From positions 558,001-622,000 of the forward strand of contig JAHLKG010000014.1 of NCBI GenBank assembly GCA_025526995.1: DNA of 64,000 nucleotides. The letters are read 5' to 3'. Below, piece after piece: positions 1-64,000 of the stretch (position 1 is the first letter of the stretch; every line of letters begins with the position of its first letter). The notes beneath the pieces are model-generated. The model was not told where the DNA came from. It saw only the letters and a list, made by a program, of their open reading frames with translations, and made no database searches. This DNA is from Powellomyces hirtus. Lineage: Eukaryota > Chytridiomycota > Chytridiomycetes > Spizellomycetales > Powellomycetaceae. Position numbers and translations under genes: made by a program.

Positions 1-479
1 CTCTGGAGTTCCTCACTGCAAGGCTTCTGCATGAGGAGACATGCCACTCTGAAGGACAGGATGGCAGTGGAAGGGACGGCAGGGCCTTTTATGGCAGGAG
101 CCAGATCAGCAACACCACTATGAAGAAGGCAGCAGGGCCTTGCTCCTATTGTGGGAAGGAAGGGCACTTTAAGAAGGAGTGCAGGAAGAGGCTGGCAGCA
201 GAGCAGCAGAGCTCAGAGGCAGACCAGGCTTCCGGGCATGAGGCCTTTGCCTTCTCGACCATTGGATCATCGAATTGGGTGCATCGCAGCACATGACCAG
301 CAACAGAGCAACTTGCAACCTCTCAAACAATGCTAGGGTGCATATGGCTGACAACAAAGGCGATTGAGAAGGGCACAGCAACTATCCAGACAGCCCTTTT
401 GAATGGCAGGATGACTACCTGCACCTTAATCACCAACACCATCTTCTCTCTTCAAAAATCAACCAACAAGGCTTACTAC
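1..479 (+). pseudogene. Degenerate Ty1/copia gag-protease fragment
   Basis: A decayed piece of a copia polyprotein, cut by the left window edge. Starting at 120 a frame reads a CCHC zinc knuckle (C-x2-C-x4-H-x4-C, bases 141-182, residues CSYCGKEGHFKKEC), as in copia Gag nucleocapsid regions. Downstream the reading breaks several times (for example TGA at 293), but shifted frames still show scraps like the start of a copia protease/Gag-preintegrase region (VHMADNK near 337). It stops at about 480, where a Copia-A LTR fragment begins. The family is none of the four named in this window. No function remains. Confidence 0.6.
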
Positions 480-570
480 TATTGGACTGTTGGGGATTGC
501 GTACTCAACGTTAGTCCTTACATTAGATCCTAACTTGGAATCCCCGCTCAGAATGGGTGACTATCACACC
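480..570 (+). repeat. Copia-A LTR, 5' fragment
   Basis: About 90 bp matching the first part of the Copia-A LTR at 3127: both begin TATTGGA and share GCGTACTCAACG and CCTTACATTAGATCC. It is cut at 570 by the Gypsy-B LTR. The matching far end of a Copia-A LTR lies after the other Gypsy-B LTR at 19965, so Gypsy-B may originally have inserted into a Copia-A LTR. Confidence 0.7.
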
Positions 571-991
571 TGTGAGATGGCCATCATGGCATATTTATAC
601 TTTACTTATTTTTCGGCTAGTAAAAAGCCATATCCCAAGTTAAGGCAGACGCGCCTCATAAGCGATTACCCAATCCCTCATAAGCAGAACTCCCCACAAG
701 TTTACCCCGCGATCTCAGTACTGCGCAGCTACACTGCCATCGCTGCACTGCCATAGATCCCTAGATGATCTCCCCGTTCTCCACAAGTTAGTTAGAGACT
801 AAGAACCCGAGAACCTCATATATAAACGAGAAGGAAAGCACCCCCGGTGGAGATCATCATCCATCAATACATCAACCCCGCACCATTCAAAAATACCGCA
901 TCATTTCTCTCCTCTTTCACTTCTTCTTCCCAGGAAACAACTCCAAGCTCCGAACTTCATTTCTCCCGCCTTGAAACATAGGCACCTCACA
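571..991 (+). repeat. Gypsy-B 5' LTR (copy 1)
   Basis: A 421-bp LTR that begins TGTGAGATGG and ends CACCTCACA (TG...CA). It is matched by the LTR at 19545-19964 and a diverged solo LTR at 55796-56177. A TATA-like TATATAAAC near 819-827 could mark its promoter. It is followed directly by a primer binding site and gag. Confidence 0.9.
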
Positions 992-1004
992 TGGTAGCAC
1001 CACC
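992..1004 (+). other. Gypsy-B primer binding site
   Basis: TGGTAGCACCACC directly follows the LTR. The leading TGG is expected for pairing with a tRNA 3' CCA end. The same 13 bases follow the Gypsy-A LTR at 7695, so the two families appear to use the same tRNA primer; I cannot name the tRNA. Confidence 0.65.
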
Positions 1005-1068
1005 TTCGTCTTTCCTATCAGAACTCACTTCCTCTTGCTCTTTCTTGATTCAAATACAGTGATCTACA

Positions 1069-2271
1069 ATGGCTGCACCTGGACCCGCTGCCTGGACCTT
1101 CCCCACCGTAGGCCCTGCCCTGCAAAACGGTGATCGGCTCAGTGAAATCACGTTGCGTACAACCCTCCTCGCCAATACGAAGACGATCCCATACTTCTCT
1201 GGCGAGCATGATATGGAGCTGATCGACCTCTTCGTCACTACGAACGTCAGAGCGTGCAACCACTTCATCATGGCTTAGACCGGCATTGCTTACAACAAGT
1301 TCAATTACTTTGACAAGTACGCCATCACTAACATGGACCCTTCAGTCGTCGCTTGGCATGTTGCTATCATGAACAATCTCCGTGTTCAGCCTGCCGCTCC
1401 TGCCAAAGGCGTTGCCGCCTGGTGGGCCACCCAGTTCTATCAACGCTGGATGCCTCGCAACGTCACCAACCGTCTGCATCAAGAAATGGCGGCTCTTTCG
1501 CTTGGAAACTCGCTTGAAGATTACATCTGTGAACTAGAACGATACTGACATCTCGAAACGATTGCTGTCCACGCCAACGGCAATGCTACCGAACGACTTC
1601 TCCTTGAATCCGAGATGATCGACATCTTTCGCGCAGGCCTTCTTCGAAACACGACCTACGGTCTTTACCTTGTTCAAGCCCTCCAAAACTTCATGACGAT
1701 GAGACTTACCATTGGACAAGCGGTCACCTGGCCCTTGGCCGTAATCTGCGTCCGAAACGCAGCAGCCTCCCGCAATCTGGTCGATGGCTACCTTACTACT
1801 CCGGCACGGGCACAAGCCAAGGCCCCCGCCCGATTCCATCCTTACTCGGGCATTGAACAAGCTCCCTCTCGTACCCCTCGCCGGACCTTTCAACAACCCG
1901 TACCGGTTACTCCTTGAAGGACAACGACAGAACCACAAACATCCAAACAATCCATTCCGCAGACACCAAGAAAGAGATCTGGTGTGCCAACCCCAGTTAC
2001 GACTCAACAACAAACTCCTACACGCAGACCAGCATTCCCCAGGACTCCAGGTACTCCCAAAACTCCAACAAAGCGGGGAAGTGCGATGCTTTGCAAACAA
2101 TGTGGACAAACAAATCACACCATCCAAGATTGCTTCGCCAAATGGGACGTCAACGGTGAAACTCTTGAACAACAAGCCACTGGTAGCAACTATCCCGTCC
2201 GACAAATCAACCGGATCAGTGAAGTCGAAACCGACAAGCAAGAACAGGATTTTCTGGACGGCTGGGAGTAG
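1069..2271 (+). pseudogene. gag: Gypsy-B gag (copy 1), broken
   Basis: Gag of a Ty3/gypsy element. The frame opens at ATG 1069 and is interrupted by TAG at 1276, TGA at 1546 and a frameshift near 1915. A capsid-like segment (WWATQFYQRWMP near residues 120-130, LEDYICELERY) is followed by a Pro/Thr-rich linker and a CCHC knuckle (CKQCGQTNHTIQDC, about 2093-2134). Gag would form the particle and package element RNA. The breaks make it non-functional. It follows its LTR and primer site directly and leads into the protease reading at 2334. Confidence 0.8.
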
Positions 2272-2333
2272 AAATCGGTTCCTCTCAGCCCAATAAGGGA
2301 CATACTATCTTCCCTGAATCCGATATACCATGG

Positions 2334-3126
2334 ATGACATGCAATCGACCACCTGAAAGCCCTAAGGGCAATCCTACATCCATTCGACAAATGGACTTCC
2401 AAACCCGACTTCAACCCGGCAAGGCTTCGAGTGCACCTAGCTGGGTCTTCCGAGTCAAGATGGGTACCGAGCCAATTATAGCCCTCCTAGATACCGGTTG
2501 CAACACTATGGTTGTTCAAGACCGCATCGCTAGCGAACGAAAACTCGAGAAAAGGGCTCTCGACAAACCATATGACATCGATACTGCCGGCGCCGGTCAA
2601 ACCATTCGAATCACCTCCCTCACAACTCAACCAATTCAAATCTTTAATGACGCTTTGCAAGATTACGATCCCGTTGCCTCGTTCCACTTCAAGATTGCGC
2701 CTATTGGAATTCCGCTCATTTTGGGACTTCCATTCTTCGAAGAGATTGGTATTTTCACCTGTGTTGCTATCGAGCGACCACACCGCATCCTGTTTACTTT
2801 AGATGGAAAAGCTTTCAACTGTTCATCTCTTCCATCCAAGCGGCACGCTCAGAGTCCCGACTCATTTGTCAAGAAGGCTCAAACGTTCACCATTCATGGA
2901 GCTGCTACAAGCATTAAGCGTGAGCGACAGAAGCCCTTCCAGGGTATTGCCGCTATCTCGACAAAACGATTCAACAAACAACTTTGACATAAGCAATTTA
3001 GAGAAGCGTTCGCAGTCCATATACGCCCTACTACGAAAGATAACAAGGCTGAGACTGACCCTTCTTGGCCCAAATTCCTTGACTCAATCCTTCAACGATT
3101 CAAAAATACTCTCTTTAAGGAAACCG
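2334..3126 (+). pseudogene. pol: Gypsy-B protease region (copy 1), truncated
   Basis: The start of Gypsy-B pol. The retroviral-type aspartic protease active site reads LLDTGCNTMV (about 2487-2516), with the partner motif LILGLPFFEEIG near residue 130. The reading meets TGA at 2985, continues in the same frame (HKQFREAFAVHIRPTTK), and ends abruptly at 3126, where the Copia-A LTR begins. The related copy at 15578 has the same sequence followed by RT, so RT, RNase H and integrase were lost or separated here. Confidence 0.8.
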
Positions 3127-3493
3127 TATTGGAATGTTGAGACTTGCGTACTCAACGTTTGGTCCTTACATTAGATCCTTACTTGGATTCTCCGACTAGA
3201 ACGCGTGAGCACCATACCGGTAACGCTAAGAGCTGAATTGGATCACGTGTGATCACGTGACTGGAGAAAAAGTAGATTAGAACGCTCAAAGCGAGACATT
3301 ACCGATAAGACTTTAAGACACAAAAATACATTCACATACATTACATCTCCGTGCATCTGACAATGCTACATTGTCATCTGCATCACAGAAGAGCTCTGTA
3401 AACGCCCTTTACAAAGTATACTGGAGGCCACATCGAATTCGGCCAATCCTCTGCATTTCCGATAAAGTACTGGAAACGCCGATATCTTCAATA
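3127..3493 (+). repeat. Copia-A 5' LTR
   Basis: A 367-bp LTR with termini TATTGGA...TTCAATA, that is TA...TA rather than TG...CA. Its boundaries are supported by the Gypsy-B sequence on the left, a half-tRNA primer site directly on the right, and reverse-orientation relatives at 54298, 56730 and 20048. It holds two CACGTG E-box palindromes (near 3244 and 3254). Confidence 0.8.
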
Positions 3494-3507
3494 GGTTATG
3501 AGCCCTG
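3494..3507 (+). other. Copia-A half-tRNA primer binding site
   Basis: GGTTATGAGCCCTG abuts the LTR. It is complementary to the anticodon arm of initiator tRNA-Met (CAGGGCTCATAACC), the half-tRNA priming mode known for Drosophila copia and yeast Ty5. The same site occurs at 16629 (TRIM) and 59100 (Copia-B). Confidence 0.85.
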
Positions 3508-3608
3508 AGACCGGTTGAATTCGAATCATTCTCCCTTCGTAAAACCTGCAAACTACAAGTCTTCCGTCGAAATTCAAGTGCCAAGAAAGTACCGAGCACA
3601 CCGTCAAG

Positions 3609-6108
3609 ATGCCTACTGCAAGATCTCCCATTCAAGGAGTGCAGACCCGCCAACAAGCCCGTCAAGCCACATGAGAAGCCCAACGGGGTCCTGACGCTGA
3701 AGAAGACGTTAATATCAATGCCTCGATCTACCATGATTCCCACGACGCAGATGCCGATGTGGATGAGATGAATCATGGAGAAATTCATGCAGACTCGGCG
3801 ATAGTACCATCCAAAGTACCGACTGACATTGTCATGGAAATTCTGCAGAGGTTCAAGATGGAAATCGATGAAAAGCTCGACCATCGGATGGACAGGTTGG
3901 AGAGGACTTTATTGACTAGTTCAAACCCTCTTGCTACATCAACTTCCCATCAACAACCCGAGAAGTACGAAAAGCCTCATATTGGTAGTCATCCTATGGC
4001 CGTTTCACCGATGAGAAGCCCAAAAGCGGGCCTTGAGTACCCTTTTCTACATCAACACATTACTCACGGCTAAGTTGAAGCCCCAGTTGCCCCTCACTTT
4101 CGTCCGTCTTCCCCAACGGAGAGCACAACAACTACGAGCAGCAGAAAGAGCGATGATCGAGACGCACAACGTACATCATTTGCATACTTCAAATCTGCAA
4201 TCGATGCAGTATCTACATTCGACGGGACGGGAAATCTCTCAAAACTGGCCGACTTCATTGATCAGCTTACTCTAGTCTTTTGCCTAAAACCTGTATCTGA
4301 AGAAGAACAGCTCTCATTCATCTTCACGAAGCTCTCTGGCGAAGCAAAACAATGGTATCGTAATCACCAGAAAGATGCCGAACAAGGGATGGTGGAGCCC
4401 ATCACAGACTGGGAATCCTTCAAGCCTCCTTTCCTCTCGCGTTACCAACCAACCGATCACGAAGAGACTTTGCTCACTCAACTTGAAAGACTCCGACAAG
4501 GAAGTCATTCCATCTCGCAGTACAATACCTCATTCACGAAGATCACAAGTCAGATCCCCTTGAAGGTGCCGTTCGAAATCTACAAGTGGTTTTACCTTCG
4601 CGGAATGAATGAACATCATGCAGAGCTCGTCAGAACTCAAAGTTTCAAGGATCTCCATGGCCTCATGGCAGCTGCCAAGCGTCTGGATAACGGAAGTAAC
4701 AAGAGTAACCAAAACAACCGTTTCGCCAAGAAGAGCGAAAACATCGCGCTCAAAGCCCAACCTTCAAAGAAAGACGGCTCAAGTCACAAGAAGACCGATG
4801 CGAAGAAGACCACAGACTCGAAGAAGAGACAGAACTTCCCCTGTTGGTTATGCAATTCGAATGAACATACCCCATTCAATTGTCCCCTCAAAGCCAAGGC
4901 AGTCGAAGCCTTAAAACCTGCTGCTAATGCCAACATTGCAGAAGCACATCACGCCACTACATTGGCTTACCTGGATTCGGGCTGCTCACAGCACATGACA
5001 AATGACATTTCCATTCTCGAATCCTACGAAGAGCACTCAACGTGCGTCAGATTTGGAAACAACGCCTTTCTTGATGCTGAAGCGAAAGGGAACGCTATCT
5101 TGAAGCTTCCAGATGGAGATGTACCTCTCACTGATGTTCTCTACGTTCCGAAACTCGCCAAAACTCTCATCTCGGTCTCTGCTCTCGCCAAAGATGGAAA
5201 GAGAGTCACCTTTGAAGATGAGAGCGCCGTCATTCAAGACTGCAATGGCACTACGAATGACATCACCATACCTCTCGTTCGAGGAATGTATCACATCTCG
5301 CCAACTCCAATGGCTTTCGCTACTCAAACTCGCTCAAGGACAAACGCGTCCAATGTACCGACACACGCGTCCAATACATCGATTCAAGCACTCAACCTGT
5401 CGACAGACGCTACCGGTATGGCGGTCACGCGTTCTACCCGGCTCCAAGCCACGTCGGAGGGGCCGGCTGCCCCGAATGGGGGGCCAGCCGGCCCCATACT
5501 CTCCAGTGAGGGGGCTGGCCGCCCCAATTTGAGGCTGGCCAGCCCCCCACTGGAGAGTGAGAGTTGTGGGTGCTGTGGTGGGGGGCCGGCCGCCCCAAAG
5601 GCATCGGATGATGCCGAGGATGGTGCCCCCTCGGGGGCACCATCCGCCGATGCCGCCGCCGCTGCTGCTTTGGCGGCTTCTTCTGGGGCTTGTTCTGGTC
5701 CCTTTTCTCCTGTCAACAAAGGAACCCTCTGGCATCACCGATTGGGCCATCCTGGCACTCACATCATGAAGCAACTCAAGCTCCCAATGACCAACGAAGT
5801 CTGCAAAGGTTGCGAGTTTGGTAAGCACAAGCGCTCACCATTCAACGGTACGATGACACGGTCCAAGACGCCACTCGATCGCCTACATTTCGACCTAAAC
5901 GGTCCGCACATACCCGCGGTTGGCGATTGGAAATATGCCCTCATTGTGATCGATGACTATTCACGCTTCACATGGATCTTCTTCTTGAAGACGAAGAGCG
6001 AATCTACTGCAAAATTGATTGAATTCATCAATTTCATCGAAAAACAGGCCAACGAAAGGGTCAGACGACTTCATTCCGATCGAGGGGGGGAGTTTGTCAA
6101 TCACGATC
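3609..6108 (+). pseudogene. gag-pol: Copia-A gag-pol polyprotein, broken and truncated
   Basis: One continuous frame from ATG 3609, interrupted only by TGA at 3672 and TAA at 4071. In order: Gag with a capsid-like segment (FDGTGNLSKLADFID, KQWYRNH, SRYQPTDHEETLL), a CCHC knuckle (CWLCNSNEHTPFNC near 4852), aspartic protease (LDSGCSQHMT near 4972), Gag-preintegrase (LWHHRLGHPG near 5730) and the front of the integrase core (HFDLNGPH, IDDYSRFTWIF, LHSDRGGEF). It stops at about 6108, inside the integrase, where a reversed Copia-B LTR starts; RT and RNase H are gone. A GC-rich palindrome cluster lies in frame between protease and preintegrase. Confidence 0.9.
5459..5644. repeat. Cluster of GC-rich palindromes in Copia-A pol
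   Basis: Three clear inverted repeats in 186 bp: GGGGCCGGCTG (5459-5469) with its complement at 5485-5495; a 22/23-bp arm pair with one extra base (5498-5520 and 5537-5558, core CTCTCCAGTG/CACTGGAGAG); and GATGGTGCCCCC-TC-GGGGGCACCATC (5619-5644). A GGCCGGCC palindrome lies near 5585. The stretch encodes Ala/Pro/Gly-rich residues in frame and has no copia domain, so it looks like an insert. Confidence 0.75.
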
Positions 6109-6318
6109 TGAGGAAGCTTTAGGGTAGTTGACTGAGCAGAACAACGAAGTAACTTAATTCCGCTCTTGTTGGAGAAAAAGAGAAAAGTCCCACCGATATA
6201 TTAAGTATGGAAGGAAAACTACTTATATCGGAGTTGATCACGTGGGTTCACGTGATTGCGTGATACGCCCTGTGATGGCGCAGTTGTGACTCAATGACAG
6301 AGTCTGTACGTGCTAACA
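6109..6318 (-). repeat. Copia-B 3' LTR, minus-strand copy, truncated
   Basis: The reverse complement of the Copia-B LTR at 58860-59099. It ends GTGCTAACA at 6318, complementing TGTTAGCAC. About 30 bp of the LTR's outer end are missing at the junction with Copia-A near 6109. Confidence 0.85.
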
Positions 6319-6327
6319 CCCCCACTC
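6319..6327 (-). other. Copia-B polypurine tract
   Basis: On the minus strand GAGTGGGGG lies directly before the LTR, the position and composition of the plus-strand priming tract of LTR elements. It identifies the adjacent LTR as the 3' one. Confidence 0.65.
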
Positions 6328-6433
6328 AGACCTGTCAGTCTGGCAGTGAGAGAGTTGCTCTATCTACTTTTACTACACAGCCCTGCGCACACCCCAAACA
6401 CCCCCATTTATTACATTGTTAAGAATACAAGGA

Positions 6434-7123
6434 ATGGCTAGGGTACGTCTATGAGATCCGCGCAAAGGAGAAGTAAGCTCTAACCATGTGCCGGTGTAGT
6501 TGTCAGGTTCGGGCAAAGCGAAGCAGACGGCGAGAAAGACTGGACCGCCGGTAACCGCTCCTGCGACGACCACAGCTCCTGCTGTGCCGTCGTCAGTGGT
6601 GCCCTCTGCGCCACAGGGAGGCGCACCCGCTGCAGGGTTGTCCCGAGCGGAGATTCGAACGCTGTCAGCGGCGCATGCCCGACAGTTCCACCGCAAGGAC
6701 CGTCAAGGGGTCCTTGAACGTCACATCGAGCAGGCGAAAGACCGGGTGAAAGACCGGGCAAGGTCTGGTACGCCTGTGGGTCGCGCACGGGCGACCGGGA
6801 CGCTTGATGGACTGAGGTCCATACTAGAGGACCGGCGGAGCCGGAAGCTGGCGGTTGGGAAGGGCAAGGATACGGCCCAGGCGAAAAAGAGGACCGCGGA
6901 CAAGAAGTCTGCAGCGGAGGTGAAGAGGATGTGGGACATCCTGGAGCGTGAAGCTCCATATAATGATGAGGAAGAGGAGGAGGAGGAGGGGGCAGCCGAG
7001 GAGTTGGAGGGACCATCGGGTTCTTCAAGCCGACGCTCACCCTCAAGCGATGAGGATGATGGAGGAGGGGCAGGCCCATCCTCCTTGGGGGGCATTGCTT
7101 CGGGTTCCGCAATTGCAGTGTAG
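6434..7123 (+). CDS. Antisense accessory ORF in the 3' region of Copia-B, probably spliced
   Basis: I recognise no family. The ORF lies on the strand opposite to its host element, between the element's RNase H end and its 3' LTR, pointing inward. Proposed exons are 6434-6442 and 6500-7123 (210 aa). The 57-bp intron starts GTACGT, contains CTCTAAC and ends GTGTAG, and splicing joins ATG-GCT-AGG in phase to TTG-TCA-GGT. The protein has an Ala/Pro/Thr-rich start, a basic charged middle (RAEIRTLSAAHARQFHRKDR, residues about 51-70) and an acidic run of eight residues (DEEEEEEE) before a Ser/Gly-rich tail. There is no membrane segment. This long open frame opposes the end of the Copia-B coding region. 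It may be an element-borne gene; expression is unproven. Without the intron the only upstream in-frame start would be TTG at 6500. Confidence 0.5.
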
Positions 7124-7419
7124 ATGCCAAGGTAAGCCAGTGTTGTGAGGAATGCTCCTGACATTCAGCGAGTAACACTTGGGTTTGGTGTGCTTCCATA
7201 GACGCGCCCTCATTGCGTATTCTCTTGTCAAATATATGAGTCCGATTCGTAATCCTCAGGACAGTGACCTTATGTTTCACAGTGGGGAAAAGGCTTCGTA
7301 AAGATGTCCGCCAGTTGATCGTCCGTATTAGTGTCGATGATTTCGATAATTTGCTTCGCGAACAAATCGCGTATAGCGTGGTACCAAACGTCAATGTGTT
7401 TTGTGTGTTGGTAGATAGC
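7124..7419 (-). pseudogene. pol: Copia-B RNase H C-terminal end (minus-strand copy)
   Basis: Read on the minus strand this matches the end of the Copia-B polyprotein at about 63690-64000: shared stretches include FPTVKHK, THIFD, VLLAECQE and HWLTLAST. It is broken by substitutions and stops and is cut at 7419 by the 5' LTR of Gypsy-A. The rest of the coding part of this Copia-B copy (Gag to RT) is absent from the window. Confidence 0.8.
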
Positions 7420-7694
7420 TGTAATGAGGCGTGGCTCACCAGCCTAAGCCTAGACACGCGTCGGGAAGGGTCCCGCGCGAGATGGATGCTAGCGTCAGCA
7501 TCCCGAAGGGTACTAGACCTCAGGGATGGCCACGGATGGCCATCACGTGACCAGGGCCGCTCCGCGGCCTAGAAGAAAAGTAGGAATGCTCCAACGAAGG
7601 CTCATTCAAGACTTAGAGATTTTACAGTAGAATTAGACATAGGGAATTCCCAAATAGAAGACTAGACTCTGGCAACGGACCTAGTTTTATTACA
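7420..7694 (+). repeat. Gypsy-A 5' LTR (copy 1)
   Basis: 275 bp, TGTAATGAGG...TTATTACA. It contains TCACGTGA (7543-7550). It is near-identical to 15116-15390 and related in reverse to the LTRs of copy 2. Confidence 0.95.
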
Positions 7695-7707
7695 TGGTAG
7701 CACCACC
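7695..7707 (+). other. Gypsy-A primer binding site
   Basis: TGGTAGCACCACC starts at the base after the LTR. It is identical to the Gypsy-B site at 992, so both chromovirus families probably share a tRNA primer. Confidence 0.7.
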
Positions 7708-7749
7708 CCGTAGACAACAACAAGGGCACGTAGCACCAGGAACAGCCCA

Positions 7750-8934
7750 ATGGCAGTAGGAGAACCCGAAGCCGACACACCAACCGACAACCCCGTCGCA
7801 ATGTTAGCTGCACAATTGGCGGAGACCCAACGCCTACTGCAGGAACAGATCGCAATGGGAGAGGCCCGCTTCGAAGCCCTTCTCTCAAGGATTCCGACCC
7901 CAGTCCGACCAGCGGTTGCAACACCGCACGTCAACATCATCCTGGCGGAAGAAAACCGTGCACGAATGCAAGCTGAGAAGGAACGCCGCGAGAACCTTCG
8001 CAAGCAGCTGACACACTTCAACGGAAAAGGGAACAGTGAATAAATGGTGTCGAAGGTCGACGAGTTCCTGAAGGTCCACACGCGCTACCTTGAGGCAACC
8101 GACTTCAGGACGGACCACCGGGACGTCGACCACATCTTGGGGTACCTCAAGGAAACCGCCGACAAATGGTGGCAAATGCTCAGGGATGCCGGCGACCAGC
8201 CCACGACATTGGAAGAATTCACGAGGATCCTCCGCATCCGCTTCTACCCCGCCAACTTACGAAACACCGCAGAAGCAAAGATGAAGCGGTTGGTTTTCAC
8301 CAATAGCATATCGGAGTATATCGCCAAGTTCAATACCCTTTGGGCCCAGATCGCGACACTTGACAACAAGGAGCGGCTTACCCCAAGGCAAGAACGTGAC
8401 TATTTCTTGACGGGATTCTCGACCAACCATGTCGGCCAGCGCATTCGGGACCACTGCTATGCCGCAATCATGAGAAATAATGGCGCCGAGATCCCAATCA
8501 CCGAGATACAGAATGAAGCTCTACTATGCTACAGGATTCGAGGCTATGCGGACGATGTCGCGCGGGTAACCTCCGACGGGAGGAGACGTCAGTACGCTGC
8601 AGTCCAGCCAGCTCAGGTACATCGAGGGAACTATCAAGCACGAGAAAGGGGACGCCACACCCCCTATGGCTCAGGTCGTCCCACACGCGGTATGGACAAC
8701 TACCAAGGGATTTCACGCCGTGAGCGCACCATCTACGACGAACGCCGTGAGCGCAACGAATGTTTCAACTGCGGGGGCAAGGGGCATTATGCCTGTGGGT
8801 GCCCAGCAAGTAAAGGTAAAACCGGTGAGCATAGGACGTTCGCCGCCCCTGTAGAGATCACCGAAGGGTCCGGAGACAAGGCGGCCAGCGACGGGGGCTC
8901 AGTCAACAGCTCGGATTTTTGCCCTGGGTGCTGA
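7750..8934 (+). pseudogene. gag: Gypsy-A gag (copy 1), one nonsense codon
   Basis: Gag of 394 codons counted through one internal stop. A coiled-coil-like start (AMLAAQLAETQRLLQEQIA) is followed by a capsid region (WWQMLRDAGDQPTTLEEFTR, YPANLRNTAEAKMKRL) and a CCHC knuckle (CFNCGGKGHYACGC near 8761). The stop is TAA at 8041, where copy 2 has GAA, a single-base change. Copy 2 also has an upstream ATG (MARSTLSSP) that is AGG here, so this Gag starts at the second ATG. The end overlaps pol by 16 bp in the -1 frame, suggesting -1 frameshifting to make Gag-Pol. Confidence 0.88.
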
Positions 8935-11900
8935 ACGCTTGCACCGTCTCAGTACCCCAACCCCGAATGCAAGACAAGATCCCCACGGACAGACCGGGAC
9001 CCCGCATTCACAGGAAGACATTTGTGGTCCACGGGAAGGTACAAGGGCACTTTGCCCGCATCCTAATCGATACCGGATGTAACACCCTGATCATCAGCGA
9101 CACTTGGGCCGCCAAACACGGCCTCCGGACCTACACCTCCCCAACTCCGCTGGAGGTCTGGTGGGGTGACAGAGCGGGAAACTACGGGGCAACAAAGATG
9201 ACCTGTGGGGACCTCTCGGTGTTCACCGAGGAGAAGATCATCTACCGGGAGGATACCGTACCGTTCATGGTCGCGCCAATCAGGGTCGATGCCATACTGG
9301 GCTTGCCATTCATATTGGGGCTGGACGTCCGAGGGCTTTTCGACCAAGGGGGCTTTCCAACGATGACGTTCTACCACGACGGCCAGACCCTCAGCCTTCG
9401 AGCCAAATCGACCAACCGCCACTGGGAAGCACCATCCGCGTGCGCCGCCCGTCTACTCTCCCCACGAGAGGTACGGCCCCGCAGATTCCAGCCGGCAAAG
9501 CCAGCACTCAATGCAGAGGGAATCTACACGGCCAAGCAATGGAAACGCTTGATGAAGAAGGGCGAGATCACTGGAGTCTTTGAGGTACACATTGTAGATG
9601 CGATTCCAGTCGCAGAGGCTCAATTTGTACGGACGGTCGACGCCAAGAAAAGGGCAATCTTGGAGGAACGACCCCACACCAACACTGAAGCCAAGGCGGC
9701 AGATCAGGAAGACCCGCTAGAGGCGCTGGCAGCCGACCATCCACTCCGACTGACCCTAGAGAAATACGTCACGACGCTATTCACCGAGCAGTCAGGCATG
9801 CCTCCGGACCGAGGCGAGGACAATTTCACCATTCGGCTCAAACCCGGCTCGAAGCCCGTGATGCAGCCACTCCGGCATTTGAGCCCTGACAAACTGGACG
9901 AGCTCGGCCAGCAGATGCAGCGTTTAATGGACAAGGGCTGGATCTCACACTCTCGCAGTCCGTGGGGCGCGCCCGTCCTATTTGCCCCAAAGAAGGACGG
10001 CGGCCTACGCTGCTGCATCGACTACCGGGCACTGCACAAGATGACTCACAAGGATGCCACGCCACTTCCGAACCTCTCGGAGCTGCGCGACAGGCTTGTC
10101 AACATGCGGGTATTCACCGCGATCGACATCCGCGACGCGTACCACTGCATCATGATCCGACCGGAAGATAGGGAGAAAACAGTGTTCCGAACACGTTTTG
10201 GACATTTCGAATACAATGTTCTACCTTTTGGCTTAACTAATGCACCTGCTACATTCCAGCGACTAACCAACAAGCTCTTGGGCGACAAGTACGACGCCTA
10301 CGTGATCTCATACCTCGACGATATCCTCATATTCAGCACCGACATGAGTTTGCACATTCAGCACGTCGACGAGGTCCTCAAGACCTTGACGGAACATCGC
10401 CTCCACGTCAAACCCAGCAAATGTCAATGGGCGGTTGACGAAGTCGAGTTCTGCGGCCACCGAGTCGGCAAGGATGGCCTAAGTATCGCCCCCTCCAAGG
10501 TGACCGCGGTCCGGGAACGACCTTGCCCGACCAACTCCCTGGAGCTCCTTAGCTTCATGGGCCTCGTCAACTATGTCAAGGAATACATCCCCGAGTATGC
10601 ACAGATTGCCCTACCCCTAACGAATCTGCAATCCGGCAACCGCCCATGGCAGTGGGGTGACAAGGAAGATCGAGCGTTCAATCGCTTAAAGGAATTATGC
10701 TCCTCGGCACCCACTTTAGCGTACTTCGACCCGGCGCTCGACACCTACTTGTTCACAGACGCATCGGGCTACGCCTACAGCGGATGGCTGGCGCAGCCGG
10801 CCAAAGGGGATTTCCCTTACCCTCACCCACTACCAACCACCAAATCGGGCTTAGCCAACCTCCCGCAACTTCGCCCGGTGACATACTACTCCCGCAAGAT
10901 GCAACCCGCCGAGACTCGATACCCCGTGCATGAACAAGAACTACTGGCATTAGTCAAGTCCATACGCGCCAACCGCCATTACCTCATTGGCCGCCCATTC
11001 CGCGCGTTTGTTGACCACAAGTCCCTGATCTACCTCCAGGAACAACCCCACCTGTCACGTTGCCAAGCAGGCTGGGTCGAGTTCCTCCAACAGTTTGATT
11101 TCTCAGTGGAATACCTCCCCGGCACATGGAATTCGATCGCCGACTTCCTCAGTCGCGACCCGACTTACGCCCCCAAGTGTGCAACCTGCCAGGCCAAGAT
11201 CAACGTGGTCACCGCCATTGTGCAGACGGAGAAGCCCATCACGACGCACATGCCGACCGATGCGGACTGGACCCAGACGCTCGCATCGGATGATTTCGGC
11301 CAAAACATCTTACTAACCATCAACAGTCCCCCGGAGAACCTATCCGGCCATGCACGCCGATTCCGGACAGTGGACTCCCCTCCGCACCGATTCTTGATGT
11401 ACCATGACCGTTGGTACGTCCCCGACAGCTTGCGGGGGCCACTCCTTCAGATTCATCACGACTCCCTCGCGAACGGTGGTCACTCCGGTGTCCAACGGAC
11501 GCTCGCCAAACTTCTGGAGTCGTATTACTGGCCCCACATGGAGCGTGATGTGTACCAATATGTCCGCACCTGCCCTACCTGCCAACGTCACAAGCGAACC
11601 ACGCCGATCGGTTTCCTCCGCAGCTTACCAATCCCCGACGCCCGTTGGCAACAAATCGGCATGGATATATTCTTCCCCACGTCAGACTCTAAGGGGGGGG
11701 AACCTCGGGTAGAGCCCGACGTGACGAAGAACCCTCCGCACCACACCGGCGAGAGACTGACCAAGACGGCAGATGCCGTACTCCTCATCGTCGACTACCT
11801 TTCATGCCGCGTGATACTCCTACCTACTAACACACGCGCTACAGCTCAGGAGACGGCTCAACTCTTTCTGGAACAGGCATTTCGCCACACGGGGTTACCC

Positions 11901-12857
11901 CACACCATCGTGAGCGATCGGGACCCCAAGTGGCTATCAGAATTCTGGCGGTACCTCATGCGGGCACTCGACGTCAAGCAAGAACTCTCGTCGGCACAAC
12001 ACCAACAGACCGACATCAAGGCGGAGAACGCCATCAAGGCGATCAAGGGAATCATGGGCCCCTTTCTCGACTATGCCGGCTCCAACTGGAAGAGTTTACT
12101 CCCCACACTCGAGTACAACTACAACCGAACGCCGCAGACGTCGACGGGACTATCCCCTTTCGAGGTTGACCTAGGCCGCGTTCCCCGGGTACCGAACCAA
12201 TGGGTAGCACCTAACCCCGGAGAGATGATAAGGCAATCGGCACGAACTGCCGTGGAGAGACGGATTAAGGAATTCGCCGACGTGAGTCGCATCGTGCAGC
12301 AACGGCTCCGAGATGCACAGGACCAGCAGGCAAAGTACTACGACCGCAAGAAGCACACGGAAGCATACCGAGAGGGTGACAAGGTCTTACCCCATCGTGA
12401 GGGTATCCCGATTACCAGCGTCACCACAAGGAACAAAAAGCTGGCTGAGCAATGGATTGGGCCATTCACAGTACGCGGCAAGGGGCCGCATCCTGACACC
12501 TACGAGCTCGAACTACCCAAGGAGTTCACCGGATTGCACCCAGTCTTTCACGTCAGCATTCTGAGACGTTACCATGACCCGGACGATACCCCGTACAGAC
12601 AGGTCACCGCTCCGCCTGAGCCCGAGAAGGACGAAGACGGTCAGGAGACCTACCAAGTGGATAACATCCTAAATGCCAGATGGCACAGGAACACCGAGCA
12701 GTTCTTAGTCAAGTGGACAGGTTACGACAGCACCCAGAACACGTGGGAGCCGTATGCACACGTGAAGGGGACGACCGCGCTGGAAGAATGGCTCCGGGAG
12801 CACCCCGGAGAGGACCGCGGCCAAAGGCTAGCGGCCAGGCGACGTAAGAGAACCTAG
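8919..12857 (+). CDS. pol: Gypsy-A pol (copy 1): PR-RT-RNase H-INT-chromodomain
   Basis: An uninterrupted 1312-residue frame. Protease: LIDTGCNTLIISD (about residues 49-61). RT: RCCIDYRALHKM, FTAIDIRDAYHC and the catalytic SYLDDILIF (near 10310). RNase H: YLFTDASGYAYSGW. Integrase: an HHCC zinc finger (HHDSLANGGHSG...CPTCQRHK), then the DDE core (GMDIFFPTSD, VSDRDPKWLSEFW, QTDIKAENAIK). The C-terminus is a chromodomain (YQVDNILNARW, FLVKWTGYDSTQNTWEP), which marks a chromovirus and, in studied relatives, steers integration to chromatin marks. Expression probably needs a -1 shift from gag. This is the best-preserved pol in the window and could be active in trans. Confidence 0.95.
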   Translation: MPWVLNACTVSVPQPRMQDKIPTDRPGPRIHRKTFVVHGKVQGHFARILIDTGCNTLIISDTWAAKHGLRTYTSPTPLEVWWGDRAGNYGATKMTCGDLSVFTEEKIIYREDTVPFMVAPIRVDAILGLPFILGLDVRGLFDQGGFPTMTFYHDGQTLSLRAKSTNRHWEAPSACAARLLSPREVRPRRFQPAKPALNAEGIYTAKQWKRLMKKGEITGVFEVHIVDAIPVAEAQFVRTVDAKKRAILEERPHTNTEAKAADQEDPLEALAADHPLRLTLEKYVTTLFTEQSGMPPDRGEDNFTIRLKPGSKPVMQPLRHLSPDKLDELGQQMQRLMDKGWISHSRSPWGAPVLFAPKKDGGLRCCIDYRALHKMTHKDATPLPNLSELRDRLVNMRVFTAIDIRDAYHCIMIRPEDREKTVFRTRFGHFEYNVLPFGLTNAPATFQRLTNKLLGDKYDAYVISYLDDILIFSTDMSLHIQHVDEVLKTLTEHRLHVKPSKCQWAVDEVEFCGHRVGKDGLSIAPSKVTAVRERPCPTNSLELLSFMGLVNYVKEYIPEYAQIALPLTNLQSGNRPWQWGDKEDRAFNRLKELCSSAPTLAYFDPALDTYLFTDASGYAYSGWLAQPAKGDFPYPHPLPTTKSGLANLPQLRPVTYYSRKMQPAETRYPVHEQELLALVKSIRANRHYLIGRPFRAFVDHKSLIYLQEQPHLSRCQAGWVEFLQQFDFSVEYLPGTWNSIADFLSRDPTYAPKCATCQAKINVVTAIVQTEKPITTHMPTDADWTQTLASDDFGQNILLTINSPPENLSGHARRFRTVDSPPHRFLMYHDRWYVPDSLRGPLLQIHHDSLANGGHSGVQRTLAKLLESYYWPHMERDVYQYVRTCPTCQRHKRTTPIGFLRSLPIPDARWQQIGMDIFFPTSDSKGGEPRVEPDVTKNPPHHTGERLTKTADAVLLIVDYLSCRVILLPTNTRATAQETAQLFLEQAFRHTGLPHTIVSDRDPKWLSEFWRYLMRALDVKQELSSAQHQQTDIKAENAIKAIKGIMGPFLDYAGSNWKSLLPTLEYNYNRTPQTSTGLSPFEVDLGRVPRVPNQWVAPNPGEMIRQSARTAVERRIKEFADVSRIVQQRLRDAQDQQAKYYDRKKHTEAYREGDKVLPHREGIPITSVTTRNKKLAEQWIGPFTVRGKGPHPDTYELELPKEFTGLHPVFHVSILRRYHDPDDTPYRQVTAPPEPEKDEDGQETYQVDNILNARWHRNTEQFLVKWTGYDSTQNTWEPYAHVKGTTALEEWLREHPGEDRGQRLAARRRKRT

Positions 12858-12887
12858 ATAGTGAGCTGTACCGTAAATTAACAAGAG

Positions 12888-13665
12888 AGATGCTACTTGA
12901 GGTAGAGGACATTATAGTGCGAGATTCCGGCATCGTTGGACGATGGCCGGAGGCTGTTGGACAGCATGCCTCGCTGGGCGAGATGCCGGCATTGTTGGAC
13001 GATGGCCGAAGGCTGCTGGGCAGCATACCTCACTGGGTGAGATGCCGGGATCGCTGGGCGATGAGCCGACGGCTTGCCGATGCAAGGTGACCGGCACCAG
13101 AATTGCATGGCGGCGTACCTCGAGACCCGCGGGGACCATGGCCGTGGTACATACCTACGCGAAGGGGAAGAGAAGGGCTTCGGCCAAGATACCGGCATTG
13201 TTTGACGATGGGCCGAAGGCCGCTGGGCGGCATACCTCACTGGGTGAGAAGGGTGATGCTGGGCATCGACCGGCTGCCGATGCAAGGTGACCGGCACCAG
13301 ATTTGCATGGCAGCGTACCTTGAGACCCGCGGGGACCATGGCCGTAGTACATACCCACGCGAAGGGGAAGAGAAGGGCTTCGGCCAAGATACCGGCATCG
13401 TTTGACGATGGGCCGAAGGTTGCTGGGTGACATACCTCGCTGGGCGAGATGCCGGGATCGCTGGGCGATGAGCCGAAGACTGCGAGGCAGTAGACCTCAC
13501 GAGGTGAGATGCCGGCATCGTTTGACGATGGGCCGAAGGTTGTTGGGCGACATACCTCGCTGGGCGAGATGCCGGGATCGCTGGGCGATGAGCCAAAGAC
13601 TGCGAGGCAGTAGACCTCACTAGGTGAGATACCGGCATCGTTGGACGATGGCCGGGGAACCGCTG
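12888..13665. repeat. Array of short perfect hairpins after Gypsy-A pol
   Basis: A tandem-repeat tract made of small inverted repeats with 4-6-bp arms and a 3-nt loop, usually TGG. Examples: CATCGT-TGG-ACGATG (12931-12945), CTGT-TGG-ACAG (12954-12964), CTCGC-TGG-GCGAG (12970-12982), CTCAC-TGG-GTGAG (13029-13041), ATCGC-TGG-GCGAT (13050-13062). Others use GAG or TAG loops (ACTGC-GAG-GCAGT). Arms differ between units yet stay complementary. A longer repeat of about 185 bp (from about 13077 and 13262) is embedded. Copy 2 has the same array at 43262-44228. Confidence 0.85.
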
Positions 13666-13920
13666 GGCGGTCTTCCCAACGGGGAAGTGTGATGCAGGGC
13701 ATCTACCATGAACACCATAGCCGGGAGGAAGCCGAATGACATTGGACACAGCGGATGCATACAAAATGCTACAAGGCTCAAGGGAGCACAGCGATGAGAA
13801 GGCAAGTACAGCGATGAGATTGTGGTACTGAATTTGATTATACGGGCCGAAGGCCAGGCCCCGAAGGAGCAACAGACAACAAGTGAAAGTATGTACAAGA
13901 AGGAGGGGGGGGAGAACTAA

Positions 13921-14668
13921 TCAACCAATCTTGGTGAAGGAGAATTGGCACCGGTTGCTGTGGCACCGGTCGCCCAACCCGCACCGGAGGGGGATGTAAT
14001 TTGCCACGTTCATCTCTCTGCGAAGAGAGCTGAGTTAGTCAGGTACGACAGCAGCAGGCCGAAGAGTACTACTTATGCGCGGACGTGGCCCATGCAGTGG
14101 AGATGGTTGCATGGAAACATGCGGAGGTCCGCTCCGACATGGTTGCAGCCAGCGAACTGGCACCCAGCGGGGATGGCCGCAAAGAAGAGAACCCGGCCGC
14201 AGTGGGAGGCGCCGCACGTCAACTGGCCCTGAGGGCCGTCGTTCTGGAAAGCAAAGGAACAAAGGAACCACACCGTTAGGAAGACATCAGGCCGCCTCTC
14301 AGCAAAGGGGGGGGACATACCGTGTCATCGGCCGCCGCCACGATGCAGGGCCGGCACACCAAATGGTGGCATTCCGATGTGAACATCTTGCTCTTGCGGA
14401 ATTGGTTGCACTTCCAGCAAGAGGGCAAGTCGGCCGACCTCTTGGGGGTGGACTTTTCATGGACCGAGGGGTCCTGTAGACAACAAGGGAAGACGGGGAA
14501 CATGAGACGAGTTGCCACAGCCGAGGACGAGCACCGACCCCTACTCACCCGGGCGGGCTGGGCCCGCTTGGTTGCGCCTTTCGCAAGTTGCTGGGCGGGC
14601 CGGCGCTTGCCCATGGTGGTGGTGGCGGTGTCGGGGGGGGGAGGAGAGTTGTTGGGGGTGTCAGCCAT
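13921..14668 (-). CDS. Antisense RING-like Cys/His-rich protein inside Gypsy-A (copy 1)
   Basis: A four-exon gene opposite to the element: exons 14549-14668, 14321-14473, 14077-14243, 13921-14017 (178 aa). Intron 1 (GTGAGT...CTACAG, 75 bp) and intron 2 (GTATGT...TTCCAG, 77 bp) look sound. The intron 3 donor is ATAAGT here but GTAAGT in copy 2. Zinc-ligand pattern: C59-x2-C62-x12-C75-x-H77-x2-C80-x2-C83-x17-C101-x4-C106, close to a C3HC4 RING but with an odd last spacing. More Cys/His follow (C119, C124, H126, C136, H138, C141, H144, C159, C165). The start is basic and Pro/Thr-rich. RING proteins are often E3 ubiquitin ligases; that role here is inference. It lies between pol and the 3' LTR. 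A TATA-like box is about 100 bp upstream. Confidence 0.75.
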
Positions 14669-14761
14669 GGTGTGTGTGTGTGCGTATGTGTGTGTTTGTG
14701 GTGTGAGTTCGTCGAGCTACAAAGAAAAGAAGAGCGAGAGGGGGAGATTCAACGGGCAGTA

Positions 14762-14772
14762 CCTTTTAAAGG
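14762..14772 (-). promoter_or_regulatory. TATA-like box of the antisense gene
   Basis: CCTTTAAAAGG on the minus strand, about 94 bp upstream of the antisense ATG. It is followed by a pyrimidine-rich stretch and a (TG/CA)n run that would form the leader. It is conserved in copy 2 at 42149-42159. Confidence 0.5.
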
Positions 14773-15105
14773 CTTGACCTGCTTGGGAACGCTCGGAAAT
14801 TCAGGTGTTAGTGTTTCATCCCCTACGGAGCGCAGCAGATGTTACTTATCGAAATCCGCATGGAGGAAGCTACTCGTGATTCATCTAGGGTCCCTGCAAA
14901 GAGAGAAATAGACTTTCCGACGATTTCGCGCACCACAAAGGGCGGAGACTACCCGTTGGAGACTACCGCGACGCGACCCGCGCCAGGGCCGCCTCCCCAG
15001 CCTCATCTTCCCACAACCACGTCAGCATCCGTTAACCTGCCGCCGCCCGGCTTAGGCAAGCTTCGCCTCGCTGAAGAGATTCAAGCCTAAGAGATAGTCG
15101 CGAAT

Positions 15106-15115
15106 CTAAGGGGGG
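15106..15115 (+). other. Gypsy-A polypurine tract
   Basis: TAAGGGGGG directly before the 3' LTR, the expected primer for plus-strand DNA. The complement occurs in copy 2 at 41806-41815. Confidence 0.75.
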
Positions 15116-15390
15116 TGTAATGAGGCGTGGCTCACCAGCCTAAGCCTAGACACGCGTCGGGAAGGGTCCCGCGCGAGATGGATGCTAGCGTCAGCATCCC
15201 GAAGGGTACTAGACCTCAGGGATGGCCACGGATGGCCATCACGTGACCAGGGCCTCTCCGCAGCCTAGAAGAAAAGTAGGAATGCTCCGACGAAGGCGCA
15301 TTCAAGACTTAGAGATCTTACAGTAGAATTAGACATAGGGAATTCCCAAATAGAAGACTAGACTCTGGCAACGGACCTAGTATTATTACA
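15116..15390 (+). repeat. Gypsy-A 3' LTR (copy 1)
   Basis: 275 bp, TGTAATGAGG...TATTATTACA, with 6 differences from the 5' LTR by my count. Confidence 0.95.
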
Positions 15391-15577
15391 CTGAGCAGAA
15401 CAACAAAGTAACTTAATCCCACTCTTGTTGGAGAAAAAGAGAAAAGTCCCACCGATATATTAAGTATGGAAGGAAAACTACTTATATCGGAGTTGATCAC
15501 GTGGGTTCACGTGATCGCGTGATACGCTTTGTGATGGCGCAGTTGTGACTCGATGACAGAGTCTGTACGTGCTAACA
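15391..15577 (-). repeat. Copia-B LTR fragment, minus strand (probably the 5' LTR of the interrupted copy)
   Basis: The reverse complement of most of the Copia-B LTR, ending GTGCTAACA at 15577. About 54 bp of its inner end are absent, replaced by Gypsy-A. With the LTR at 6109-6318 it brackets what is left of a minus-strand Copia-B. Confidence 0.8.
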
Positions 15578-16554
15578 AGCGACCACATTGTATCCTATTC
15601 ACTCTGGATGGAAAGCCCTTCAACTGCTCATCACTTCCATCCAAACGACATGCCCAAAGTCCCGACTCATTCATTAGGAAAGCTCAAACATTCACAATTC
15701 ACGGAGCAGCTAAAAGCGTCAAACGTGAACAACAGAAACCTTTCCAGGGTATTGCCGCTGTTTCAACAAAACGATTCAACAAGCAACTTCGGCACAAACA
15801 ATATCAAGAAGCATTCGCAGTCCACATTCGTTCTACTACCAAAGAGAATGGAGCCAACACTGATGCATCGTTGGCCCAAATTCCTCGATTCAGTCCTTCA
15901 ACAATTTAAGAATACACTCTTCAAAGAAACTGATGAGCTACCCCCCAACCGTGGCGACAACAACTTCCGCATCGACATCGTCCCCAGATCAAAACCGGTA
16001 TTCCAAGCGCTATGCCCCATATCACAAGGTCAACTGAGCGAACTCCGGAAGCAACTTGATCACCTTCTTTTGAAAGGATGGATACAACATTCGAAGTCCC
16101 CATGGAGCGCCTCCGTCGTATTCGCTGTCAAGCAAACTGGCGGAATTCGCGTCTGCTGGGATTATCGTGGATTGAATGCCGTCACAATCAAGGACTGCAC
16201 TTTTCTTTCTAATCTTTGAGAAATGCATAATCAGCTTCTCGGCGCCCGGTTCTACACACTTATTGACTTGAAGGATGCATCCCATCGACTACTAATTGCT
16301 CCAGAAGACCGCGAGAAGACTGCCATCCGTACGAGATTTGGACTCTTCGAATACGTCGTCATGCCCTTTGGACTTTGCAACGCACCTGGCGCCTTTCAGC
16401 GACTGATGAATCAAGTCTTAGACGACCTCTATGACATTTGCGTTATTTGCTATCTCGACGACATCCTTATCTTCTCGCCTAATCCTAATAAACACCGTCA
16501 AGATGTAGCGGAAGTCCTCCAGCAATTACAAGATCATTCTCTCTACGTCAGTGC

Positions 16555-16874
16555 TGTTGTGCATGGATTTGAGCAGTCCAGTACAGGATGGGATAACCGT
16601 TTTGTCTTGGCAGACTGGCAGCACAACAGGTTATGAGCCCTGAGGTCGCGAGTTCAATCCTTGGTCGGAAGCAAGATTTTTCTGGAGTTGGACAGATGTA
16701 TCGTTCCCTGTCACTCCACATATGAACATCCTCTACGTTATGCCAGCCAAGACAATATAAAATCCCATCACTGTGTACGTGCAATGCTCCGATGGGGCAG
16801 TGTTGTGCATGGATCTGAGCAGTCCAGTACAGAATGGGATAACCGTTTTGTCTTGGCAGACTGGCAGCACAACA
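16555..16874 (+). mobile_element. TRIM: 320-bp non-coding miniature LTR retrotransposon
   Basis: Two 74-bp direct repeats (16555-16628 and 16801-16874), both TGTTGTGCAT...GCACAACA, differ at two bases. AGTGC occurs on both sides (16550-16554 and 16875-16879), a 5-bp target duplication. A half-tRNA initiator-Met primer site (16629-16642) abuts the left LTR, and a purine-rich GATGGGGCAG abuts the right one. It carries no coding capacity and must depend on a copia-type element. It sits inside the Gypsy-B RT; the flanking reading frame is restored when it is skipped, so it landed when that frame was still intact or later without further loss. Confidence 0.93.
16629..16642 (+). other. TRIM half-tRNA primer binding site
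   Basis: GGTTATGAGCCCTG, identical to the Copia-A and Copia-B sites and complementary to the initiator tRNA-Met anticodon arm. It points to a copia-type helper. Confidence 0.85.
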
Positions 16875-19223
16875 AGTGCCGCTAAATGCCATTGGGGTCA
16901 AAAGGAAATCGAATTCTGCGGCCATCTCTTCAGCGTCGACGGCATGCATATTGCGAACGACAAGATCGCAGCCGTCCGGGACTGGCCAACCCCAAGAACA
17001 ACGCAAAATATCCGGCAATTCCTTGGACTGACAAACTACTTTCTCGATTACATTGAACGGTATGCCGAGATCGCGGCACCATTATCAGCCTTACAAGGCG
17101 TCAAGAGTGCCTTCGAATGGACGGCCAAGGAACAAAAAGCCTTTGATGCTCTCAAGACTGCCGTCACAAGCGCTCCAGTCCTAGCGACATTCAACCCCGA
17201 TCAACCAATCTACCTCCACACCGATTCTTCCGGCTATGCCATTTCAGGATGGTTAGGACAAACTGCTGACGGAAAACCTCTTCCGATGCCATTACTGATC
17301 CACCGAGTACGAGCCATGGAACAACTCCCTAAACTTCGTCCAGTACTATTCTTTTCACGTAAAATGAACGGAGCTGAAACACAATATCCAGTACACGAAC
17401 AAGAGCTTCTAGCCCTCGTGAAATTCCTTAAAACAAACCGGTTTTACCTTATCAATCGGCCCTTCATCGCTCTTGTCGATCATCGATCACTCGTGCACCT
17501 ACAAACGCAACCACATTTGAGTAAACGCCAAGCAGGATGGGTAGAAACCTTACAAGAATTCGACTTTTCGATTCAATATCTTCCCGGCCGATTCAACACA
17601 ATTGCCGATCTGCTTTCGCAAAATCCTACATATGCACCACGATGCATTGAGTGTCAGAAACGGCTGATGGTTACAGTGTACATGAATACCAACGAACATC
17701 CATTTCCGACTACATTTGGATTTGAACAATGGAAACATGAGTTACTCCAAGATGAATATGCGCTCCACATTATTGAAATGCTCGAAAAACCAGAGCATGA
17801 GCGCCCCGGTCGTTATCGCAGATTCACCATACGACCCGATGGAATCATCACGTACGAAGGCGAACGGCTTTACGTCCCTTATACAATCAGACCACATGTT
17901 CTCCGAGAATTCCACGATGAACTTCCCAACGGCGGACATTAAGGGCCATTAGTCACTTATGCCAAGATGTTGCGTCGATACTTCTGGCCCAAGATGCAGC
18001 AGGACATTCGCTCTTTTGTCCGAACCTGCGCCAAATGCCGCTCATTTTCGCGCCCACCACACAATGGCCTTTTAAGACCACTTCCAATACCTTCTACGCT
18101 TAATCATACCCACGGATTTGATCTATTCGAATTAACATGGCCTCGAGGAAGCTCCAAGCGTCCGTTCATCAGATGCATTGTCGACTACCTATCAAGCCGA
18201 ACGCACCTCATCCCTGCCAAAAGCACTCTCTCAACATACGAGTTAATGACTCTCATCCTAAGCCAAGTTTGGAAACATACAGGCATACCTCTCTTCATAA
18301 TATCGGACCGAGAACCCAGGTTATTAGCAGACCTCTTCTCCGCCTTCGCCGAGTTAACCGGCGTCAAACATGAGTTTGCTACGGCGCGACATCAGCAAAC
18401 TGACGGCTGAGTAGAACGAATGATCCAAGTTACTAAATTCGTCACCCGCAAATACCTTGACTACAGTGGATCAAATTGGAGTGAATTCCTACCCTTAGTT
18501 GAATTCTGCCTCAACTCTATGCCTTGACGACACCTCAATGGTCTTACCCCATTCGAAATCGAGCTAAATCGAATGCCGCGTCCTCCAGGTTGGAACATCA
18601 ACCCTGAACAACTCGCTCAAATGACACCACCCAATCGAGCTCTTGTTTGTTTATACCAAAAACGTGCCACAGACATCAATCTTATGGTTCAACAAACCCT
18701 TCGCGATGAACAAGATTGCTACGAACAATACTTCAATCAAGGGCATACCCCAATTGCGTTTGAAATAGGCGATCTCGTTGACCTCAACCGTGAACAACTT
18801 GCATTCAAGTTCGATCAAGTTAAGCCCGCAAATCTCACACCTAAGTGGATCGGGCCATTCACCATCTCAGCCAAAGGACCTCATCCAGACACATATCGCT
18901 TGGATCTCTCACAAACAGTCCTCAAGGCAATCTGGCCGTATTTTCACGTCAACATCTTGCGGAAACATATACCAACTACTCACCCGCTACGTGATAAGAC
19001 ACCACCTTCACCAGAACCGGTCCTCATTGAAGGAGAACTCGAATATCCAGTCGAAGCAATTCCCAACAAAACAGTCACTGGCCGAGGCCGTACCCGTCAC
19101 CGAATGTTCCTTACCAAGTACATCGGCTGGCCCAAACCTTCGTGGCAACCAGAAGCCAACCTCAAAGATACCAAAGCGTTTGAGATATGGAGAGTGAACA
19201 ATCCCCCTCTTCCCGTTAGATAG

Positions 19224-19544
19224 CAAACAAAGCAATAGCTCCCTGTTCACATGGATAAAGCCGCTTAGGAGCCGCTCCCTGTCCAGGCTATAAGCCGAAT
19301 TTCACCAAGTCCGACAGGGTTTCGAGTACCAATCTACTTGACAAAGAGATTGAAGCCAGTGTAAGCCTAAGTGCTGCACCAGGAGCTGACACCATATGGG
19401 AGCTTGTCCTATGGTAAGCCAGCAGCTGATGTGTCCATATGGGAGCTCGTCCTATGGCCCAGCAACTGAGGCTGCATGGGAGCTCGGCCTGCGACTCAGT
19501 AAACCTCATGCCTCCTGTACTAAGGCCCAAGAGGCAAAGGGGGG
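19224..19544 (+). other. Gypsy-B 3' untranslated region with short repeats and polypurine tract
   Basis: No gene seen. It contains direct repeats of CATATGGGAGCT-YGTCCTATGG (near 19393 and 19436) and a third shorter ATGGGAGCTCG near 19475. It ends in a polypurine tract, GAGGCAAAGGGGGG (19531-19544), directly before the LTR. Unlike Gypsy-A it has no antisense gene. Confidence 0.7.
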
Positions 19545-19964
19545 TGTGAGATGGCCATCATGGCATATTTATACTTTACTTATTTTCAGCTAGTAAAAAG
19601 TCATATCCCAAGTTAAGGCAGATGCGCCTCATAAGCGATTACCAAATCCCTCATAAGCAGAACTCCCCACAAGTTTACCCCGCGGTCTCAATACTGCGCA
19701 GCAACACTGCCGCCGATACACTGCCATAGGTCCCTAGATCATCTCCCCATTCTCCACACGTTAGCTAGAGACATTAGAGCCAGAGAACCTCATAGATAAA
19801 CGGGAAGGAAAAATACCTCCCGACAGAAGATCATCATCCATTGACGCATCAACATCCCTCGCTTAATCATTTGAAACATCAATTCTCTTCTCATCTCAAC
19901 TTCTCGCTCATCTATCCAACGCTCGAAACATACTTCTCCCGCCTTGAAATATAGGCTCCTAACA
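19545..19964 (+). repeat. Gypsy-B 3' LTR (copy 2)
   Basis: 420 bp, TGTGAGATGG...CTCCTAACA, clearly homologous to 571-991 with scattered substitutions. The end reads CTAACA where copy 1 has CTCACA. Confidence 0.9.
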
Positions 19965-20127
19965 AATTCAGCCAATCCTCTGCATTTCCGATAAAGTACT
20001 GGAAAAGCTGATATCTCCAATAACTACTCCCGCCTTGAAAAATAGGAATTTCACACGCGTTACAAGCAGGGATTTCAAGTTGGAATCTAATCTAAGGATT
20101 GAGTACAAAGTCCTCAATATTCCAATA
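19965..20127. repeat. Rearranged Copia-A and Gypsy-B LTR fragments
   Basis: 19965-20022 matches the last part of the Copia-A LTR (ends GATATCTCCAATA). 20023-20047 repeats the Gypsy-B LTR tail (CTCCCGCCTTGAAA). 20048-20127 is the reversed start of a Copia-A LTR (ends TATTCCAATA). It is a scrambled junction left by nested insertions. Confidence 0.65.
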
Positions 20128-20260
20128 GAGATGCAGTGTGAAGTCATGTAAATCTTGTTTTGATTCTCACAGAGAGTGAAACACAAAAACGACCAGTGAA
20201 ACTCATTGCAACATACATCAAAATTGAAATATAAAAAAAACTGTTATAAGAATTATATAA

Positions 20261-20350
20261 ATGGCATCTGAAACTGCATTTGGTTGGTTCCCTGGAGTTG
20301 GCAGTCGTACAGCAACACCTATTGAAGGTCGCGGGGGCCAGACAAGGTGA
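20261..20350 (+). other. Short ORF (29 codons), possible gag start
   Basis: ATG at 20261 opens a 29-residue frame (MASETAFGWFPGVGSRTATP...) ending TGA at 20350. Its position after LTR debris suggests a truncated gag start. It has no recognised domain. Confidence 0.25.
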
Positions 20351-20707
20351 TGCAAGCGTTTAAAATAGTTTTGCGAGTCATCTCGAGGTCACGTGATGAA
20401 TTGGATGAACGACAACGTGGGGATGATGGAAATGGAAAGGACAGCGGGATGATAACTAACGCCTTCCACCGAGCGAGCTGTAAATGCGGCTCATCGTTCT
20501 GGATTTGCAAACTTGTTGACGACAAGCCCGATGTTTTTTCGCAAACTTCAAATCAGGAATTGCAACAGAAGTTGGGCGCTTCATGGGTTTCAAATGTATG
20601 CGTGACGTATTAATGAAAAGTGGGAGAGAAATAATCTTTAATGTACATTCGATCTTTCTCGCTGCACGACGGTGGCGCAGCGATAAGTGAGGAAGACTTC
20701 GGATAAT
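20351..20707. other. Intergenic, downstream of eIF2-alpha
   Basis: No gene or RNA seen. It holds a TCACGTGATG E-box near 20390 and AT-rich sequence that probably includes the eIF2-alpha 3' UTR. Confidence 0.5.
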
Positions 20708-21951
20708 CTATTCGTCATCTCCCTTGTCGTTGTCGCTGTCGTCCTCGTCGCCGGATATTTCAGCATTCTCCTTTTCCACTTGCGCCAACAGTTTGGCGAG
20801 CTCGGCGTCGTCGGAGGCGCTGACAACCTTGGGTTTCATCTTGATCTTCAGCTCCCCTGCATTCTTTGTGATGGATTCCTCGATGGCTACGAGAGCCTTC
20901 TCCATCTGCTCGATACCGCTGACCTTGTCTAGAGAGTTGGTCATGACAAAGTACATGGGTGGGGCGACAAGCTTGACTTTGATTGGCACATCTTCTGTTG
21001 AGCACGCCTCTCCCGCTTGCAAAGCAGTCTTGATGGCGTCTATTCCCTCGTAACCGTAGCATGTAACCTCCACATCTATTCGAGAAAAACAGAATAATCA
21101 GCATGCCTGTCTCGTTCTGAGTTGTCCCTAAGATCCCGCCATACCAGCTCGGATCTTCACGGGCTGCGGTGTCAATCGGCGGCGGATGTTGCTGACCAGC
21201 TGCTTCTTGGTCTCATCGGACATGTCCAAGTCTCCAAAGACGGAGTCGGGGTCGCTGGAGGAGATTTTGATTAAGCTCGGTGTACGTGACAGACATTCTG
21301 CGGGCGACCGGGAGCTTACTTGATGGCAATCTTGAACGCATCGTACGCGTGGTTATACTTTTTGTACAATGGCCAGCAGTACTTCTCCAAAAGGTCTTCC
21401 AGGTTTCCGTTTACCTTCTCCGCAACGTGACGCATGATGCTATGTACGGCTTTGGATTTGTTGAACTTTTCTTCGCATTTGGCAACATCCTCTGCGCTGA
21501 CTCTGCGCTTCGACAGATCAATGTAACCCTTCTCCTTGTCGACACGCAGGACAACCACGACCTCATTCCGTCCAACTCTAATCAGCTTCTGAATGGATCT
21601 GATTCGGCGCCTGGACAGTTCGGAGAGCAGGATCATTCCCTCGATGTTGTTGTATTCAAGCAGCTGCACGTAGGCTCCCATGTCCGCAATCTGTCGGACA
21701 TTGGCCATGACGAGCTGGTCGACCTCCGGGAACTTTTGCTCATACATACGGCATTGGAGGCGGGATTGGCGTTCGTCGAGGGCGGCGGCAGCAGACGGGG
21801 TGAAGGTGGCGCGGACAAAGTCGCCTTCTCCGTTGTTGTCCTCATGGTCGACGACCTCATCATTGCCGAGATTCGGGCCGGTGCTGGTGCGCTGTTGAAC
21901 CTCGGGGGCGGACTCCTCGCCGGAGTCTGAGTCGCTGTCGTGGGGAGGCAT
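20708..21951 (-). CDS. SUI2: Translation initiation factor eIF2 subunit alpha
   Basis: The alpha subunit of eIF2, the GTP-dependent factor that brings initiator tRNA-Met to the 40S ribosome. Exons: 21320-21951, 21145-21254, 20708-21075 (369 aa); introns of 65 bp (GTAAGC...CCAG) and 69 bp (GTATGG...ATAG) keep phase. An S1/OB domain starts at about residue 67 ([30 protein letters not shown]), with the regulatory loop [13 protein letters not shown]: Ser113 here corresponds to the Ser51 phosphorylated by GCN2-type kinases. A helical domain and C-terminal alpha-beta domain ([10 protein letters not shown]) follow, with an acidic tail. Family members are usually about 300-315 aa; this one has about 66 extra acidic N-terminal residues ([20 protein letters not shown]). 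It shares a 325-bp divergent promoter region with the SET gene. Confidence 0.96.
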
Positions 21952-22276
21952 CGTGCTGTGTGTTGGTGGGTGCTGTAGAAGGGCGGGGAGCACAAAGATC
22001 TACAACGGGATTTCTCAACAGCTGCGTCAATCAACGAAGCCGTTTTCAGACAAGTCTGACGAACCCAAGGCACCTGCAGCCATGGCAACAACCAACGTCA
22101 GTTACCAGTCGATCGTTTCTCCTTTCTATCGTACGCGTTGCGTCAGCACCAACGTAAGCGCACCCTTCAGCATGTGGTCCCGTGATTTTGCTGGAGCGCA
22201 CGATTGACAGTATTCGCTCGATCACAAAAGGAGAGACGAGAAGTAAGAGTATACATATGAGGCGGTGGTGTTTGAG
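21952..22276. promoter_or_regulatory. Divergent promoter region, eIF2-alpha / SET protein
   Basis: 325 bp between two outward-facing start codons. No TATA box or other gene is obvious. The short open frames here look fortuitous. Confidence 0.5.
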
Positions 22277-22897
22277 ATGGATGAGAAGAGAGGAGCGTCT
22301 TCGCTGAGGAACTGGCCGCCGCAGCTTAGGTATCTTCCTCGCAATGAGTGGGCGTTGTCGATTCCGGCAAACATCCGCTCTTTCTATGTTCCATTGAAGT
22401 GGCCTATCGCTACTGTTGGGACCCAAGTTCCGGCTATTACACACACTACGTTTCCATTGAAGGAGCTTTCTCAAAACAGTCAAGGCCCGCGGAAGAGTCT
22501 GATCTTGATCAAAAAGATTAACGACCCAAACCATCCAGGTTACACACAGCACGGTCTGTTCGCAACTGTAAACCTCGCGCCCCATATGCACGTGCTTGAC
22601 TACATTGGTCAGGTTCATCTGGCCGCCACCGCTTCTACGACGTCCGATTACATCCTCTCGTTTGACCGCGTAACTGGATTGAGTGTCGATGCCGCGCAGG
22701 CGGGAAATGAAGGACGATTCATCAATGATTTCCGAGGAGTGGCCGCTAAGCCCAATGTCGAGTTCGAGACCTATAGAGATGCCAAGACCGGTGAAGTGAA
22801 AATGGGCGTATGGGTGGGAGGGAAGGAGATTCGCAAGGGAGAAGAGCTTTGTGTAAGCTATGGAAAGGGATTCTGGAAAGAACGCGGTCTTATATAG
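22277..22897 (+). CDS. SET-domain protein, putative lysine methyltransferase
   Basis: A single-exon 206-aa protein starting at the first in-frame ATG (22277). The SET fold is visible from about residue 92: GLFATVNLAPHMHVLDYIG (SET-N), SDYILSF, then GNEGRFINDFRG with PNVEF, the counterpart of the RFxNHSCxPN cofactor pocket, then GGKEIRKGEELCVSYGKGFW, the C-terminal knot with the conserved GEEL-xx-SYG. SET enzymes transfer methyl from S-adenosylmethionine to lysine. The usual NHSC is replaced by NDF-type residues, and there is no Cys-rich pre- or post-SET zinc motif, so the substrate may not be histone. It faces away from eIF2-alpha and converges on the P4-ATPase 185 bp downstream. Confidence 0.85.
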   Translation: MDEKRGASSLRNWPPQLRYLPRNEWALSIPANIRSFYVPLKWPIATVGTQVPAITHTTFPLKELSQNSQGPRKSLILIKKINDPNHPGYTQHGLFATVNLAPHMHVLDYIGQVHLAATASTTSDYILSFDRVTGLSVDAAQAGNEGRFINDFRGVAAKPNVEFETYRDAKTGEVKMGVWVGGKEIRKGEELCVSYGKGFWKERGLI

Positions 22898-23082
22898 TAG
22901 TGCCGGCCTTCACATTGCACATCTCATTTACCTCCGGATCTGCGGTTCTTCAACAATGGCATGGAAGACTGTATCTCCAACATAATTTAAATGTCAATTT
23001 TATTCACAAACACGCCGGCAAGATGGATGGCTCTGCTGGATGGCTCCATTCTATACAGCGTTGTACCCAGTTTGTACCCAGT

Positions 23083-26000
23083 TTAACCACGGGGCTTTCT
23101 CCTCGTTGTGTCGTACAATCGAATCAGTGCAGCCTGTCCGCTGTCGCTTTGCGAGAACGCAAAACCTCGGTTCCGCTTCACGCGCTGGAATTGTCGGACT
23201 TTGGTGACGGCTTTGCGGAAGAATTCCATGCGAGGACGGAAATCGGGAATGTTGTACTTTTGAATCTCTTGCACAATGTGGTACGATCTGGGAAGGGCTT
23301 GTCGCTTGAAGCTGTTGGACAAAATTGCAGTGAACAAAAGAGCTGACAAGTGATCCGAGCTGCTTGCACGGGCCAGCACGAGAAACTTACTATCTCCAGG
23401 TGAAGTCTCGCAAGTTGGTCACAATCGGCATAATAATGATTCCGTACCAGAACGCAGGGGAGCTGAGCATAAAGCTGACCATGTTCTGTCCCAGTTCCAT
23501 CCTCGCGATACCAATCATCGGGCCAATGGTTGCATAGATTGGGAACAAAACCAGCCACAGACCTATGCTTCCCCAGACCGCGATGTTGGTAAATTTGACC
23601 CATGTGGAACACGTCAACGCCGCTTTGATAGTGATGGTAATCAGATCGGCCGTGTACAGCGTTTCGCCAAAAACCCAAATGTTGGCCAGATAACCCTCCC
23701 GACCAAGCATGGCGCCTTCACCGTAGATGGCGTGCATCATGTAATACATTATGAACGAGTGCGCGAACGAGTTAATAATCCATGACCAGAAAATGCCGTG
23801 GTTGTAGAATTCGCCGGTTTGACCGAGTTTGTAGAGCTGCGGATATCGCTCCAGGTTGCGACTGAAAATGTATTGATCGAAGATGCCAATGGCGATTGGT
23901 TGAAATACCGCAAACATGATGTTGTACGCAGCTTGCGTCCAGGTCTCGAAAAGGGTCTGTATAACGCGCACATCCAGGATTAGGTTGATCGAAAAGAGAC
24001 AGCGACATCGTGGTCTCTCTACAGTCTTACCTGTCCAGAGTACCCGTTGTCAAAGGTAAACCAGAGCTGAATGAGATACAGCGTAATGTTCTTGTAGAAA
24101 CTGTAGAGCACCAATTTGCTCATGCGGTTATAGGCCCACTGGCCATGTACCAGCAACAGCTTCCTCAGGAACCTGAATTGCGCGATCGCAAAATCAGCGG
24201 CCCGGGCGGCTTGCAGACCCTCCATGCCCGAGATACCCACGCCGACGTGAGCTGCTTGGATCATCGACACATCGTTGGCACCATCGCCAATGGCCAGCGT
24301 CACGCATTCGGCAACGTTCTTCTTGACCAACTTGACGACCAGGGCTTTTTGCAGGGGTGAGACACGGCAGCAGATCACGGCGCGGCACATGGTTGCCAAT
24401 GCCAGGAACGTCAGCTTAATGTCGTCTTCGAGAGCATACTCGAGAGTTCGACCGTCGATGACCAGAGCCAGCGGCTGAAAGAGGATGTATGATCTTTAGG
24501 GATCTTGCATAGCTTTTAAGTGATCCGTCGGCCCTCACCTCAGAATCTCCCAGAGCATCCTTATTGATCTTTGGTCCCTTCTTTTCGAACCCAAACATAG
24601 CATACCCTTTCTTCACGTATCCGCCAAACCCATAATCATTCACAACAGGGGATGGAGCGGCGGCTTCTGGAGCCGGCGCCGACGAAATGGAACCTTTGAC
24701 CGCATTCAGTTTCCCCAAGAGGTACTCCTTTGTTTCAAAATGCGTAGTCTGGTTGCATACGATCATGCTCATTTCCTCTGTAATCAATTTGCACGAGTAC
24801 CCAATGTTGATGGCCGTTTCCTGTCTATCGCCCGTCAGTACCCACAGCTTGATGTTGGCCTGGGCGAGCATGTGGATGGCATCGGGCACGCCGTCCTGAA
24901 GCCTGTCCTCAATGGCGGTTGCCCCCAGCAGGAACAAATCCTTTTCGATCAGCTCGGCGGCCTTGTCCAACATCTCCCCGCGGTTGTTGATGGTCGTCGC
25001 CGCCTTTTCGTAGACCTTGGCCCATTCAGCATACTCATCATCCGAGACATCCCGGTATGCAATGCAGAGCGTGCGGAGCCCCTCGTTGGCATACTCCTCA
25101 AGGTGTGCGCACGTCGTTTCGACATACGGATTGTGATGGCCGAGACGCTCCAGGATGACCGTATCGGCGCCCTTGACGTAAATCTTGATTTTCCCATCGG
25201 GCCCACGCACCACGGCACTCATGCGCTTTCGCGTTGAATTGAACTCGCAAATGTTCAGGATCTCGTATTCGTATGATTGCCCACCGTGCGTGTACGCCAC
25301 GCTGCGTGGACGTCGGGTTGTGAATGCCCACCCAAGCGTCTGTGCGCCCTTCACCAATGCACCCTCATCTGGCGATGACGCTTGAAATATAATCTCCCCA
25401 GTTTCTTCGTCCTGCTCTGGAATGACAGTGTGACACACACCCAATAGCCTGCAAAACTCTTGAATGACGTGCGCGGTAGGGGAATCGGCTTCGTTGTGTT
25501 TTAACTTGACGAAATCGTGGAACCCAACCTCTTTGCCGTTCTCGTCGACCCGAACTTTTTTGTCATCGGGAACCACCTCGGCGTATCCGATCCCGCCGAT
25601 CGTGCACATCCGGAACTGCATCACGTTGCATGTCAGCGTGCCGGTTTTGTCGGAAAATATGTAATCGATCTGTCCCAGTTCTTCGATAAGCGACGACGTG
25701 CGCGCCATCGCCGGCGTGTCAGATTCTTCATGGTAAAGGTCCAGGTCCTGATTGATGAGCGCGCCGAGAAAGAATTTCACAAACTCCATTGTAACAATCA
25801 AACTACGTAATATGAGGCTTTAGCGGAAACATATGCACCCGCCAAAGGCGATCCTGCGGACGTACCTGAGCGGGATAAGGTTGTTGAAGAGGATGATGTA
25901 AGTCAAAACATTGCCAGGGAACCGAGCAAACGCGGTGGAAGGATCCAACAGAAGGATGTACTCCTCGAACGGATTCCGAAGCTAGACAGCAAAATGCGGA

Positions 26001-27106
26001 GGTAGGAGGTATTCAGCATTTACGGCAACATCCAGAGCGGCTTTCGCAAAATGACATACCTGACGTCCTAATGCACCCATAGCGCTGATCACTGACAATG
26101 CCACCAGGACCACAAACAAGAAGGTGATTTCGGTATTGACGAGGCGCTCCACCTTGGTCCGCTTGACTGGTGTCTTGGTAGCATTCTTCATGAGCTTTGT
26201 CTCGTGCCCCGTGAACACCGCCACGCCGTAGATCCATCGGGTGTTGCGGAGCATGGCACCACGCAGGAGCAGCTGGGTGGGGTCGAGAGCCATCTCTTTG
26301 TGGCCGAGCCGAAGTGTGCCCTCGTACGTGTACAGGGAGTTGTTGGGCAGCTCCGACTTGATGACTCCATCCATGCTGGCCACCTCCTCGGGTGTGAGGA
26401 TGTTGGAAGTCTCCGGGATTCCTTGCCGAATCTTCAAATTCGTTTCACCGTCGAGGTTGCTCGTCTCGATGTAACACAGCGCATCTGGCTCACTCGAACT
26501 CAGCAGAATGAGATCTGCGGGAAAAAACTCGCCGTTTTCGACGCGGATGATGTCCCCAACGACAATGTGCCGCCACTGTTTGGGCACAAAGGTAGATCCG
26601 GATAGCACTTTTACCGTGCGCGCGTTTGTGTCCGAATCTTGCGAGTGGCGACGCATGTCCTCCATGATTTCCTTTGCGGCAGACGCTGCCGTGACAATCG
26701 ACAAGGGAATTACCGTTCCAAACTTGTTTGTTGGCGACAAATCACCGATTTGCTGTACAACCATAACAGATTGTTAGCAACGTCGCAGAGAAAACGGCAG
26801 AGCCAGCCGGCAGCCTCCCATTCAGAATTTATGAAAAACCCTCGAACCAGAGGAACCAAGATACTCTTCCATTTGCCAGATGCCCTTTAGCGTACGACTC
26901 ACCTGGATGGTAGCGGTGAAGAGGAAAAACAAATTGGCATACTTGCTAAACTGTTCAAAAAGAAACTTGGGCAAGAAGGAAGCAGCGTTGTATTTCCCGG
27001 TGCTGATTGAATTGTGGAGATACTTTTGGGTCGAGTTGCGAGTAGGGTCATTCAGGTAAATGTGGCGGTCCGCCTGATACTCGTCGTCCACACTGCCGGC
27101 AAGCAT
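23083..27106 (-). CDS. DRS2: Drs2/ATP8A-type P4-ATPase, phospholipid flippase
   Basis: It flips aminophospholipids to the cytosolic leaflet of Golgi/endosome membranes. Seven exons: 26903-27106, 26060-26752, 25866-25981, 24539-25802, 24031-24474, 23391-23956, 23083-23311, giving 1171 aa with all phases consistent; introns are 63-150 bp. Landmarks: N-terminal NxISTGKYN and [20 protein letters not shown]; actuator DGET; M4 motif PLSL (family PISL); phosphorylation site DKTGT with Asp389; nucleotide-domain SSPDEGALV; hinge [11 protein letters not shown]; ten membrane spans expected. The C-terminal [20 protein letters not shown] and [10 protein letters not shown] are typical of the Drs2 tail. Length matches animal ATP8A1 but lacks the longer yeast N-terminal tail, so a missed 5' exon is possible. 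It is divergent from Sec16. Confidence 0.95.
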
Positions 27107-28361
27107 TTTGTGTTCACACCGTCGGCTCTTATATGTGCCAGCTACTCACAGATGAGTGGTTGTGTCTGAGAATTATTGACTAGGCCCTCTGTTGCTCACA
27201 GTTGTTCGGGTCATTTCATTCTGAAGAGCGGAATGCAAGCCTGATTTGCTGACTAAGCTTGACAGGACGCGTTTTGCTGGCCGCGATACGCTGTGTGCCT
27301 TAACAAGGGGTCAACCTAATATCGCCGAGAAGAAAGACTGGAAGCCACGTGCTATAAATTCGTAGAAGGTCTTAGGGATTAGCGCCTGGATTTTTGTTTG
27401 ATGACATGCATTCAAGTCTTCTGTGGCATGGCCCTAAACCAAAGCATTCTCTGCATGTTTCAGTCCATCCTGTCCTAATGGAGGTTGAATCCATTCTAAT
27501 GACCAGCCCGGACCTCCCTAGAACTTTCACAAAAAGAGGTGATCTGTCTGTGCAGGAGGTCTCGGTTATCGTCGGGGAAGAAGGGCAGGGGACAATCTTG
27601 ACCTGGCATTGATATGTAGTCTATTTGTCCTTGGCGAAGGGCTGCATCAAACATGACTCTCCTGTATGACTCTCCTGTACGCCAAACAACATTTTGAGAT
27701 CATGACAAGTTGCAAGGAAATGGAAATCATGAATGGAAGTTCTCGAAGGGATCGGAGTGTGAGACGCGTCAGCAGGCAGGTGTAGAATTTGGTTGTGTCA
27801 AAAATGTCCGACAAAAGCGAGCGAGACAGGCAAGCACACAGACAGGTCAACCAACACTGGGTACCCATATGGGCTGACGCCTGCCAACATTGTTGATCGC
27901 TTCCTCCTGATTGCACTTGAGTCCTTCCATGACCAGGTAGAAAGTTGAGGTGTTGGTCTGCGGGTGGTTTTGCGGAGTGTTCATTTTTCACCCAAAGAAG
28001 TGCATCTGAGAGGGTCCGGCATGATACTATAAATAGTCATCGACTGACGTGGAGAACGACGAGCCGCCCAAAAAGGCTTCAAAGAAAGTGACCTCTCCAT
28101 CTTGAACTTGACAGCACAGGAATTACAGTAGGAATACAAAGTGCACATCCGCTCTACGGATCCTATATTGTCTTGTATTTGTGCATCCTTTGTAGGCGCA
28201 CAGTATATAACCGGCTTCTGTTTCAGTGACTCAAACGGGCGGCATTGAGCGCACTGCTCTGCCTCCTACGCATTGTCACGTCGTTTCTGCCCGTCTTGCC
28301 GCAAACTAGATAGCAGCATCCGCACACTTCACTTCGTCGTATCGCACCGCAAGTGTCAAAC
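27107..28361. promoter_or_regulatory. Divergent intergenic region, P4-ATPase / Sec16
   Basis: 1,255 bp between two outward-facing genes. TATA-like TATATAA at 28204-28210 and CTATAAATAG near 28026 precede Sec16. No gene, tRNA or repeat recognised. Confidence 0.5.
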
Positions 28362-31300
28362 ATGCAACGCCATCACCATCACGGCCACTCTCAGCACCAG
28401 CAGCACAAACGGGCTTCTGCCGATAACGAGCCAATCCCGTTCTTTTCAGGTCCGCCTTCTGGTCCCCAGCAGCAAAATCAAAGGGACCCTTTCGCCTTTG
28501 CACCGTCAGCGTCCTCGGCAACATCGTTGCATCCGAGTACAACGTTGATGAACAGTCAGCAGAATTTCCAGTCGCGTCAGTCTGCTGCTGGTGATGCATC
28601 TAGCCTTTTTGGCGGAAACCCGTCCCGTACGTACATCCCAGTCCGCTAATCCTCAATTCTTATGGGTGAGACTAAACATTGGTGTCCGGCATGGTAGGTG
28701 GTTATGAAGGTGCCGCCGACCCATTTGCTTCCCCAGTACAACATTACCAACCGCCGAGGTCAACTCCAGTCAGTCACGCTGGTTCTCGCAAACCCAGCGC
28801 AACTCAGCTGCTCTTCAATTCCAATCCGACCACGAAACCGCCGCTCTCTCGAGGACCATCAGCGGCAGATGTAAACAATACCAGCACTTCATTCTTTGAC
28901 GACTTTGGCCTCGGACCGGCTGAGGCGGCCGTCAGCCCGGGCCCAACCAAAAGCAACAAAATCATGGATGTGTTCGATTTTGGTGGGAACAACCGACCTG
29001 CTGCAGCACCTTCATCTTCTGCGACATCGAGTGGCAACCGAGGAACTGTGCCTCCCCTTCCCTTCAACGCTCAAGTCAACGTGAAGAACTCTTCACAGCT
29101 TGCAAATGGTGTAAACACGAACCGTACCACGAATCCATCGGCGGTGGGACAGCGCAAGGCTTCTGTGACCGGACCATCCTATGCTCTTCCGGGTCATCCC
29201 GCTGCGTTAGGAAAAACCGCATCCTTCACAGAAGGTCCACGTACACCACCAGAGCCCTTACTAGGTGAATCCGCGTCCTTCACCAATGGTCCGAGTGCGA
29301 CGCAAACAAGCCTACCACCACTGGCTCAGGTGGCGAATGTGGGCGTAGGATATTTCACCCAAAATGGCCGGCAGGAGAATGTTGTCTCTAGGCTCGAAAA
29401 ACCTCAGGAAACCGAGGTAACAAAGCCGGCGAATGCAGCAACCACTCAACAGCCGTCGCTACCAACAAGGCAGGAGAGCAGTGCGCATATTCTACCACCG
29501 CAATCACCTGCTATTGCACCTCCACCGACTGCACCTGAGCAGGTGTCAAAACCTCCGCCTAATGCTACCTTCCAGGCCAGCGTTCCTAATCTCGGCACGA
29601 TGCCGAACGGTATTCAGCAGCTGCCCAAGCGTGATGACTCTCACGAGATTTCAGCAAGCGCCCCGGTTCCAGCTCCGCATCAGCCAAAGGTCACTCCTGC
29701 CGTTGTCAAACCACCGGCTGTCCCAGATGCAAATGTGTTGAAAGCGCCCTCTTCTAAGCCCGTAGGAGGTGTGACACCCGAATTGCGGACTTCTCCTTCG
29801 ACTCGGAACTTTAAAGCGACGAGCCTGTTCACATCGGTGTGGAATGATCCAACGTCAACGTCCTATCAAAAGCCAGCAACGGGAGGAGCTTCCTCTGTTA
29901 TTGGCAAACCGTCAAAGTCTCCGCTCCCCTCACAACATGCCCACTCCCACCCGACCCCTCAATCTGTAGATATGAAAACCAGTAGCTCAACTAACGGACA
30001 AATGAACGGGAATCGCGTCAATACATTCGATCACACATTGGGGAATGCTCTCGGTCAAATCAGCAACGGCTCTGCGAACCTTGAGACCAATGGGGAAGTC
30101 GCAGAAAATTCTGCAGCCTCTGATCAGCCTTCATGGAACGAGAATCTCGGTGATCCACAGCACTTGGAGAACGACCATGATTTCTCGCGGGTACCACAAG
30201 ATGCAAATGCCAATGCAAACCTGAATCAGGTTTTCGGACATGCAGGCGAAGAGGTCAACGACGTCTCGGCGGGTTATGATCACGCGTCATGGGCTGTCAA
30301 CGGACAAGTTGCTGAAACACCTGCAACCCTGGAGGGTAACAATGCCAGCGCGGAGTATGATGCATTGGCGCAAAGCCAGCAGGCGAGTTACGATTTCGGC
30401 GAGTTGCAGCACAAGGGGAATGACAATGAAATCTCGCTGGATGGGCAGGCTGGTTACGACTTCGGCGAGTTGCAGCACAAGGGGAATGAAATTGATATAT
30501 CCCTGGATGGGCAGGCGGGTTACGACTTCGGCGAGTTGCAGCACAAGGGGAATGACAATGATATCTCGCTGGATGGGCAGGCGGGTTACGACTTCGGCGA
30601 GTTGCAGCACAAGGGGAATGACAATGAGATCTCGCTGGATGGGCAGGCGGGTTACGACTTCGGCGAGTTGCAGCACAAGGGGAATGACAATGATATCTCG
30701 CTGGATGGGCACGCGGGTTACGACTTCGGCGAGTTGCAGCACAAGGGGAATGACAATGAGATCTCGCTGGATGGGCAGGCGGGTTACGACTTCGGCGAGT
30801 TGCAGCACAAGGGGAATGACAATGATATCTCGCTGGATGGGCACGCGGGTTACGACTTCGGCGAGTTGCAGCACAAGGGGAATGACAATGAGATCTCGCT
30901 GGATGGGCAGGCGGGTTACGACTTCGGCGAGTTGCAGCACAAGGGGAATGACAATGAGATCTCGCTGGATGACCTCCCACTCAGCAATTATGTAGCTGGC
31001 ACCGAAGGGTCACACCCCTATGATGGAGGTCAAGCTGACGCAGATGAGGCGGCTAATGCGACGGCAGAGGCTGGTGCGCACTTGTTTGCTGCCGATCAGG
31101 GAGCTGGAGGACATTCGGATGACCAGCAATTTTTCGGTCAGTACGAGGGCGCACAAGACCTGACGAATCAATATCTGGGATATGACGCGTCCCAGCTGCA
31201 ACAACCTGGGTATGGCGGGTATAACGGTCAATATGGCACATCCCAGCTACAACAGCCTCAGCAGTGCTATGAAGATTACAACGGCGAAGGCGTTGTCCAG

Positions 31301-34300
31301 CAGACGCAAGATCAGACAGATGCTTATGCCTCACAAAACGGATTCGAAACGTACGACGGATTTACTGGCAATGCCGATGCATACAAAGCACAGGAGATGT
31401 ATCATGATACTCAGAATGTGGCATATCAAAACTACGATTCCACTCAGCAGAGTCGCGAATATGCATCAGAAACTGATGTGGGAGATGCGGGGACATCCGT
31501 ACAACAAGATGGATATGCTCCTGATCCCTATGCGACCTCGAGCATCGCGGATGATCAACATAATTTCTATGCGAACCATGGATACGATGCGAGCGTCGAC
31601 GCAGCTCAACATCAGCACTATGCACCCGATCAACTCGGAACGGAGAATCCAAACATTACCCAATCGTATGACCAGTCCGCGGAACATCACGGTAATGGCT
31701 TTTATGGCGAGCAGTATGGGTCAAATGATGGTGTCCTCGACCCGGCTGCAGCATTTAGCGGTCAAGATTACGCCTCACCGGGATACGAGACGCACAACGT
31801 CGGAGACATAGTACAGCAGAATGGTCAGGAGCACACGGCATATCAAGCGCAGGCCGTTACAGACATGCCGTCCACCAGTTCCCTTGGGCAACCAGGCGGA
31901 ATACTGGACTACAGTCAACCAGACACATTACAGTCGAAGGGAAGCACAGACCTCAAGGCATCCGGCTCAAATGAAGGGCTCTCGTACCCCATGTCCCCCG
32001 ACTTTGATCAGCGCAGTAGTGTCAGTGTGAACAGCAGTGCATCAAATATGGTTGATTACATTGTCTGTCCCAAGTGCGGTAAGAAGAGCGATAGCGAGTC
32101 AAACTTCTGTGGCAAGTGTGGCACGAACATTTCAGGGTTGCCTGTGGTCAATGGACGTACGACTGCCGAGCCCGTTACTCAGGCATTCCGACATTACGGC
32201 AGCGAGGTCCCGGGTCGAGGTTTAAATCAGGCTGTGCGTACTGCTACTCCTGCTGCCGAGAACGTGTTACCTCCTACGCCGCCCGCGTTGAACCGCATGC
32301 AAACCGCCCCGCCTACGACAGTCAACAACATGTACCGCAGCGCTGTTCCGAAGCGCACCAAGACTCCTGTTTACGCGCCTCCGATGTCGAATGGCGCACC
32401 AGGCGCATACACTGCAGGCACAGAACCATACCAAGCGGGCCGAGCTTCACCAGGACCTCAATATCATACCCATCAAATGCCGGCAGAACCCCCAGCATTC
32501 GAAGATCCACTTGGCCGGCACCGAGGTCACTGTATTGCTGTATTCGGGGCAGGCGGAAAATTGTTTGTCACTGGGCCGAAGCGGCAGACGCGCTACGTCA
32601 CAGACATGCAGGGCCGACCGTCCATGGTTGAAAAGACGTACCCCGATACCGTGTCCGTGACGCCGATTCAGAAGCTGATTAATCCTGCCGTTCTTCAGGA
32701 ATATCAGAAGACACCCGGTCCCCTTGTCGGTGGAAAGGCGAAGCCCAAGAAGAAGGATGTCCTCAAAATGGTCGAGCAGTTGATAAGCAGTGCTGAAATG
32801 GAGAGGGACGTCGCACAGGAGAATCTGTCCCTGAAAAGCAGAGACGGCGGGGTCCTTAGCGATGAGGAAAAGGACGTCGTTGCCGAAAAGAGCGATGCAG
32901 TCCTCACTGCTCAGCTTCTCAAGCACTTTGTCGAGAACGATGGCGTACCGTACAGTGCTAGCGGAGTCAAATCTGAGCAGACTACCCAGCAGCTCATCGC
33001 CATCCTGAGACCCAGCGGAGCAAGCTCAGCAGCCGGGTCCACCGTCGATCAGATCCAAAACGCGTTGCTCGCTTCCGATCGAGATGGGGCCGTTAAAATC
33101 GCAGTTGCCGCAGGTCTCTGGGCGTACGCTCTGATCATTGCTAGCAACGTCAACAAAGACGTCTACCGGGACGTCGTTCTGCAATTCTCAAATAGCGAAT
33201 TTGGCGAAGGGCACGTTGTGGACCAACCAGCATCCGGACCCAAGAATGACAAATCCGCTATGAGGGTCATCTTCGGATTGTTTGGTGGGATGGGCGCTGG
33301 GGTCATCAATGAGTATCTGCCTGAGGCGGGTGCCATGTCTGGTCCGGTCACATCCGAACAGTTGAACAACTGGCGAGAGATTTTAGGCATGATCCTTGCA
33401 AACCGGACACCGGGCGACTTGACCGTCATTGGAATGCTGGGCGATCGCTTGAAGATGTACAACAAGAGAAGCGCTGCTGAATTCTGGTAAAGTAGCTCCT
33501 CCGCGTGTTACGCGATCCCGCGATCCAGAGTTCTTTGAAAATGAGATCTGATGTTCTAATCGTCTTCTATCTCTAGCTACCTGATCGCATCGCTTCCTAA
33601 CAGCATTGGCGGAGTCGACACCCCGAACGTTCGCACAGTCTTATTGGGCGCAGATCACGTCAACTACCCATCGTCCTTCTTCAGGTCGTCGACCATTTTG
33701 CACAAAACTGAGATTTACGAGTATTCCCAGACTTTGTACAATGGTGCCGGAATTTCGAACACTCTCCCGCACTTGCAAGCGTACAAAGTCTATCATGCCT
33801 CACTGTTGGCAGATCTGGGCCTCACCGAGGAAGCCACAAAGTACTGCGACTCTGTTGAATCCGTAGTGAAGCAATATGCTCGCGGTAGCCCGTACTTTCA
33901 CCGGACTTTTGGTGAAGCTCTCGGATCCCTGATTAATCAACTCGCGGCAGCGAAGGGAGGGGCAGCCCCGAACGCCAGCGGTAAAGAGAGCTCCGGCTGG
34001 TTGAGCAAGCTGGGAAGTCTTGGTGCCCGTGGAGTGGAGAAGCTCATGAACAACGCGCTTGGAGAGGGAGTAGCAGCCCCCAACCGTATTGCTACCCCAC
34101 AACCCGATGGCCGACTTACTCCGGGCCCGGGATCCGCACCCTTGCACGGTAGTACTGGTCTCACTCATGGTCATGTACCGCCTATGGACAGACCGGCATC
34201 CACCCCATTGGTCAGTTCCCTCGGACCCTCCGGTCCGAATCGCACAGCTTCCGCGTCCCCGTTCGCTGCAGGATTCCAGAACGGAGGCTACCAGCAGACC

Positions 34301-36463
34301 TCTGTATCCAGCTATGGTCAGTACGGTGGGACTGAAGGGTATGGAACCTATCCTGCCGAAGCTGCTACCGATGGAAGTCAGGCGTATACTGCGGACGCAG
34401 CGGGCCAGTATTCGACCGGACAAGAGACATTCGGCGAATATGGCGCCGGCTATGGTTACGAAGCCCAAACGCAAAGCTACGGGCAGCCGGCTCAGGGCCA
34501 AAGCTGGGACGGTTACGGACAGGAGGGTTATCAGCAGGATGCTCACGCTTATGCGCAGCAACAAGCTGGGTACGGGGAGCAATTGCCTGAGGTTGGCTTT
34601 GAAGGACAAAGTGCCGGGTATGATCAACAGCAGCCATACGATCCGAATGCATATCAGGATCCAAACCAGGACCAGCAATACGGTCAGCGGTACGAAGGTT
34701 ATGCTGCTGGAGATGGTGTTGTTGGGTACGATTCGTACGGAGCAGGCGCGGACGGGCAGCAGGCTCAGGGATTCGAGAGCACAGAAGGCGATTACCAGAG
34801 CGGTGATGCACAAGCTGGTTATCAGACCGCGGAATACCCTCAGCAGTATGGTTACGCTGAAGGCGGTGATGACCAATACGGCCAGTACGGGCAACCGGAC
34901 GCCGCAAACGTTGATTCTACCCAGTACGGGTATGGCGATGCTGCAGATCAGTACGGTCAGGGCGATCAGCCGCAGGGTGGTTACGCAGACCTCGGCCGGA
35001 ATCGGTTTGACGATGCGAACGCCCACGGCTTTGACCAGCAGCAGCCCGGCCAAGGCTTTGGCGATGGAGATCAAGGCTTCGGATCTGATGAAGTCGCTGC
35101 TTTGGGTGCGGAAACCAACGAACAAAGCGGATGGAAATCGGGCTCATACTTTGCTGACAGCTCTTATGCCGCCGCCAATGGTCAGGCAACTGATACAGCC
35201 ACGCAACCGGCGCCTCCACCACCTGCTCATAAGAGCACATTTGGGGGCGATCTCGCTGAAGAGGACGATCCGTTGGGCCTCGGAAACCGGTCGTCGGTGG
35301 CAAATGTCGATAGACCGAAGCAGACCGATGACAAAGCTCCCACATCGGGCACTGCAGAAACTGCAAAGGCAGAAGCAGATGACAAGAATGCAGCTGCCTC
35401 AGCCGCTCAATCCAAGGGTCTGTTTTCGGCGTTCGGATCCCTGTTTGGTGGTCGGAAGAAGGAAAAAGATGACAAGGATGCTGGCCCGGGACCGGTCAAG
35501 GCCAACCTGGGTGAAAAGTCGGCCTTCTATTACGATGAAAAGCTGAAAAAGTGGGTGAACAAGAAGGGCGGTGCTGAAGAGGAGAAGAAGACGGAGCTCG
35601 CTCCTCCGCCCATGGGTAGCAGCATGTCTGCACCCGTTTCTCGCAATGCAACCCCATGTATGTATTAGAGAATGTTGGTCTGGTCCGCCACGATCCAGCG
35701 CGTAATGGCTCACGTTATTGTTTCGCACACAGCTCTTGCACAGGACCCAGCAGGAAGCGCCACAGCTTCGCCCGCCATGGACACACCGCCAGTATTCGGC
35801 GCGAGCTTGGGTGCCAAGCGGAGAGGCGGTCGAAACCGATATGTGGATGTCCTCAACCCTGACTCGGGCAAAACATCGCCAGTAACATCCATGAGCTTCA
35901 TTCCGCCGCCTGCGGCTGTGGGTGTTGCAACAGCGCAACCGGCGAAAATCTTGAAGGTGAGTCCGGCGATACAGAATCACAATGACGTTTTGCTGCCGGC
36001 GTTGACCGAACTTTCTCTTGCTTTCCTACAGCCTGGACCCAGCCGGCAGACCTCGTTTGCAAATTTCCGTGACGTACAGCAACAGCAAGTCACCGCGGGA
36101 GCACGAGACAGCACAGCTTCAGCTACAGGGAACCGCCCGGCGAGCCCTTACGCCCAACGACCACCACAAGTACCTGTCGCCGGCGGAGCGGGTCGTAACA
36201 ACAGTCCCGGACCCTCGCTCGGTCCCGACGCACGACGTGCACCAGGTCCCAACGCAGCCAACTCTTCATCACGCCACCCAGGCCGGCCCAGCGGCATGCC
36301 TCCCGTCCCCACACAACAACAAAAACCGCGTGTACCTGATCACACCGCGAACAACGGTTCGCGTCGTCCATCAGACACGGACCGGCGATACGGCGCCTTG
36401 TCCCCGAAAGCCGTACATGGCGGTGCGACCCAGAAACAAGGGGCGCCGCCGGCAGACTTTTGA
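28362..36463 (+). CDS. SEC16: Sec16, COPII coat scaffold at ER exit sites
   Basis: Sec16 organises ER exit sites and binds COPII subunits. Exons: 28362-28626, 28698-33486, 33577-35657, 35733-35956, 36032-36463 (2596 aa); introns of 71-90 bp keep phase. The N-terminal third is disordered and Ser/Pro/Gln-rich, with nine 22-residue repeats (about 651-848). A CxxC...CxxC zinc-ribbon-like motif (VCPKCGKK...FCGKCGTN) lies near 1210. The conserved Sec16 central and Sec23-binding region begins near 1362 (RHRGHCIAVFGAGGKLFVTG, TPIQKLINPAVL) and runs through AVAAGLWAYALIIAS and LIASLPNSIGG. A Gln/Tyr/Gly-rich stretch follows, then a conserved-looking KANLGEKSAFYYDEKLKKWV. Yeast and human Sec16 are about 2200-2360 aa. 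The zinc ribbon is an unusual addition. Confidence 0.93.
30385..30978 (+). repeat. Nine tandem 66-bp coding repeats in SEC16
   Basis: Nine copies encoding YDFGELQHKGNDN-E/D-ISLDG-Q/H-A. From the third unit on, NDND and NDNE forms mostly alternate, suggesting growth by two-unit blocks. Copies are almost identical in DNA, so length variation between strains is likely. Confidence 0.95.
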
Positions 36464-36905
36464 TCTCTGATTTTCCCCTCTTTATCTTATTTTTGTGTTT
36501 TCTTTTCGCTACATACCCGTTTCCCCTTTGCATTGCATTTGCCTTTGATTTGAATTGCATGGATTGTTCTTTCTTCTTCCCTGTCTCTTGCTATCTTAGC
36601 AAACCTACGATTACAACCTGTACTCCTGCCAAAAAGGGATCTCATCTTCATCACCCCAAAAATATCTGAGATGAGGTTGTAAGACATTTCACACCTTTGA
36701 AGAATCTCAGACCGTCGGCCGATACTATTTGAAAGGAACAGGAGAAAGATACTTCGATACTGATAGGATCTAGTTGAAACATGCCCACTCTGAAGCGAGA
36801 AAAGGGGGTCGAAATATATATGTACATAGCGATGTAGTGTGTTGGGGGTGGCGGTGCGCGCGGGAGCATGGTTGTCTAGACAAAGTGTTGTTAAGTCTGT
36901 ATCCC
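36464..36905. other. Convergent 3' region, Sec16 / seryl-tRNA synthetase
   Basis: 442 bp holding both 3' UTRs. The T-rich run after the Sec16 stop (from 36472) is typical of fungal 3' ends. No gene seen. Confidence 0.5.
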
Positions 36906-38699
36906 TCAAACGGCCATTTGCTTGACACCCTTGGCGAGGTCCTCTGCGGCGCCCTTGGACGGTTTGCCGCCCTGTGATACAAGCAGCATGGGTAAATATG
37001 TTGGCAGCGGTTTGTCGGGATCGCTTGCAGCTTGGCGCCGTTTCTGCTTTTTCTATTTGGCACGCACCTTCTTAGCGCCGGGGAGGTCCTTGACAAACGG
37101 GAAGAACTCCTTTCCACCCATGTACTGTCTCAGGACGGGGGGCACGATGACGCCGTCCTCGGTCTGCCAGTTTTCCAGCAAGCAGCAGATGGTGCGTTCG
37201 GTGGCGGTCAGGGTGCAGTTGAGGGCGTGGACGTAGTTTTTGGTTTGGTCGTTGAGCTTTTTGGAGCCGACGCGGATTTCGAGGAGACGCGTCTGGTAGT
37301 CGGTGCAGTTGGAGCAGGAGACGAGTTCCTTGTACTCGTTCTGGAAGGGGAACCAGGCTTCGAGGTCGTATTTTTTGGCGGCGGCGTTGTTGAGGGCGCC
37401 CGAGACGATCGAGACAACGTGGTAGGGGAGGCCGAGCTTAAAGGTGGGGGTCGCGTGAACAATTGTCCAATAATAATGAGGATTAGGGGGGAGTCACTTA
37501 CGGATTGGTAAAACTCTTCGGCGGTAGCGATCATCTCCTCGTGCATTTCCCAGCTCTTTTCGGGTGCAGTGAGGACAAACTGTTCTACTTTTTCAAACTG
37601 ATGCACACGGAAGATTCCCCACGTGTCTCTGCCATGGGCTCCGGCTTCTTTACGGAAGCAGGTGGACTGGCCAGCGTACTTTTTGGGCAGTTCCTTCTCG
37701 GGTTCCGAGAACCATTCTCCAGCGTGGAAGGCGCTGATGGGCTGCTCGCTGGTGGCGATGAGGTACTTTTCTTCACCCTCGTCGTGCTTTTCTTCACCCT
37801 TGTCGGCTTCCGTGGCCAGCTTGTACAGAGCTTCGTCAAACTCTTCCAGCTGGGCGGTCTTGGCCATGAGCTCCTTCTTCATAAAGTAAGGTGTCCACAG
37901 CTTGGTATATCCCTTCTTCTCGAGAAAGTCGAGTCCGTAGTGGATGAGGGCGAGGTTAAAGTCGACACCAGGGCCAGTCAGGAAGTAGCCACGGTGTCCA
38001 GCAACCTTGGTTCCTAAATCGAAGCGGTCAGCAACGTGACAACGAACTGCACATGAATCAGGAGATGCAAAATGTACCTCGAAGTGGGTCATATCCACCA
38101 ATCCGTTCCAGAACTTCGTGATGGCTGTGCAAGCCTTGTACGCCCTTGATGTCCTTTCCACCGAGTTTGTTCCTCTTTTCGATCTCTGCAGCCTCAGTTC
38201 GTCCCTCGGGCCACCACTTTTTCACAACCGCGTTGTCCCGCTCGTCCTTAGAGTCTACAACGCTGTCTGGCACAATGTTGCCAATGAGGTTGAGCTTGGC
38301 GCGCATGACCAGCTCCTTTTCGTCGGCGACCTTGTTGGCGGCCTCCTTTTCCGCCTCAGCTTCGGCCTTCTTGCTTTGCAGCTCGGCGCATTCAGGGCTG
38401 TCCTTTTTTTTGGCCTTGAACAGGGCACCCATCTCTTTGGTGATGGCATTGAGTTTTCGGTTCACCTCGTCGGCGGTGAAGCGAGCTACGTTTTCAAAAG
38501 CTAGTTAGACTGTCTTTGTTGATGACTGTGGAAGTGGTGCGATCTTTATCGACTTTGTACCTTTCTTCCAGTCGTCGTCCAGGGCAATGACCTCGTCGAC
38601 CAATTTGACGGCCTTGTCGCCGCCTCGTTTCCGTTGAGACTCTCGGACGAGCTCCGGATTTCCGCCCTTGTCAGTACGCAGCAGATTTATGTCGATCAT
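36906..38699 (-). CDS. SES1: Cytosolic seryl-tRNA synthetase
   Basis: It charges tRNA-Ser with serine. Five exons: 38561-38699, 38078-38500, 37502-38013, 37068-37436, 36906-36971 (502 aa; yeast about 462, human 514). Introns are 60-96 bp with GT...AG ends and consistent phases. The N-terminal tRNA-binding coiled coil ([18 protein letters not shown], then Lys/Glu/Ala-rich helices to about residue 130) leads to the class II core: [27 protein letters not shown], motif 2 with [21 protein letters not shown], and motif 3 region [19 protein letters not shown]. The last small exon adds a basic tail ([19 protein letters not shown]). The penultimate exon could also read through to an in-frame stop (KKVRAK). 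A downstream acceptor inside intron 3 fits the family better than a 31-bp intron. Confidence 0.95.
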
Positions 38700-39107
38700 G
38701 ATACCAAGAGATATACGGGATGGGAGTCTCTATTACTGAGGGTCGTCGTACTCTTGTTGAGATTTCAGCTAGCGAAAAGTTTTCTCATTCAGACGTGCGA
38801 AAGTGACTGGCACAGCCACGCAAGTCAAACCCTAGATCTAGGGAAGTGACTCATAGCTTTTAGTCGAATGGGAGAATCTGAGAGTTAAAAATGGCCAAAT
38901 AGACTTGCCTTTATTTGATCATGTATAGTTACAGTAGTTGATGGAGGCAGGTTCAACTTCTCGCGTTCAGCCGGTGGGTATATTTGGAGGACACCGTTTT
39001 ATTATGGTCTGGCAAACTTAATCGTCAGCCATGGTTTCGTTCGCATTGTCGCTGCCCTCTGTTTGTTTCTTTGCCCAGTTAGCAGGCGCCCAGAGCCGTG
39101 TTTCTCC

Positions 39108-39620
39108 ATGAACCTGCATTTGGAATGAAGAGGAGATTGCGCTGAGTATGGCGTTTCAATGTGAGCTCATACGTCTCAAAATTTGTCAAGAGCAGTTTCC
39201 GCACATTCTGGCGCAATTCCGTAACATTGGGACACCGTCAAAAATCTCAAGTTATGGCGGCTTCCGTTTTTATTTATTTCAAGCCGACAATTCGGGCGCA
39301 ATTCCATAAACATTTGGACACCGCCAGCCCGTGGGGAGATTCTAAATTGATCAAGTTTTACAGTAGCAGTTTCCGCACAGCCTTCTCGCGTTTTTATTTA
39401 TTTCAGCCGATGTACAGACGGAACCTGGACATTGCTTGTCCCCTCATCTGTCCACCGTTATTTACTACTCGCAGAGACACCGTAACTTCATGAACCTACA
39501 TATGGAAATGAAGAGGAGATTGCGCTGAGGTTGGCGTTTTACTGTGAGCTCATACGCTTCAAAATTTGTCAAGAGCAGTTTCCGCACATTCTGGCGCAAT
39601 TCCCTAACAGGGACACCGTA
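39108..39620 (+). repeat. Two-copy direct repeat of about 130 bp
   Basis: Copies near 39108-39240 and 39487-39620 share GAGGAGATTGCGCTGAG, TCAAAATTTGTCAAGAGCAG and TTTCCGCACATTCTGGCGCA. A partial third match (CAGTTTCCGCACA) is near 39367. Origin unknown. Confidence 0.75.
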
Positions 39621-40672
39621 ACTCTGTGAACCTGTATATGGAAATGAAGTTATGGCAGTTGCCGCACAAGAGAAAAAAATCAGCGTGCTGCACTTCGCTT
39701 TTTTTTCGAGCATAAGGAAGGGAGTGCTACTACATGGAAACCAGCCCCAGACGGTCACTCCAAGCAATCATTCTATAGACTGGGTCAAGATACAAAACTG
39801 GCAAAGTTTATTGTGAGGAAAATAATCATATTTATGAAAATTACATATACAGAGGTGGTAATGTTCGGTCATGGTCGCGATGACTGAATGGGGGGCGGCG
39901 CAAGTCAGAAACAAAAAGAGAAGAAAAAATTGGGAGAACGTCGTAAGACCTACCAGAAAGATAAACTGATGTTCCGGATGTTGTGCGTCGATCGATTTGC
40001 GTGTAGCCCTGGATTTGCGTGGAGCCGGGGATTCTGCATGGCACACGTCAGACAATTCACAAGGCGAAAAATAATGGATGGAGACATACATACTGGAAAA
40101 GAGAGGCGGTTATTCGTATTGGTGTCCAAAGAAAGAAAGGGTTCCTATAGGAGAAGAGGGGAGGAAACGCTGTTTTTCCACTTGACTTGTGAGATTGCCT
40201 TCGAGACGCGGTTTACCTAAGCTGTATGACTCGAGGTGGCGACTTTTGAAAGCGCGTTTTGCGGTTGGAGGTACTTTGACTTTGCAGGTGAAAAATGGCA
40301 ACCGGATGGAACCAACTGGAACCAGAACCCATAAATTCCATGACATGTGACTTTTCAGCTGACCATCCAGTGACAGTCATGTGACCCTCATGTGAATCTC
40401 AAAAAAATGTGGCAATCTCGCAAGACCTCCCGAGGTCTCGGGAGTTTCAAGGCCCTCTCGATCCACGTGCTGCTTATGTAATGATTACGTAATGATTACG
40501 TGCCGATTATAAAATTATATTTGCAAAAACGGCCTTTTTTGAAATCGTGTTTGAGAAGGTGTTTTGATAACAGGCTGTTGGCCCATTACCATCTCAAAAA
40601 GCACATGACAGAAACGTGACTTTTACTAATTGATTTCTCGTTCAAAAGTGATCTCAAATAAGAAAAAACCAC

Positions 40673-41215
40673 ACCTCAAGAAGCAATCAAAAAAAGCGAT
40701 ACGCGACCCCATGACTTCAGTGACATGCCGGATCTACCCCCGAAAAGGTGTCCCCACTCGCGCATGTCCGTAAAGCCATGCCTTGGCATACAACGCTTAT
40801 GCGTTAGACTGTGCCCCAAACGTCCACGCAAGAAAGAAAATTTTGAGAACGGGGAGGATTCTAGCGCGAGCTGAGGACCTCAAGAAGCGATCAAAAAAAA
40901 GCGATACGTGACCCCATGACTTCACTGACATGCCGGATCTACTCCCGAAAAGGTGTCCCCACTCGCGCATGCCCGCAAAGTGATGCCCTGGCAGGAGTGT
41001 GCCCCAAACGTCCACGCAAGAAAGAAAATTTTGGGAACGGGGGGGATCCTAGCGCAAGCTGAGGACCTCAAGAAGCGATCAAAAAAAAGCGATACGCGAC
41101 CCCATGACTTCACTGACATGCCGGATCTACCCCCAAAAAGGTGTCCCCACTTGCGCATGCCCGCAAAGCCATGCCCAGACAGGAGTGTGCCCCAAACGTC
41201 CATGCAAGAAAGAAA
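40673..41215 (+). repeat. Three tandem units of about 190-200 bp
   Basis: Units begin ACCTCAAGAAGC at 40673, 40877 and 41065, each followed by GCGATACGYGACCCCATGAC and CAAACGTCCACGCAAGAAAG or a close variant. The last unit is shortened. No protein or RNA family recognised. Confidence 0.85.
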
Positions 41216-41531
41216 ACGGGGAAGAAACGTCCAAGCAAAGAAAGAAAGAAAGATGGGAAAAGGATGGAAATGAATCCCGATGACATCAAATTTGTTGAAA
41301 TGTTCGTAAGTTCCGAAGTTGTTGAGGTTGTCCGCAAGTTGTCCGTAAGTTGTTTGCAGCAGTGAATCCTGGAGAAGAGTGATGGAATGAGGAATACGGA
41401 AGAGGGGAGGGATGAGAAGTATGGGAGTGGAAGGAGCAGCTGGTTTACCTGGTGGAGAGCAATGGGAGAGGGATAGAGGACAGGGAGGGGAGCGATGGAC
41501 GGCTGGCTTTTATAAAAGAATAGACATGTGG

Positions 41532-41805
41532 TGTAATAATACTAGGTCCGTTGCCAGAGTCTAGTCTTCTATTCAGGAATTCCCTCTCTCTAATTCTACT
41601 GTAAGATCTCTAAGTCTTCAATACGCCCTCGTCGGAGTATTCCTAGTTTCCTCTGGACCGTGAGGCGGTCCTGGTCACGTGATGGCCATCCGTGGCCATC
41701 CCTGAGGTCTAGTACCCTTTGGGATGCTGAGGCTAGCATCCATCTTGCGCGGGGCCCTTCCCGATGTGTATCTAGGCTTAGGCTGGCAAGCCATGCCTCA
41801 TTACA
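41532..41805 (-). repeat. Gypsy-A 3' LTR (copy 2)
   Basis: 274 bp; on the minus strand TGTAATGAGG...ATTATTACA. The adjoining purine tract (minus strand, 41806-41815) marks this as the 3' LTR. Confidence 0.95.
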
Positions 41806-42148
41806 CCCCCCTTAGATTCGCAACTATCTCTTAGACTCAAATCTCTTCAGCGAGGCGAAGCTTGCCTAAGCCGGGCGGCGGGGGGTTAACGGATGCTGAC
41901 GTGGTTGTGGGAAGATGAGGCTGGGGAGGCGGCCCTGGCATGGGTCGCGTCGCGGTAGTCTCCGACGGGTAGTCTCTGCCCTTTGTGGTGCGCGAAGTTG
42001 TCGGAAAGTCTATTTCTCTCTTCGCAGGGGCCCTAGATGAATCACAAGTAGCTTCCTCCATGCGGATTTTGATAAGTAACATCTGCTGCGCTCCGTAGGG
42101 GATGAAACACTAACACCTGAATTTCCGAGCGTTCCCAAGCAGGTCAAG

Positions 42149-42159
42149 CCTTTAAAAGG
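42149..42159 (+). promoter_or_regulatory. TATA-like box of the antisense gene (copy 2)
   Basis: CCTTTAAAAGG, identical to copy 1, 105 bp before the ATG at 42264. Pyrimidine-rich and (CA)n sequence lies between. Confidence 0.5.
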
Positions 42160-42263
42160 TACTGCCTGTTGAATCTCCCCCCTCTCGCTCTTCTTTCCTT
42201 TGTAGCTCGACACACACACATCACACACACACACGCACATCTATACATACATACACAAACAAC

Positions 42264-43003
42264 ATGGCCGACGTCGCCAACAACTCTCCTTTCCCCTCCG
42301 ACACCACCACCGCGGGCAAGCGCCGGCCCGTCCAACAACTCGCAAAAGGCGCAACCAAGCGGGCCCAGCCTGCCCGGGAAAGTAGGGGTCAGTGCTCATC
42401 CTTGGTTGTGGCAACTCGTCTCATGTTCTCCGTCTTCCCTTGTTATCTACAGGACCCCTCGGTCCATGAAAAGTCCACCCCCAAGAGGTCGGCCGACTTG
42501 CCTTCTTGCTGGAAATGCCGCCGTTTCCGCAAGAGCAAGATGTTCATGTCGGAATGCCACCATCTGGTGTACCGGCCCTGCATCGTGGCGGCGGCCAACG
42601 ACACGGTATGTTCCCCCTGTGCTGAGAGGCGGCCTGATGTCTCCCTAACGGTGTGGTTCCTTTGTTCCTTTGCTTTCCAGAACGACGGCCCTCAGGGCCA
42701 GTTGACGTGCAGCGCCCCCCACTGCGACCGGGTCCTCTTCTTTGCGGCCATCCCCGCCGGGTGCCAGTTCGCTGGCTGCAACCATGTCGGAGCGGACCTC
42801 CGCATGTTCCCATGCGACCACCTCCACTGCATGGGCCACGTCCGCGTGTAAGTAGTACTCTTCGGCCTGCTGCTGTCTTACCTGACTAACTCAGCTCTCT
42901 TTGCAGCGAGATGAACGTGGCAAATTACACCCCCCTCCGGTGTGGGTTGGGCGACCGGTGCCACGGCAATCGGTCCCAATTCTCCTTCACCAAGCTTGGT
43001 TGA
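42264..43003 (+). CDS. Antisense RING-like Cys/His-rich protein inside Gypsy-A (copy 2)
   Basis: Same gene as at 13921-14668. Exons 42264-42377, 42453-42605, 42681-42847, 42907-43003 (176 aa). Intron 2 (GTATGT...TTCCAG, 75 bp) and intron 3 (GTAAGT...TTGCAG, 59 bp) are sound. The intron 1 donor is GAAAGT here where copy 1 has GTGAGT. Exons 2-4 have the same lengths as in copy 1 (153, 167, 97 bp) with substitutions but no indels. One RING ligand is lost: CHHLVYRPC replaces CHHLVCRPC. Skipping intron 1 splicing would keep the frame (75 bp, no stop). This copy is probably impaired; the comparison between copies is what supports the gene model. Confidence 0.7.
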
Positions 43004-43261
43004 TTAGTTCTTCCCCCCCCCCCCCCCCCCTTTCTTGTATATACTTTCGAATGTTGTCCGTTGCTCCCTTGGGGCCTGGCCCTCGGGCCGTAATCAAGAC
43101 CAGTACCAAAATCTCATCGCTGTACTTGCCTTCTCATCGCTGTGCTCCCTTGAGCCTTGTAGCATTTTGTATGCGTCCGCTGTGTCCAATGTCACTCGGC
43201 TTCCTCCCGGCTATGGTGCTCATGGTAGATGCCCTGCATCACACTTTCCCATTGGGGAGAC

Positions 43262-44228
43262 CGCTCAGCAGTTCCCCGGCCATCGTCCAACGATGCCGGT
43301 ATCTCACCTAGTGAGGTCTACTGCCTCGCAGTCTTCGGCTCATTGCCCAGCGAGATATGCTGCCCAGCAGCCTTTGGCCATCGTCCAACGATGCCGGCAT
43401 CTCACCTAGTGAGGTCTACTGCCTCGCAGTCTTCGGCTCATTGCCCAGCAATCCCAGCATCTTGCCCAGCGAGATATGCTGCCCATCAGCCTTCGGCCAC
43501 TGTCCAACAATGCCGGCATCTCACCTTGTGAGGTCTACTGCCTCGCAGTCTTCGGCTCATTGCCCAGCGATCCCGGCATCTTGCCCAGCAAGATATGCTG
43601 CCCAGCAGCCTTCGGCCATCATCCAACGATGCCAGCATCTCACCTCGTGAGGTCTACTGCCTTGCAGTCTTCGGCTCATTGCCCAGCGATCCCAGCATCT
43701 CGCCCAGCGAGGTATGTCACCCAGCGACCTTTGGCCCATCGTCAAACGATGCCGGTATCTTGGCCGAAGCCCTTCTCTTCCCCTTTGTGTGGGTATGTAC
43801 TGCAGCCATGGTCCCTGCGGGTCTCGAGGTACGCTGCCATGCAAATCTGGTGCCGGTCACCTTGCATCAGCAGTCGGTCGATGCCCAGCATCACCCTTCT
43901 CACCCAGTGAGGTATGCCACCCAGCGGCCTTCGGCCCATCGTCAAACGATGCCGGTATCTTGGCCGAAGCCCTTCTCTTCCCCTTCGCGTAGGTATGTAC
44001 CACGGCCATGGTCCCCGCGGGTCTCGCGGTACGCCGCCATGCAAATCTGGTGCCAGTCACCTTGCATCGGCAAGCCGTCTGCTCATCGCCCAGCGATCCC
44101 GGCATCTCACCCAGTGAGGTACGCTGCCCAGCAGCCTTTGGCCATCGTCCAACGATGCCGGCATCTTGCCCAGCAAGGTATGCTGCCCAGCAGCCTTCGG
44201 CCATTGTCCAACGATGCCGGAATCTCGC
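43262..44228. repeat. Hairpin array of Gypsy-A copy 2
   Basis: The reverse-strand counterpart of 12888-13665, about 190 bp longer. Small inverted repeats with CCA, CTA or CTC loops: CATCGT-CCA-ACGATG, CTCAC-CTA-GTGAG, ACTGC-CTC-GCAGT, and an exact 7-bp arm pair ATCTTGC-CCA-GCAAGAT near 43578. Unit number differs from copy 1, so the array expands and contracts. Confidence 0.85.
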
Positions 44229-44289
44229 ACTATAATGTCCTCTACCTCAAGTAGCATCTCTCTTGTTAATTTACGTTACAGCTTGCTAT

Positions 44290-47200
44290 CTAGGTTCTCT
44301 TACGTCGCCTGGCTGCTAGCCTTTGGCCGCGGTCCTCTCCGGAGTGCTCCCGGAGCCATTCTTCCAGTGAGATCGTTCCCTTCAGGTGTGCATACAGCTC
44401 CCACGTGTTCTGAGTGTTGTCGTAACCTGTCCACTTGACTAGGAACTGCTCGGTGTTCCTGTGCCATCTGGCATTTAGGATCCTGTCCACTTGATAGGTC
44501 TCCTGACCGTCTTCGTCCTTCTCGGGCTCAGGCGGGCGTGACCTGTCTGTACGGGGTACCACCCGGGTCGTGGTAACGTCTCAGAATGCTGACATGAAAG
44601 ACTGGGTGCAACCCGGTGAACTCCTTGGGTAGTTTGAGCTCGTAGATGTCAGGATGCGGGCCCTTGCTGCGTACTGTGAATGGTCCAATCCATTGCTCAG
44701 CCAGCTTTTTGTTCCTTGTGGTGACGCTGGTAATCGCGATACCCTCACAATGGAGTAAGACCTTGTCACCCTCTTGGTATGCTTCCGTGTGTTTCTTGCA
44801 GTCGTAGTACTTTGCCTGCTGGTCCTGTGCGTCTCCGGGCCGTTGCTGCACGATGCGGCCCACGTCGGCGAATTCCTTAATCCGTCTCTCCACGGCGGTT
44901 TGTGCCGATTGCCTTATCATCTCTCCGGGGTTAGGTGCTACCCATTGGTTTGGTACCTGGGGAACGCGGCCTAGGTCAATCTCGAAAGGGGATAGTCCCG
45001 TCGACGTCTGCGGCATTCGGTTGTAGTTGTACTCGAGTGTGGGGAGTAAACTCTTCCAGTTGGAGCCGGCATAGTCAAGAAAGGGGCCTATGATTCCCTT
45101 GATTGTCTTGATGGCGTTCTCCGCCTTGCTGTTGGTCTGTTGGTGTCGTGCCGACGAGAGTTCTTGCTTGACGTCGAGTGCCCGCATGAGGTACCACCAG
45201 AATTCTGATAGCCACTTGGGCTCCCGATCGCTCACTATGGTGTGGGGTAACCCCGTGTGGCAAAATGCCTGTTCCAGAAAGAGTTGAGCCGTCTCCTGAG
45301 CTGTAGCGCGTGTGTTACTAGGTAGAAGTATCACGCGGCATGAAAGGTAGTCAACGATGAGGAGTACGGCGTCTGCCGTCTTGGTCAGTCTCTCGCCAGT
45401 GTGGTGCGGAGGGTTCTTCGTCACGTCAGGCTCTACCCGAGGTTCCCCCCCCCCTAGAGCCTGACGTGGGGAAGAATATATCCATGCCGATTTGTTGCCA
45501 ACGAACGTCGGGGATTGGTAAGCTGCAGAGGAAACCGATCAGTGCGGTTCGCTTGTGATGTTGGCAGGTAGGGCAGGTGCGGACATATTGGTACACATCC
45601 CGTTCCATGTGGGGCCAGTATTATGACTCCAGAAGTTTGGCGAGCGTCTGTTGGACACCGGAGTGACCACCGTTTGCGAGGGAGTCATGATGAATCTGAA
45701 GGAGTGGCCCCCGCAAGCTGTCGGGGACGTACGGACAGTCATGGTACATCAAGAATCGGTGCGGAGGGGAGTCCACTGTCCAGAATCAGCGTGCATGGCC
45801 GGATAGGTTCTCCGGGGGACTGTTGATGGTTAGTAAGATGTTTTGGCCAAAATCATCCAATGTGAGCGCTTGGGTCCAGTCCGCATCGGTCGGCATGTGT
45901 GTCGTGACGGGCTTCTCCGTCTGCACAATGGTGGTGACCACATCAATCTTGGCCTGGCAGGTTGCACACTTGGGGGCGTAAGTCGGGTCGCGACTGAGGA
46001 AGTCGGCGATCGAATTCCATGTGCCGGGGAGGTATTCCACTGAGAAATCGAACTGTTGGAGGAACTCGACCCAGCCTGCTTGGCGACGTGACAGGTGGGG
46101 TTGTGCCTGGAGGTAGATCAGGGATTTGTGGTCAACAAACGCGCGGAATGGGCGGCTGATGAGGTAATGGCGGTTGGCGCGTATGGATTTGACTAGTCCC
46201 AGCAGTTCTTGTTCATGCACGGGGTATCGGGTCTCGGCGGGTTGCATCTTGCGGGAGTAATATGTCACCGGGCGAAGTTGCGGAAGGTTGGCTAAGCCCG
46301 ATTTGGTGGTTGGTAGTGGCTGAGGGTAAGAGAAATCCCCTTTGGCTGGCTGAGCCAGCCATCCGCCGTAGGCGTAGCCTGATGCGTCCGTGAACAAGTA
46401 GGTGTTGAGCGCCGGGTTGAAGTACGCTAGGGTGGGTGCCGAGGAGCATAATTCCTTTAAGCGATTAAACGCTGGATCTTCCTCGTCACCCCACTGCCAT
46501 GGGCGGTTGCCGGATTGCAAGTTCTTTAGTGGCAGGGCAATCTGTGCATACTTGGGAATGTATTCCTTGACGTAGTTGACGAGGCCCATGAAGCTAAGAA
46601 GCTCCAGGGAGTTGGTCGGGCGAGGTCGTTCCTGGACCGCGGTCACCTTGGAGGGGGCAATACTCAGGCCATCCTTCCTGACTCGGTGGCCGCAGAACTC
46701 GACTTTGTCAACAGCCCATTGACAGTTACTGGGTTTGACGTGAAGGCGATGTTCTGCCAAGGTCTTGAGGATCTCGTCAACGTGGTGAATGTGCGAATTC
46801 ATGTTGGTGCTGAATATGAGAATATCGTCGAGGTATGAGATCACGTAGACGTCGTACTTGTCGCCCAAGAGTTTGTTGGTGAGTCGCTGGAATGTAGCAG
46901 GTGCATTAGTTAAGCTGAAAGGTAGAACATTGTATTCGAAGTGTCCAAAACGGGTTCGGAACGCTGTTTTCTCCCTATCTTCCGGTCGAATCATGATGCA
47001 GTGATACGCGTTGCGGATGTCGATCACGGTAAATACCCGCATGTTGACAAGCCTGTCACGCAGTTCCGAGAGGTTCGGAAGTGGCATGGCATCCTTGTGG
47101 GTCATCTTGTTCAGTGCCCGGTAGTCAATGCAGCAGCGTAAGCCGCCGTCCTTTTTTGGGGCAAATAGGACGGGCGCGCCCCACGGCCTGCGAGAGTGTG

Positions 47201-48227
47201 AGATCCAACCCTTGTCCATTAAGCGCTGCATCTGCTGGCTGAGCTCGTCCAATTTGTCCGGGCTCAAATGTCAGAGTGGCTGCATCACGGGCTTCGAGCC
47301 GGGTTTGAGCCAAATGGTGAAATTGTCCTCGCCTCGATCCGGAGGCATGCCTGACTGCTCGGTGAATAACGTCGTGACGTATTTCTCTAGGGTCGGTCGG
47401 AGTGGATGGTCAGTTGCCAGCGCCTCTAGCGGGTCCTCTTGATCTGCCACCTTGGCTTTGGCGTTGGTGTGGCGTCTCTCCTCCAAGATTGCCCTCTTCT
47501 TGACGTCGACCGTCCGTACAAATTGAGCCTCTATGACTGGAAACGCATCTACGATGTGTACCTCAAAGACTCCAGTGATCTCGCCCTTCTTCATCAAGCG
47601 TTTCCATTGCTTGGCTGTGTAGATTCCCTCTGCATTGAGTGCCGGCTTCGCCGGCTCGAATCTGCGGGGCCGTATCTCTCGTGGGGAGAGCAGGCGGGCG
47701 GCGCATGCGGACAGTGCTTCCCAATGGCGATTAGTCAATTTGGCTCGAAGGCTGAGGGTCTGGCCATTGTGGTAAAACGTCATTGTTGGGAAGCCTCCTT
47801 GATTGAAAAGCCCTCGGACGTCCAATCCCAATATGAATGGTAAGCCAAGTATGACATCGACCCTGATTGGTGCGACCACAAATGGTACGGTGTCTTCCCG
47901 GTAGGTAATCTTCTCCTCGGTCAACACCGAGAGGTCCCCACATGTCATCTTCATTGCACCATAGTTTCCCACTCTATCACCCCATCGGACCTCCAGCGGA
48001 GTTGGAGAGGTGTAGGTCCAGAGGCCATGCTTGGCTGCCCAAGTGTCGCTGATGATCAGGGTGTTACACCCGGTATCGATTAGGATGTGGGCAAAGTGCC
48101 CTTGTATCTTTCCGTGAACCACAAATGTCTTCCTGTGGATGCAGGGTCCCGGCCTGTCCGAGGGGATCTTGTCTTGCATCCAGGGTTGGGGTACTGAGAC
48201 GGTGCAAACGTTCAGCACCCGGGACAA
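44290..48227 (-). pseudogene. pol: Gypsy-A pol (copy 2), broken
   Basis: Pieces 48227-47271 (protease and linker), 47267-45786 (RT and RNase H), 45608-45426 (integrase zinc finger), 45424-44528 (integrase core) and 44562-44290 (chromodomain). The stop at 47268-47270 is TGA where copy 1 has CGG, both changes being transitions at a CpG. Another TGA at 45783-45785 replaces CGA, and a C-run near 45450 shifts the frame. RT retains YLDD and integrase retains DDE-region residues. The pattern suggests decay by C-to-T change; no activity expected. Confidence 0.92.
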
Positions 48228-49423
48228 AAATCCGAGCTGTTGACTGAGCCCCCGTCGCTGACCGCGTCATCCCCAGACTCTTTGGTGATCTCTACAGGGG
48301 CAGCAAACATTCTATGCTCACCAGTCTTACCTTTACCTGCTGAGCACCCACGGGCATAGTGCCCCTTGCCTCCGCAGTTGAAACATTTGTTGCGTTCACG
48401 ACGTTCGTTATAGGTGATGCGCTTGCGGTCTGAGATCCCTCGGTGGTTGTCCGTACCGCGCGTGGGACGACCTGAGCCATAGGGGGTGTGGCGTCCCCTT
48501 TCTCGTGCTTGATAGTTCCCTCGATGTACCTGAGCCAGCTGGACTGCAGCGTACTGACGTCTCCTTCCGTCGGGGGTTACCTGCGCGACATTGTCCGCAT
48601 AGCCTCGAATCCTGTAGCATAGTAGAGCTTTGTTCTGTAGCTCGGTGATCGGGATCTCGGCGCCATTATTCCTCATGATTGCAGCATAGCAGTGGTCCCG
48701 GATGCGCTGGCCGACATGGTTGGTCGAGAATCCCGTCAAGAAATAGTCACGTTCTTGCCTTGGGGTAAGCCGCTCCTTGTCGTCGAGCGTTGCGATCTGG
48801 GCCCGAAGGGTATTGAACTTGGCAATATACTCCGATATGCTATTAGTGAAAACTAGCCGCTTCATCTTTGCTTCTACGGTGTTTCGTAAGTTGGCGGGGT
48901 AGAAGCGGATGCGGAGGATCCTCGTGAATTCTTCCAATGTTGTGGGCTGGTCACCGGCATCTCTGAGCATTTGCCACCATTTGTCGACGGTTTCCTTGAG
49001 GTACCCCGAGATGTGGTGGACGTCCTGGTGGTCCGTCCTGAAGTCGGTTGCCTCAAGGTAGCGCGTGTGGACCTTCAAGAACTCATCGACCTTTGACACC
49101 ATTTCTTCACTGTTCCCTTTTCCGTCGAAGTGTGTCAGCTGCTTGCAAAGGTTCTCACGGCGTTCCTTCTCGGCTTGCATTTGTGCGCGGTTTTCTTCCG
49201 CCAGGATGATGTCGACATGCGGTGTTGCAACCGCTGATTGGACTGGAGTTGGAATCTTTGAGAGAAGGGCTTTGAAGCGGGCCTCTCCCATTGCAATCTG
49301 TTCCTGCAGTAGGCGTTGGGTCTCCGTCAATTGTGCAGCTAACATTGCGACGGGGTTGTCAATCGGTGTGTTGACTTTGGGTTCTCCTACTGCCATTGGG
49401 CTGCTCAGGGTGCTACGTGCCAT
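48212..49423 (-). CDS. gag: Gypsy-A gag (copy 2), intact
   Basis: A complete 403-aa Gag starting MARSTLSSPMAVG at 49423, 28 bp inside the primer site. A coiled-coil-like N-terminal helix, capsid region (KWWQMLRDAGDQPTTLEEF) and CCHC knuckle (CFNCGGKGHYARGC) are present. It overlaps the start of pol by 16 bp in the -1 frame, as in copy 1. Because pol is broken here, this Gag could only serve other elements. Confidence 0.9.
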   Translation of the reverse strand: MARSTLSSPMAVGEPKVNTPIDNPVAMLAAQLTETQRLLQEQIAMGEARFKALLSKIPTPVQSAVATPHVDIILAEENRAQMQAEKERRENLCKQLTHFDGKGNSEEMVSKVDEFLKVHTRYLEATDFRTDHQDVHHISGYLKETVDKWWQMLRDAGDQPTTLEEFTRILRIRFYPANLRNTVEAKMKRLVFTNSISEYIAKFNTLRAQIATLDDKERLTPRQERDYFLTGFSTNHVGQRIRDHCYAAIMRNNGAEIPITELQNKALLCYRIRGYADNVAQVTPDGRRRQYAAVQLAQVHRGNYQARERGRHTPYGSGRPTRGTDNHRGISDRKRITYNERRERNKCFNCGGKGHYARGCSAGKGKTGEHRMFAAPVEITKESGDDAVSDGGSVNSSDFCPGC

Positions 49424-49437
49424 TGTTGTTGTCTACA

Positions 49438-49451
49438 GGGTGGTGCTACCA
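49438..49451 (-). other. Gypsy-A primer binding site (copy 2)
   Basis: On the minus strand TGGTAGCACCACCC, next to the 5' LTR, as in copy 1. Confidence 0.7.
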
Positions 49452-49726
49452 TGTAATAATACTAGGTCCGTTGCCAGAGTCTAGTCTTCTATTCGGGAAT
49501 TCCCTCGCCCTAATTCTACTGTAAGATCTCTAAGTCTTGAATACGCCCTCGTCGGAGTATTGCTAGTTTTCTTCTGGACCGCGAGGCGGTCCTGGTCACG
49601 TGATGGCCATCCGTGGCCATCTCTGAGGTCTACTACTCTTCGGGATGCTGACGCTAGCATCCATCTCGCTCGGGGCCCTTCCCGATGCGTATCTAGGCTT
49701 AGGCTGGCGAGCCACGCCTCAATACA
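49452..49726 (-). repeat. Gypsy-A 5' LTR (copy 2)
   Basis: 275 bp. The outer end reads CTCAATACA (plus strand) instead of CTCATTACA. The TGTGG target duplication follows at 49727. Confidence 0.95.
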
Positions 49727-49731
49727 TGTGG

Positions 49732-50550
49732 TGAGCAACGTCAGCAGCGCAGCATGTCCCGGGTCGGCCCTGGGAGTCTCTAGCCAATCGCGACGCGATA
49801 CTGGGTGCCACAGCACACACGTGCTTGATTGATTTGATTCAAAGATGAGGACGGGAGCGTCTAGCCAATCGGGACGCAATACTGGGTGGCGCAGCACACA
49901 CTAGTCAGGCAAGTCATAATGGACCGGAGAGGGTAATCATGCTAAGCCTGCATCTGCTAAGCCCACGTGGTTATGAGAAGTCAGATTTTCCGGCCACGGG
50001 TTGCGTCTGCATTGCGAGGTATTCCTCACCGCTTTTTGCCATCCTATCTCTAGTCCATGCTCCTGCAACTTCCCCCAAGGCTCTCCGGAAGTGTGCTGCT
50101 GAGAACACCTGGATTGCTGAAGACCGCTCTGTCGTCTGGAAGTGGTTTAAGCAAGCTGACGACCAGGAGCAGGAGGCCTTGTTCATGCAGCAGTCACTGC
50201 ACCATATCCTGAACGCCAAATGGGAACGGCACTTGCGGGAACGGCTGTGGCAAGCGTGCGGTGGCTCTTTAATTCTGAATTCTGAATGGAAATCAACGCG
50301 CGTTCCATCACTTATGTCATAGGGTCTGCCTGCTTACGCAATGCAGCGTCGCTCTGGCCTTCCTTCCTTCCCTGTGTTTTTTTTTCCCCTGGTCCTATAT
50401 CTTTCATCGCTGCTGTCACGCCTTCAAGGAAAACTAACCGCCGTTCTCAAAAATCAAACAGTAACTGTCCTTGCTGGTTGGTCTTCGGTGGAGCCCTGTA
50501 TCGTTTCCCACTTCGACTTTGCCATCATTGCTATCCCGCTTTCATCCACA
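49732..50550. other. Intergenic region upstream of the ankyrin gene
   Basis: No gene supported. A direct repeat (GTCTAGCCAATCG-GACGC-ATACTGGGTG, near 49790 and 49858) separates the transposon from the promoter of the next gene. A pyrimidine-rich stretch (50360-50410) may lie near its transcription start. Confidence 0.5.
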
Positions 50551-52351
50551 ATGTCAGACGATGCATCCCCAGACAACAAGAGGGAAGGGTCGCGAACAAA
50601 GAAGTTTGCCAAAGGGTTCCTTACACAGCGATTACGATCCCTCTCTTCCCCACCGGTTCCACTGAAACTCGATCTCGGCTCGCTCGATGCGTCCACTGGC
50701 TCACGTCCATCCAGCGGAGACTCTAACAAATCCCTCACAAGCTCCATTCCCGAAAGCCCTACCGCCGAATCCCCCAACCCATTTCAACGAGGAAGGAGAG
50801 GGAGTATGGGCAGCGTTTCCATGAAACGCAGTGCCAGCGGGCCGCCGAGCTGGGGAGGAAGACGGGAACCGCCTCAGTCGAACGCCGTCACTCTTTTGGG
50901 CGAGTTCAAGCAGATGGACATCAAACCACAAAGACAGCGGAAGGTGCTGGTGGCGCTCGAGAGAAAGAGACTTGCTTCCGAACAGAAAGAGAAGGCGGAC
51001 AAGCGGAAAGTTTCGGTAGGCGTGCGTGAGAAACTGAAAAACGGTAGGTGACAGCCGCGAAGGAAGCAGAGAGAAATGTGGTATTTGGTCGTCTTAAATT
51101 GTCGCAGGGGACGTGAATAAATAGCTGCAGCCTGTAGCGCACTTGATGGAATAAGCAGTGACGAGAGGGAGGAGAGGAGGAACAAGGCACTCGGCAATGG
51201 CAGCGGTTGCATTGTCAAAGCTTGATGACTGATGATTAGTTTTTATGATTTTCAAGCCGTAAGAACAGGTAAAGACGACAAGAGAAGCGCATTGTCATCA
51301 AAGCTGCAAGCGTTTTTGAAACAAAAGAAAAGCAAGCGGACCAGACAAGGTGTGGCTCCGATTCGATACTGAGAGACAACGTGCTGAAATAGCTCACACA
51401 AAACGTTTCAGAGGACTTTCATCTACTGCTAATGGCTGTACATGATCATCAATCGTCGGTTGCGTGTTCGTTGCTCAATGATATGTCACCAGCGCTTTTC
51501 GCAAAAGGCATTCTTCGCGAGGCCAACAAAATCTTTCTGCTTGCCATGGCAAATGCGATGGAACCTGTTTGCACGATCATGATGGACAAAGGATTTCCGG
51601 CGGACGTCAATGCCCCGGTCATCAAATCCGAAGACTCGCTGTTTACAGCTCCCTCGTATTTCATGCTGTGTGTCGGCCTCCGGCTGCACAATCTGGTGTT
51701 CCACATGATTCAGGTAGAAAATCGCCTTCCAGCCCGCAGCCGGCATCCCAACACCTGTTGCTAAACCTTCTATCTGCGACTGTTGGCAGCATCACCGGGT
51801 TAAGGTCAACGCTGACTGGTATGGGGTAACGGCACTCCACGTAGCAGCATCCAAAGGCTCTCTCACTGTCGTCAACATGCTTCTTGAGCAAGGAGCGAAT
51901 CCGCGGCAGGGTATTCCAGTCGCCAATTTCCGCCTCTTGCGGAAGCTGAAAAACGCCCAGCCGAAAGACAAGACCGCGGCAATCATAAACTTCTCGCGAC
52001 TGTCAACAGCGCAGCGAAGTCCAACGAATTCGATAAACGGCCCTTCGACACCGCCTCCGGCAGCTGAACATGTAAACGCTATTGATATTGCCCTGATTCT
52101 GCAAGATCAAGAAATGGTCAATGTGCTTTTGGCAAGGTGAGTCGTCGGATCCACAATCTGTTTAGTTCTGGCAGTTGATCCATGAGGGTCAACACCGTTC
52201 CGCAGATCCCCATTGAAATCACATTTCATGAAACAGGATGAAACCTTCGAAGCTGTCAGCGTCATCACTCCACCTCTTGCAACAAGCAGACATGGAGCTC
52301 GGCAAGATGAGCGTTGGTTCAACGGGCGTTGGCTCGCAACGTAGGCCATAA
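50551..52351 (+). CDS. Ankyrin-repeat protein with Ser/Pro-rich N-terminus
   Basis: Function unknown; ankyrin repeats usually mediate protein binding. Proposed exons: 50551-51043, 51412-51713, 51790-52136, 52237-52351 (418 aa). All junction phases agree. Introns 2 and 3 (76 and 100 bp) are well formed; intron 1 is long (368 bp) and less certain. Residues 1-130 are basic and Ser/Pro-rich and probably disordered. A Lys/Glu-rich helix (KVLVALERKRLASEQKEKADKR split by charged runs) follows. Exon 2 encodes helical repeats (DFHLLLMAVHDHQSS, IFLLAMANAMEPVCTIMMDKG). Exon 3 has a clear ankyrin unit: YGVTALHVAASKGSLTVVNM, LLEQGANPRQG. I see no membrane segment or catalytic domain. The ATG at 50551 is preferred over an upstream in-frame ATG (50341) whose reading is T-rich and unlike protein. 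Confidence 0.75.
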
Positions 52352-53340
52352 GAACAATTTCTTATTCCAGTGTACCCCAACCTTCCCTCCCTGCTGACAT
52401 CCGGTGCTCTTCCCTGTCACGCGTCAGCCATTTGGCAAACTCTCGAATTTTAGATACACGCTGACGCGCACCCTTCACCTGTATACTCCTTGCGACTCGC
52501 GCGAACTCTTATATTTAAGATTTACTTGGGCGTGAGGTCAGCGGTCAATCTCTTTTAAATATTTCAAAGCCAATCAAAACGAGTGCCGGTCCATTGGGTC
52601 CATGAGTTTGTCGAAACGCGTGCCGGTGGATCTGGCCTCGCAACCAGCATCATCAGCAACTCTCTCTCCCCACAACCCTCCGTCGCCTCTTCCAATTGAG
52701 ACTACCACCACGGCCGCTTCAACCTCGTCACATCCATACCGCGCCTTCCGCCAGCTCCCGTCGCTAGCCCACCTTCGAAAAGGGCCGGCTACAGGACGTC
52801 AAATCGGCCTCGCAAAAAATCACTCTCGTCGACTTGTGACTTCCTGACTAACTGTGGGACTGACAATGGATCTGGTGTCGATACAACCTTTTGACACTTC
52901 TGTGCCGCAATCCGAGTATTGTTGTAGACAATGTCACACATGGCGAACATGGCACGACTTTGATTTGCGGGAGAAAAAAGAAAAACAAACCCAAGATATG
53001 CAGAGCTTGTAAGGAGGCAGAGCGAGAGAAGCAGCGGCAGCAGTCGCAGCGGAGGAAACAGCAGCAGCAGCAACAACAAGAGTAAGGGCAGCAGCTGCTG
53101 CAACAGTGGCAGTTGCAGTGCCAGCAGCAGTGAAGTGCCAGCAGCAGTGGCTTCAGCAGTGGCAGAAACAAGAGTGGTGGCAGCAGCCACAGCCGATCGG
53201 CGCTAGACAAAGCATTCCTGAAAAATGGATGTAGGATCTCATGTGTTGCGTGGCGCCACCTGAAGAAAACGGTAGATAGGCCTGTTTTTGTCCCGGAAGC
53301 CAAGTTTAAGGCTTAACGACTTGAATACATTCTCACATCT
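52352..53340. other. Intergenic, with a short ORF and a CAG-rich tract
   Basis: An 81-codon frame (52602-52847, MSLSKRVPVDLASQP...) is possible but has no domain and no supporting neighbours. 53040-53200 is rich in CAG/CAGCAG and reads as poly-Gln or poly-Ser/Ala in different frames, so it is a simple repeat rather than evidence of a gene. Confidence 0.45.
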
Positions 53341-53737
53341 CATACGTCCAGCTACACACCTCATTCCGTGTCCTCTGCATCACAGTAGACGAGCTAACCC
53401 CAAGGGATACGTTTACCGACAGTCTGGTTGAGTTACGGTCATTCCCCCGCAAAGTACATTCACCTGTACTAGCCGAATTCTCCAATAGATTCATAATGGA
53501 TGACCGGTCATGAAAGCTTGGCGTCCCAGCGACTACGATGACACGGGCGCACCTTGGTGGCATCGGTGCCACATGTGGCGCCCGTATACAGATTTTCACG
53601 GTTGACAGAGGAGGAAGAAGCACGGCAAGACCTGCCATGAATGCAGGGAAGGACAACGACAACGAGACCGACAACGAAATCAACAACAACACTAAGTCTC
53701 AACCATCCTGCCGACCACTTTTATTTTGACCTCCGGG
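53341..53737 (+). pseudogene. Unassigned coding-like fragment
   Basis: From about 53350 a frame reads FRVLCITVDELTPRDTFTD, then LVELRSFPRKVHSPVLAEFS to TGA near 53510; a second frame (LGVPATTMTRAHLGGIGATC...) continues to 53727. Composition looks protein-like but I recognise no family. It lies among transposon fragments and is probably a broken element gene. Confidence 0.3.
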
Positions 53738-53778
53738 GGTTCCAACTACCTTTTCCCTACCTTTGCTCCTTGGGGGCG

Positions 53779-54297
53779 TGTTGGGATACCATGGAGCTCC
53801 GATCGCTCACTCAGTAGCCTTTATTCCTTGCTTCTATTCTGCTATTTTTGAGGACACTATCGTACTGTGCCATCCCCCCACAAGTCTCGGATGGCATGGG
53901 CCCCACTTGGTTCGCATTGTTCTCCTGGCATTGTGACATTAGGCCCCTTGCATTCCTGTCATTTGTGCATCTCTTTCATTTCCCTTTGTTCTGGAGCCAC
54001 TGCTATCTTCTCTCTTTTTGCTCTTGAGTCTCTTTACTCTCGCCCCTGTCTGAGATAGATTTGTGTGAAAGGGTCTTGGTCAGGTGGGGTTGTAAGCACG
54101 ATATACGCTATATGGTGCTTTGGGTACAGATGTAACTTTCAGATGAGTTTGGTTATGTGCTGGGGTGCAATGTCGACTGCACAGATTCAGGCTTTTATCA
54201 CTGCACTTTTGGCAGCTGCGGCAGCTGCCGCCGCTGCTCTACCAGCTGGAGCGGTACTTCCACCTCTGTTGTGGATCACTCCGGTTCTTGCTCCAGC
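53779..54297 (+). mobile_element. Unclassified LTR-element fragment, copy 1
   Basis: It begins TGTTGGGATACC and shares GGCATGGGCCCCA, CATTGTTCTCCTGGCATT and GACATTAGGCCCCTTG with sequences at 55652-55795 and 56511-56729. Its last part (from 54147) encodes a gag-like start (MSTAQIQAFITALL followed by poly-Ala), cut by a reversed Copia-A-like LTR at 54298. An older family whose LTR end I cannot place. Confidence 0.5.
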
Positions 54298-54696
54298 TAT
54301 TGGTCTTGGAGATATCAGTGTTTCCAGTACTTTATCAGAAATGCAGAGGATTGGCCGAATTCGATGCAGACTCTAGTATACTTTGTAAAGAGGGGTTACA
54401 AAGCTCTTCTGTGATGCAGATGACAGTGTAACATTGTCAAATGCACGGAGATATATGTATGGAAAAGTATTTTATTGTCTTAGGTCTTATCGGTAATGTT
54501 TTACTTGTCGAGCATTCTAATCTACTTTTTCTTCACCCACATGATCACATGTAATCCAATTCAGCTCTTAGCGTTACTGGTCTCAAGGTCACATGTTCTA
54601 GTCAGAGAACCCAAGTTAGGATCTAATGTAAGGACTAACGTTGAGTACGCAAGGCTCAACATTCCAATGCTAGAAACACTGATATCTCCAATAGAG
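54298..54696 (-). repeat. Copia-A-like LTR, minus strand, with fold-back ends
   Basis: The reverse complement of the Copia-A LTR (shares TTTATCAGAAATGCAGAGG, CTGTGATGCAGATGAC, ACGTTGAGTACGCAAG). Its ends form a 19-bp perfect inverted repeat, TTGGAGATATCAGTGTTTC (54306-54324) and its complement (54673-54691), longer than in other copies. Probably a solo LTR; no target duplication seen. Confidence 0.75.
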
Positions 54697-55651
54697 AGGG
54701 CCTCTTTTTGAGATAAAGGAGACAAAAACAGCGGAGAGGCAATACAGACACGAGTGTATATAGATTTTCTGAATAAACTGGCTGACTGACTAACTGATTG
54801 ATTGACTGACTGACTGACTAGCTAAATCATGACTTTTGTTTATTTTTTCACCTTTGCTTTCACACCCATACACACACACACACACAAAATTCAGCCACAC
54901 CGATACTGTGTACATTCATCAATCCGTAGCAAATGTCAAGAAGAATTTGAATCTTGGGCAATATCTTCAATATTCTCAATATTTTATATTACTTCAATAA
55001 AAGATTTTTGTAAATGATTATTTTGTTTAGTGAAATTGTTTCAGTTATCAATGTTTCATTTTGCGCAAATAAAGTGTTTGACTCATCAAAAGCTAATAAC
55101 TTCTTGCAAGTACGCTAATTAGCATAAGTGTATACTTACTTTTCAAAAACTTACCTAAATATATTGAATATTGAAGATACAGTAATAATCTTTTTGTTTT
55201 TTTTTTGAGATAGTTTTTGAATGAAATTCATTGAAGCGTCTGTGTAAATTTCAGTATAAAGATGAAATTTTTTTTTATAATTTTTTTTTTATACACTGAA
55301 GTTGGAGTAGAAGTCAAAAGGTGGTGTCTGCATGGAATCTGCCAATGACCCTCTCTTTTCCATAAGCATATCAATACTCTTGTCCTGCAGAGTATTGTCA
55401 GTGTCAAGGGCAGTGTGGAAATGCCGTCGAGGTGCAATGTGGGAGTGCTGTAATGGGACAGATGCAGAGACTTGTTAAGGAGCAGTGTTGGTATGCTGCC
55501 AAGGGACAGTGTGGAGATGCTGTCAAAAGGCAGATGCAGAGACTTGCCAGTCCCATACAGTTCTGTTCACATGAGGTCTGCCAAGGAATCTTTCACTGAT
55601 GATGTCATCAGTCTTATTATTGTCCAATTTTACTCTTTTGGGACTCCTCTC
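54697..55651. other. AT-rich intergenic region with microsatellites
   Basis: No gene seen. It includes GACT/GATT runs (54777-54824), a CA run (54872-54886), A/T-rich tracts to 55300, and a degenerate repeat around GGCAGATGCAGAGACTTG (55440-55555). Confidence 0.6.
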
Positions 55652-56729
55652 TGTTGGGAGCCCAAAAAGCTCCAGCCGGGCACTCAGAAGTATTTATTTC
55701 TTGCCTCCTTTGTCCTATTTTGGACATCATTGTACTGTGCCTTCAACACATCTCTGGATGGCGTATAGCCATTTTTGTCAACTCCTGTGAGATGGCCATA
55801 AAAGCATATATACATACAAATCTTTTTTGGTTAGTAAAAAGCCATATTCTACATCAAGGCAGACGCACCTCATAAACGATTACTGTCATCGCTCATAAGC
55901 GACCCCTGAAACTACTCTGCAGTTTCATCAGTTTCATAACTGCCAAGAGATCATCTCTACATTACTATAGTTAGGGACCCATTTTCCTATATAAGGGAAG
56001 GGAAAAAGATCCCCCTTTCGGAATGAAAAAAATCCACCACTCAAAATCGCCTTTCTCCTAAAAAAATTCTACATCTTCTCTTTTTTTGACACTGCTAAAT
56101 GGAACTTCCTATCATTACTCTCTCTTGAACAGAACTTCTAGTTCACTTCTCGCGCCTGAAACTTCAGGCACCTCACAATTCCATTACCTATGAACTGTGT
56201 CATTTATGTATCTTAAATGGCACACAGTTCTATATTTAGTCATTGGCCTCCATGTTGAGATTGGACTTTTGAGATAAACCTGTCAAATCGACAGCGCTCC
56301 AAGACTCTATGTGACTTCCACTGTGCAATGATGCTTCATTTGACCGCGTATGCTTAGATAGCTTGCACAGCCACTTTTCCTCCTTCTTATTAGCGTAGAT
56401 CTTCTTTTCACCGTTTACATATAACAACAATAAAATCATCCCATTGTTATTGAAAGTGTCGAGCTAGCTTACCTCTGTTGCACTACACCTTAACCGGACC
56501 TACGCACAACACTCCACACATTTTTGGTGGCATGGGCCCCATTTGAGTTGCATTGTTCTCCTGGCATTATGACATTAGGCCCCTTGTGTTCCTTCATTGT
56601 TTCATTCATTTACAAGTCTTTTTCATTTTTCAATTGCTTTGGAGCGCTGCTATCCTCTTACTTTTTGCTCTTAAGCCTGAGGGGCTTTTTACTTTCGCCA
56701 TTGTTCTGAAAGGGACTTCACCATGTTAT
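55652..56729 (+). repeat. Unclassified LTR-element fragment, copy 2, interrupted
   Basis: 55652-55795 (TGTTGGGAGCCC...) and 56511-56729 (GGCATGGGCCCCATTTG...) match successive parts of 53779-54060. In between lie a solo Gypsy-B LTR (55796-56177) and 56178-56510, which has no gene but holds an inverted repeat GAACTGTGT/ACACAGTTC (56192-56230). Confidence 0.55.
55796..56177 (+). repeat. Diverged solo Gypsy-B LTR
   Basis: 382 bp, TGTGAGATGGCC...CACCTCACA, with no internal region. Flanks ACTCC (left) and ATTCC (right) may be a target duplication with one C/T change. Shared inner motifs include GTTAGTAAAAAGCCATAT and a CTATATAAGG TATA-like site near 55990. Confidence 0.8.
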
Positions 56730-56996
56730 TATTGAAGATATTGGCTTTTGCAGTACTTTTTCAAAAATGCAAAACATTGGTTGAATTTGGGACACTCTGC
56801 TTGTATTGCCTTAGTAAGGGAGGTTTACAGAGCTCTTTTGTCATGCAAGTGACGATGTAACATAGTCAGATGCACGGAGATGTATGTGTGGAAATATATT
56901 TCTATGTCTTAGTCTTTTTAAGCTAAGTTTTGCTTGTCAAGTGAAACTATATACTTCTACTTCAATCACATGATTTCACGTGATTCAATTCAGCTC
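56730..56996 (-). repeat. Copia-A-like LTR, minus strand, truncated
   Basis: Begins TATTGAAGATATTGG and follows the Copia-A LTR in reverse to TCAATTCAGCTC, where the Harbinger transposon cuts it at 56997. More diverged than the 54298 copy. Confidence 0.7.
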
Positions 56997-57145
56997 TTAG
57001 AGCATCTTTAACAGCGGGCATTTAATTGTGGCACAGCAGCCACATGTGAAACCCCGAAATTTAAAGTTCCCACTTGCCAACCTCACACATTGGCACTATT
57101 TCTTTCTTTACTTTCTTATGTAATGCCCAAATAGACTGGTTGAGA

Positions 57146-58575
57146 ATGCTTGACAAATTCTGGGCCAAGTACGATACAAGGCAGTGGGGTAGGCGCATTG
57201 TACAACGGAGACTGCAACAAAAAGAAGATGTGGAAAGAAAAACAGCAAGAAAGCGCCTCCGCAATTGTGACCGCCTTGATGCACTTGGACAAGAGCACCT
57301 AATTCAAGACTATTTCAGTGCTGATTGCATCTACAGTGAAAAGGATTTTAGGTGCCCTACAGTTAAAAGGATTTTAGGTGTTGCTTCCGAATGTCACGCC
57401 AGCTTTTCCTGCATATTCAAGCAGATCTGTGCAAAAGTGACCATTACTTTAACCCAGTAAGTACGCTACTGGGTACCTGCTGGCCACGCAGTACGTGGCC
57501 ACGCAGTATGTTTGTACTAATCCCACCCTCTGCCATAGCGTCGTGACTGTACAGGACTTACTGGTCTCTCATCCAAACAAAAGCTTACTGCCGCACTACG
57601 CATGCTTGCCTACGGTGTTGCAGCAGATGCTATGGACAAGTATGTTCATTGTGCCAAAACTACTGCAACAGTTGCATTACACCGCTTTTGTGCTGCCATT
57701 GTGCACATCTATACCGCTACTTACCTGAGACCGCCAAACCAAGATGATCTAAATCATATATTGCAAATCAACAGGCAACATGGTTTTCCTGCACTGCTTG
57801 GTTCTCTGGACTGCATGCACTGGGCATGGAAAAACTGTTCTCGAACGTGGGCTGGTCAATTTCAAGGCAAGGAGAAGGTGCCAACGATTATTTTGGAAGC
57901 GGTCCCAACCTACAATTTACGAATTTGGCATTGTTTCTTCAGTGTTCCTGGCGCAAACAATGACATTAATGTCTTGGACCGCTCCCCTCTCTTTGATGAC
58001 CAACTGACTGGTTGCACACCAAACCTTGATTACAAGATTAATGGACATCAATACACTCAAGGTGCCTTGCGTGGTGCGTTGTGCGTACCTGCGCACTGTG
58101 TGGTAAAATACTGCATAGCACATACTCACAAAGAGCATTACTAGGATATTATTTAGTGGATGGAATATACCCTCCTTGGCCAATGTTTGTGCAGACGTTC
58201 TCACAGCCTGCCTGCAAAAAAAAGAAGTTTTTCGCCCAAATGCAGGAGGCATGGCGCAAAGACATAGAGCATGCCTTTGGAGCACTACAAGCACAATGGC
58301 ACATTATTCAAGGGCCCGCTTGTGGGCGGCATCGCACGCAACTGGGAAATATCATGAAGACCTGTGTGATTTTGCGCAACATGATTATTGAGAATCAAGG
58401 AGATGCGGCAATGGAAGATATAGCAGAGGATTTTGCCAACATTAATATCTCCCTGGGCGGCCGCAAAGAGACATCGCAACAAATAAAGAGAAAAACATTG
58501 CGTGACTCTGTGCTTCATCATCAGTTGCACACAGATCTGATACAACACTTATGGGAATGGAAGGGTAGTAAATAA
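57146..58575 (+). pseudogene. PIF/Harbinger transposase, frameshifted
   Basis: DDE transposase. Readable parts: 57146-57456, 57555-58061 and 58145-58575. The gap 57457-57554 is a GTAAGT...ACAG intron. The gap 58062-58144 (GTGCCT...TAG) restores the frame if removed, with a weak donor. Catalytic surroundings: LGSLDCMHWAWKNC (first Asp), PGANNDINVLDRSPLF (second Asp), WRKDIEHAFGALQAQW (Glu). A 26-bp tandem duplication (CTACAGT-AAAAGGATTTTAGG at 57331 and 57357) shifts the frame in exon 1, so the gene is dead unless spliced unusually. Closest in look to plant and fungal PIF-like nucleases. Confidence 0.85.
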
Positions 58576-58775
58576 ATTGCATAAATCATTTACAATCCCT
58601 GAAACATGTCAGTGCAACTCAATGAGAGCATGCAAGCGTGCAACGCAAACTGGAACCTTTTGATATATCACTTAAAATGGTTGACTGTTTCTTTGACACA
58701 TGTCAGAAGGTCTCAAAAGCGTTTTTATACTTATACTATACTATGGTAGCAATGCTCCGCTGTTTTCTCATCACA

Positions 58776-58859
58776 ATGCCTTGCCCCAAAAAGCCCAGAA
58801 TCCAAACTGACACTGAGCATCAAGCTGAAGAGGATGCAGCAGCTCTTGTTAGATTTATT
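58776..58859 (+). pseudogene. Start of a second Harbinger ORF, truncated
   Basis: ATG at 58776 opens MPCPKKPRIQTDTEHQ... which is cut by the Copia-B LTR at 58860. PIF/Harbinger elements usually carry a Myb/SANT-type DNA-binding protein next to the transposase; too little remains to confirm it. Confidence 0.3.
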
Positions 58860-59099
58860 TGTTAGCACGTACAGACTCTGTCATCGAGTCACAACTGCGC
58901 CATCGCAGGGCGTATCACGCGATCACGTGAACCCACGTGATCAGCTCCGATATAAGTAGTTTTCCTTACATACTTAATATATCGGTGATACTTTTCTCTT
59001 TTTCTCCAATAGAGCGGGATGAAGTTACTTTGTTGTTTTGCTCAGTCAACTACCCTGAAAGCTTCCTCAACTATCTGCCCAGATACTCTCAGACCAACA
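58860..59099 (+). repeat. Copia-B 5' LTR
   Basis: 240 bp, TGTTAGCACG...AGACCAACA. It has a 9-bp perfect palindrome GATCACGTG-AACC-CACGTGATC (58921-58942) and a TATAAGTAG near 58951. Confidence 0.92.
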
Positions 59100-59113
59100 G
59101 GTTATGAGCCCTG
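59100..59113 (+). other. Copia-B half-tRNA primer binding site
   Basis: GGTTATGAGCCCTG, next to the LTR, complementary to the initiator tRNA-Met anticodon arm. The ATG at 59104 that opens the polyprotein lies inside this site. Confidence 0.88.
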
Positions 59114-62100
59114 AAATGGTAGGCAACAAAACGAGCCCCCGGTACACTCGTAGTATGTTAAGACGCCTAACGGGTCGACAGACCCCAGGGTCCAATACGC
59201 TACAACAAGCCGTAGATCGTGCTGCTAAGAAAAGCGCACGAGTGCCTGGTGAATGGACATCACCAAGCAATGGAGGGAACTCTGCCAGTAACGATACACT
59301 GGCAGAGCCAACGCCTTTGAGCGCTGACGCCAACGAGGGCGAGGACGCATTGGAAGGGCGTACCCGAAACATCGACCGATGCAATGGCAAGGTCGATTCC
59401 CGTCCCCTATCAAGCAGTACGGATGATCACAGACCGATCAACTACAGTACTCCAGCCCCATTCCCAAGTGGGGAATCAGCAAACACCGTGCATGTCCGCC
59501 CGCGTGAGGCGGACGTGGATAGGATAGATCGGCTTGAGAATTCTCTAGCCCAACTAACGGAAATGCTCCAAATGAAATGGCACATGGATCAGGATGTGAA
59601 TATCCCAGTCAACCCTCAGGTACATACGGCGCAACGGCGCGTACGCACACCATCACCCACTCGCAACGACGGGTTTGCTGCACCGTGGACAGAGTGCAAT
59701 CAGGAGATTGGAGCTCAACAGGAATACCAACGTTCTCCAATCAAACGCCGCCCTACATCACTGACATCGAGCATACACAGCATGACGACCAAAATTGTCG
59801 ACAGTCGAGGTGCGAATGCTTTTGTGGATGGAACGCTGAAAGATATTGGATCCTACAATGGAGAAGCCAATATGGTCAAACTTCAAACGTTCATCAACAA
59901 GATTGAGACAGTTGTGAAGTACGAAATGGTTCCGCCCGAGTTTCTCGTAGATTTTGTGGCTACGAAACTCACAGGATGGGCATACACTTGGTGGCAGTCG
60001 CTCTCCCCAAGTAAAAGGAACGAAATTACGACGTGGCATGACTTTGAAGACGTTGATTCAGGAAGAACCAACACCGGTCTTAGGTCCGCCCTTCTGGCGC
60101 GGTTCGCGCCACAAAACCACACAAGAGATTCGCTGCAGAAATTACGGGAATTGCGTCCCAAAGGCTGCATGGATGAGTACATCACTCAGTTTAACATGCT
60201 GGCATTTTCTCTGCCGAAGACACCGGATTACGTTCTTCAGGATTACTTCATTAATGCGCTAACACCAGACCTTGCGGCCTTGGTTCAGGCTAATGAAGAA
60301 AACATAACTGATTTGAGCAGTTTACAGGCCGCTGCATCCAGGATCGCCGCCAACATGGCTAAGAAACCTAGCAGGACCTCAACGGATACGCGACCAGGTG
60401 CCGCACACACTGACGCCTCTAAGAAACAAAAGGGTGGCAAGAACCACGGGGAGAAGTCAACGAACGGCATGAAGGACAAGGAATCTACTCCATCAAACAA
60501 AGGCCAAACCCAAAAGCCGGGTTGTTGGGCCTGTGGAGACCTCAAACACCAAACACAGGAGTGCGAAGTGTTAATGAAGTTCACATCTGAGATGGAGAAG
60601 AACAAGACGAAGCAGTCGTCTGATGGTGCTGTTAGCACAAATGCTGTGGAAGCATTACACGTCTGGGTCTGCCAAGAACAACCGTATGAAGCCCTCATCG
60701 ACTCTGGCGCTACGGACCACATGACACCTCACAAAGCGACCTTAGATCACTCAACCGTGTACAGTGATGTCAGAGCTGTTATACTTGCTGACAAAACATC
60801 ACTACCCTCTACAGTTCGAGGTACGGTACGAGTAGAAGTTAGCGACTACCCGAATCCGCTCGAGTTGGGCGGAGTCTTGCATGTGCCAGGACTACAACGA
60901 GATCTCGTATCGGTAGCAAAATGCAACGATCAAGGTGTTGACGTGCTCTTCAAGTTGAATGGAGACGTCATTTTCATGCGAGACGGCAAAGATATCGCCA
61001 AAGGCGTACGCCGCAACAATGTGTATTACCTGCAAGGTACGCTGCTGTCTGAAAGTCTGTGGACGGATTCAGAAGCATGCATTGTTGAAGTCTCTCCTAC
61101 ACTCGCTCATGCTCGTCTTGGACACGTTGGCAAACACGTCCTGGAGAAGATGGCATCGGTTACGGACGGTTGGTCCGTAGTGGGGGATCTAAGCGACTTC
61201 AAAGATTGTGAAGCCTGCGTGTTAGGAAAAGCCGCTCGTCTTCCATTCTCCCCTGGTAACGTTGAAACCAGGGAGATCTGTGAGCTGATTCATTCAGACC
61301 TACAAGGACCATTTCGCATCCCTGGTTACAAAGGATCACGCTATTCGCTGGAGTTCATCGAACACACATCCCGATACGTGACTGTTTTCCCTATTCCTTC
61401 AAAGGACTCAGCAGTCATACTCGACAAGTTTCTCATCTACAAGGCTTGGATTGAGAAACAGACTGACCAACAAATCAAGATCCTACATACGGATCGAGGC
61501 ACCGAATACTTTGGCAAGGTTCTAGAGTACCTATTGAAAAATGGTATCACTCATCAAAAGTCCGCGGCCTATTCGAGTCAGCAAAACGGGATTGCCGAAC
61601 GATGGCATCGCACGGCGCTGGACAGGGTCCGCGCCACCTTTGCAGATACGAAACTACCTCGAAGATTCTGGCCAGCTTTACTGGTAGCGGCTGGTTACAT
61701 CTATTCCCTTACGTACAACCGCATCAACAAGAAGATGCCGCATGAAATCTTATTCGGCCGGCGTCCTGATGTCGCCCATCTCCGGCGTATCGGTTGCGTG
61801 GCATATTCCGTCCTAACTAGCAAGGGACAAGATAAAATGGGGAATCGAGCAAAGAAGGCTTACTTGGTAGGCTATGCTCAACCGTCAGGTACCAAGGGGT
61901 ATCTGGTTTGGGATCCTATTACTGACAAGGTTGAAGTGTCACGAGACGTGATTTTCAAAGAAGCCTTGGGACTAGAACCCAAATATCAGCAGGACCCAGC
62001 ACATCTTGACCTCCTAGATGAGGAGAGTCAGGAGGATGACGTCGAATACGCCGTGGAGGCAATTATCGACGAGCGCCGCAGTAAGGTGCACACAAAAGAG

Positions 62101-62193
62101 TACTTGGTTAAGTGGGAGGGATATCAAGAACCTACCTGGGAGTCCCGACTTTCACTACTCGAAACTACAGCATTGGATGACTGGGAGAATTGA
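59104..62193 (+). CDS. gag-pol: Copia-B Gag-PR-INT polyprotein ending in a chromodomain
   Basis: 1029 residues, uninterrupted. Gag: LQTFINKIETVVKYEMV, WAYTWWQSLSPSKRNEI (about 260-310). CCHC knuckle: CWACGDLKHQTQEC (near 475). Protease: EALIDSGATDHMT (near 530). Gag-preintegrase: LAHARLGHVGKHV and CEACVLGKAARL. Integrase core: LIHSDLQGPF, FIEHTSRYVTVF, LHTDRGTEYF, SSQQNGIAERWHRT, then the copia GKKAYLVGY-like NRAKKAYLVGYAQPSG. Residues 982-1027 are a chromodomain (YAVEAIIDERRSK, YLVKWEGYQEPTWES). TGA at 62191 ends the frame before RT, though the same frame continues with copia-like sequence (MTWKQAMKTPQKEDF). The start may be ATG 59104 (in the primer site) or 59116. Confidence 0.92.
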   Translation: MSPEMVGNKTSPRYTRSMLRRLTGRQTPGSNTLQQAVDRAAKKSARVPGEWTSPSNGGNSASNDTLAEPTPLSADANEGEDALEGRTRNIDRCNGKVDSRPLSSSTDDHRPINYSTPAPFPSGESANTVHVRPREADVDRIDRLENSLAQLTEMLQMKWHMDQDVNIPVNPQVHTAQRRVRTPSPTRNDGFAAPWTECNQEIGAQQEYQRSPIKRRPTSLTSSIHSMTTKIVDSRGANAFVDGTLKDIGSYNGEANMVKLQTFINKIETVVKYEMVPPEFLVDFVATKLTGWAYTWWQSLSPSKRNEITTWHDFEDVDSGRTNTGLRSALLARFAPQNHTRDSLQKLRELRPKGCMDEYITQFNMLAFSLPKTPDYVLQDYFINALTPDLAALVQANEENITDLSSLQAAASRIAANMAKKPSRTSTDTRPGAAHTDASKKQKGGKNHGEKSTNGMKDKESTPSNKGQTQKPGCWACGDLKHQTQECEVLMKFTSEMEKNKTKQSSDGAVSTNAVEALHVWVCQEQPYEALIDSGATDHMTPHKATLDHSTVYSDVRAVILADKTSLPSTVRGTVRVEVSDYPNPLELGGVLHVPGLQRDLVSVAKCNDQGVDVLFKLNGDVIFMRDGKDIAKGVRRNNVYYLQGTLLSESLWTDSEACIVEVSPTLAHARLGHVGKHVLEKMASVTDGWSVVGDLSDFKDCEACVLGKAARLPFSPGNVETREICELIHSDLQGPFRIPGYKGSRYSLEFIEHTSRYVTVFPIPSKDSAVILDKFLIYKAWIEKQTDQQIKILHTDRGTEYFGKVLEYLLKNGITHQKSAAYSSQQNGIAERWHRTALDRVRATFADTKLPRRFWPALLVAAGYIYSLTYNRINKKMPHEILFGRRPDVAHLRRIGCVAYSVLTSKGQDKMGNRAKKAYLVGYAQPSGTKGYLVWDPITDKVEVSRDVIFKEALGLEPKYQQDPAHLDLLDEESQEDDVEYAVEAIIDERRSKVHTKEYLVKWEGYQEPTWESRLSLLETTALDDWEN

Positions 62194-63194
62194 GTAGCCA
62201 CGTACGATGTCGGCACACGACAAAATGACCCCATCGCTGCATATGCCGCCCGCACGCGGACTCAAGCAATGATCAACGAAGACGCCATGACATGGAAGCA
62301 AGCGATGAAAACACCTCAGAAGGAGGATTTCTCAAGGCTGCACGCATTGAGTACCAATCCCTGGTCGACAACGGCACATGGGAGCTCACCAAGCGTCCAC
62401 GTAACAAGCGCGTGATCGGCACAACATGGGTCTTTCGAACGAAGGTCAATCCCGATGGCACTTTTAACAAGTTCAAAGCTAGAGCAGTGGCGCAATGCTT
62501 CTCTCAACGACCTGGTCGCGATTTTGGTGATACATACTCACCTACGCTACCATTCACAGCGCTACGCCTCTTCTTGACGTATTGTGTCCAGCACGGGCTG
62601 GACATCCACAGTATGGACGCTGTTACCGCCTTCCTGAACAGTGATATGGATAAGGATTTCTATATCGAGCAGTTTGAGGGATTCGAAGATCCGGATCACC
62701 CCAAAGGCGATTGGGTCCTGAAGCTACTGAAAGCCCTCTACGGCCTGAAGCAATCACCCCTTCTTTGGTATGAGACCTTGAAGACTGCACTGTTGAAGCT
62801 TGGCTACGAAGCAGTTTCTGTATGCCCGTGTATCTTCTTCAAGTACGCGACAGACGACCGTACACCTCCGTCGAACGACAACTTGGTCCTTATTCTCGTT
62901 TTCGTTGACGATCTGCTTATTGCAGCGAAGGACTCAAAGATTCTGGCAAACAGCAAAATGGAACTACATTTGAAGTTCAAGTTTACGGAACAAGGTCGCG
63001 TAACCAGTCACCTTGGTCTCGTCTACAAATATGACTTTGACTCTCCTGTTTGTACCCTCGAAGTCTCAAATGTCAAGTACATTGACGGCGCTCTTGCACA
63101 ATTCGGCATGAGCGACTGCCATCCTGTCTCCACCCCGTACACCGTGTCAGCGCGTAACCAACAACCAGAGGATTCGACACCATTACGAATCTAA
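62194..63194 (+). pseudogene. pol: Copia-B reverse transcriptase region, separated by stop and frameshift
   Basis: Reading continues after the TGA at 62191, shifts by one near 62325 and then runs as RT to 63194: WELTKRPRNKRVIGTTWVF, KARAVAQCFSQRPGRDFGDT, SMDAVTAFLNSDMDKDFYIE, LYGLKQSPLLWYE and the catalytic VFVDDLLIAAKD (near 62910). All copia RT blocks are present and intact apart from the two breaks at the start and a one-base loss near 63181. Either this copy is dead or the TGA is a recoding site; the extra frameshift favours decay. Confidence 0.88.
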
Positions 63195-64000
63195 AAATGT
63201 ATCAGGAAGCAGTGGGGGTCCTCACTTGGGCCTCCATCACATGGCGATGGGATATCGCCACTGCAGTCGGTTACGTTGCGCGCCGCGTGGCCGCACCTAC
63301 CAACTCCGACTGGAACAATGTTAAGCGCATTTTCCGCTATTTGAAGGGTACCCGCGATTATGCCCTCAAGTTCACATCCGAACATAATGATCCGCGTGGC
63401 CTACGCGTATTCACGGATGCGGATTATGCAGGAGAACTCACCGACCGGACGTCCACTACAGGTATTTTGGCCCTTTACAATGGGTTTCCTGTTCTGTGGA
63501 AAAGCAGCAAGCAGAAGTGCACCGCTCAAAGTACGACTGAAGCGGAGTACATAGCTGCCAGTACCGGCCACAACAAAGCCAAATGGCTACGCCAACTCTT
63601 GGCGGAAGTTTTGGGACCTCAACCAGATTACAAATCTCGACCGGTCCCTCTCCATGTCCATAATCAGAGCGCCGGGGCCTTGATTCAGTCTAAGGCTATC
63701 AACCAACGCACCAAACACATCGACATTCGGTACCACGCTATACGTGATTCGTTCGCACAGCGGATTATCGAAATCATCGACACCAATACGGAGGATCAAC
63801 TGGCGGACATCTTTACGAAGCCTTTTCCCACTGTCAAACATAAGGACACTGTCCTGAGGATTACAAACGGGACTCATATATTTGATGAAAGAATACGCAA
63901 TGAGGGCGCGCCTACGGAAGCACACCGAGCTCAAGTGTTACTCGCTGAATGTCAGGAGAATTACTCACAACACTGGCTTACCTTGGCATCTACACCGCAA
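63185..64000 (+). pseudogene. pol: Copia-B RNase H region (runs off the window)
   Basis: In a frame shifted from RT by a one-base loss: LTWASITWRWDIATAVGYV, RIFRYLKGTRDYAL, VFTDADYAGE (first catalytic Asp), KQKCTAQSTTEAEYIAAS (Glu and neighbours), VHNQSAGALIQ, TKHIDIRYHAIRD and EDQLADIFTKPFP, the standard copia RNase H blocks. The tail (THIFDERIRNEG, LLAECQENY, HWLTLAST) matches the minus-strand copy at 7124-7419. It has no stop before the window ends. Confidence 0.88.

Follow-up and report, generated by a model that had tools for sequence, protein, structure and literature searches.

Some LTR retrotransposons have been described with accessory genes on the antisense strand, and a review gives the function of these genes as not known (PMC7264820). 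For plants, passages of two sources list gene23 of Grande, ORF4/TRP28 of Retand, RIRE2 and PvRetro13 as aORF-3R genes; there gene23 is reported to have its own promoter and a nuclear product, and about half of the Retand elements are reported to carry tandem repeats in the same interval (PMC7264820, PMC11963269). HBZ of HTLV-1, an antisense retroviral regulator, is named in one of these sources (PMC11963269). Among fungi, passages in four papers mention brtn, the antisense additional gene of the Boty-like retrotransposons of Botrytis cinerea (PMC8365987, PMC7264820, PMC4227169, PMC5987419), and in one of those passages the Boty-like gag-pol carries a CHROMO domain (PMC4227169).

An antisense gene in two chromovirus elements

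The window, by which we mean the whole stretch of 64,000 nucleotides of Powellomyces hirtus DNA that was analysed, contains a Ty3/Gypsy chromovirus (element A) at 7420-15390 on the forward strand. Its two LTRs (7420-7694 and 15116-15390) are 275 bp each and 97.8% identical, with the ends TGTAAT...ATTACA, and Pfam matches to protease, RT, RNase H, integrase and a chromodomain mark its pol region at 8835-12857 (forward strand). The LTRs, the RT-RNase H-integrase order and the C-terminal chromodomain of element A place it among the Ty3/Gypsy chromoviruses. The first-pass annotation had put a gene on the strand opposite to element A, after pol and before the 3' LTR, and the LTRs and Pfam pol domains bear out this position: the first copy of the antisense gene spans 14668 to 13921, opposite gag-pol and between the end of pol (12857) and the 3' LTR (15116-15390), which is the placement of an aORF-3R gene. 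A tandem-repeat array with nested periods of about 60, 120 and 200 bp occupies part of the interval between pol and the gene (12919-13654, forward strand). The second copy of the gene (42264-43003, forward strand) is carried by element B, which lies on the reverse strand at 41532-49726, has LTRs that are 93.1% identical and shows the 5-bp target-site duplication TGTGG. At element A, unlike element B, the 5 bp on either side differ (ATAGC at 7415-7419, CTGAG at 15391-15395) and form no target-site duplication, and from these mismatched flanks it is possible that element A is an inter-element recombinant. Elsewhere in the window, an ORF at 4074-6122 matches Ty3_capsid/Retrotrans_gag plus Pol_BBD, GAG-pre-integrase and rve domains.

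The four-exon model drawn in the first-pass annotation (120, 153, 167 and 97 bp) was confirmed, together with the 178-aa product of the splice model and its zinc-type pattern. In the first copy, read on the reverse strand, exon 1 (14549-14668, 120 bp) encodes a basic, Ser/Pro/Thr-rich N-terminus and exon 2 (14321-14473, 153 bp) the first RING-like ligands, followed by exon 3 (14077-14243, 167 bp) and exon 4 (13921-14017, 97 bp including the stop codon). Intron 1 (14474-14548, 75 bp) and intron 2 (14244-14320, 77 bp) are GT-AG, and intron 3 (14018-14076, 59 bp) has an AT donor here. The exons of the second copy, placed from the exon lengths, are 42264-42377, 42453-42605, 42681-42847 and 42907-43003. 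As had been claimed, the two window copies agree in the lengths of exons 2-4 and keep the TATA-like box. This box, CCTTTAAAAGG, lies at 14762-14772 on the reverse strand; it is exact in 36 of 55 copies of the gene and has one extra A in eight. The GT/AG introns did not hold for the window itself, where donor 3 of the first copy (L025; 14076-14075) is AT and donor 1 of the second copy (L065; 42378-42379) is GA, not GT. With one splice site broken in each of them, the two window copies are not intact genes; the genome holds intact ones elsewhere. The GT to AT change at donor 3 was seen in copies of both gene types described below (window 14077-14075, L053, L119, L120 and L132), and recurrent deamination is a possible cause, the G often following C (CpG) in type 1.

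Genomic copies, selection and the protein product

We searched the P. hirtus assembly (29.26 Mb, 60 contigs) and fetched 57 copies of the main type of the gene (type 1), a lower bound on their number since 40 of 81 candidates were scored in the first genome search. Copies of type 1 and type 2 were found through the gene itself; pol candidates in the genome numbered 137, of which 40 were scored. Fifty-six type 1 copies were aligned. L080, which is cut by a telomere-like repeat end, was dropped from the alignment and later analyses; this element copy, at the end of contig C27, is terminated by TTAGGG-type telomere-like repeats at the contig end. L079, with a disturbed 3' part, was excluded from the diversity and dN/dS, Cys/His, splice-site, bootstrap and frame counts, and 12 more copies (L082-L093) were compared by BLAST only. 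The copies are not all independent, since the gene pairs L039/L040 and L044/L045 are identical.

A four-exon frame that is open to the exon 4 stop, with GT-AG at all three introns, was found in 31 of the 56 aligned type 1 copies, and in these the GT/AG introns of the first-pass annotation stand. Among the 31 are L044 and L045, whose exon 4 is shortened in frame by 15 bp, and L061, in which exon 1 is partly out of frame. The lengths of exon 2 (153 bp) and exon 3 (167 bp) are the same in all 56 copies, and exon 1 varies from 108 to 127 bp. GT-AG was retained at intron 1 in 52, at intron 2 in 52 and at intron 3 in 53 of the 55 counted copies, with intron lengths of 75-76, 74-81 and 59 bp over the 56 copies. 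Intron loss was seen in none of the 56 aligned copies, which fits the earlier proposal that the introns survive since they are not introns to the sense genomic RNA, and which would be expected if reverse transcription acts on the sense RNA alone.

The pooled pN/pS over exons 2-4 of type 1 was 0.34 (codon-bootstrap 95% interval 0.24-0.48), below 1 as had been predicted for a functional gene. Mean dN was 0.041 and mean dS 0.128, with the intron divergence of 0.070 between them, pairwise divergence values not being independent; dS thus exceeds intron divergence within type 1. Raw exon and intron diversity were similar within this type (means of 0.086, 0.079, 0.046 and 0.039 for exons 1-4, and of 0.071, 0.071 and 0.044 for introns 1-3). 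Equal exon and intron divergence had been put forward as a refutation of the gene and is superficially present within type 1; it was resolved by the codon-level analysis and by the second gene type. Shifted frames on the gene's strand gave ratios of 0.88 and 1.31, and the opposite-strand frames gave 0.79, 0.37 and 1.43. The only other low ratio, 0.37, belongs to the mirror frame on the sense strand, which shares its third positions with the gene. Exon 2 leaves the mirror frame open in 54 of 55 copies, and exon 1 in 16 of 17 counted, but all 55 copies have stops in exon 3 and all 52 full-length copies have stops in exon 4, and because of these stops we rejected a sense-strand ORF as the source of the codon pattern.

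Relaxed selection after insertion was considered and withdrawn, the fall of dN/dS from 0.97 to 0.25 with dS being an effect of binning. By classes of intron divergence the ratio was flat (0.42, 0.35, 0.33, 0.34, 0.34 and 0.38), and since the dS trend vanishes under these classes there is no separate sign of post-insertion relaxation. As a yardstick, the RT of the same element family gave a pN/pS of 0.19 over 21 sequences; 20 type 1 stretches were fetched for this set, four of them had no RT match and one was partial, and to the remaining 15 we added both window copies and four type 2 elements. The trend of the RT ratio was likewise binned on dS and was hence not used. The GT/AG positions varied less than other intron positions in type 1 (1.2% vs 4.2%), a difference that was not significant (p 0.09). 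The codon pattern of exons 2-4 is not neutral, and the locus is a protein-coding gene kept by selection. A chance ORF was rejected by the open frames, the conservation of cysteines, the match to a GenBank protein, the excess of pS over pN between the two types (both given below) and the pN/pS ratio.

The ligands of the first module of the product are ordered C59-x2-C62-x12-C75-x-H77-x2-C80-x2-C83-x17-C101-x4-C106, and those of the second C119-x4-C124-x11-C136-x-H138-x2-C141-x2-H144-x14-C159-x5-C165, with an additional C170; both modules have a C-x-H-L-x-C core in type 1. The product looks like two successive RING-like zinc modules, zinc binding and the fold being predicted from the order of these residues. 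From residue 41 on, variation over 55 copies was 0.9% at cysteines, 1.6% at histidines and 6.0% at other residues (permutation p for Cys and His together 0.0004). The RING pattern is C-x2-C-x(9-39)-C-x(1-3)-H-x(2-3)-C-x2-C-x(4-48)-C-x2-C; the first seven ligands of the product agree with it, and the final spacing is C-x4-C in both types, not C-x2-C. A weak zf-C3HC4 match was obtained with seven of eight type 1 products at E up to 0.1. The scores reported for three type 1 products (16.3, 15.6 and 14.1 bits) are under the curated Pfam RING cut-off of 21, and a type 2 product scored 18.2 bits against zf-RING_5, below the cut-off of 27.9. RING matches among PDB sequences were weak as well, the best match of one type 1 product being PCGF5 (E 0.022), and the type 2 protein DFJ77DRAFT_512327 (P0003) had no RING chain among its PDB sequence matches. 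The RING-like gene of the first-pass annotation is therefore upheld in its zinc-type pattern and not in a firm RING assignment, as the four scores reported from the Pfam search that it had proposed lie under the curated cut-offs. An AlphaFold model with DFJ77DRAFT_512327 and the database protein 'oncoid' as inputs was uninformative on the fold (mean pLDDT 31.8). The N-terminal motif KRR..QQL.K.A.K is common to both types, and we take it to resemble a bipartite nuclear localisation signal.

The second gene type and cassette exchange

Besides type 1, tblastn with the 'oncoid' protein (P0002) recovered loci at 34-64% amino acid identity, of which 20 were fetched and 17 entered the type 2 alignment; L129, L130 and L131 were omitted as partial or mixed. 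Of the 15 type 2 loci that were spliced, 12 have exons of 120, 153, 167 and 97 bp, and the introns, of 58-59, 74-76 and 62 bp, occupy the same three positions as in type 1. Type 2 loci also carry the TATA-like box, which is CCTTCAAAAGG in most of those listed. A full-length open frame with GT-AG introns is present in eight of the 15, and one further locus is open with a 6-bp in-frame deletion. The splice model of one type 2 locus (L114; C15:379402) is identical over 178 of 178 residues to DFJ77DRAFT_512327, a GenBank protein of P. hirtus.

The products of the two types are 55% identical over 172 residues with no gap, and from residue 41 on the type 1 window copy shares all 14 cysteines and six of nine histidines with DFJ77DRAFT_512327. 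The introns are 42-58% identical between types, which is near chance. Over all codons of 10 loci, pS between the types was 0.55-0.60 vs a pN of 0.30-0.32; the excess of pS over pN was supported by Fisher tests on rounded counts (p 5.6e-9 with L114 and 8.3e-7 with L124). Within type 2, pN/pS was 0.35 (10 loci). A third, decayed type (L126 on C16 and L127 on C38) sits in an element whose LTR region does not align. Type 1 exons are 71.5% identical to type 3 and 63% to type 2, and the LTRs are 92-94% identical between types 1 and 2 vs 53%, or chance similarity, between types 1 and 3, the type 3 numbers coming from one of two decayed, near-identical loci. Because type 3 is nearer to type 1 in the exons yet at chance in the LTR region, the histories of gene and backbone differ. 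Exon 2 of one of the omitted loci, L131 (C12:328549-331228), is about 60% identical to type 2, and its LTR region is about 75% identical to that of the window; L131 is possibly a fourth gene type.

The type 2 gene occupies the same slot in elements that are otherwise close to the window element. LTR identity to the window is 91-94% in L114-L125 and 87-91% in L128, L132 and L133, and the RT of four type 2 elements is 93.5-97.3% identical to that of the window, compared with 92.3-98.4% for type 1. In these four elements the distance from RT to the end of pol is within 2 bp of that in the window, so that RT and the gene loci are collinear. We followed the mean identity between types 1 and 2 in 50-bp steps with nine type 2 loci, leaving out L114 (right flank 64%), L118, L123, L128, L132, L133 and the type 3 pair. 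Identity was 89-97% from 15390 to 14941 (one step 83%), 78-90% from 14940 to 14741 and 43-74% from 14740 to 13891, and it recovered about 100 bp past the end of the gene (81% at 13890-13841 and 97% at 13840-13791). As controls over the same profile, the two window copies were 78-100% identical and type 2 loci 91-98% identical to one another. The divergent stretch delimits an approximate cassette at 13841-14940 (reverse strand) of promoter region, gene and a short 3' part, with a gradual left (promoter) edge and a sharp right edge; L114, with its divergent right flank, is an exception.

Accelerated evolution in place was rejected as an account of the two types because the introns have diverged too while the flanks stay similar. 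In the RT tree, the type 2 element L134 falls among relatives of the window copy and the other three type 2 elements elsewhere, some nodes being modestly supported; a single clade of the four type 2 backbones was rejected (AU p = 0.0135). These results show that a cassette of promoter region and gene has been exchanged between element backbones. The exchange probably went through template switching between co-packaged RNAs. The two exchangeable gene types, the second of which was found outside the window, are a more unusual fact than the window observation.

Candidate roles and comparison with known systems

The reading that we favour, and hold to be reasonably probable, is that the locus is a selected accessory gene, spliced and antisense, which encodes a nuclear regulator for its element, and that two types of this gene have been exchanged among chromovirus backbones. 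Transcription would start at the gene's own predicted promoter, in the interval that separates pol from the 3' LTR, and the transcript would be spliced from four exons; as the element would replicate through its sense RNA, the introns would not be lost. The predicted 178-aa product would combine a basic, NLS-like N-terminus with two RING-like zinc modules, of which the residues are conserved and the fold is putative. In line with proposals for other antisense accessory genes, it would most likely enter the nucleus and regulate transcription, silencing or integration for the element. Two old types of the gene circulate in one element family and have been swapped between backbones.

An origin outside the retroelements appears highly improbable to us. 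The gene might be that of an integrated linear DNA virus captured by a retroelement, given that the database search gave just two matches at E up to 1 and that 'oncoid [Powellomyces chytrid fungus MELD virus 1]' (P0002) was among them. That protein contains translated introns 1 and 2, ends at a TAA inside donor 3 and is 95.9% identical to L049, which suggests that it is the unspliced ORF of an ordinary copy of the antisense gene, misascribed to a DNA virus. The 'Oncoid' class is defined, in the relevant passages of its source, by short linear motifs alone (PMC11071296), a scheme that the MELD virus 1 record presumably follows. Scans of IMG/VR found no relative, though records near the P. hirtus genome may be absent from those sets, and phage tblastn found none either; the DNA-virus polymerase PF03175 had no match in the genome, but the control genomes gave none. 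In a Gag search the MELD virus 1 record was absent among the four matches at E up to 1e-20, and among the tblastn matches, the surroundings of which were not viewed one by one, no host gene outside elements was recognised. We also give little credence to a role of the antisense RNA instead of the protein, by dsRNA/siRNA or antisense regulation with the frame incidental. Antisense transcripts are non-coding in some other elements, according to passages of a review (PMC7264820), but the codon-level constraint and the conserved cysteines speak for a protein, and between types the exons align without gaps at a pS near 0.59 while intron identity is close to chance.

Two further readings accept the protein and differ on what it does. 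It might be a self-limiting or interference factor that holds down the expression or transposition of its own type of element, for which the Gag-derived p22 of yeast Ty1 is a comparable damping factor. Two old types in one backbone, an RT tree that splits type 2 and the TATA-like box of the gene's own fit such a specificity locus and such a factor; under this reading the types would be non-cross-reacting specificity groups, so that exchange would be favoured and both would be kept. Neutral exchange with drift also yields two types, however, and we regard self-limitation as possible but rather doubtful. It is unlikely that the product serves counter-defence as a RING E3 ubiquitin ligase, by removal of a silencing factor of the host, with the divergence of types reflecting an arms race. 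The weak zf-C3HC4 matches, the PCGF5 match and the retention of all 14 cysteines of the type 1 window copy in DFJ77DRAFT_512327 would agree with a ligase, but they stand against RING scores under the curated cut-offs, a type 2 protein with no PDB RING chain, a last ligand pair of C-x4-C where C-x2-C is usual, and usual E2-contact residues that are not evident. The ratio below 1, a whole-gene value and not one taken site by site, also speaks against an arms race.

It is conceivable, though rather less likely than not, that the antisense gene is a specificity locus, at which at least two functional, long-separated types of a spliced zinc protein are kept and are shuffled as a cassette among the backbones of one element family, so that elements would differ in the host factor or the sister elements that they target. 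If this were true, it would to our knowledge be the first LTR retrotransposon with a 'type' locus that bears introns and can be exchanged. The case is unusually clean in that the two types still agree in exon pattern, splice positions and zinc ligands at a pS of 0.55-0.60 between them, and the bounded exchange suggests that antisense accessory genes are modules under selection, not passengers. P. hirtus is a culturable, saprobic chytrid, and direct tests of function can be made of nuclear localisation, zinc binding, effect on silencing and type specificity.

The first-pass annotation had taken an intron-bearing, RING-like antisense gene in a fungal chromovirus to be new; antisense genes in fungal chromodomain Gypsy elements are as a kind already known from brtn of the Boty-like elements, according to passages that cite brtn. 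Among the matches listed in a search of open-licence literature by titles and abstract openings, no spliced or RING-bearing antisense gene in such elements was named, which does not prove absence. The chytrid elements resemble Retand, as partial accounts of it have it, in the tandem arrays between pol and the antisense ORF (12919-13654 in the window), and differ in that Retand is not a chromovirus and that the words 'intron' and 'zinc' are both absent from the available text of PMC11963269. With brtn, compared here by description only, the gene shares its nature as an antisense extra gene in a fungal chromodomain Gypsy element, and the introns, zinc modules and exchanged types of the chytrid gene are not mentioned for brtn in the citing passages. 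The brtn gene of Boty-like retrotransposons is reportedly the subject of Zhao et al. (2011). HBZ, of which a spliced form exists, is like the putative chytrid product an antisense nuclear regulator read from the 3' side and spliced, and differs from it in being a bZIP protein.
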